A stretch of 38,481 nucleotides of DNA, from the NCBI GenBank assembly GCA_021777795.1, contig JAJYDD010000002.1:1-38481 (forward strand). Direction: 5' to 3'. The position numbers and the translations under genes were made by a program. Of the stretch, positions 1 to 38,481 are shown piece after piece. The notes beneath the pieces are model-generated. The model saw nothing but the letters and a program-made list of their open reading frames with translations. It was not told the DNA's origin and ran no database searches. The DNA is from Pseudomonadota bacterium. GTDB taxonomy: Bacteria > Pseudomonadota > Alphaproteobacteria > Rhizobiales > Beijerinckiaceae. Within the stretch, counting starts at the first letter, position 1. Every line of letters begins with the position of its first letter.

Positions 1-1280
1 TGCGCGGTGACGACATCGAGGTAGGAAGCCGCGCCGTCTTTGTAAAGCGCCGTCGACATCTGGAGCGCGCGCGTCGCCGCCGCCGCCGCCGCATCCGACT
101 GGCGACCCTCCTCGGCCAACCAGCGCAAAGCCGAGAGATCGTCCTGCACCTCGCGCACGGCTCTCAACACCACGGCGCGATAATGCTCGGCGCTGATCCT
201 GAATTGCGCCCGCGCCACGCGCAGTTGCGCTTCGCGCAGGCCGAAATCGAGCAGCGGCACGCTCATCGACGGCCCCAACGACCAGAAGCTGTTTTGCATG
301 TTCAACAGGTCGAGCCCGGTGTCTTGTGTGCCGCCAAACAGGCCGAGCGTGAAGCGCGGATAACGCGCCGCCGCCGCCGCGCCGACCAGCGCCCCGGCCG
401 CAACCGCTTCCCGCTCCGCCTGCGCCACGTCCGGGCGCCGGCGCAGCACGTCGCCGGGCGTTGCGCGCGGCCGGCGCGGATAGGCCATCGGCGCCGGCTC
501 TGTGGCCAGTTGGAACCCCGCCGCCGGCTTGCCGGTCAGCGTGGCGATCGCATCCACGAGGGCTGTGCGGCGCAGCGCGAGGTCCGAAGCCTCGGCTTCG
601 ACGTTGTTGAGTTCGGTCAACGCGCGCTGCTCGTCGATCGGCGGTGCGATCTTGGCGTTGAGGCGCTGGCGCGTCAGACTCAGCGCCGAGGTGTAAAGCT
701 TGGTGGTGTCGGCCAGGAGCTTGGCCTCCGCATCGAGCCCTCGCAGGTCGACATAGTCGCGCGCGAGTTCCCCGTGCAGGCTGAGCCGCGCGTCGGCGAG
801 CGCGTCGCCGGCCGCCTCGGCGCCGGCGTGCGCCGCCTTGACGATATCGCGCACCCGGCCCCACACGTCGAGTTCGTAACCGGCAATCCCCGCGAACACC
901 TGGTTGGCGCCGAAATAGGTCGGCTGCCCCTTCGAACGCAGCGGTCGTTCGCCCGACTGCTTGTTGTAAGACAGGCCGCCGTTGAAATCGATTTCCGGGA
1001 ACAGACCGCTGGTCGCGGCGTCCGCATTGGCCTTGGCGGCCTGATAATTGGCGAACGCGGCGGCGAGATCGGGATTGGCGATATCGACGTCGGCTTCGAG
1101 CCGGTCGAGGCGGGGGTCGCGAAATCCACGCCACCATTCCCGGTCCGGTTTCCCGACGCCGCCAGCGGAATCGCTGAATTGCGAAGGCAAAGCGACGGAG
1201 GGCGCCTGGTCGATTGTCGCGAGGTCACAGCCTTCCAGGCATAAGGCGGCGCCAAGCGCGAGCCAAAGACGAGTTTTCAT
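1..1280 (-). CDS. RND efflux outer membrane lipoprotein, NodT/OprM family (partial, runs off the left edge)
   Basis: Own minus-strand translation from ATG at 1280: MKTRLWLALGAALCLEGCDLA (lipobox-like LEGC), then ...DPRLDRLEADVDIANPDL..., GYELDVWGRVRD..., ...ALYKDGAASYLDVVTA at the window edge. Absent from the ORF track because it has no stop in the window. Confidence 0.88.
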   Translation of the reverse strand, partial: MKTRLWLALGAALCLEGCDLATIDQAPSVALPSQFSDSAGGVGKPDREWWRGFRDPRLDRLEADVDIANPDLAAAFANYQAAKANADAATSGLFPEIDFNGGLSYNKQSGERPLRSKGQPTYFGANQVFAGIAGYELDVWGRVRDIVKAAHAGAEAAGDALADARLSLHGELARDYVDLRGLDAEAKLLADTTKLYTSALSLTRQRLNAKIAPPIDEQRALTELNNVEAEASDLALRRTALVDAIATLTGKPAAGFQLATEPAPMAYPRRPRATPGDVLRRRPDVAQAEREAVAAGALVGAAAAARYPRFTLGLFGGTQDTGLDLLNMQNSFWSLGPSMSVPLLDFGLREAQLRVARAQFRISAEHYRAVVLRAVREVQDDLSALRWLAEEGRQSDAAAAAATRALQMSTALYKDGAASYLDVVTA

Positions 1281-1318
1281 GCGCCCCCTGATCGCCGTCT
1301 TCCACCCGAGCCGCGGCG

Positions 1319-2551
1319 CTATTTGGCCGCGTCTTCGGCGAGTTTGGATTCGGTTCCGCCGGCCCTGGCGGTCTTGCCCGAATCCTCGCCCGCCACGCGA
1401 ACTAAGTCCCCTTCGGCCAGCGATTCCGGAGGATTGCGCACGATCCTGTCCTCAAGCGACAATCCGCCGACGACCTGCACGCGCGCCCCGTAATCACGGG
1501 CGATTCGCACATTCTTTAACCTTATGCGCGACTGATTGTCGACTGCGGCGACGAAGGTATTAACGCCGCGAAACAGCAACGCGCTGGAAAACACCGTCAT
1601 CGCGTTCGGCTCCGGGGGGAGTTCGAACACGACCTGCGCGAAGGCGCCGGGCTTCAACAATCCGTCTTTATTGTCCGCATGCAATTCGACAAGCAAAGCG
1701 CGAGATTGGTTGTCGATCGAACTCGATGTCGTGGCGATGTGCGCCTCAAAGGTCCGGTCCGGGTAGTCCGGCAGGTTCAGCGTCGCTTTCATGCCGGTTT
1801 TCAACACCGCGGCATAGACCTGCGGCGCACGCACATAGATGCGCATCTCATGGACGTCGGACACGACGAACAAGGGCTTCTTGCTCTTGCCGTCGCCCAT
1901 CACCAGCGACCCGACATCGATATTGCGGGCGGTGATGACGCCGTTAAAGGGTGCGGTGATCTTGGAGAAACCCTTCAGCGCCTGGAGTTTTTCCAGATTG
2001 GCTTTGGCGGCGTCGACCTCCGCGTCGGCGGCGGTTGCGCCCGCCACCTTTTCGTCTATCGCCTGCTGCGACACCGCCGAGGAGCCGCTGAGCGTACGCC
2101 ACCGCTCGGCGGTGACATGGGCGAGCGCTTGATTGGCCTTGGCCTTGGCGAGTTCGCCTTTCGCGGCGGTGACGCGCTGATCGACCTCGGGCGTGTCGAT
2201 GGTGGCCAGCACCTGGCCCGCCTTCACCTGGGCGCCGATGTCGTATTTCCAATCCTGAACATAGCCGCTCACCTGGCCGTGAATCTCGGCGGCGTAAAAG
2301 GCCTCGACGTTGCCGGGCAGCGTCACGGTCCGGATGGCTTTGTCGAGTTGGGGATGATCGACGGCGACATTGATGACCGCCTGCTCATCCGTCCAGGTCG
2401 CGAGTTTGCGCTCGTCCTTGCTGCGATTGTTCACGCCCACGGCGGCGACCAACACGGCGGCAAGCACCAGCAGGACGACAAAACGCAGCGCCTTGACGGG
2501 CCGATGCGAAGGCGCCCCGGCCTCAGGCGGCGTCGCGGGATCATGGTTCAT
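1319..2551 (-). CDS. RND efflux periplasmic adaptor (HlyD/MFP family)
   Basis: 410 aa, N-terminal TM segment, VSGYVQDWKYDIGAQVKAGQVLATIDTPEVDQ and ITAPFNGVITARNIDVGSLV motifs; 4-bp overlap with the upstream permease. Confidence 0.92.
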   Translation of the reverse strand: MNHDPATPPEAGAPSHRPVKALRFVVLLVLAAVLVAAVGVNNRSKDERKLATWTDEQAVINVAVDHPQLDKAIRTVTLPGNVEAFYAAEIHGQVSGYVQDWKYDIGAQVKAGQVLATIDTPEVDQRVTAAKGELAKAKANQALAHVTAERWRTLSGSSAVSQQAIDEKVAGATAADAEVDAAKANLEKLQALKGFSKITAPFNGVITARNIDVGSLVMGDGKSKKPLFVVSDVHEMRIYVRAPQVYAAVLKTGMKATLNLPDYPDRTFEAHIATTSSSIDNQSRALLVELHADNKDGLLKPGAFAQVVFELPPEPNAMTVFSSALLFRGVNTFVAAVDNQSRIRLKNVRIARDYGARVQVVGGLSLEDRIVRNPPESLAEGDLVRVAGEDSGKTARAGGTESKLAEDAAK

Positions 2552-5500
2552 ACGGAGGTCGCCTCGTGCGTTAATCCGGAATCGGGGTCCGAATGCGATG
2601 CCCGATGCCCGCGCTCATGCACGAGCCGGAACACCGCAGGGACGAACAGCAGCGTCGCGATTGTGGCGCATATGAGACCGCCGATCACCGCGCGGCCGAG
2701 CGGGGCGTTCTGCTCGGCGCTGAGCGCCATCGGCCCCATGCCGATGATCATGGCCAGCGCCGTCATCAGCACCGGGCGGAAACGGGTGTGGCCCGCCGCC
2801 AGCGCGGCCTCCAGGGGATCGTCTCCTTCCGCCAGCCGTTCGCGTGCGAAACTGACGACCAGGATGCTGTTGGCGGTGGCGACGCCCATGCACATGATAG
2901 CGCCCGTGAGGGCCGGCACCGAAAGCGTCGTGCCGGTGATGAACAACATCCAGACGATGCCCGCCAACGCCGTCGGCAGCGCCGTGACGATGACGAAGGG
3001 GTCGAGCCAGGATTGGAAATTCACGACGATCAGCAGATAGATGAGGACGACCGCCATCGCGATGCCGATGAACAACTGGCTATAAGCGGATTTCATCGTC
3101 GACGTCTGGCCGCGCAGGACGATAGCGGCGCCGCGCGGTCTGTCCTTGGCGGTGTCGGCCATGATCTTCTCGATGTCGTCCGAAACCGCGCCGAGGTCGC
3201 GCCCCGTGTTGGTGGCGTAGATGTCGATGACAGGCTGCACATTATAATGCGAGACCACGGAGGATGTGACGCTGCGCTTGATCTCGGCGACGCCGGCCAG
3301 AATCTGCGATGAGTCTTTCTGCGAGGCCGGCACGTTGCCGAGTGCGGAGACCGAATTCACCCAATATTCCGGGCTCTGCGCGATGATCGGATAGGCGACG
3401 CCGTTCTTGGGGTTGATCCAGAACGTCGGCGCCACCGCGAAGCTTCCCGACAGCGTGTTTTGCAAGCTCTTGGCGACGTCGAATTCGTTAAGGCCGATCT
3501 GCGCGGCGAAAGTTCGATCGACGTTGACGTCGAACTGCGGGTAGGCGTTCGACTGTTGGATGCGCGCGTCGGCGATCCCAGGCACGCGCGCGATGCGGCG
3601 CAGCAATTCGTTCGCATATTTGAGATTGGCCTTCAGATGGGGGCCGTTGACCTGGACATCGACCGGAGACGGCAAGCCGAAGTTCAGGATCTGGGAAACG
3701 ATGTCGGCCGGCAGGAAAGCGAATGTCGTGCCCGGGAATTTGCGCGGCAGCACCTCGCGCAATGTCTTGACATACTCGTCCGAATGCTCGGCCTCGCCTT
3801 CCTTCAGCGAGATCAGCAAATCGGCGTCGGAAAAGTCGACGGTGCCGGAATTGCCGTAAGCTAGGTTGATGCCGCTGATTGGCTGGCCGATATTGTCGAC
3901 GATGTTCTTGACCGTGCCCTGCGGAAGCGCGTGGCGGATCGCGGCTTCGACCTGATAGCAGACCGCAGCCGTCTCCTCGATGCGCGACCCCGTCGGCGCG
4001 CGCACATGCAGCTTGAGTTCGGTGCTCTGAACCGAGGGAAAGAAATTCTGTCCCAGGAACGGCGCCAGTCCGAACGAGCACAGGACCACCACCATGAAGC
4101 CAGCGATGAATATCCATCGACCGCCGAGCGCGGTGGCGAGCAACCGCACATAGAAGACGCGCATCGCCTCGAACCGTCGCTCAAAGCCGCGCTGGAACAT
4201 CGTGAACGGGTTGCGCGTCGGCGGCGCATCGCCGCCGTGATGATGATGCTGGTGCGCCTGAGCGGCGAGCAGGTAGCGCGCCATGGTCGAGACCAGAGTG
4301 CGGGAGATCACGTAAGACGAGATCAGCGCGAAGGACACCGCCGCCGCCATCGGGCGGAACAGGAAGCCGGCGACGCCGCCGAGCGTGAACATCGGCACGA
4401 AAACGATCAGGATGCACAGCAGCGACACTGTGGCGGGGACGACGATCTGGCGCGCCCCGTCCATGATCGCGGTCTCGATGTCCTTATCCTGTTCGAGATG
4501 CCAGTTGATGTTCTCGATCGTCACCGTCGCGTCGTCGACCAGGATGCCGACCGCCAGCGCCAAACCACCGAGCGTCATCACGTTGATCGTCTGCCCGAAG
4601 GCCGCCAGCAACGCCACCGCGGAAAGAATGGCAAGGGGAATGGAGGTCGTGATGATGAGCGTCGAGCGCCAACTGCCCAGGAAGACGAGGATCATCAAGC
4701 CCGTCAGCGTGGCCGCGATGATACCCTCGCGGATGACCGAGTTCACCGAGTCCTTGACGAATGCGGACTGATCGCCGACCGCGTCGAGCTTGAGGCTCTT
4801 GGGCAGCGTTTCCCTCAACCGCGGCAGCAACCCTTTGATACCGTTGATAACGTCCAGCGTCGACACCGACCCGGCCTTCAGGATCGTCATCAGCACCGCA
4901 TTGTCGCCGTTGACATGCACCATGTTTGTCTGTGGCGGCGCTCCGGAATGGGCGAAGGCGACGTCTCTCAGGAAGATGGTGGCGCCGTTGACGACTTTCA
5001 GCGGAATATTGTTGAGCGCGGAGATGTGGTCCGGGGAGCCGTTGAGGTTGATGATGTATTGGCCCTTGCCGATGAAGGCGTCGCCAACCGGCGTCACGAT
5101 GTTCTGCGCCGCGATCGTGTTGACGACGTCCAGCGCCGACATGCCGTAGGCTTGTAACTTGTTCTGGTCGAGGTCGACCTGCACCTGCAAGACTTTGCCG
5201 CCGTAAGGCGAGGGAATCGCAGCGCCCGCGACGCTGGCGAGCTGTGGGCGAATGAAGTTCTGCCCCATATCGAAGATGCGCGCCTGATCGAGCGTCTGGC
5301 TCGACAGCGCCAGTTGCAAAACCGGCACGCTGGAGGCGTTGAAGCTCAGCACATAGGGCGGCGTGATGCCGGCCGGCAGATATTTGAGCACCGTCTGCGA
5401 CGCGGCCGTGACCTGCGCCAGAGCGCCGTTGATGTTCACGCCCGGCTGGAAGAAAATCTTGACGATGCCGTAGTTCTGTAACGACTGGGACTCGATATGC

Positions 5501-5739
5501 TCGATGTCGTTGACTTGCGAAGTCAACGTGCGTTCGTAATAATAAATGATGCGCTCGGACATGTCCTCGGGGGATTCGCCGCCATAAGTCCACACGACCG
5601 CGACGACGGGAATGCCGATGTTGGGGAAAATGTCCACCGGCGTCTTGATCCAGGCGCCGACGCCGAAGATGGCCATCAGCATCGCCATGACGACGAAGGT
5701 ATAGGGACGGCTTAGCGCGATACGGACGATTGCGAGCAT
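2548..5739 (-). CDS. RND multidrug efflux permease (AcrB/HAE-like)
   Basis: 1063 aa; TM4 motif LAVGILVDDATVTIENI; DIFPNIGIPVVAVVWTYGG; typical RND architecture. Confidence 0.93.
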   Translation of the reverse strand: MLAIVRIALSRPYTFVVMAMLMAIFGVGAWIKTPVDIFPNIGIPVVAVVWTYGGESPEDMSERIIYYYERTLTSQVNDIEHIESQSLQNYGIVKIFFQPGVNINGALAQVTAASQTVLKYLPAGITPPYVLSFNASSVPVLQLALSSQTLDQARIFDMGQNFIRPQLASVAGAAIPSPYGGKVLQVQVDLDQNKLQAYGMSALDVVNTIAAQNIVTPVGDAFIGKGQYIINLNGSPDHISALNNIPLKVVNGATIFLRDVAFAHSGAPPQTNMVHVNGDNAVLMTILKAGSVSTLDVINGIKGLLPRLRETLPKSLKLDAVGDQSAFVKDSVNSVIREGIIAATLTGLMILVFLGSWRSTLIITTSIPLAILSAVALLAAFGQTINVMTLGGLALAVGILVDDATVTIENINWHLEQDKDIETAIMDGARQIVVPATVSLLCILIVFVPMFTLGGVAGFLFRPMAAAVSFALISSYVISRTLVSTMARYLLAAQAHQHHHHGGDAPPTRNPFTMFQRGFERRFEAMRVFYVRLLATALGGRWIFIAGFMVVVLCSFGLAPFLGQNFFPSVQSTELKLHVRAPTGSRIEETAAVCYQVEAAIRHALPQGTVKNIVDNIGQPISGINLAYGNSGTVDFSDADLLISLKEGEAEHSDEYVKTLREVLPRKFPGTTFAFLPADIVSQILNFGLPSPVDVQVNGPHLKANLKYANELLRRIARVPGIADARIQQSNAYPQFDVNVDRTFAAQIGLNEFDVAKSLQNTLSGSFAVAPTFWINPKNGVAYPIIAQSPEYWVNSVSALGNVPASQKDSSQILAGVAEIKRSVTSSVVSHYNVQPVIDIYATNTGRDLGAVSDDIEKIMADTAKDRPRGAAIVLRGQTSTMKSAYSQLFIGIAMAVVLIYLLIVVNFQSWLDPFVIVTALPTALAGIVWMLFITGTTLSVPALTGAIMCMGVATANSILVVSFARERLAEGDDPLEAALAAGHTRFRPVLMTALAMIIGMGPMALSAEQNAPLGRAVIGGLICATIATLLFVPAVFRLVHERGHRASHSDPDSGLTHEATSV

Positions 5740-5974
5740 AGATCTCTTCGTTCAAAGCGCGGCGGGCGCGCCAAAGCACGCCCGCCTCCCAAATCCCGCT
5801 ACTTTTCTTCTACGCAACCCCTACGGTCCCGAGGTCAGCGATAACACTAAATAATATTTGCGTTGGAGTCTAAGGAAGACGTCAGCTGGCGCTCAAAACG
5901 CGAAAAAGGCGCACCTTTACGAACAGGCCGAGCCAAACGCCATTTCCAGGCGCCGATCACGCGGATGCGGCGTT

Positions 5975-7378
5975 TCATCGCAGCCCGCTCGCCAGCGAGG
6001 CCTTGGCCGCCGCCCGCATCACGAACCGCGCGCCGGGCGCATTGTCTTCGACCCGCAAATCGAATCCGTGCAACTCCGCGATGGTGCGCGCGATGCTGAG
6101 GCCGAGCCCATGCCCCGCCGCGCCGCCGACCGCCGCGGCACGGTAGAAGCGGCGGAAAATGAGATCGCGCTCGGCGGGATCGACGCCCGGCCCCGTATCG
6201 CGCACCTCGACAAAAGGTCGACCCTCAACTTCCGCCGCCTTCACCTGCGCCGTCCCGCCCGGGCCGGTGAACTTGATGGCGTTGTCGACGAGATTGGCGA
6301 TCGCCTCGCGCAGCAGTTCCTCGTCGCCGCGAATCCATAACGGCCCCGATAGCGACGAGGTTAGCGAAATCGACTTCGCCTCGGCGACCGGTTCGTAGAA
6401 TTCGACCGCCTGCGCGCAAATCTCCGCGAGATCGACATCCCGGAAATGCTTCTCGCGTGGGCCGTTCTCCACGGCGGAGATGCGTAGCAGCGCCGCGATC
6501 GTCACCGCGGCGCGGTCGAGTTGCGTCTGCGCCGCCTCGATATAGACGCTCGCTCCTTCAGGCGCGCTTTCGAGCGCGCGGTCGAGCTTGATGCGGGCGA
6601 GCGTCAGCGGCGCGCGCAAATCGTGGGCGATGTTGTCGCCGACGCTTTTCAACTGGTCCAGCAACCGCTCGATCTCGTCGAGCATCAGGTTCACGGAATG
6701 GGCAATGCGGTCGATTTCGTCGCCGTCGGCCGCCGCCGGCAGGCGCGATTGCAGTTGACCCTCCATGATGCGCGCGATCGCCTCGTGCAGGTGCGCGAGC
6801 CGCAGCGAGGACCGCCGCGCGAAAAAGGCGCCGATCGCCAGGATCGCGACGATGGTCGGGGCGAGCGAGAGCGCGAGCGCGCGCAACAGCGTGTTCTCGA
6901 TCTCGAAAATGTCCTGCACATTGCGCCCGAGCAGCGCCACGCCGCCGTCGGCGCGCCGCCGCGCCACGACGATGGTCGCCTGCGCCGCCGCGCCAAGGCT
7001 TTCCATTTGCCCGGCGGTGAGCAGATGCGCGCGCCCATCGACCGGAATCGGCGGCATATGGGCGAGGTTGCCGAGCAACAGATCGCCATTCGCATTGAAC
7101 AGCGAGAGATAGTCGATGCGGCGGATGTCGCGCGTCTGGCGCGCCGCGAGCGCGTCTCGCAGCCGCTCCTGCGGCGCATCGGCGCTGCGCTGGGCCTCCT
7201 CGGTCAATATGACGCTTATGCGGCTTATATCGCCGCGTGAGACTTCGAAATAGATCAGGGCGAAGGCCGCGACCGTCGCCGCTGAGATCGCCAGGGCGAA
7301 AGCGAGCGCCAGACGGAAGGTGCGGGCGCCGAAGGCGTCAACTCTCTGCGTCAAGCTTAAAGCCCGCCGCGCGCACAT
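5975..7378 (-). CDS. Sensor histidine kinase (HAMP-HisKA-HATPase)
   Basis: H-box NIAHDLRAPLTLARIKL; N-box EAIANLVDNAIKFT; G-box VRDTGPGVDP and GHGLGLSIARTIAELHG. Track ORF begins at 7450; 7378 (MCARRALSLTQRV) preferred as the start because the earlier part overlaps the response regulator. Start uncertain. Confidence 0.88.
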   Translation of the reverse strand: MCARRALSLTQRVDAFGARTFRLALAFALAISAATVAAFALIYFEVSRGDISRISVILTEEAQRSADAPQERLRDALAARQTRDIRRIDYLSLFNANGDLLLGNLAHMPPIPVDGRAHLLTAGQMESLGAAAQATIVVARRRADGGVALLGRNVQDIFEIENTLLRALALSLAPTIVAILAIGAFFARRSSLRLAHLHEAIARIMEGQLQSRLPAAADGDEIDRIAHSVNLMLDEIERLLDQLKSVGDNIAHDLRAPLTLARIKLDRALESAPEGASVYIEAAQTQLDRAAVTIAALLRISAVENGPREKHFRDVDLAEICAQAVEFYEPVAEAKSISLTSSLSGPLWIRGDEELLREAIANLVDNAIKFTGPGGTAQVKAAEVEGRPFVEVRDTGPGVDPAERDLIFRRFYRAAAVGGAAGHGLGLSIARTIAELHGFDLRVEDNAPGARFVMRAAAKASLASGLR

Positions 7379-8072
7379 TGACGATGAAACGGCGCCCGTC
7401 TCCGGAATCGAGCTTGCGGCGCAGGTTGCCGATATGCACGTCGACCACATTGGTCTGCGGCAGGAACTTATAGTTCCAGACGTCTTCCAGCAGCATGGCG
7501 CGGGTTATGATCTGGCCGGGACGGCGCATGAAATATTCGAGCAGCTTGAATTCGCGCGGCAGAAGGTCAACCCGCTCGCCGTCCCTTCGCGCTTCGCGCT
7601 CGACGAGATCGAGTTCCAGCGGCCCGACCTTGATCCACGTCGCCCGCGTCGCCGCGCCGCGCCGCAACAGCGCCTCGACGCGCGCCGACAGTTCCGGCAG
7701 GGCGAAGGGCTTGACGAGGTAATCGTCGCCGCCGGCCTTGAGGCCGCGAATGCGGTCGTCGACCGTCGAGAGCGCGCTGATGACCAGCACCGGGGCCAGA
7801 TTGCCCTCGCTGCGCAGCGTCTCGACCAGCGACAATCCGTCCGCGCCATTCAACATGCGGTCGACGATCACCACCGACGCCTCGCCGCGACGGGCGGCGC
7901 TGAGCCCGGCCTCAAGCGTCTGAACGCATTCGACGCGATAGCCTGCTCCCAGCAGTTCTTCCCGAATCTCTAGCGCCAGGTCGCGCTCGTCCTCGATGAG
8001 AAGAACCGGGGCGCCCAGGGCGTCCCCCGACTGCGGTTGCATCTTCGTCACACTCCCCCGGGTTCGGCGCAC
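7338..8072 (-). CDS. OmpR/PhoB-family response regulator
   Basis: Receiver domain (VLLIEDERDL, VIVDRMLNGADGL, KAGGDDYLVKPF) plus winged-helix output domain (RAMLLEDVWNYKFLPQTNVVDVHIGNLRRKL). Confidence 0.92.
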   Translation of the reverse strand: MRRTRGSVTKMQPQSGDALGAPVLLIEDERDLALEIREELLGAGYRVECVQTLEAGLSAARRGEASVVIVDRMLNGADGLSLVETLRSEGNLAPVLVISALSTVDDRIRGLKAGGDDYLVKPFALPELSARVEALLRRGAATRATWIKVGPLELDLVEREARRDGERVDLLPREFKLLEYFMRRPGQIITRAMLLEDVWNYKFLPQTNVVDVHIGNLRRKLDSGDGRRFIVNVRAAGFKLDAES

Positions 8073-8364
8073 ACGACCGCCCAGCCAGTTTCCCGTCGGC
8101 GCCGCACGAACCCGAAAGGGTCGGCGAAACTATGTCGCGCCCTTCGTCGGACGCCCGTTTGCGAACGACAGGTCGCCGGAATCTACAAATCGGCCGACCG
8201 CGCGCATCCGTTTTGTATTTCGCTACCCCGGAACCGCCGCGAAAGCCGCAGCGCCTGCCGGGTAACGTTATACACATCGGCGAAGCGGTGGACATCTCTT
8301 TGGGTTTATAAAACGATATTTATAAATCGGACTTACATCAATGCGAAGCGACGCCGACAAAAAA

Positions 8365-8390
8365 AAGCCCCGGGCGTCCGCCCGGGGCTT
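8365..8390 (-). terminator. Rho-independent terminator downstream of the porin gene
   Basis: Perfect 10-bp stem AAGCCCCGGG-CGTCCG-CCCGGGGCTT; on the minus strand it is followed by a T-run (complement of the A-run at 8359-8366). Porin stop is at 8414. Confidence 0.9.
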
Positions 8391-8413
8391 CACACCGTTA
8401 AAGAGACAGAAGC

Positions 8414-9874
8414 TTAGAACCTGACGCGGATGCCGACGGTCGGCGCGAAATTGTCCGGCTCCAGGTAGCCAGTGGCGAGGCCGCCGCTGACGCGCTGGTA
8501 GAACACGCCGGCGTAGAGATCGACGCGCTTGAGCGGCTTATAATCGACCATCGCCGAGAACATGTTCTCGTAGCCGGCGCAGCGACCCGACGCAGTGCCG
8601 AGCGGCGCGAAACCGGGCTCCACGACCGACGTGTTGCCGCTGCATTTATCGCCGGGGTGGGTGAAGCTCGGCTGATAATAGAGGTAGTAGGCGCCGGTCA
8701 CAGACAGCCTGTCGTTGAAGTTGTAGGTCGCGCCCGTCCAGAAAGCGAAGAAGTTTTCCGGAATGGTGAAAGCGGTTGAAGTGATGCCGGAGGCGAAGAC
8801 CGGATAGCCGCCGATATTCGTGAACCCGCCCGAATGGGGGTCGCTCGGGTTGGAATAACGGATAAACTCACCGCCGCCGTAGAACTTCCACTGGTTCCAG
8901 CCATATTTGCCGGCCAGCATCAGCGCATCGGTGTTGGAGAGCGTCGCCGTGAACGCGTTAGACGGAAGCCCCGCCGGGATGGGGCCGTTATAGATGCCGA
9001 GGCTCACCTGATCGGTGATGTGGCTGTAGACGCTGTCGACGGAAAGGTTGCCGAAATCGCCGCCAAGGCCGAACTGCACATCGCTGCCCGAGCCGTTGTT
9101 CTGAGCGTAGCCGCCCAGTTGCACCATCGCGCTGGCGCGGATGTTGCCCGCCTGGACCTGGTAGCGCGCGCCGGTGCCCATGCGCGCGTCTTCGGTCGAG
9201 CCGGCGCCGGGCACCTTGCCCGACCATCCGATCGGCGAGAACGCGTAGGAGCCGCCCATTGGATCGTAGGCGTTGACGACGTCGAGGCTCAGCGAATTCA
9301 TGCGGCCGGCGGTGATGGTGCCGAACACCGGATGGCTGAAGCCGCCGTAGGCGACCGAGTTGTCCCACTGGCCAGCACGGCTCGAATCGTCGTTCGCGCT
9401 TTGATTCAAGAACGTCCGGCCGTCGTTCTGCGCCATCGCGCCGACGCCGTTGGCGAGCTGGAACCCGTAGGGGTCGAAGCCGGTCGCCACTTCGGCGACG
9501 ACGGACCAGCCATAAGCCAAAGGTTCCTTGACCTTCACGCCGACCTGCGACTGGCTCAGGCCATTCGGAGTCGGCAGCAAGAGGGAACGATAGCTGTACT
9601 TGTGCAGCAACTCATCGACGCCGGTGTGCATGGTGGCGTTGAAGGGCGCGCCATGCGTCTCGTAGCCCACACCCATGTCAATAGTGGCGTAGAAAGTGAA
9701 GCCATAGGCGCTCAGCGGGCAGTCAGCCGGCGAGGAATCGAAGTAATGCAGCAGGTCGGAGAAGCACGACGGCTTTTCAGGCGTAATAGGCGCGCCCTTT
9801 TTCGTTGGAAGATCTGCCGCGAAGGCGGCGCTCGACGCCAGCAGCGCCGCCAGCGAGACATACAGAAGTTTCAT
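8414..9874 (-). CDS. Alphaproteobacterial outer membrane porin
   Basis: 486 aa, signal peptide MKLLYVSLAALLASSAAFAADLP, TMGVGYE and FGTITAGRMNSL-type porin segments, C-terminal aromatic GIRVRF. Confidence 0.85.
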   Translation of the reverse strand: MKLLYVSLAALLASSAAFAADLPTKKGAPITPEKPSCFSDLLHYFDSSPADCPLSAYGFTFYATIDMGVGYETHGAPFNATMHTGVDELLHKYSYRSLLLPTPNGLSQSQVGVKVKEPLAYGWSVVAEVATGFDPYGFQLANGVGAMAQNDGRTFLNQSANDDSSRAGQWDNSVAYGGFSHPVFGTITAGRMNSLSLDVVNAYDPMGGSYAFSPIGWSGKVPGAGSTEDARMGTGARYQVQAGNIRASAMVQLGGYAQNNGSGSDVQFGLGGDFGNLSVDSVYSHITDQVSLGIYNGPIPAGLPSNAFTATLSNTDALMLAGKYGWNQWKFYGGGEFIRYSNPSDPHSGGFTNIGGYPVFASGITSTAFTIPENFFAFWTGATYNFNDRLSVTGAYYLYYQPSFTHPGDKCSGNTSVVEPGFAPLGTASGRCAGYENMFSAMVDYKPLKRVDLYAGVFYQRVSGGLATGYLEPDNFAPTVGIRVRF

Positions 9875-10319
9875 AACTGCCCCTCTTTATTCGCACAACG
9901 ACCGCGCTATAGCCACGACCTGTCACTATCAACCCACGCGTGTCAGCGATTCAGGCGGCCTGGGTTCGATGGCCCGCATCGGTTTGGACCGCAGACATCC
10001 GCAGGACGCTGCTTTTCCGCCTGAATTCGCGGGATTACGGCTAAATGTGGCCGTTAACAGTTGTGTGACAGTTTTGCTAATGGCGGAATTTCGAATTCGA
10101 TTGTGGCATTTCGGCCACGTTTGAGGCGCCGGCGGGCGTGTTGTTGGCATCCGCGCTGACAGGCCGGGCGTCCCGAATTTGAAAATGGGTCTGGCGCAGG
10201 AATGCGCGTCGCGCTTGACTCGGCGGTTTCTAAGTGGCGATCGCGCTAGTCTTTATCGGCCATTGTCGAATTTATCGGCCGGCGGCGCCGCTGCGCGGTT
10301 AGACTCGTGTTGGATAGAG

Positions 10320-11633
10320 CTAACCTTCGATAGCCTTGCCGGGCGTCGCCACCAGGGTCCACGCGCAGACCGCTGCGCCGAGGCCCGCGATGGCGACGAC
10401 AAAGGCTAGCGGTCTCGGCGTGCCGTCGGCGAAAGCGCCCAGAAGCCCCGAACCCGCCATTCCCGCCCCATATTGCAACGCCCCGACCAAAGCGGAAACG
10501 GTTCCCGCGCGCTTGGGAAACGACGTCATCGCGCCGGCGATCGAATTGGCGACGATGAGGCCATTGGTGGCGATGAATACGAACAGCGGCGCCGCCAGAC
10601 CCACGAGGCCGCCCGCGCCCGTCCAGGCGTCGACGGCCGCCCACACCCCGCCGCCCGCCGCCAAGATCGCCCCCGACCGCAGAATCGGCACGATCCCGGA
10701 ACGCACCACCTGCCGGGCGTTGTATATGTTCGTCGCCATGATGCCGATGATGCCGGACGCGAATATGAAGCCGAAAAACTGCGGCGGAATCCCGTAATAT
10801 TCGATGTAGGCGAACGGGGTTCCCGCGACATAGGCGAAGACGCCGAAGTTCAGGAACGCGCCGACGGCGGCGAAGCCCAAAATCCGGCGATCCCCGATGA
10901 GCAGGAAATAAGTATGGAGCGCCTTCCCCAGGCCGTCGCGCCGGCGTCGATGCGGCGGCAAGGTCTCCGGCAGGCTCAGCAAGGCGAACAACGTCGCCAC
11001 GCCGACGGCCGCCAGCAGCCAGAAGATGAAAGGCCAACTGGCGAAACGCAGGATCTGGCCGCCGACGAGCGGGCCGATCAAGGGCGTGACGGCCATCACG
11101 GTTATGAGCGCCGACATCATCTGCGCCGCCCGCGCGCCGGAATAGAGATCGCGCACCATCGCCCGCGACAGCGCGATGCCCGCGCAGGCGCCGACCGCCT
11201 GCACGAAGCGCCAGGCGATCATGGCGCCGACGCTGGTGGAGAGCGCGCAACCCACGGAGCCGAGGACGAATATAGCGATGCCGGCCGCCACCGGCGCCCG
11301 GCGCCCGTATTTGTCGCTAAGCGGGCCCCAGACCAATTGTCCGACGCTGCAACCGACGAGATAGCCGGAAATCGTCCATTCCATCGCGCCGGGAGCGCAG
11401 CCCAGTCCGCGCGCCATCGTCGGCAGAGCCGGGAGATAGAAGTCGGTCGACAGTGGGCCGAAGGCCATCAGCGCGCTCAGGATGGCCAGGGTGCGCGTGC
11501 GCCGATGATCGGCGGTCGGTGCGGCCTTGACAGGAATCGCCACGCCAACAGCGGGCGCCTGCAAAGTCGCAGAAGTACATTCCGGCATGGGACGGGCTTT
11601 CGGGCAACGCGGCGCGAAGGCCGCGAATTGCAT
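10320..11633 (-). CDS. MFS drug-resistance transporter, Bcr/CflA-like
   Basis: 437 aa multi-TM; GPLSTDFYLPALPTMA near the N-terminus and GPLSDKYGRRAPV motif. True start may be internal (M at about 11588). Confidence 0.85.
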   Translation of the reverse strand: MQFAAFAPRCPKARPMPECTSATLQAPAVGVAIPVKAAPTADHRRTRTLAILSALMAFGPLSTDFYLPALPTMARGLGCAPGAMEWTISGYLVGCSVGQLVWGPLSDKYGRRAPVAAGIAIFVLGSVGCALSTSVGAMIAWRFVQAVGACAGIALSRAMVRDLYSGARAAQMMSALITVMAVTPLIGPLVGGQILRFASWPFIFWLLAAVGVATLFALLSLPETLPPHRRRRDGLGKALHTYFLLIGDRRILGFAAVGAFLNFGVFAYVAGTPFAYIEYYGIPPQFFGFIFASGIIGIMATNIYNARQVVRSGIVPILRSGAILAAGGGVWAAVDAWTGAGGLVGLAAPLFVFIATNGLIVANSIAGAMTSFPKRAGTVSALVGALQYGAGMAGSGLLGAFADGTPRPLAFVVAIAGLGAAVCAWTLVATPGKAIEG

Positions 11634-12146
11634 CTTTTGATCTGGGTAGGGGACAAAAGTCCTAAATTCCTTAAACGATGCTGACCAGCAACGGTTTCGT
11701 GATCGAGTCTAGGCGCTCGAAAGCCCGCCTGCGGCGGCGTTGGGACTCGATTTTCTGGTTAATTGGCGAGGGTTCGCGGATGGGGGGGCCTATGAAACGC
11801 AAAAACGTCGCCAGATCTGAAAGTATCGTCCCCGGGTTGCCCGAAATCAAAGTCTTCGCGCTCAAAAAAAATAGAATGCTCGCACCCCGGAAGCGGCCCC
11901 CCGATGGGTCCGCGGCGAAATGAGCAGGGAAATGCGTTTGCCGGTTGCAACTCCCCGCGCCCGCGAACTCGACCTGTTCGCGTCGGCCCGACCCCAACTC
12001 GAAGACACGTTGGCCGATTTCGGCAGATGGCCGGCTATGGACGGGCGGCGCCGCCAAATAAAGCCGGCCTAACTCCACGTCGAGAAATTCAGGGTTCCGG
12101 TGAGCAAGGCGACCTGAGCGACAGAGGCCGAAGGAGGAAGAGAGCC

Positions 12147-12926
12147 ATGAGCTATAAGGATATTCTCGTCTATCTCGATCCCACTTCGGCCTCGGCGGCG
12201 CGTCTCGACATCGCCTTGCGCATCGCCAAGGAGGAGGGCGCGTATCTCACCGGGGTCGACGCCTCCACCGAGGATGCGTATCTCGGCGACTGGCGCGAGG
12301 CGGCGGTCGCTATCGAGAAAGGCTTCCATGCGGCCTTGAAAGCCCAAGGCGTAGAGGGGGAATTTCATGTTCCCGCTGCGCGCGGCAAGCGCCTGCCAGA
12401 GGACTTCGCGATTCCCCCCGATCTCATCATTGCGCCCTCGCCCTCCTCGGAAGTCCGCAGACTGATCGATCCTGCGCTGCCCGACGAATTGGTCAAGCAA
12501 GCGGGGGCGCCGGTGTTGATTATCCCCACCGATTGGTCCAGCGGCCCCTGCGGCAAGAACGTCGTCATCGCCTGGAACGGCGACCGCGAGGCGCGCCGCG
12601 CCGTGCATGACGCCTTGCCGGTGCTCAGGCGCGCGGACAAAGTCACGATATTCGTTTTTTCGCGCACCGATGCGGATCTGCGAATCATGGAGAAGCGCCT
12701 GGTCGAGCATCTTTTGCGCCACGGCGTGACGGCTCAGGTTTCCGATTGGACGAATACGGGAGACATCACGGCGGTCGAGGCGCTGTTCGCAAGCCTCGAC
12801 ACCCAGACCGCCGATCTCCTCGTCGCCGGGGCCTTCGGCCATTCGCGGGTCTTCGAGAGCCTGTTTGGCAGCGTGAGCCTCGATCTGTTGCGCCAACCCG
12901 TTCTGCCGGTGCTCATGTCGCATTGA
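12147..12926 (+). CDS. Universal stress protein (UspA family)
   Basis: MSYKDILVYLDPTSASAARLDIALRIA...; C-terminal LLVAGAFGHSRVFESLFGSVSLDLLRQPVLPVLMSH; SD AAGGAGG at 12131-12137. Confidence 0.9.
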   Translation: MSYKDILVYLDPTSASAARLDIALRIAKEEGAYLTGVDASTEDAYLGDWREAAVAIEKGFHAALKAQGVEGEFHVPAARGKRLPEDFAIPPDLIIAPSPSSEVRRLIDPALPDELVKQAGAPVLIIPTDWSSGPCGKNVVIAWNGDREARRAVHDALPVLRRADKVTIFVFSRTDADLRIMEKRLVEHLLRHGVTAQVSDWTNTGDITAVEALFASLDTQTADLLVAGAFGHSRVFESLFGSVSLDLLRQPVLPVLMSH

Positions 12927-12936
12927 GCGGCAGCCA

Positions 12937-13776
12937 TCAGACCGACGCCATCAAGGTCTCGCTGACCTCCCACAGCCGGCGAGCCGCGTCCCTGTCGCGC
13001 GCCGCGCCGGAACAGGCGGCGATCTTGCGTTTGGCGAAATAGTCTCCGCTTACCCCCGCGACGTCCGGGGAACTGGCGAGATAGACGATCGTATCGGCGC
13101 CGCGTTCCGGCGACAGGGCGAAGCGCTTGAGCAGCGCGAACGCGGGCGCCGTCCAACCGCCCGCCTCGTCGGCGAAACGCGAGGCCACGAGTCCTGGATG
13201 CAGGCAATTGGCGGTCGCTCGCGTCCCCGCCAGACGACGCGCCAGCTCTCGCGTGAAAAGAATGTTGGCGAGCTTCGAGCGCTGATAGGCCCCCAGCCCC
13301 GAATACCCGTGCGCGCCTTGCAGATCGTCGAAATCCAGCCGCGCGCCGCGATGGGCCTGCGAGGCGGTGGAGACGACGCGGCCCTGCGGCGCTGCGTTCA
13401 GCGAGCCGAGAAGCTGCGCCGTGACGATGAAATAGGACATGTGATTGAGCGCAAAGGTGCGTTCCAGCCCCTCCGCCGTGACGCGGCGATCGCTGAAAAT
13501 CGCCCCGGCGTTGTTGATGAGCACATCGATGCGCGGTTCGGCGGCGGCGATCTCGGCCCCGACCGCCTTGGCTTCCCGCATCGACGACAGGTCCGCGATA
13601 TGGGCCTTGTGGCCGCGCCCGGGCGCGGCCGCATCGAGCCGGGCCAGCATCGCCTCCGCACGCGCGCGCTCGCGGGCGATGAAGACGATGCGCGCGCCCT
13701 GGCGGGCGAGCGCCTCGACGGCTTTCTCGCCGATGCCTGAGGTGGCCCCTGTCGCCGCCACGATTTTGCCCTGCAT
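12937..13776 (-). CDS. Short-chain dehydrogenase/reductase
   Basis: GATSGIG cofactor motif, NNAG, AYQRSK catalytic YxxxK. Confidence 0.93.
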   Translation of the reverse strand: MQGKIVAATGATSGIGEKAVEALARQGARIVFIARERARAEAMLARLDAAAPGRGHKAHIADLSSMREAKAVGAEIAAAEPRIDVLINNAGAIFSDRRVTAEGLERTFALNHMSYFIVTAQLLGSLNAAPQGRVVSTASQAHRGARLDFDDLQGAHGYSGLGAYQRSKLANILFTRELARRLAGTRATANCLHPGLVASRFADEAGGWTAPAFALLKRFALSPERGADTIVYLASSPDVAGVSGDYFAKRKIAACSGAARDRDAARRLWEVSETLMASV

Positions 13777-13836
13777 TTTCGCTGATCCCCTCTCGACGCC
13801 TGGGCGTTAACCCGCGCGCTCTATTATGAGGGGATC

Positions 13837-14736
13837 GTGGGCAGTCTTCGCAACAGCGCAGCCGGTTTCAGCGTCCTGATCGCCTTCGCCGGCGCGGCCG
13901 TCGCGGATCCGGGCACGGATGGCTTCGCCGCCTATTCGAAAGGCGATTTCGCCAAGGCCCTGGCGATCTGGCGCCCCTATGCCGAAAACGGCGATCCAGC
14001 GGCGCAGGCGTTTCTGGGCGATCTCTTTTTCAACGGCCAGGGCCTGCCGCAGGATTTCAAGCAGGCTCTGTTCTGGTTCAAATTGGCCGCGCATAAGGGA
14101 AGCGTCGCAGCCCAATACAATCTCGGGCTCGCCGCCGAGCTTGGCAAAGGCGAGGCGATATCGCCGACGCAAGCGATCTCCTGGTACAAGAAGGCGGCCG
14201 CAGCCGGCAACGTGGCCGCCATGCTGGCGATCGCCAGAATTTATCGCCAGGGCGAAGGCGTCGACAAAGACCTCGCCGCTGCGGCGCGCTGGACGGAAAA
14301 TGCAGCCAAAACCGGCGATCCCCACGCTCAGGACGAGCTGGGCGCCCTCTATCGCCTCGGCGCCGGCGTCGATCCCGACTTGGCGCGAGCGCGCCAATGG
14401 TACCGCAAAGCGGCCGAACAGGGCTATCCGCCGGCCGAGAACGACCTCGGCATGATGTACCGCATGGGCGCCGGGGGCCCCGTCGATTATGAGCGCGCCT
14501 TCGGATGGCTGTCCCGCGCCGCCGATCACGGGATCGCGCAGGCCAAGTTCAACATAGGCGCCATGTATGAGCTGGGACTGGGCGCGGCGAAAGACCCTGT
14601 CCAGGCCTACCGCTGGTATGAGGCCGCCATCGCCGCCGCCGACCCCGCCACGCGCGCCAACGCCGAGAGAGCTTTGGCGCTCCTGAAGGCCCGGATGAAG
14701 CCGCCCGAATTGGCGGCGGCCGAGCGCGCTCGCTGA
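13837..14736 (+). CDS. Sel1-like repeat (SLR/TPR) protein
   Basis: GTG start; successive ~36-aa repeats (DPAAQAFLGDLFFNGQGLPQDFKQALFWFKLAAHKG, AAQYNLGLAAELGKG...). Confidence 0.9.
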   Translation: MGSLRNSAAGFSVLIAFAGAAVADPGTDGFAAYSKGDFAKALAIWRPYAENGDPAAQAFLGDLFFNGQGLPQDFKQALFWFKLAAHKGSVAAQYNLGLAAELGKGEAISPTQAISWYKKAAAAGNVAAMLAIARIYRQGEGVDKDLAAAARWTENAAKTGDPHAQDELGALYRLGAGVDPDLARARQWYRKAAEQGYPPAENDLGMMYRMGAGGPVDYERAFGWLSRAADHGIAQAKFNIGAMYELGLGAAKDPVQAYRWYEAAIAAADPATRANAERALALLKARMKPPELAAAERAR

Positions 14737-14810
14737 GCGGCGAGCGCGCCACGCCGAAGCCGAAATCGGCGATTAACCGAATCCAAGATTTTTGAGAGGA
14801 TAATTCGGTC

Positions 14811-15161
14811 ATGATTCGCTTCTGCCTCGCCGTCGCCTTTGGCCTTGTCGCAAGCGCCGCCGCCGCTCACCCCGCGATGACCGCCGAGCCGGCGACCATG
14901 CGGGCCGCGCCCAGCTTGCACGCCCGAGTCGTGCAACACATTCCCGCAAACGCCCAGATCGACATTGAAAACTGCGGGGAGCGCTGGTGCGTCGCCTCCT
15001 GGCGCAATCTCGACGGCTATGTGCGTGTCGAGACGATTGGCGCTTCGGGCGGCGGCCCCGTTATCGCCGCCCCGCGGCCTGCCTATGGTTATTATGGCGG
15101 TCCTGTCGTCGTCGGGCCGGCCATCGGCTTCGGTTATTATCACCGCCGCTATTGGTGGTGA
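14811..15161 (+). CDS. Small secreted SH3-domain protein
   Basis: Signal peptide; TMRAAPSLHARVVQHIPANAQIDIENCGERWCVASWRNLDGYVRVETI bacterial SH3 pattern; Gly/Tyr-rich tail. Confidence 0.8.
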   Translation: MIRFCLAVAFGLVASAAAAHPAMTAEPATMRAAPSLHARVVQHIPANAQIDIENCGERWCVASWRNLDGYVRVETIGASGGGPVIAAPRPAYGYYGGPVVVGPAIGFGYYHRRYWW

Positions 15162-15637
15162 CGGGATTGCTGGTCCTCTCCGATCTCGAAGTTGCGCCGG
15201 ACTGGGTCGATTACAACGGCCACATGAACGACGCGGCCTATGCCCTGGTGTTCAGCCGCGCCGGCGACCGCTGGATGCAGCATATCGGGCTCAGCGCCGA
15301 TATCCGCCAGTCGACCGGCTACACGCTCTATACATTGCAGATCACGCTGCATTATTTCCGCGAGGCGAAGCTCGGCGCGCCGCTGCGCGTCGCCTGCCGA
15401 TTGCTGGAATATGACGCCAAGCGGGCGCGGCTGTGGATGGAGTTGCGCTCGCCGCTCGACGGGCCCGTCATCGCCGCCACGGAGCAACTCTATCTCTCGG
15501 TGCGGCAGGCCGAGGAAAGCCGCGCCGCGGCGTGGCGAGAAGAATCGTCCGCGCGCCTGCAAGAGATGATGCAGGCGCACGCCTCGCTGCCGATTCCGCC
15601 GCAGGCGGGCAAGGGAATTTCGCTCAAGCGGAGTTGA
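15158..15637 (+). CDS. Acyl-CoA thioesterase-like protein (hotdog fold)
   Basis: GTG start overlapping the previous stop (GTGA); [24 protein letters not shown] hotdog thioesterase signature. Confidence 0.8.
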
Positions 15638-15696
15638 CGGCATGGACAGGCGGCGCGGCGAGGGATAGAGCAGCGCGTCTTTTCAAGAGGTTCCCC

Positions 15697-16410
15697 ATGC
15701 GTCCGTCCAAACGCGCCACAGACGAGATGCGCAAGGTGAGCTTCGAGCGCGGCGTCGCCCGCTTCGCCGAGGGCTCGTGCCTCGTGCGTTTCGGCGAGAC
15801 GCATGTGCTGTGCACGGCTTCGCTTGAGGACAAGCCGCCGCCGTGGCTGCGCGGACAGGGGCGCGGCTGGGTCACGGCGGAATACGCGATGCTGCCGCGC
15901 GCGACCACTACGCGCACCAGGCGCGAATCCGCGACCGGCAAAGTCTCCGGCCGCACGCAGGAGATTCAACGCCTGATCGGCCGTTCGCTGCGGGCGGTCG
16001 TCGATCTGCCCCGGCTCGGCGAGCGGCAGATCACGATTGACTGCGACGTGCTCCAGGCGGACGGCGGCACGCGCACGGCCTCGATCACCGGGGCGTTCCT
16101 GGCGATGCGCGATTGTCTGGCCTGGATGGCGGGCCGCTCGATCCTCAAGGACATTCCGCTCAAGGACCATGTGGCGGCGGTGTCTTGTGGCGTCCATCAG
16201 GGCGAGACTGTGCTCGACCTCGATTACGCCGAGGACTCGACCGCCGAAACCGACGCCAATTTCGTCATCACCGGCAGCGGCGGCCTCGTGGAAGTGCAGG
16301 GCTCGGCGGAAGGCGCGCCGTTCTCGGAGGCGCAACTCCTGGGCATGTTGGCGCTGGCCCGCCGGGGCGTGACCGATCTCATCAAGCTGCAAAAGGCGGC
16401 GTTGGGATAG
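15697..16410 (+). CDS. rph: Ribonuclease PH
   Basis: 237 aa; [19 protein letters not shown]..., [42 protein letters not shown]. Confidence 0.97.
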
Positions 16411-16472
16411 GGTCGCCGAGGGCCTTGGCGCCGTCGCCCGGGTCCTCTAAGTGACGCTGACGAGGACACCGC

Positions 16473-17601
16473 ATGCGCGCCGAAGCTGAAACACTGGTTC
16501 ATGACATCAAGCAGTCCATGGGACTGCTGAGGAGGCATCTTTGACGTCGAATCCTCGACGCGCCGCCTCGCGGAACTGAACGCCAAATCCGAACATCCCG
16601 ATTTCTGGAACGACGCCGAAGCCGCGCAAAAGCTGATGCGCGAGCGCACTCAGCTTGAGGATCGGCTTGGCGCGCTGGCGAAGCTCGATCGTGAGCTTGA
16701 GGACGCCACGACGCTCATCGAACTCGGCGAGGCCGAGGACGACGCGGCCACAGAACAGGAAGGCCTCGCGTCGTTGCGCGCCCTGAAGGCGGAAGGGGAT
16801 CGCCGCCAGCTCGAAGCGCTGCTGTCGGGCGAAGCGGACGCCAACGACACATATCTCGAAGTCCATTCCGGCGCCGGCGGCACCGAGAGCTGCGATTGGG
16901 CGCGCATGTTGCTGCGCATGTATGTGCGCTGGGGAGAACGGCGCGGCTTCCAGGTCGAGGTGATCGAAGAAACGGCCGGCGACGAGGCAGGCATCAAATC
17001 CGCCACCATCGTCGTCAAGGGCCATAACGCGCATGGCTGGTTGAAGACGGAATCGGGCGTTCACCGCCTCGTGCGCATTTCGCCGTTCGATTCCAACGCG
17101 CGCCGGCACACCAGTTTCGCCTCCGTGTGGGTGTTTCCGGTCGTCGACGATCGCATCGTGATCGACATCAACGAGAGCGATTGCAAGATCGACACCTACC
17201 GCGCATCTGGCGCCGGCGGCCAGCACGTCAACAAGACGGAATCGGCGGTTCGCATCACCCATATTCCGAGCGGCATCATCGTGGCCTGCCAGATGGAGCG
17301 CTCGCAGCATAAGAATCGCGCCACCGCCTGGAACATGCTGCGCGCCCGGCTTTACGAGAAGGAGCTTGAGAAGCGCGAGGCGGCCATAAGCGCCGATTCG
17401 GCCTCCAAGACCGAAATCGGCTGGGGCCATCAGATTCGCTCTTACGTCCTGCAACCCTATCAGATGGTCAAGGATCTGCGCACCGGCCACACCTCCGGCA
17501 CGCCGTCCGAAGTGCTCGATGGCGCGCTCGATGAATTCATGGAAGCCTCGCTGGCGCAAAAGCTCAGCGGCCGCACCGTGCAGGTCGAAGACGTCGACTG
17601 A
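16473..17601 (+). CDS. prfB: Peptide chain release factor 2, expressed by programmed +1 frameshift
   Basis: Zero-frame ORF MRAEAETLVHDIKQSMGLLRRHL ends at TGA 16542-16544; +1 frame continues DVESSTRRLAELNAKSEHPDFW... through GAGGTES and GAGGQHVNKTESAVRITH. Confidence 0.96.
16529..16545 (+). promoter_or_regulatory. prfB programmed +1 frameshift site (SD-like GAGGAGG, CTT TGA C)
   Basis: GAGGAGG 16529-16535, slippery CTT 16539-16541, TGA 16542-16544, then C. Confidence 0.95.
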
Positions 17602-17626
17602 TTGCAGGTCGAGGACGTCGACTTAT
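17579..17626. repeat. 24-bp tandem duplication spanning the prfB stop codon
   Basis: 17579-17602 TGCAGGTCGAAGACGTCGACTGAT and 17603-17626 TGCAGGTCGAGGACGTCGACTTAT, 22/24 identical. Confidence 0.95.
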
Positions 17627-17642
17627 TGAACGCGCGGGCGCC

Positions 17643-18317
17643 TTACGCCCAATCCGCCGGCCCGATGCGGCCGTCGTGCAGCGCGCTCGCCACCAGGACG
17701 CCCGCCGCGCCGGCGCTTTTCAGCGCCGTCAGATCGGCGCCGTCGCGCACGCCGCCTGCCGCATAAAGCCGGCGCCCGTCGGCGCGCGCGCGGATCGCGG
17801 CGAGGCGCTCGAAATCCGGCCCCGCCCCGCCGCCGACGCGATGCAGCGTCATCACGATGACGCGCTCCGGCCACAGGCCCGGCCGAGACAACAGTTCCGG
17901 CGGACCCTGAAACGCCTCGCCGCGAAAATCCAACGACAGCAGCGCATCCCGGCGCGAGGCGACGAGCGCCGCATCGGCTTGCGATTCGCTGCCGAGCACG
18001 GGTACGCCGTAAAGTTGCGTCGCCTCGACCGTCGCCAGCGTCGCCGCGCCATTGTCAATCCAAAGCTCGACATCCGGAAACGCCTCGCGCAGCCGGGCGA
18101 GGGCGGCGAAATTGTCGCCGCGCCCCCGGATCGCGTCGAGATCGGCGATATAGAGCGTCGGGAACGGCCCGAGCCGCATGAGTCCTCGCGTGACGTCGAT
18201 GGGATCGGCCGTCGCGGACAACGGCGTCTCGATCGGCCGGTAGGCGTCGCGATCGCCCATTTTGGCGCGCACCACGCGCCCCTCGATGAGGTCGAGGACG
18301 GGAATCACTTGCATCAT
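17643..18317 (-). CDS. HisA/HisF-related TIM-barrel protein of an H4MPT/methylofuran-type gene cluster
   Basis: 224 aa; VIPVLDLIEGRVVRAKMG, ALLSLDFRGEAF, YAAGGVRDGADLTALKSAGAAGVLVASALHDGRI; ATGA overlap with the upstream gene. Confidence 0.85.
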   Translation of the reverse strand: MMQVIPVLDLIEGRVVRAKMGDRDAYRPIETPLSATADPIDVTRGLMRLGPFPTLYIADLDAIRGRGDNFAALARLREAFPDVELWIDNGAATLATVEATQLYGVPVLGSESQADAALVASRRDALLSLDFRGEAFQGPPELLSRPGLWPERVIVMTLHRVGGGAGPDFERLAAIRARADGRRLYAAGGVRDGADLTALKSAGAAGVLVASALHDGRIGPADWA

Positions 18318-18868
18318 GGGCCTCCGTGCGCTGCCACTTTCGCCTCCAGCCAGGCGAAGGCCTCCGCCTCGCCGGCGCTGGCGGTCTTGGCGACGATGAC
18401 CTTCAACCGCGCGAATTCGGCTGCGATCTCCGCGCGCGGCAAGAGATCGAGCCGGCTGGTCAGCACGGCGGCCTCGATGACGGCGGCGAGGGCGCGGCTG
18501 AAACCGCCGAAGGGCGCGTGCGTTTCCGCGCGCGCCACCCGGCAGACAAAGCGGGGTCGCTGCGCATCCTCGCGGATTTCGACGACCTCAAGCTCCCAAT
18601 GCGCCAGCGTTTCGGCGAGCCTGAACCCGGCCCCGACGGCGACCAGCGGCCAATCGCGCCGTCCCGTGAGGCAGCCGGCGAAGACCCGGGCGTCGTCGGT
18701 GAGATTGGCGACCGCAAAGGGCCGGGCGCGAAGGTTCTCCAGCGTCGCGGAGGGTCGGAACGGCGCGAGGATCCAACGCTCGCCTTCCGCGATCAAGCCG
18801 AGCGGCGCGATATGGGCGCGGCCCGCCGCGTCGGCGGTGACGACGATGGTCTCGCGGATCAGCGGCAT
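18314..18868 (-). CDS. DUF447-like protein (putative flavin-binding split barrel)
   Basis: 184 aa MPLIRETIVVTADAAGRAHIAPLGLIAEGERWILAPFRPSATLENLRARPFAVANLTDD...; context in C1 cofactor operon. Confidence 0.75.
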   Translation of the reverse strand: MPLIRETIVVTADAAGRAHIAPLGLIAEGERWILAPFRPSATLENLRARPFAVANLTDDARVFAGCLTGRRDWPLVAVGAGFRLAETLAHWELEVVEIREDAQRPRFVCRVARAETHAPFGGFSRALAAVIEAAVLTSRLDLLPRAEIAAEFARLKVIVAKTASAGEAEAFAWLEAKVAAHGGP

Positions 18869-18869
18869 G

Positions 18870-20249
18870 TCAGCTCCTCGCCTTGGCGCGCAAGGTGTGG
18901 CCGGCGTCGGCGAGCCGCGTGCGGTCCTCGGCCGGCCGGTCGGCCGCGACCCCCCAGTCCAGCGGCTCGTCCTGCGCGTAGCGCTTGCCAAGGCGAAAGG
19001 CGATCTCCGCCTTCTGCAATTCGGCGCCAAGATAGAAGGCGTGCGCGCCGTCGTTTTCCACGGCGAGCTTGTCGAACAGCGCCAAGGCGTCCGTGGCGAC
19101 CCAATGGCCCAGGGCGTTGAAGACATGCACGCCGTCGGCGGCGACCTCGATGCGGAAATTGCGGTCCTTCACTTGCGCCGCCGTGGCGGCGATCTCGGCC
19201 GGGGTGTTGGGAAACGGCGTGCGGTCGTGAACCTGCAACAGCGCGCGGCCATAGCCCTTGGGCAGACTGTGATCGCGGCGCGCCGCGAACATTATGCGGC
19301 GCGCCGCGTCATGTTCCTCCACCGTTCGGCGGGTATGTGGGCTCACCTGCACCGTCAGCGCATTGGCGATGCGCAGTTCCGAGCAGACCCCCAGCAGCAG
19401 GGCCGTCACGCCGGCGCTGTCGGCCTCCGTCAACTCCGTCAGGTTGCCCGTGCCCATTATCATCTCGGCATCCGGCAGGCGGGCGCGCAATTCACGGTAG
19501 CGGGCGAGCGAATCGGAAAAGCCGAAATGGATGGGGTCGAGGATCGGATCGAGGATCGGCCGCAATGCACGCGCCCGCTCGTAGGCGCGCACGAGCGAAT
19601 CGAGATCGCCGTGGCTCGCGGGGATCAACACCGGGCGCGCGCCGCCGGCGAGGTCGAGCGTATGCTCCGTCAGGCTCAGCAGATAATCCGCCCCCGCCGC
19701 CGCGCCGCGCCGCAGTTCCTCGGGATGGGCGGAATCGACGCTCACCGCGCATCCCTCCGCCTTCAACCGTCGCACCGCCGCTTCAAGATGGGCGAACGGC
19801 GTATCGGGCAGGCAGCCGAGATCGACGACGTCGGCGCCAGCGCGCCGCAGCGCGCCCGCGCGCGCGCTCAGCGCGTCGAGCGACAGCGCGGAAGCATCGA
19901 CGATCTCAGCGAAGATGCGCAGGTCATGGCCGGCGAGATCGGGCGGGCCGCCGCCTTTGCCGAAATAGGCCGGCAGGTCCTTCACTTCGTCCGGGCCGCG
20001 CTCGAAGGTCGCGCCAAAGGCTTGCGCCAGGCGGTCGAGATCGGCCCGGCAGCGGCCCGGCAACACGACGCGGCTCGCTGGCAGCGGGCGGGGCAGGCGA
20101 TTCATCAAGATCGGTTCGGTCATCAACGCGGCGACCTTCACGCCGATGTCCAGGATTTCATAGGCGAAGGGCGGCGCCATCGCGGCGAGCACGGCTTCGA
20201 GCCTCGGCCTTGCGAGCCGCCCGGTGACGAACAGCAGGCGCTCGCTCAT
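18870..20249 (-). CDS. Dihydropteroate synthase-related protein (H4MPT-associated, DUF6513-type)
   Basis: 459 aa; GADVVDLGCLPDTPFAHLEAAVRRLKAEGCAVSVDSAHPEELRRGAAAGADYLLSL DHPS-like barrel; MIMGTGNLTELTEADSAGVTALLLG. Confidence 0.85.
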   Translation of the reverse strand: MSERLLFVTGRLARPRLEAVLAAMAPPFAYEILDIGVKVAALMTEPILMNRLPRPLPASRVVLPGRCRADLDRLAQAFGATFERGPDEVKDLPAYFGKGGGPPDLAGHDLRIFAEIVDASALSLDALSARAGALRRAGADVVDLGCLPDTPFAHLEAAVRRLKAEGCAVSVDSAHPEELRRGAAAGADYLLSLTEHTLDLAGGARPVLIPASHGDLDSLVRAYERARALRPILDPILDPIHFGFSDSLARYRELRARLPDAEMIMGTGNLTELTEADSAGVTALLLGVCSELRIANALTVQVSPHTRRTVEEHDAARRIMFAARRDHSLPKGYGRALLQVHDRTPFPNTPAEIAATAAQVKDRNFRIEVAADGVHVFNALGHWVATDALALFDKLAVENDGAHAFYLGAELQKAEIAFRLGKRYAQDEPLDWGVAADRPAEDRTRLADAGHTLRAKARS

Positions 20250-20791
20250 AAGGCGAGGTCGGCCCGCCGTCGCGCCAGCGCCTCGGCAAGCTCGCTTGGA
20301 GAATCGACGGCGGTTACGCCCTCGAAACGGCCGAGCTTGTCGCGGTTCTCAAGGTCGATCGGGCGCGGATAGACCTTCACCATGCCTTTCGGCGCTTCGG
20401 TCAGCAACTCGGGCGCGGTGTCGCAGGCGAAGACGATGATCGGCACGCGCGTCTTGCCGCCGTGGGCGAACACGTTGGAAACCAGATCGTCGGAGACGCC
20501 ATAGACGAATTTGGCGACCGCGTTGGAGGTCGCGGGGGCGACGACGACGGTGTGATAGACGCCATAATAGAACTGGCCGATGGGCGCGGCGCTGGCGGTC
20601 TTGTCCTGGAAAACGCGGCAGGTCTTGGGCAGGTTCAACTCCTGCTTGTACATGCGCAGCACCTCCGCCGCCGCTTTGCTGAGAAAGAGGTCGAGGTCGG
20701 GGAGATCCCTCACCAGGGAGAATGTCTCTTTTATATAATGCCCGGAGCCGGTGATCGCCCAGGCCCAGCGCGGAATCTTAGGGTTGCTCAT
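20246..20791 (-). CDS. Archaeal-type flavoprotein (AfpA/DmrB-like, candidate dihydromethanopterin reductase)
   Basis: 181 aa; AWAITGSGHYIKETFSLVRDL, VVVAPATSNAVAKFVYGVSDDLVSNV (flavoprotein fold motifs). Confidence 0.82.
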   Translation of the reverse strand: MSNPKIPRWAWAITGSGHYIKETFSLVRDLPDLDLFLSKAAAEVLRMYKQELNLPKTCRVFQDKTASAAPIGQFYYGVYHTVVVAPATSNAVAKFVYGVSDDLVSNVFAHGGKTRVPIIVFACDTAPELLTEAPKGMVKVYPRPIDLENRDKLGRFEGVTAVDSPSELAEALARRRADLAL

Positions 20792-21390
20792 GCGTCAAGC
20801 CGTATCTCGGGGAAGGCTGCGCCGTCGAGCCCTTCGGCAAGCCGATCGGCCGACTCGGGCGCCGCCAGAAAGGCGCGGACCTTGGTCCCGCCGAGATAGG
20901 CTGGAAACAGGGGATCGACAACGCCGTCCCGCGCAAGCTCGCGGGCGGAGGCCGGCACGCCGTGCTTGACGAGGATCAGCCGCTCGGCGCCAAGCTGGCC
21001 CGCAAGCCAGACGGCGAGGCTATCGGAAGTCAAATCCCAGCTCGGCTTCAGCCCCGCCGCCAGCGCCATGCGTTCCGGCGACCAGATCGGCGTTCTGCCG
21101 CGCCGCAGAGCGTCCCGCAACGCCGCCTCCGAATCGGCAAGCGCGAACCCCGGCCGCAGGCTCGCCAGCGCGCGGCCGAACTGGCTCATCGCCATCATCG
21201 CCATTTCGTGCGCGGCGACATCGTCAAATCCGATCTGGGCTTGCTGCGCGCGCACCGCGTCGGCGAAGGGGCCGCCGCCGGGCACGATCACGAGGCGCCC
21301 GGCGTGGCGGGATATCGCATCAAGCCATTCGCCGAGCCTACCGCCTCGCGCTTGCGCGCCGCCGAGCTTGAGGACGACGAGGGGGTTCAT
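20788..21390 (-). CDS. Amino acid kinase-family protein (MfnE-like)
   Basis: 200 aa; VVLKLGGAQARGG..., LVIVPGGGPFADAVR, SDSLAVWLAGQLGAERLILVKHG. Confidence 0.82.
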   Translation of the reverse strand: MNPLVVLKLGGAQARGGRLGEWLDAISRHAGRLVIVPGGGPFADAVRAQQAQIGFDDVAAHEMAMMAMSQFGRALASLRPGFALADSEAALRDALRRGRTPIWSPERMALAAGLKPSWDLTSDSLAVWLAGQLGAERLILVKHGVPASARELARDGVVDPLFPAYLGGTKVRAFLAAPESADRLAEGLDGAAFPEIRLDA

Positions 21391-21425
21391 GCCGAGCCCG
21401 CAGCCAAGGCGAGCGGCGGCGAAGC

Positions 21426-21447
21426 GGGGCTAATGGCCATTAGCCCC
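21426..21447. repeat. Perfect 22-bp palindrome GGGGCTAATGGCCATTAGCCCC
   Basis: Read directly; contains the stop codon of the 21430..21945 gene and lies about 36 bp upstream of the 20788..21390 start codon (21390, minus strand). Confidence 0.95.
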
Positions 21448-21945
21448 TTGCCAGTGGCTATGTCCCGAATATCCCCCCGCGCCAAATCCGCGCGAATGAA
21501 GGCCCGAAAGACCGAAACCCTGGATCGTTGACAAGAAATTGTCGAAAAACCCAGGCTGCTCCGCCTCGAAAGCGTCAAGCGAGGCGGCGGAGCGGAATTT
21601 CCACGGCGTCGCCGGATCGGCGCGACTGCCGAGCGTCAGCTTGCGGGTGTCCCAGTCGATGCAGGCCGTCGCGTTCTCGTTCTTGGTGATGAGGCAGACC
21701 GAGCGTCCCTTTGCGGTCGCGAGCAGCCGCGTGAAGCTGACATAGGAGCCGTCGGGCCGCTGGAAAACGTAAGACGAGCTTTTGTCGAGCTTCGTTTCGA
21801 CGCCGCCATGCGCCTTCGCCTGCTCGATCAGCTTGTCCCAGGATTTGTCGCTATCGGTCGCGCTCGCCAAAGCCGGGCCGCAGGCCAGCAAGCCGATCGT
21901 CAAGCTCAAACAAGCCCAACTCAAGCCCTGCCCCGTCATCGCCAT
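21430..21945 (-). CDS. Secreted hypothetical protein with Gly/His-rich C-terminus (possibly IalB-like)
   Basis: 171 aa, hydrophobic N-terminus LSLTIGLLACGPALASA; SYVFQRPDGSYVSFTRLLATAKGRSVCLITKNENATACIDWD; tail GAGGYSGHSHWQGANGH. Confidence 0.6.
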   Translation of the reverse strand: MAMTGQGLSWACLSLTIGLLACGPALASATDSDKSWDKLIEQAKAHGGVETKLDKSSSYVFQRPDGSYVSFTRLLATAKGRSVCLITKNENATACIDWDTRKLTLGSRADPATPWKFRSAASLDAFEAEQPGFFDNFLSTIQGFGLSGLHSRGFGAGGYSGHSHWQGANGH

Positions 21946-22069
21946 ACCCTCAAGAAATGAGCCGTCTCCCCCATATCAATTCGCTTCGGATAAGGAACGC
22001 AAATCCGAGAGCGTGCGTATATCGCGAGCAGGGCGCGAGTATCGCGGTCGCGGGACTGCGGCGCGGTGA

Positions 22070-23488
22070 CTAACCGCTGGCGTCCGGACGCCTCTTGACC
22101 CTCAGCGGCAGGCCGTTGGCCGAGCGCAGGGTCAGCCGCGACACCGGCTCCGGCTGATGGCCGGGAACGGGCGAGAATTCGAAGCGGCGCAGCAACTGCG
22201 CCAAGGCCAGCGTCGCCTCCTGCATCGCGAACGCGGTCCCCGAGCAGACGCGCGGCCCCATGCTGAACGGCAGAAAGGCGCAGGCGCGCGCCGATTTCGT
22301 CGCGGGATCGGCGAAACGGTCGGGATCGAACTGATGCGCGTCGGTCCAGTAGACGCCGTGGCGATGCATGAGCCAAGTCGGCACGATGGTCTGGGCGTGC
22401 GCTTCGACCACCTGCCCGCAGAGTTGCGTCGGCGCTGCGGCGTCGCGCGCGAGGAAGGCGACGGGTGGATAGAGCCGCAGCGTCTCCTGAAACACGTCGC
22501 GGATGAACGGCACGCGGCGCATGTCGGAAAATTCCGGCGCGCGCGACCCCAGCGCCGCGTCCGCTTCGGCGCGCATGCGCTCCTGCACGTCCGGCCGGTT
22601 GGCGATCAGGTAAAGCGCCCAGCCCAGCGCGGCGGCGGAGGTTTCGTGTCCCGCCAGGAAAAGCATCGCCACCTGATCGAGCAATTCCTTCTCGTCGAAG
22701 CGCGTCCCGGTGACGGGATCGGGGGCCGAGATGAGGGTGGCCAGAATGTCGTTGTCCGGCGCCGGCTCGCCGGCCGCGATCTTGGCGAGCCGGCGCGCGA
22801 TCGGGCGCTGCAACGCGCGCCGGATAATCGCTGCGTCGCGCCGCCCACGCCAATAAGAGGGCAGCAGAAAGGTCGGCGCGCCGAGCAGCGACAAAAACCC
22901 ATGCGCGTAGGCGATGCGCTGGAACCGTTCGAACGACGCAAAAATCTCGTGCGCGTCGCGCTCGCTCATCGGCTCGGAATAGAGCGTGCGAAAGATCACG
23001 TCGCCGGCGAAATGCATGGTCTCGACATCGACGTCCATGACCGCGCCGCCCATCTCCGGCGTCCGTTCGACGAGCCGCGCCTCCATCGCATCGCAAGCGT
23101 CGCGCATCAGCCCGAACACCTCGCGCACCCGCGCATTCTCGAACGCCTGGTCGATGATCGCGCGCTGGCGCCGCCAGGCCTCGCCGTTCGAGACGAAGAT
23201 GCTGTAGCCGGTCAGCGCCCGCAGCATCGAATCCATCAGATGCGCCTTGGGGAAGCGCGTCGCGTCGCTGACCAGAACCTGACGGATCGCGTCGGGATCG
23301 CGCGCGAGATAGACAGTGCGCTTCGGCCGAAAAGGGAGACGCGGCAGCGGATGGCGGCTGACCCCGATGAAATCGTAGGAGCCGCGCAGGAACAGCGAAA
23401 GCCCGGAATTGAGAAACTGGCGCGCCCGCGCAAGCGGCGAGGCTTTCTGCTCGGATGCGACCGGGCGCGGGGGGACGAAAGCGTTCAT
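22070..23488 (-). CDS. Cytochrome P450
   Basis: 472 aa; I-helix AGHETS, K-helix ETLR, heme-binding FSMGPRVCSG. Confidence 0.96.
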   Translation of the reverse strand: MNAFVPPRPVASEQKASPLARARQFLNSGLSLFLRGSYDFIGVSRHPLPRLPFRPKRTVYLARDPDAIRQVLVSDATRFPKAHLMDSMLRALTGYSIFVSNGEAWRRQRAIIDQAFENARVREVFGLMRDACDAMEARLVERTPEMGGAVMDVDVETMHFAGDVIFRTLYSEPMSERDAHEIFASFERFQRIAYAHGFLSLLGAPTFLLPSYWRGRRDAAIIRRALQRPIARRLAKIAAGEPAPDNDILATLISAPDPVTGTRFDEKELLDQVAMLFLAGHETSAAALGWALYLIANRPDVQERMRAEADAALGSRAPEFSDMRRVPFIRDVFQETLRLYPPVAFLARDAAAPTQLCGQVVEAHAQTIVPTWLMHRHGVYWTDAHQFDPDRFADPATKSARACAFLPFSMGPRVCSGTAFAMQEATLALAQLLRRFEFSPVPGHQPEPVSRLTLRSANGLPLRVKRRPDASG

Positions 23489-24612
23489 CGCGGCGCCTCT
23501 GCGAAAAAAGGCCCCGGCGAGCCCATCATGCGCACGAGGTCGAACCCGTCCTCGCTATCGGAGGGCTTCAGATATTGAAAATGAAAGTCGAGCGGCCGGC
23601 GACGGATGTGGCGGAAGCGTTCGGGCTTGAGTATGCGATGAAACTCAGGTTCCCAGCGCGTCACCTGCGCCTCGGCGCCGACGAGCGGCCCCATCCGGCA
23701 GGCCGAGGCGGGGTCCGAGCCGGAGGTCACGTCGATCCAATCGACGAAGGGAGAGCGGGCGACCGCTTCGCCCTCGCGCATGGCGCCACGGCCGGGTTCG
23801 ACCCATGTATAGAAAGGGATGATGTTGCCAAGCGTCGCCAAGACGATGCGCCGCGTTGGCCGCTCGCCCAGCGACAGATAGCGCGCCAGCGTCTTCATCG
23901 CCAGGATCGCGCCGAGGCTGTGGCCGACCACGACGATTTCGTCGGCTTCGTTTGCGCGCTCGACCTCGGCGATGCGCGCGGCGAAGGCGGCGCAACGCGC
24001 GTCCCAGGACGGCGCCTCGCCCTTGGCGGTCTCGACGATGCAGGCGAAGCCCTTGGCCAACCATTCCAGATTGAGCTTGCGCCAGGCGAGATCGCCGACA
24101 AACAGCGCGGCGATCAGCGCCGGAACGGCCAGCCAGCCGCCGTAAGGCAGCGCCCAGGCGCCCAACGCGCCGACTGCGAACGGGAATGCGAATGCTGCGA
24201 CGGCGAGAGCGAGCGGGCCGAGTCCCATGACCAGCAGCGCCCACCGCACCGCCCGCGCGCCGTTGCGCGCCCGCGCGAGCAACCCGCAGCGGTGGTAGAC
24301 GACGAGCGCACGCGCCGCCGCGACCTGGGCGCCAAGCCGGCCCTTGGCGCGCCAATGCCGATCGACGATGTCGTCCCACTTGAGGAATTCGAACGTCGTC
24401 TCCGTCGGCGGCGAGCGCCAGCGCCAGAGCGCGCCATAGGCGCCTTGAGGCTCCAGCGGGCTGACGCTGGCCCTCGGTGGCAAAGACGCGCTCAGTCTCT
24501 TATAGTAACTCTCGGCTCCGCGCGGATCGAAGCCGGCGATGAAGAACACATGCCGCCGCATCGTCGTCGGGACGCTGTCGAGAGGCGACTCGGCGAGTCT
24601 GTCGGAGATCAC
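23485..24612 (-). CDS. Membrane-associated alpha/beta hydrolase (lipase-like)
   Basis: 375 aa; GHSLG nucleophile elbow, FFIAGFDPRG, two or more central hydrophobic segments; ATGA overlap with P450. Start may be 24561 (MRRHVFFIAG). Confidence 0.75.
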   Translation of the reverse strand: MISDRLAESPLDSVPTTMRRHVFFIAGFDPRGAESYYKRLSASLPPRASVSPLEPQGAYGALWRWRSPPTETTFEFLKWDDIVDRHWRAKGRLGAQVAAARALVVYHRCGLLARARNGARAVRWALLVMGLGPLALAVAAFAFPFAVGALGAWALPYGGWLAVPALIAALFVGDLAWRKLNLEWLAKGFACIVETAKGEAPSWDARCAAFAARIAEVERANEADEIVVVGHSLGAILAMKTLARYLSLGERPTRRIVLATLGNIIPFYTWVEPGRGAMREGEAVARSPFVDWIDVTSGSDPASACRMGPLVGAEAQVTRWEPEFHRILKPERFRHIRRRPLDFHFQYLKPSDSEDGFDLVRMMGSPGPFFAEAPR

Positions 24613-24760
24613 GAAGCGTCCGGCGCGAAGAGAATTTGCATCCCTTCCATAACGACCGAATGGCCGCAGTCAAAGGGCGGTCCGCGACTCGTCGTCACCG
24701 ACCTGTGACAATAAGGCTACAACTGGGTGACGGCGCTGGGACAGAGAGGGCTCAATAAAG

Positions 24761-24778
24761 GCTTAACTGCGTCAAGCG
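24761..24778. promoter_or_regulatory. Imperfect inverted-repeat motif GCTTAACTGCGTCAAGCG (possible operator)
   Basis: Near copy of 33121-33141 in another intergenic region. Confidence 0.35.
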
Positions 24779-25061
24779 TTTAGACTCAAAGCCTGTCAAC
24801 AATACGCAGAAACGGGTGGATCACGGGTCGGAGGAGCCGATTCTTTCGGCCGGCGACCAGAAAGTTTCCGCGTCCCACCCGCAGCGCCCCACGTCAGACC
24901 CTATCTCGATTTCAAGGCCTTGGAAGATCACCTGCCCAAAAGCGACAAGCGAGTCGGGCCCAAACGCACTTGGCGGCTGATGTCAAGCAGGCATTTCCGT
25001 TGCCGGACCGCTTCGCCCGTGCCATATAGAGCCTAGGGAATTTCGGCGGGCGGGGCCGATC

Positions 25062-25193
25062 ATGATAGAAAAACTAAAGAACTCTCGCGTCTTAAAGAGC
25101 ATAAAAGCTCCGCGGGACAATGTTGGTGTCAAGAACATACTTACGGATAACGCGCGTGATGTTGGTCCTATTCTTCAATATAGCGATTTTTGA
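25062..25193 (+). CDS. Possible small ORF, 43 aa, in an AT-rich pocket
   Basis: ATGATAGAAAAACTAAAG... = MIEKLKNSRVLKSIKAPRDNVGVKNILTDNARDVGPILQYSDF*. Local GC about 41% by hand count (58 of 140 in 25061-25200). No recognised family, weak RBS. Confidence 0.3.
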   Translation: MIEKLKNSRVLKSIKAPRDNVGVKNILTDNARDVGPILQYSDF

Positions 25194-25567
25194 GTCGACT
25201 CCATCGAGATGAGTTGCGGTCGAATCCCGACATAATTCATTTTGATTTGTCGGCCGTACCGTTCTCTGGCAAGTTCCGCGCAAAATGAAGCTAGGACTGG
25301 CCCCTGGCTCGAACTTCTGTAGGCTTATGATGCAAAAAGTCCGACAATACTTCGTCACGGGTTCTCGGCGGGCGTATTCTGTTCGGGAGCGTCAGGCCGT
25401 AAAAACTGTCCAACGCAGGGAATACGGCGAGGAAAACCGACGCTTGTAGCGCGCCGGCTCGTCCCGAGCGCGGACCGAACCGCGTCGTGACCTCCCTCTC
25501 GTCCGCGAAATTCGCAGAGACCCTCCATGACCCCCATCGTACTTCTATCGCTCGGAGGCGCAAGCTC

Positions 25568-27001
25568 ATGAGCGCCAAAGGCTCTTTGCGCCTCGCCCCG
25601 AAGACCCCGCCCGTCGCGGTCGAGGACGTATGGCGGCGCGCCGCCGAGCGGCTTCGCGTCGGGCTCGGCGAAGACGTGTTCAATAGCTGGTTCGGCGGCC
25701 TTCGCCTTGAGGAGTTCGTCTCCGGACGGGCGCGATTCTCGGTTTCCACGCGCTTCCTGAAGAGCTGGATCGAGGCTCATTATCAGGAGAAGCTGTTCTC
25801 CGCGCTCGCGGCCGAGCTGGAGGGCGTCCTGGCCGTCGAGATTCAGGTGCGATCCAGCCAGCCAAGCCCCTTGCGTCTCGCCGAGGCCCAAACCGTGACC
25901 GCTCATGACGCGCCTCAGCCGGTTCCGGCTTCGACCAAGCGTTGGCAGGACGACGAAGCGAGGGCGCAACTGGGGTCGCCGCTCGACCGACGGCTGACGT
26001 TCTCCACCTTCATCGTCGGCCGCGCCAACGAACTGGCGCTGTCGCTGGCGCGCAAATTGTCGGACGAACCGGGCGCACCCAGCCCGCCGCTGTTTTTCCA
26101 TTCCGCTGTCGGCCTCGGCAAGACCCATCTCTTGCAGGCCATCGCCCATGCTGGGATCGCGCGCCGCCAGTCGGTCGCCTATCTCACGGCTGAAACCTTC
26201 ATGTACGGTTTCGTCAACGCGCTGCGCAGCCAGGCCGCGATTGCGTTCAAGGAGCGGCTGCGCTCCATAGACCTGCTCATCTTCGACGACGCGCAGTTCC
26301 TGCAAGGCCGCGTGATTCAGGCCGAGTTCGGCCATGCGCTCAACGCGTTGATCGACGGGGGACGCAAGGTGGTGATCGCCGCCGACCGTCCGCCCTCGGA
26401 GCTTGACGCCGTGGACGAACGCGTGCGTTCGCGGCTGGCCGGCGGCGTCTGCGTGGAGATGCGGGCGCTCGACGAAGCGCTGCGGCTGAAGATACTGGAG
26501 GCGCGGCTGGACGCCGCCAAGCTCGCCTATCCCTCGCTCCAGGTGCCGCGCGAGGTGCTGCTGTTCCTCGCCGGCGCGGTGGTGTCGAATGGCCGCGACC
26601 TCGAAGGCGCGATCAACCGGCTGGTCGCCCACGCCCAACTCGCTGGCCAGCCGATGACGGTGGCGGCAGCAGAGGCGGCCGTGCGCGACCTGATTCGTCC
26701 CCATGAGCCCAAGCGGGTCAAGATTGAAGAGATTCAAAAGCGCGTCGCCACCCACTTCAACGTCTCGCGCGCCGATCTCCTTTCCTCGCGGCGCACCGCC
26801 GCGGTGGTGATGCCGCGCCAGATCGCCATGTATCTCGCCAAGTCGCTGACCTTGCGTTCGCTGCCTGAAATCGGGCGCCGATTCGGCGGACGCGATCATA
26901 CGACCGTGCTCCACGCCGTCCGCAAGATCGACAATCTCTGCAACAACGACTCCGCGCTGCGCGAGGAGATCGACGTTCTCAAGCGTATGCTGCAGGAGTG
27001 A
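25568..27001 (+). CDS. dnaA: Chromosomal replication initiator protein DnaA
   Basis: Domain I WFGGLRLE; Walker A GLGKTHLLQAI; Walker B LLIFDDAQFLQGR; domain IV RRTAAVVMPRQIAMYLAKSLTLRSLPEIGRRFGGRDHTTVLHAVRKI. Start 25568 chosen by the SD GGAGG upstream. Confidence 0.95.
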   Translation: MSAKGSLRLAPKTPPVAVEDVWRRAAERLRVGLGEDVFNSWFGGLRLEEFVSGRARFSVSTRFLKSWIEAHYQEKLFSALAAELEGVLAVEIQVRSSQPSPLRLAEAQTVTAHDAPQPVPASTKRWQDDEARAQLGSPLDRRLTFSTFIVGRANELALSLARKLSDEPGAPSPPLFFHSAVGLGKTHLLQAIAHAGIARRQSVAYLTAETFMYGFVNALRSQAAIAFKERLRSIDLLIFDDAQFLQGRVIQAEFGHALNALIDGGRKVVIAADRPPSELDAVDERVRSRLAGGVCVEMRALDEALRLKILEARLDAAKLAYPSLQVPREVLLFLAGAVVSNGRDLEGAINRLVAHAQLAGQPMTVAAAEAAVRDLIRPHEPKRVKIEEIQKRVATHFNVSRADLLSSRRTAAVVMPRQIAMYLAKSLTLRSLPEIGRRFGGRDHTTVLHAVRKIDNLCNNDSALREEIDVLKRMLQE

Positions 27002-27004
27002 GCG

Positions 27005-27352
27005 GTGGGATTCGTCTACAAAGTCGTCTCGCAAGCGGAATGGACGCAGGCCGAACGCGACGGCGTGTTCCGTGGCGCTGAGATAGATCATCGCGACGGT
27101 TACATTCATCTGTCGAGCGCCGAGCAGGTGGAGAAGACCGTCGCGCTCTATTTCGCCGAGCGCGACGACCTCGTCCTAGTGGCGCTCGAAGCCGATAGGC
27201 TCGGCGCGGCGCTCAAATGGGAGCCGTCGCGCGGCGGGGCGCTGTTCCCACATCTCTACGCGACGCTGCCGCTCGACCGCGTCGCCTGGTCGAAGCCGTT
27301 CTCGTCGCGCGACGCCAGGGCGCTGCGCGCGCTGATCGCAGACGGCGCTTAA
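27005..27352 (+). CDS. DUF952 domain-containing protein
   Basis: 115 aa GTG start; VYKVVSQAEWTQAERDGVFRGAEIDHRDGYIHLSSAEQVEKTVALYF. Confidence 0.9.
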   Translation: MGFVYKVVSQAEWTQAERDGVFRGAEIDHRDGYIHLSSAEQVEKTVALYFAERDDLVLVALEADRLGAALKWEPSRGGALFPHLYATLPLDRVAWSKPFSSRDARALRALIADGA

Positions 27353-27354
27353 GC

Positions 27355-28413
27355 GTGCCGCTCGCCGCCTCGCTGCTCGGCCTGCTGGCGCCGGAGCGCG
27401 CGCACCGCGCGGCGATCCGCGCCCTTGCCGCCTATCCCTTCTCGGCGCGGTCCGACGCCGACCCACGATTGCGGATCGAGGCGTTCGGCCTCAACTTTCC
27501 CAACCCGCTGGGGCTGGCGGCGGGCTTCGACAAAAGCGCGGAGGCGGTCGACGGCCTCGGCCGGCTCGGCTTCGGTTTCGTTGAGATTGGCACGCTGACG
27601 CCGAAGCCACAGGCCGGCAACCCGAAGCCGCGCCTGTTCCGGCTGAAGGCCGACGCGGCCATCGTCAACCGCATGGGCTTCAACAACGACGGCTACGCGG
27701 CGGCGGCGGCGCGGCTCGCGCGCGCGCGGCGGAGCGGCCGCATCGGAATCAACATTGGTCCCAACAAGGACTCCTCCGACCGCGTCGCCGATTATGTCGC
27801 GGGGATCGCGGCCTTGGCGCCTTACGCCGATTATTTCACCATCAATATTTCTTCGCCCAATACGCCGGGCTTGCGCAATTTTCACGCGCGCGACGAATTC
27901 GACGCGCTCGTCGCCGCCGTCCTCGCCGCGCGCGACCGCGTTTCGCCGCGACGGCCGACGCTGGTGAAAATTTCTCCCGATCTCGACGCCGAGCAGCTCG
28001 AAGACGTGCTCGCGGTTGCGCTGGCGCGGCGCATCGACGGGCTCATCGTCGCCAATACGTCCGTCGGTCGGCCGCAGACGCTGGTTTCAGCCGCGGCGAA
28101 AGAAGCCGGCGGCCTCTCCGGTCGGCCCATCTTCGCGCTATCGACCCGCCTCGTCGCGCGCTGCTATTTGCGCTGCGGCGACGCCCTGCCGATCATTGGC
28201 GTCGGCGGCGTGGAAAATGCCGAGACCGCACTCGCCAAGATCGAGGCGGGCGCCTGTCTCATTCAAATCTATACCGGCTTCATCTATCGCGGCCCGGGCG
28301 TCGTCAGTGAAATCCTCAGCGGCCTCAGCGGCGAACTGACCCGACGTAAACTCTCATCGCTACGCGAATGCGTGGGCGCCCGCGCTGAAGAGATAGCGGC
28401 GGGCGCTCTTTAG
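27355..28413 (+). CDS. pyrD: Dihydroorotate dehydrogenase (quinone), class 2
   Basis: GTG start; NPLGLAAGFDKSAEAVDGLGRLGFGFVEIGTLTPKPQ, GFNNDG, NISSPNTPGLRN, VGGVENAETALAKIEAGACLIQIYTGFIY. Confidence 0.96.
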   Translation: MPLAASLLGLLAPERAHRAAIRALAAYPFSARSDADPRLRIEAFGLNFPNPLGLAAGFDKSAEAVDGLGRLGFGFVEIGTLTPKPQAGNPKPRLFRLKADAAIVNRMGFNNDGYAAAAARLARARRSGRIGINIGPNKDSSDRVADYVAGIAALAPYADYFTINISSPNTPGLRNFHARDEFDALVAAVLAARDRVSPRRPTLVKISPDLDAEQLEDVLAVALARRIDGLIVANTSVGRPQTLVSAAAKEAGGLSGRPIFALSTRLVARCYLRCGDALPIIGVGGVENAETALAKIEAGACLIQIYTGFIYRGPGVVSEILSGLSGELTRRKLSSLRECVGARAEEIAAGAL

Positions 28414-28446
28414 TTGGCCGGGCGCGCGAGGCCCCCGGCTATCGGC

Positions 28447-28490
28447 TCAGTTCGCGCCGAACGGATGCTCAGTTAGCGCCGAAGGGATGC
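28447..28490. repeat. 22-bp tandem duplication spanning the fae stop codon
   Basis: 28447-28468 TCAGTTCGCGCCGAACGGATGC and 28469-28490 TCAGTTAGCGCCGAAGGGATGC, 20/22 identical. Confidence 0.95.
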
Positions 28491-28978
28491 TTGGCCGAGT
28501 CGCGCTTGGAGACGACCTCTTGCGGCGTCGGATGGCCGGCGACAGCGCGCTCGAGCGCTTCCTTGGTCGCCTTGTAGTTGTACTCCTGGATCTTCTTGTC
28601 GTCGCTGGCTTCCCAATGGATGAACACGCCGACGCAGATGAACAGGTCGTCCGCCTCCCAAGCTGGAATCGTGCCGTCGGCGACGGAATCGGCGACCGCC
28701 TTGGCGACGCCGTATTGCGCCGGGCCGAACATCTGCACCGCCTGCTTGGCGCCCTTGATCGTCACTTTGTTGAACATGACGGTCGCGGGTTTGGTCATGA
28801 GATTCGGGGCCACGACCGCGAGCAGCGCGGTGAAGCCGTCCTTGTTGTTGACGAGCGCGTTAGCGAACGCGGTTTCCGCCGCGCTTCCGCGCGGTCCGAT
28901 CAGCAAGTCGATATGGGCGACTTCGTTACCATCGCCAACCAAGGACTCGCCGACGCACATCTTGGTGATCTTAGGCAT
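28469..28978 (-). CDS. fae: Formaldehyde-activating enzyme
   Basis: 169 aa [42 protein letters not shown]...KHPFGAN; SD GGGAGGAAG before ATG at 28978. Confidence 0.96.
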
Positions 28979-29120
28979 GCACTTCCTCCCAGCAAACATA
29001 CGGGCCTTCCGGCTCGGGGCGCTCTAAGCCACGAACCGGCTATCCTTGTTGTCAGCACCCCACGCACCCCGTGGAATCGGTTGGCCGGATAGGCGCCGCC
29101 ACCGCGGCCGCGCGCGCCAG

Positions 29121-29978
29121 TCAATCATTGTTGGGCGGGCGGGGCAAGCCGTTCGTCGCATTTGGATGCAAGTGCGCCACAAAAAGCGTCGCCACGGTGA
29201 TGTCTGCGCAGGCGCCGGGGTTGAGGCCGCGCCCTTTCAAATCCGCGTCCCAGGCGGCAAGGTCGGCCGCCCGCGACGCCGGCGACGCGCCCGCCAGCGC
29301 TGTGGCGCGCCGCGCCGCGTCGCGACGGACCGCCTCCGCCGTCTCGGCCCCGAATTTGCGCGCAATATGAGAATCGGGAAAGGCGCCGAGGAACGTCAGA
29401 TAGACTGCCTGCGCGGCTTGCGCGGGCGAGCCGCCCGCAGCGCGCGAGGCGGCGTAGGCGGCGCCGCCGAGGCCGAACACCTCGGCGAAGCCATTGGCGT
29501 ATTGCCGCGCCACGAGATCGCGGTCCGCCGCCGCGATCATCGCCTCGCGCAGGCCAATGGAGGCCGGCGCGCGCACATCGTGCGTCTCGGCCGACCCCAA
29601 GCCGCCGGGATTGGCGAGAACGATGGCGGCGAACACCTCGCGGGCGTCGTCGAGATCGAGGCCGTCGAGCGTGGCGATGAGGCCGTCGCGCAGCGGCTCG
29701 CCCCGTTCGGCGGCGGCGGCGAGCGGGGCGCACAGAAGCACGATGCCGAGATTGGTGTTCTGCCCGACGGCCGCCCGGGTGGCCGCGACCGCCTCGCGCA
29801 CGCGAACGCCGACCCGCGCCCCGCGACGGGCGATCGCCGGGGCGCTGACGCGGGCGCTGGTTTCGAAATCCCCCGCCGTCATGCCGTGGCCTTCGGCGTG
29901 GCGATGGACATTGCCGGGTTTGAGCGCGTCGAGTTCGTCCAGGCAGGCGGCGATATAAGCGTCGGCGATGGCGCTCAA
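29121..29978 (-). CDS. Triphosphoribosyl-dephospho-CoA synthase-like protein (CitG family; methylotroph orf7)
   Basis: 285 aa; ACLDELDALKPGNVHRHAEGHGMTAGDFE, GQNTNLGIVLLCAPLAAA; position next to orf5 and fae. Confidence 0.85.
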   Translation of the reverse strand: MSAIADAYIAACLDELDALKPGNVHRHAEGHGMTAGDFETSARVSAPAIARRGARVGVRVREAVAATRAAVGQNTNLGIVLLCAPLAAAAERGEPLRDGLIATLDGLDLDDAREVFAAIVLANPGGLGSAETHDVRAPASIGLREAMIAAADRDLVARQYANGFAEVFGLGGAAYAASRAAGGSPAQAAQAVYLTFLGAFPDSHIARKFGAETAEAVRRDAARRATALAGASPASRAADLAAWDADLKGRGLNPGACADITVATLFVAHLHPNATNGLPRPPNND

Positions 29979-29983
29979 CTCGA

Positions 29984-30859
29984 CTATCTCCGCAGCACGT
30001 CGTCGGCGATCGCGCCGGCTATGTCGACAGACGTCACCTTCTGCAATCCGCTCCAGGCCGGCATGCTGTTGACTTCCAGCACACGGGGGCCGTTACGGCC
30101 GATTATGACGTCGACGCCGGCGATTTTGGCGCCGACGGCGCGGGCTGCGGCGAGGGCCAGCGCCTCTAGCGCAGCGTCGCGCGGCACGGCGACTGGGTTG
30201 CCGCCCTGCTTGACATTGGTGATCCAGGTCGAGGCGCGCCGCATCATCGTCGCAATCACCCGCCCCCCCGAGATGAAAAGCCGGAAATCGCGGAAATCCT
30301 CGCCCTCGATCGGCACGAAGCGCTGCAAATAATAGACGCCCGCCGTCGCCTCGGGAGGCGGGAGATCGTCGGCGGCGCGGATGAGGCGCAGGCCCTTGCC
30401 CTGCGCGCCGAACAATGGCTTCAGCACCAATGGCCCGCGTTCGATCTCGCGCCGCGCGAGCGCGCGCGCCTGCTCGAACGATTCCACGGTCCAGGTTTGC
30501 GGCGTCGGCAGGCCCGCCCGCGCGACCAGAAAGCTCGTCATCGATTTATCGACGCAGGCCTCGATCGCTCGCGGCGCGTTGACGACGCGCACGCCCATGC
30601 GGTCGAGCGCGTGCAGAACGCCGAGCCGCTTGGTGATCGCCTCGAACGTGCCGCCCGCCATCGTGCGCACGTGGACGGCGTCGGGCAGGGCGGAAAAGCC
30701 TGGAAGATCGAGCCCGGTCGGGTTTGTCGTGTCGAAACCGCAAGCGGCGAGGTCGAGCCGCGTCGTCTCCACGCCCCGGACAGCGTAAGCATCCTCCATC
30801 CGTCGCGCGTGCCAGTCGCGTGTGTCGCTGACGAGCAGGATGCGCCTAGCCGCGCCCAT
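29984..30859 (-). CDS. RimK-type ATP-grasp ligase (methylotroph orf5; MptN-like)
   Basis: 291 aa; GPLVLKPLFGAQGKGLRLI, DFRDFRLFISGGRVIATMMR, VDVIIGRNGPRVLEVNSMPAWSGLQ. Confidence 0.88.
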   Translation of the reverse strand: MGAARRILLVSDTRDWHARRMEDAYAVRGVETTRLDLAACGFDTTNPTGLDLPGFSALPDAVHVRTMAGGTFEAITKRLGVLHALDRMGVRVVNAPRAIEACVDKSMTSFLVARAGLPTPQTWTVESFEQARALARREIERGPLVLKPLFGAQGKGLRLIRAADDLPPPEATAGVYYLQRFVPIEGEDFRDFRLFISGGRVIATMMRRASTWITNVKQGGNPVAVPRDAALEALALAAARAVGAKIAGVDVIIGRNGPRVLEVNSMPAWSGLQKVTSVDIAGAIADDVLRR

Positions 30860-31851
30860 CAGCCGAAGGAGGCGTCGAGCAGCGCCTCGTTGACCCCGCC
30901 GGCGCGGAACGTCGCCCCCGCTTCGATCGCCGTCACCATCGTTTCGGCGGGGCTGAACAGCATCGGGTCGATAGCGTAGAAATCGCCCTTGAAGCGCTTG
31001 AAGATGTCGCGGAAGGGCGCCCCGTAATCGCGCGAGGCGCTGCTCGGCAGGGCGTCGGCGAGCGCCTTGGCGTCATCCGCCGGCCCGGTGACGAACAGGT
31101 GAACCCGGCCGCCATAGATGATGGCGTCATTGGTGCGGCCCATCGCGGTCATGAAATCGGGATGCGGCGGCGACAGCGGCGCCGCGCCCAGGCCGTCGAC
31201 GATACGCTCCAATGGGAACTTCAACGCATGCGCCTTATGCAGCGCCACTTCCAGCACCCGCGCGACCACTTGCACGCCGCCGGCCAGGCTCTGCGTCGGC
31301 GCATAGATGACCGTCAGCGCCGAGGGCGGCAATCCGCAGGCTTCGGCGACCTTGGCGATGATCTCCGGCGGCGGCGCGCGACCGCTCTCGATCACCAGCG
31401 TCGTCCGGGTCGCCTGATCGCGATAGCCGAGTTCCGCGAACAGCGCCTCCTTCTGCGCCAGCGCGCGCGCCGGACCCGAGCCCAGGGCGAAAAAGGCGTC
31501 GCGTCCCTCGCCATGCGCGAGGCTCCAGCCCGCATATTGGCTGCCGAGACAGGCGATGACCGGCTGCGACGAGCGCACGCTGAGCGTCCAGGGCCAACGG
31601 CGAATCGTGGCGTCGCTTGTCAGCGCCACCTCGCCGAGACCGCCGAGACAGATCCTGGCGACGCCCAAGCCCGCCTCGATTCCGCCCCGCCGCTTGACGC
31701 CCGCGTCGATCAGAGTTTCCCCGAGCGGCCCGGTCTCAATCTCGATTTCCAGCCGCGCGGCTTGCGCCCGCAGCCAGTCGACGCCTTTCGAGGCGCCCTC
31801 GTTGACGCTGATGGACGATGCGCCGCTCATGATAGACGATGCGCCGCTCAT
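30859..31851 (-). CDS. mch: Methenyl-tetrahydromethanopterin cyclohydrolase
   Basis: 330 aa; GARICLGGLGEV-type segment (GVARICLGGLGEVAL), SSQPVIACLGSQYAGWSLAHGEG, ALGSGPARALAQKE; start ATG 31851 coupled (ATGA) to the upstream stop with SD GGGAGGG. Confidence 0.94.
   Translation of the reverse strand: MSGASSIMSGASSISVNEGASKGVDWLRAQAARLEIEIETGPLGETLIDAGVKRRGGIEAGLGVARICLGGLGEVALTSDATIRRWPWTLSVRSSQPVIACLGSQYAGWSLAHGEGRDAFFALGSGPARALAQKEALFAELGYRDQATRTTLVIESGRAPPPEIIAKVAEACGLPPSALTVIYAPTQSLAGGVQVVARVLEVALHKAHALKFPLERIVDGLGAAPLSPPHPDFMTAMGRTNDAIIYGGRVHLFVTGPADDAKALADALPSSASRDYGAPFRDIFKRFKGDFYAIDPMLFSPAETMVTAIEAGATFRAGGVNEALLDASFG
31810..31851. repeat. 21-bp in-frame tandem duplication at the mch 5' end (MSGASSI-MSGASSI)
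   Basis: 31810-31830 GATGGACGATGCGCCGCTCAT and 31831-31851 GATAGACGATGCGCCGCTCAT, 20/21 identical. Confidence 0.95.
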
Positions 31852-32951
31852 GGGCGTCCCTCCCGCAACCAGGTCTGGATGCGCCCGGATCGCTCTTTGG
31901 CCTGCGACTTCGCTGCCGCAGGGCTCGCTCCAGCGGCGAGCACGGTGCAGAACGGCGCCCCGGCGCGAACGGGGGTTCCCGGCTGCGGACGGTCGGCGGC
32001 CCAGTGCGGCCAATCGCCTTGCGGCGCCGTGGCGTCGATTTCAGCATAGACGATCTCGGCCGCCCGCGGCGAGCGCGGCTTCGGCGGCCCTGACCGCCGG
32101 CCGGCGACAGCGTCGATATGGCGCGCCAGCAGGGGGTCTTCGTCGTCGTCAAAAACGTCCAGCGTCGCGCCGGGGCGCGGGTTGATCTCCAGAAGCCACA
32201 ACCGCTCCCCGTCTTCAAGGAAATCGGCGCTGGCGAGCCCGCGCAGGCCGAGCGCTCCGGTAAGATGGGCAAGCGCGGCCAGCAATCCCGCCGGCGCGGC
32301 GATCTCGATCGGCCCTGCGGCGCCGCCGTAGCGGAACGGGGCTGCGGCGCAAGGCGCGGCCCATTGCTCGCTCCAGGCGATGGGGGTCAGGGCGACGGCG
32401 TCGCGCACGAAAAGCAGCGAGACCGCGCGGCCCTCGACCCGGCGCTGCCAATAATCGGCAGGTCCGGGCGTCCGCGTCATCGCCGGCGCGACATGCCCTC
32501 CGCCGGAGCCGCCACGCAGCTTGAGCAGCCATTGCGAGGGCGTCTCAGGCGCGGAAAGCCGAATCGCGGGATGAGCGATCCCGGCGGCCTCGCAGCATCG
32601 CGCGAAAAACACGGGGTCTTTAGCGCGCGCCAACGCTTCGGGCGAGGCGCCCAACAGGGGGAGCGCGCGCGCGATTTCGGCCAAAGCCATCGGGCAGTCG
32701 TCGAAGCCGGAGCCAAAGACCAAGCCCGTTGGCGCATGGGCGTCAGTGAGCCGCGCGACGGTTGGCGCAAGCTCGACCTCAGCGAATCCCCCCATCGCGT
32801 TCTCCATCACCTCCATCGCCTTGCAAACCGACCGCGCATCTTGGTCGCCGAAGGCGTCGATCGCTACGACTTCGTAGCCCGCGCGCCGCGCCGCCTCAGC
32901 CAGGGCGCGCGCCGATACGGCGACAAGCAACAACACCTGCCTACCGGTCAT
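31848..32951 (-). CDS. ATP-grasp domain protein of C1 cluster (methylotroph orf17-type / MfnD-like ligase)
   Basis: 367 aa; QWLLKLRGGSGGGHV, GLASADFLEDGERLWLLEINPRPGATLDVFD. Confidence 0.8.
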   Translation of the reverse strand: MTGRQVLLLVAVSARALAEAARRAGYEVVAIDAFGDQDARSVCKAMEVMENAMGGFAEVELAPTVARLTDAHAPTGLVFGSGFDDCPMALAEIARALPLLGASPEALARAKDPVFFARCCEAAGIAHPAIRLSAPETPSQWLLKLRGGSGGGHVAPAMTRTPGPADYWQRRVEGRAVSLLFVRDAVALTPIAWSEQWAAPCAAAPFRYGGAAGPIEIAAPAGLLAALAHLTGALGLRGLASADFLEDGERLWLLEINPRPGATLDVFDDDEDPLLARHIDAVAGRRSGPPKPRSPRAAEIVYAEIDATAPQGDWPHWAADRPQPGTPVRAGAPFCTVLAAGASPAAAKSQAKERSGRIQTWLREGRP

Positions 32952-33120
32952 GCCATGAAGCCCGGCTCAAGGCGCTGGCGCATCGCCAGACGAATTCCCG
33001 TGGCGATTTCGCCCAATTTCCCCGTAAGCGTCGTCCGACCCCTTGCCCAGGCGCACATAGAAGACTTGGCGAGGCGATCTGTCCAGTCGCTTGTGACGCA
33101 AAAACGAGCATCGCGACGAC

Positions 33121-33141
33121 GCCTTAACCTGCGTCAAGGCG
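33121..33141. promoter_or_regulatory. Imperfect inverted-repeat motif GCCTTAACCTGCGTCAAGGCG (possible operator)
   Basis: Near copy of 24761-24778; located between divergent C1 operons. Confidence 0.35.
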
Positions 33142-33311
33142 CCGCAATCCCAGAAAACCCGAATAACGCGCTGCGTCAGGGGACGAATCCGCCGGCGGCC
33201 AGCGCCAAAATCAGGACAATTTCCCACGCGCATGAATGGACAAGGCAGCCTGCCCGTATCAGATATTGCGGCGGCGGGGCCGCTGCGGGCTCGGAACGGA
33301 CCCGGGGCCAT

Positions 33312-34352
33312 ATGACGGAGGAGACGATAGGCGCGGCGATAGACGATAGGCCGGCCGTCGCCTGGATCGACGGGGCGCCCGTGGTTTTCGAGGAGGCCGT
33401 CGCGCAGGCCGAGCGCCTGATTCGCGCCAGCTCGCTGCCCGTGTTCGCCCATCTCGGCGCCGACGTGGAGGGTGCGCGCGAGGCCGTGTTGCTGGCGGAA
33501 TTCGTCGGCGGCGTGCTCGACCATGCGGCTTCAACCGCTCTCCTTAGAGATCTGGACCCGATTCGCGAGACCGGCGGCATGCTGACGACGCCGCTGGAGG
33601 CGGCAGTGCGCGCCGATGTCGTCCTGCTGGTCGGCGCGGTCGCCGCGCCCGACTGGGTCTCCCGACCCGCGCGCCCTTACGATGCTGACATTCCACGCCG
33701 CACGCTACGCCTTGGCGAGGGTGCGGCCCTTCTGTCGCGCCTTGCGGCGCTGCGCGCGCGCGTCAAGCGAAGGCCCGTCGCATCCGCGCCAGCCGGCCTT
33801 GAGGAACAGGCGGAGACGCTGCGCGACGCCAGATTCGGAGTCGCGATCTGGGACGCGGCGGAATTGGAGGCCCTGGCCGTCGAGGCGATCCACGGCCTCG
33901 TGCGCGACCTCAATGAGACGACGCGGTTCTCGACGGCGTCCGCGCCCGCCCGCGACAATGGCGTTGGCGTGCAGACGGTGTGTGGCTGGATGACCGGCTT
34001 TCCGCTGCGCACGGGATTTGGCCGAGGCCAACCGGAACACGACCCCTGGCGCCATGATTCGCGCCGCCTGATCGCCTCGGGCGAGGCCGATTGCGTGATC
34101 TGGGTGTCCACGTTCGAGGGCGGCGCGGCGCCTTCGCAGGCCGTCGACATTGCTCTTTGCGCGGCGGGCGCGCAAATCGACGCGCGCGTGCGCTTCGCGG
34201 TGGCGCGGCCCGGTCTCGACTGCGATACGATCCTGCACGACAACGCGGCCGGCGCGCTCGTCGCGCGCAAGGCTGCGGCCGCGTCGTCAGCGCCGACCGC
34301 CGCCGCGACATTGGCGGCCATCCGCGCCCGGCTGGAGACGCCGCCATGCTGA
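33312..34352 (+). CDS. fhcB: Formyltransferase/hydrolase complex subunit B
   Basis: 346 aa; AHLGADVEGAREAVLLAEFVGGVLDHA, VCGWMTGFPLRTGFGRGQPEHDPWRHD; first gene of fhcBADC. Confidence 0.93.
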   Translation: MTEETIGAAIDDRPAVAWIDGAPVVFEEAVAQAERLIRASSLPVFAHLGADVEGAREAVLLAEFVGGVLDHAASTALLRDLDPIRETGGMLTTPLEAAVRADVVLLVGAVAAPDWVSRPARPYDADIPRRTLRLGEGAALLSRLAALRARVKRRPVASAPAGLEEQAETLRDARFGVAIWDAAELEALAVEAIHGLVRDLNETTRFSTASAPARDNGVGVQTVCGWMTGFPLRTGFGRGQPEHDPWRHDSRRLIASGEADCVIWVSTFEGGAAPSQAVDIALCAAGAQIDARVRFAVARPGLDCDTILHDNAAGALVARKAAAASSAPTAAATLAAIRARLETPPC

Positions 34353-35977
34353 TCCGCATCGTCGGCGGGCGTGTGCTCGACCCCGCCAACCACCGCGACG
34401 AGATCGGCGACCTCTGGCTCGAAGGCGAGCGCGTCGTCGCCGCGCCCGCCCACGGCCGCGCCGACGAGACGTTTGACGCCTCGGGCTGCGTGGTGATGGC
34501 CGGCGCCATCGACATCCATTCGCATATCGCCGGCGCCAATGTGAATACCGCGCGTCTGCTGCTGCCCGAGCAGCACCGCGCCCATGCCGCGAGGCCCGCC
34601 GGGACGCCGCTCTCCAACGCCGGCTGGTCGACTTTCGAGACCGGCAAGCTTTATGCCCAGATGGGCTTCACCACCGTCGTCGAGCCGGCCGTGTCGCCCC
34701 ACAACGCGCTGCACGCGCATCTGGAGCTTGCCGATACGCCCGTCATCGACAAGGCGATTTTGGCCATTCTCGGCAACGACGATTTCGGCTTGTCCTTGAT
34801 GCGCGACGGCGCCGGGCCGGCGGCGATCCGCGATCACGTCGCCTGGACGCTGCAATCGTCCAAGGCGCTGGGGATAAAAGTCATCAACGCCGGCGGCGTC
34901 GCGGCCTTCAAAGACAACGTGCGCGCCTTCTCGTTCGACGATGTGGTGCCGCATTACGGGATGTCCAGCCGGCAGATCGTCAAGACGCTGCAACGTGCGG
35001 TCGCCGATCTCGGCGTGCCGCATCCCCTGCATATCCATTGCAACAACCTCGGGCTGCCCGGCAATTTCGAGACCGCGCTGGCGACGATCGCGGCGGCCGA
35101 GGATCTGCCGTTGCATCTGGCGCATCTGCAATTCTACGGCTACGGCCGCGAGGGCAAGCTTGGCTTTTCCTCCGCCGCGCCGAAACTCGCCGAGGCGGTC
35201 AACGCCGCCAAGAACGTCACCATCGACGTCGGCCAGGCGATGTTCGGCCAGACCGTGACCATCTCCTCCGATGTGTTGCGGCAATTCTCCGCTCGCGGCC
35301 AAGCGCATCCCAACAAATATGTCATCATCGACGGCGACGCCAACGGCGGCGGCATGCTGCCTTATAAATACAAGAGCGGCGCTTTCGCCAACGCCGTGCA
35401 ATTCGCCGTCGGGCTTGAACTGTTCCTGCTGATCGAAGATCCCGGCCAGGTGTTCTTCACCACCGATCATCCCAATGGCGCGCCGTTCACCACTTATCCC
35501 GAGATATTCGCGCTGCTGATGAGCCGCGATCTGCGCGATCAATGGCTGGAGAAGCTGCCCGCCGAAGCGCTCGCCGTGACGACGCTGCGCGGCCTGCGGC
35601 GCGAATATACCTGGGCCGAGATCGCGGTGATGACCCGCGCGGCGCCGGCGCGGCTGTTGGGTTTGAGAGATCGCGGGCATCTGGGCGTCGGCGCGCGCGC
35701 CGACGTCGCCATCTACCGGCCCGGCCCCGATCTCGCGGCGACTTTCCGCCATGCCGAGCGCGTCTACAAGGACGGCGATTGCGTGGTGCGCGAGGGCGTC
35801 CTCACGCATTACCGCTTCGGCCGCGCCCTGCGCGTCGCGCCCGAACCCGACGCCGCGATGACCCGGCGCCTCGACGCCTATTACGACAGCCGCTACGGCC
35901 TCGACGCCGGGCTGCTCAGCGTGCCGGAGACGGCGCTCCCCCGCGAACCCTTCGAGACCGTCGCATGTCAGAGCTGA
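34346..35977 (+). CDS. fhcA: Formyltransferase/hydrolase complex subunit A (amidohydrolase fold)
   Basis: 543 aa; IDIHSHIAGANVNTARLLLPEQHRAH, GFTTVVEPAVSPHNALHAHLELADTP, HIHCNNLGLPGNF, FTTDHPNGAPFTTYPE. Confidence 0.95.
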   Translation: MLIRIVGGRVLDPANHRDEIGDLWLEGERVVAAPAHGRADETFDASGCVVMAGAIDIHSHIAGANVNTARLLLPEQHRAHAARPAGTPLSNAGWSTFETGKLYAQMGFTTVVEPAVSPHNALHAHLELADTPVIDKAILAILGNDDFGLSLMRDGAGPAAIRDHVAWTLQSSKALGIKVINAGGVAAFKDNVRAFSFDDVVPHYGMSSRQIVKTLQRAVADLGVPHPLHIHCNNLGLPGNFETALATIAAAEDLPLHLAHLQFYGYGREGKLGFSSAAPKLAEAVNAAKNVTIDVGQAMFGQTVTISSDVLRQFSARGQAHPNKYVIIDGDANGGGMLPYKYKSGAFANAVQFAVGLELFLLIEDPGQVFFTTDHPNGAPFTTYPEIFALLMSRDLRDQWLEKLPAEALAVTTLRGLRREYTWAEIAVMTRAAPARLLGLRDRGHLGVGARADVAIYRPGPDLAATFRHAERVYKDGDCVVREGVLTHYRFGRALRVAPEPDAAMTRRLDAYYDSRYGLDAGLLSVPETALPREPFETVACQS

Positions 35978-36876
35978 CGGCCAACGGCGTCGCGATCGAC
36001 GATACTTTCGCGGAAGCCTTCGACATGCGCGGCACCGCGCTCGTCATCACCGCCGACAGCCGCAAATGGGCGCTCCAGGCGGCCGTCACGATGACCGGCT
36101 TCGCCACCTCCGTCATCGCCTGCGGCTGCGAGGCCGGCATGGATCGCGAGCTTGGCCCGCACGAGACGCCCGACGGGCGGCCGGGCGTGCGGGTGTTGAT
36201 GTTCGCCACCTCGACGGCGGAATTGCAGAAGCAGTTGCAAAACCGCGTCGGGCAATGCGTGCTGACGAGCCCCGGCTCGGCCTGCTACGCGGGTCTGGCG
36301 GCGGGCGAGGACAAGCTCAAGCTCGGCGCGGCGATCCGCTATTTCGCCGATGGCTGGCAGATCGCCAAGAAGGTCGGCGAGCGCCGATATTGGCGCCTGC
36401 CGGTGATGGACGGCGAGTTCGTCTGCGAATCGACCACGCCGATGACCAAACGCGCCGTCGGCGGCGGCAATCTGCTCATCATGGGCGCGACGCCGCAGAC
36501 GACGCTGGCGGCGACCGAGGCGGCGGTGGAGGCGATGCGCGCCGTGCCCGACGCGATCATGCCTTTCCCCGGCGGCATCGTGCGCTCCGGCTCCAAGGTC
36601 GGCTCCAAATACAAGGGCGCCATCGCCTCGACCAACCATCTCTATTGCCCGACGCTCAAAGGCGCGGTCGACAGCGAGATCGGGCCGGAGATCGCCTGCG
36701 TCCTGGAGATCGTCATCGACGGGCTGACGAGCGAGGCGGTCGCTGCGGCGATGCGCGCCGGACTGAAGGCGATCGCCGATCTCGGGCCCGAGCGCGGCGC
36801 CTTGCGCGTCGGCGCCGGAAATTACGGCGGCAAGCTCGGCAAGCACCATTATCGGCTGAAGGAGCTCATGCCGTGA
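35965..36876 (+). CDS. fhcD: Formylmethanofuran-tetrahydromethanopterin formyltransferase, complex subunit D
   Basis: 303 aa; DTFAEAFDMRGTALVITADS, TGFATSVIACGCEAG, PGGIVRSGSKVGSKYKGAIASTNHLYCPTL. Confidence 0.96.
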   Translation: MSELTANGVAIDDTFAEAFDMRGTALVITADSRKWALQAAVTMTGFATSVIACGCEAGMDRELGPHETPDGRPGVRVLMFATSTAELQKQLQNRVGQCVLTSPGSACYAGLAAGEDKLKLGAAIRYFADGWQIAKKVGERRYWRLPVMDGEFVCESTTPMTKRAVGGGNLLIMGATPQTTLAATEAAVEAMRAVPDAIMPFPGGIVRSGSKVGSKYKGAIASTNHLYCPTLKGAVDSEIGPEIACVLEIVIDGLTSEAVAAAMRAGLKAIADLGPERGALRVGAGNYGGKLGKHHYRLKELMP

Positions 36877-37685
36877 GCGGCTTCACCTTCCGGCTGCGCG
36901 CGCCGCCGCCGCAGCGCGTCGATCTCTCAGGCCTGACGCCGCAGGCGCTCGCCGGCCGCACCCTCGCCGAGATCGCGGCGCTGCCGATCCAGACAACACG
37001 CTCGGCGCTGAGCGTCGGCGACCTTTTCGACATAAGGGAAGGCGATCTCGACGAGATCGTATTCGAGGGCGGCGAGGAGCGGCTCGACTGGGTCGGCGCC
37101 GGCCTCGGCGCGGGCGCGATCCGCGTCGTCGGCGACGTCGGGGTTGAGGCCGGACGCGGCATGACGGGCGGCGCGCTGACCATTGAGGGGGGCGCCGGCG
37201 CCTTTGCCGGCTCCGGCCTGCGCGGCGGGCTGCTGAAGATCGGCGGCGACGCCGGCGAACGGCTCGGCGGCCCGCTCGCCGGCGAGACCGAGGGCATGAG
37301 CGGCGGCGCGATCCATGTCGGCGGGAACGCCGGCCCCCGCGCCGGCGACAAGATGCGGCGCGGCTTCCTGCTCATCGAGGGCGACGCCGGCGATTACGCT
37401 GGCAGCCGCATGATCGCCGGCACGCTGGCGATTGGCGGCCGGGCGGGCGCGCTGCCGGGCTATCTGATGAACCGGGGCACGATCCTGCTCGCGGGCGGCG
37501 TCGTCGAGATGGCGCCGACTTTCCTCGATTGCGGGGTGTTCGAATTGGTGGCCGCGCGGCTTCTCGCCGACCATGTCGAGACGATGAGCCCCCGCCTCGG
37601 CGCAGCCTTTCGCGGCCCGTTGCGGAGGTACGCCGGCGACCTCGCCGCGCTCGGCAAGGGCGAGATCTTCGTCGGAGCGCGGTAA
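36873..37685 (+). CDS. fhcC: Formyltransferase/hydrolase complex subunit C (FwdC-like beta-helix)
   Basis: 270 aa, GTG start overlapping the fhcD stop; repeated GxxGxxxGxxMxxG pattern (GDVGVEAGRGMTGG, GNAGPRAGDKMRRG, GDAGDYAGSRMIAG). Confidence 0.94.
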   Translation: MSGFTFRLRAPPPQRVDLSGLTPQALAGRTLAEIAALPIQTTRSALSVGDLFDIREGDLDEIVFEGGEERLDWVGAGLGAGAIRVVGDVGVEAGRGMTGGALTIEGGAGAFAGSGLRGGLLKIGGDAGERLGGPLAGETEGMSGGAIHVGGNAGPRAGDKMRRGFLLIEGDAGDYAGSRMIAGTLAIGGRAGALPGYLMNRGTILLAGGVVEMAPTFLDCGVFELVAARLLADHVETMSPRLGAAFRGPLRRYAGDLAALGKGEIFVGAR

Positions 37686-37766
37686 CGTCTTCGTCTTGCG
37701 GGCGACGCGGACTGGTCTTACACCCCTCAATCGTACGTTGCGATGGGACGTTTATTTTGGGGGGTC

Positions 37767-38480
37767 ATGATGAATATGCAAAAGCTTGTCGCTGAAGGGA
37801 TCGGCACGTTCTGGCTGACCTTCGGCGGATGCGGCGCAGCGATCTTTGCGGCGGCGTATCCCCAACTCGGCATCGGTTTCCTCGGCGTCGCCTTCGCCTT
37901 TGGCCTGACCGTGCTGACGATGGCTTATACGATCGGGCCGATCTCCGGTTGTCACCTGAACCCGGCCGTCACGGTTGGCCTCGCCGCCGGCGGCCGTTTC
38001 CCCAAGGCGGACATCGTACCCTACATCATCGCGCAGGTGATCGGCGCCATCGTCGCGGCCGTGGCGCTCTATATCATCGCCAGCGGCAAGCCTGGCTTTG
38101 AAGCTGGCGGCTTCGCCGCCAACGGCTATGGCGCACATTCGCCCGGCCATTATGGCCTGTTTTCCTGTTTTATCGCCGAAGTCGTGCTGACGATGATGTT
38201 CCTGTTCGTCATCATGGGCTCGACGCATTCGAAGGCGCCGGTCGGCTTCGCGCCGATCGCGATCGGCCTCTGCCTGACGCTGATCCACCTCATCTCGATC
38301 CCGATCACCAACACCTCCGTCAATCCGGCGCGCTCGACCGGCCCGGCTCTGTTCGCCGGCGCCTGGGCGATCGGTCAGCTCTGGATGTTCTGGGTCGCGC
38401 CGCTGATCGGCGGCGCGCTCGGCGGCGTCATCTTCCGCGCCCTGAGCCCGGAGCCGTCGGCGCAGATCGTCGGCAAGTAA
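37767..38480 (+). CDS. aqpZ: Aquaporin Z-like channel
   Basis: 237 aa; two NPA boxes ([11 protein letters not shown] and [14 protein letters not shown]). Confidence 0.95.
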
Positions 38481-38481
38481 G

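Follow-up and report, generated by a model that had tools for sequence, protein, structure and literature searches.

Five minus-strand genes in the 38,481-nucleotide stretch of Beijerinckiaceae DNA analysed here (the window) very likely form one transcription and translation unit that supplies enzymes towards both of the cofactors needed for H4MPT-dependent oxidation of formaldehyde, with the step roles proposed below. Many methylotrophs oxidise formaldehyde mainly through the H4MPT/methylofuran route. The operon would be a mixed one, with orf21 and orf17 acting towards methylofuran, afpA towards H4MPT, and orf20 and orf19 most likely towards H4MPT as well. A candidate methylofuran/H4MPT assembly module had been proposed at this site, and that identity is supported by family matches, by the published island (PMC3615186, PMC8141765) and by co-occurrence in 80 genomes, but the word 'candidate' undersells a module that has already been published. 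Within its group the operon is unremarkable. Seven unknown proteins were estimated for methanopterin biosynthesis in 2011 (PMC3087415); the present analysis places orf19 and orf20 on the pterin branch by co-occurrence and proposes that DUF447 has a likely flavin chemistry.

An ORF and sequence check found the five ORFs spanning 17643-21390 (Table 1) and confirmed both the coordinates and the junctions of the original prediction, which had described coupled genes with ATGA overlaps and one TGACATG. The junctions read ATGA at orf21/afpA (20788-20791), afpA/orf20 (20246-20249) and orf19/orf17 (18314-18317), while orf20 and orf19 are joined by TGA (18872-18870), C (18869) and ATG (18868-18866). 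Since orf17 starts with ATGATG, the last junction can be read as a 4-nt ATGA overlap or as TGATG. The frame of orf19 is open further upstream (18314-19126), and homologues favour the internal ATG at 18868. As judged from Pfam matches above cut-off and from gene order conserved in relatives, all five ORFs are real genes. In relatives the tight coupling is kept in part: with the window itself counted in, a start codon that overlaps the preceding stop is available at 25 of 43 orf21/afpA, 9 of 49 afpA/orf20 and 25 of 102 orf20/orf19 junctions. A promoter scan saw no sigma-70-like promoter, so that we infer the status of the five genes as a single transcript.

Table 1. Genes of the five-gene operon and other pathway genes in the window
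Gene	Product or similarity	Coordinates	Strand	Remarks
orf21	MfnE-type amino-acid-kinase-fold kinase	20788..21390	-	200 aa; first gene of the operon
afpA/dmrB	archaeoflavoprotein-type dihydromethanopterin reductase	20246..20791	-	181 aa
orf20	dihydropteroate-synthase-like	18870..20249	-	459 aa; DUF6513 + DHPS-like barrel + DUF4346-like tail
orf19	DUF447 split-barrel flavoprotein-like	18314..18868	-	184 aa
orf17	HisA/HisF-like	17643..18317	-	224 aa; last gene of the operon
fae	formaldehyde-activating enzyme	28469..28999	-	TIGR03126 8.2e-75, above cut-off
orf7	CitG-like	29121..29978	-	PF01874 8e-65
orf5/myfB	RimK-type ATP-grasp glutamate ligase	29984..30859	-	PF08443, TIGR00768 above cut-off; best MptN-type 7.3e-57
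mch	methenyl-H4MPT cyclohydrolase	30859..31830 (start approximate)	-	TIGR03120 4.1e-114, above cut-off
orfY/myfA	ATP-grasp protein	31848..32951	-	PF02655 2.1e-10; same position and similarity in relatives
fhcB-fhcA-fhcD-fhcC	formyltransferase/hydrolase complex	33300..37685 (fhcB start approximate)	+	TIGR03129 partial; TIGR03121, TIGR03119, TIGR03122 above cut-off

The five genes reproduce, with slight rearrangement, the known 'archaeal-like' H4MPT/methylofuran island of methylotrophs, described as orf19-orf20-afpA-orf21-orf22 in Methylosinus trichosporium OB3b (PMC3615186) and with assignments for orf17, Orf21, Orf22 and Orf9 in PMC8141765. The contiguous, one-strand order 21-afpA-20-19 is identical here and in the islands of OB3b and M. 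extorquens, and the block 22-21-(afpA)-20-19 recurs in most of the named alphaproteobacterial loci examined (L060-L139) and in loci L037-L059. As in the methylotroph island, fae, mch, orf5 (myfB), orf7, orfY (myfA) and the fhc genes lie nearby, all within the window, neighbours that the original prediction left unmentioned; the fae-orf7-orf5-mch-orfY block is found roughly 7 kb off on the same strand, and is convergent to orf17 in relatives that carry it nearby. Unlike the methylotroph island, where orf22 (mfnB) heads the operon, the window contains no mfnB, and orf17 is coupled to the tail. The usual order is 22-21-afpA-20-19, followed by mfnF on the other strand and then orf17. In this genome mfnB and mfnF reside on another contig, and orf17 directly abuts orf19, an overlap seen here alone among 29 co-oriented pairs. 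The orf17-orf19 overlap, with mfnF and mfnB relocated, is new; the gene set itself is known. The absence of mfnB, mfnF and the beta-RFAP synthase gene from the window had been correctly noted; we located the N-terminal part of mfnB, cut by the contig end, at G000:C544:6-197, mfnF on the same contig at C544:7389-8375, and mptG (beta-RFAP synthase) at C115:4599-5414. The genome carries fae, mch, fhc, mptG, mfnF and, in part, mfnB.

Four of the five proteins score below the curated cut-offs of their best-matching models (MfnE, TIGR00284, TIGR00734 and TIGR02699), so that score does not establish reaction identity. Orf21 matched PF00696 above the Pfam cut-off (4.4e-12) and NF040622 (MfnE) at 3.4e-15, with 56.3 bits against an equivalog cut-off of 300. 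Its profile matched PDB 7qrh at 5.5e-27, and the invariant residues K8, G10, G11, G38-G40, T121, S122 and D123 align with that structure, giving the K8/GG, GGG and TSD motifs of the AA-kinase/MfnE-like group. Orf21 has been described as an MfnE homologue (PMC8141765), and by this homology would convert aminomethyl-furanmethanol phosphate to the diphosphate for methylofuran. AfpA showed nearly full-length homology to the solved AfpA, a putative dihydromethanopterin reductase (PDB 3wis/4mwg, 3.5e-51), a protein of a different organism. It also matched TIGR02699 (1.9e-27; 96 bits against a cut-off of 192) and TIGR02700 (8.6e-27). AfpA/DmrB is predicted to reduce dihydro- to tetrahydromethanopterin, a function supported in relatives.

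Orf17 matched PF00977 (6.1e-21) and TIGR00734 (hisAF_rel; 5.5e-29), the latter at 101.6 bits against a cut-off of 179.85. It shares with the HisA/PriA phosphoribosyl isomerases the fold family and both active-site aspartate positions, to which D9 and D130 align and which are invariant in nine relatives, but scores below the curated isomerase cut-offs. A second HisA/F-like match elsewhere in the genome (contig C160) indicates that Orf17 is probably not the histidine enzyme. TIGR00734 was useless as a profiling marker, since HisA/HisF proteins gave it matches in 13 of 14 control genomes, and the window protein was used instead. This query found an orthologue in each of the 24 fae-bearing genomes (E 2e-47 or better) and none in four of the five within-family negatives, the fifth (G082) giving a weak match at E 2e-4; a PF00977 protein occurs together with the other island genes in every fae-bearing genome. 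Deletion of orf17 abolishes methylofuran, while H4MPT (as methenyl-dH4MPT) is still made (PMC8141765). Orf17, a HisA fold that keeps both isomerase aspartates, would act at an early methylofuran step, the requirement having been demonstrated genetically elsewhere. The original statement that neither the HisA/F-like nor the DUF447-like member has a nameable function needs amending on both counts, given this phenotype and the FMN-bound crystal structures of DUF447 proteins.

The same phenotype bears on the meaning of the coupling. ATGA or near-ATGA junctions throughout the five genes had been taken to suggest one pathway, and would suit an operon serving methylofuran only or H4MPT only, but we consider a single cofactor highly improbable. 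The orf17 knockout lacks methylofuran yet retains methenyl-dH4MPT (PMC8141765), AfpA/DmrB is of the dihydromethanopterin reductase type, and Sulfolobus has DUF447 and TIGR00284 matches without MfnB or Fae. The single-pathway reading was rejected on the first two of these grounds, in favour of an operon that serves two cofactors.

We ran the co-occurrence check named in the original prediction on 80 genomes of the order; 24 of them carried DUF447, fae and mptG were present in exactly those 24, and mfnB in those 24 and G045. The four were jointly absent from the within-family negatives G082, G027, G035, G045 and G050, save for the mfnB of G045. The nominal Fisher p was 6e-21, a statistic that ignores shared ancestry. 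G045 has its mfnB homologue and an orf7-like gene but lacks fae, mptG and DUF447. Among archaeal controls, M. jannaschii and M. acetivorans gave matches to DUF447, MptG and TIGR00284 and were the sole controls to match MfnB, Fae and FhcD; Sulfolobus matched DUF447, MptG and TIGR00284, and Haloferax DUF447 and MptG. The presence of DUF447 and the DHPS-like family in a Sulfolobus genome with no MfnB, Fae or FhcD matches suggests that both track the pterin branch. On this handful of archaeal control genomes, orf19 and orf20 most likely belong to the H4MPT branch, although the description of Haloferax as folate-using (PMC8305020) counts against this assignment. In this genome the two genes are coupled, in a single operon, to orf21 and orf17 of the furan branch.

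Orf20 matched PF20123 (1.3e-24), PF14251 (4.5e-7) and TIGR00284 (1.2e-48; 165.9 bits against a cut-off of 256.65). A sequence search against the PDB gave chance-level matches only and its profile gave weak Sul2/Sul3 matches, and we therefore turned to fold comparison. The TIM barrel of the AlphaFold model, which is of moderate confidence, matched solved DHPS structures in Foldseek (E about 1e-7, TM(target) about 0.6), and the motifs VIDLG, VSVDS and LDPI.FG are conserved at DHPS-like positions. Most likely, the barrel would condense the arylamine with hydroxymethyl-dihydropterin diphosphate. A pterin-binding scaffold or regulator, with the host FolP making the H4MPT arylamine bond, would fit the weak DHPS sequence match beyond the first strands, the extra N-terminal DUF6513 and C-terminal DUF4346 and the confidence of the model, but seems rather unlikely for a protein whose barrel matches many DHPS structures, which carries these motifs, and whose family scores above the TIGR00284 cut-off in three control genomes. 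Among the accessible papers searched, none gave a mutant phenotype for orf19 or orf20.

Both DUF447 Pfam domains were found above cut-off in Orf19, PF04289 at 9.4e-25 (87.2 bits; cut-off 24) and PF20766 at 1.3e-10 (41.5 bits; cut-off 24.8). Its model (pLDDT 95) shares the whole-length fold of the DUF447 proteins MM1853 (2nr4, FMN-bound), Archaeoglobus 2iml, MTH_863 (2ptf) and Rhodopirellula 3b5m, which are 21-33% identical to it in the fold alignment and whose functions are all uncharacterised. Going by PDB titles, FMN or riboflavin phosphate is bound in the three archaeal relatives, and Orf19 is accordingly a candidate for the reductase that opens the ribose. Most likely, this FMN-type protein would catalyse a reductive step on the non-pterin half of H4MPT. 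We tentatively propose, as a possibility only, that the missing FMN-dependent reductase is Orf19, which would open the ribofuranose ring of beta-RFAP (or of its pterin conjugate) and so form the deoxyribitol arm of H4MPT, in bacteria and archaea alike, with Orf20 as the matching DHPS-type condensing enzyme. Orf19 might instead be a flavin reductase that feeds reduced FMN to AfpA and has no biosynthetic role, as its resemblance to the NADH:flavin oxidoreductases of two-component systems and the coupling of orf19 to afpA in many loci could suggest. This we find doubtful, since DUF447 is present in all 24 positives while about half of their loci have no adjoining afpA (as judged from locus neighbourhood only), and it tracks MptG in archaea. 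The Methylobacterium loci likewise have no adjoining afpA, and use the non-flavin DmrA (PMC6193120).

Inspection of the window sequence confirmed exactly the five open reading frames and junctions of the original prediction, namely three ATGA overlaps and one TGA-C-ATG junction. The orf19 (DUF447) gene lies within a longer open frame, and its start was placed at an internal ATG, backed by relatives. All five proteins gave Pfam matches above cut-off. Pfam/NCBIfam and PDB searches identified Orf21 as an MfnE-like kinase, Orf19 as a DUF447 protein and Orf17 as a HisA/F-like protein, while Orf20 was a DHPS-like DUF6513 protein of TIGR00284 type (Pfam/NCBIfam) and AfpA/DmrB was identified by a match to PDB 3wis (E 3.5e-51). 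Curated cut-offs were missed for MfnE, AfpA (TIGR02699), TIGR00284 and TIGR00734, indicating that these are divergent bacterial relatives. The fold model of Orf19 (pLDDT 95) matched 3b5m and three FMN-bound members of DUF447 (2nr4, 2iml and 2ptf), and that of Orf20 (pLDDT 76) matched many dihydropteroate synthases. In Orf17, Asp9 and Asp130 are retained at positions that correspond in the alignment to conserved aspartates of PriA-type isomerases; by analogy with HisA/PriA, we take these two to be the catalytic pair.

Positions of genes and junctions (window coordinates unless a genome is named)
Feature	Position	Strand
orf21	20788-21390	minus
afpA	20246-20791	minus
orf20	18870-20249	minus
orf19	18314-18868	minus
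orf17	17643-18317	minus
orf21/afpA, ATGA	20788-20791	minus
afpA/orf20, ATGA	20246-20249	minus
orf20/orf19, TGA-C-ATG	18872-18866	minus
orf19/orf17, ATGA	18314-18317	minus
171-aa protein	21430-21945	minus
Cytochrome P450	22070-23488	minus
fae-orf7-myfB-mch-myfA	28469-32951	minus
fhcBADC	about 33300-37685	plus
MfnB homologue and orf7/CitG-like gene (L146)	G045:C1:326463-327329 and 330107-330766	

The operon is real, correctly placed and broadly of the function guessed, and it belongs to an already known kind of gene island. Methylosinus trichosporium OB3b carries a published island orf19-orf20-afpA-orf21-orf22 (PMC3615186). Orf22, Orf21 and Orf9 are the MfnB, MfnE and MfnF homologues, respectively, and Orf17 is the PF00977 protein, whose deletion abolished methylofuran with methenyl-dH4MPT still produced (PMC8141765). 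Across 80 named loci, including Methylosinus, Methylocystis and Methylobacterium, the order was mostly 22-21-(afpA)-20-19, with orf17 often further along and fae-7-5-mch-Y convergent to it; the names orf19 (DUF447) and orf20 (DHPS-like) were taken from gene order, not from direct AM1 sequence comparison. About half of loci L037-L059 lack afpA between orf21 and orf20, and the non-homologous DmrA is probably the replacement there.

The arrangement of orf17 is peculiar to this genome. Among loci with orf19 and orf17 co-oriented and separated by 3 kb at most, the two are at least 1064 nt apart in 28 other loci and overlap only in the window, which is continuous across this junction (the source assembly has 624 contigs and is about 80% complete). 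In the loci inspected, mfnF (orf9; TIGR03123/MfnF match) lies between them on the opposite strand. Here, contig C544 carries both mfnF and the beginning of mfnB, which indicates a split of the cluster, with orf17 now part of the operon. As originally noted, mfnB, mfnF and the beta-RFAP synthase gene (mptG, on C115) are outside the window. The nearest named sequences in the Orf20 tree were from Pseudolabrys/Xanthobacteraceae and Methylocapsa MAGs (66-68% identity), neighbours that suggest a source within the order Hyphomicrobiales.

DUF447 was found in 24/121 genomes of the order. In a sample of 80 (these 24 and 56 negatives), the proposed co-occurrence held, with fae and mptG in exactly the 24 DUF447 genomes and mfnB in these plus G045. 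The nominal Fisher p of 6e-21 ignores shared ancestry, and the within-family absences (G082, G027, G035, G045 and G050) are the better argument. With the window protein as query, an Orf17 orthologue was present in 24/24 positives (E 2e-47 or better), and these five genomes gave a weak match at most. In G045, where fae, mptG and DUF447 are all absent, a full-length MfnB homologue (131 bits) is encoded within a few kb of an orf7/CitG-like gene; the pair may belong to a furan pathway that does not serve C1 metabolism, or may be a remnant. In the family member G042, a gap in the assembly interrupts mfnB, and the ends of C45 and C109 (L147, L046) hold overlapping parts of it; joining them would restore the usual mfnB-orf21 order.

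The tight coupling had been read as a sign of one pathway, and this reading did not hold. MptG and DUF447 both matched in M. jannaschii, Haloferax, Sulfolobus and M. acetivorans; archaeal TIGR00284 matches came from M. jannaschii, Sulfolobus and M. acetivorans, with the cut-off exceeded in three control genomes. Matches to MfnB, Fae and FhcD were confined to M. jannaschii and M. acetivorans, and MfnE matched in these two and Thermotoga (one genome over cut-off). These control genomes, a small sample, separate the pterin and furan branches, which most likely places orf19 and orf20 on the pterin (H4MPT) side; as a caveat, PMC8305020 describes haloarchaea as relying on folate. Homology predicts that orf21 belongs to the furan (methylofuran) side, and the published knockout places orf17 there.

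H4MPT biosynthesis requires reduction of the ribofuranosyl arm to deoxyribitol, a step that may need an FMN-type reductase. Orf19, as a DUF447 FMN-type protein tracking MptG, is a reasonable candidate for this reductase, and Orf20 may be the condensing enzyme; we infer both steps, and their combination is tentative. Alternatively, Orf19 could merely be AfpA's electron donor, and the occurrence of DUF447 in loci without afpA argues against this.

The fae cluster is divergent from fhcBADC, and the remainder of the formaldehyde oxidation pathway is inside the same window (28469-37685). The P450 gene (PF00067, 3.9e-71) lies in the interval separating one half of the C1 cluster from the other. The 171-aa protein has a signal-peptide-like start and no family match; its gene ends 39 nt upstream of orf21, the position of mfnB in relatives, and may be co-transcribed with the operon.
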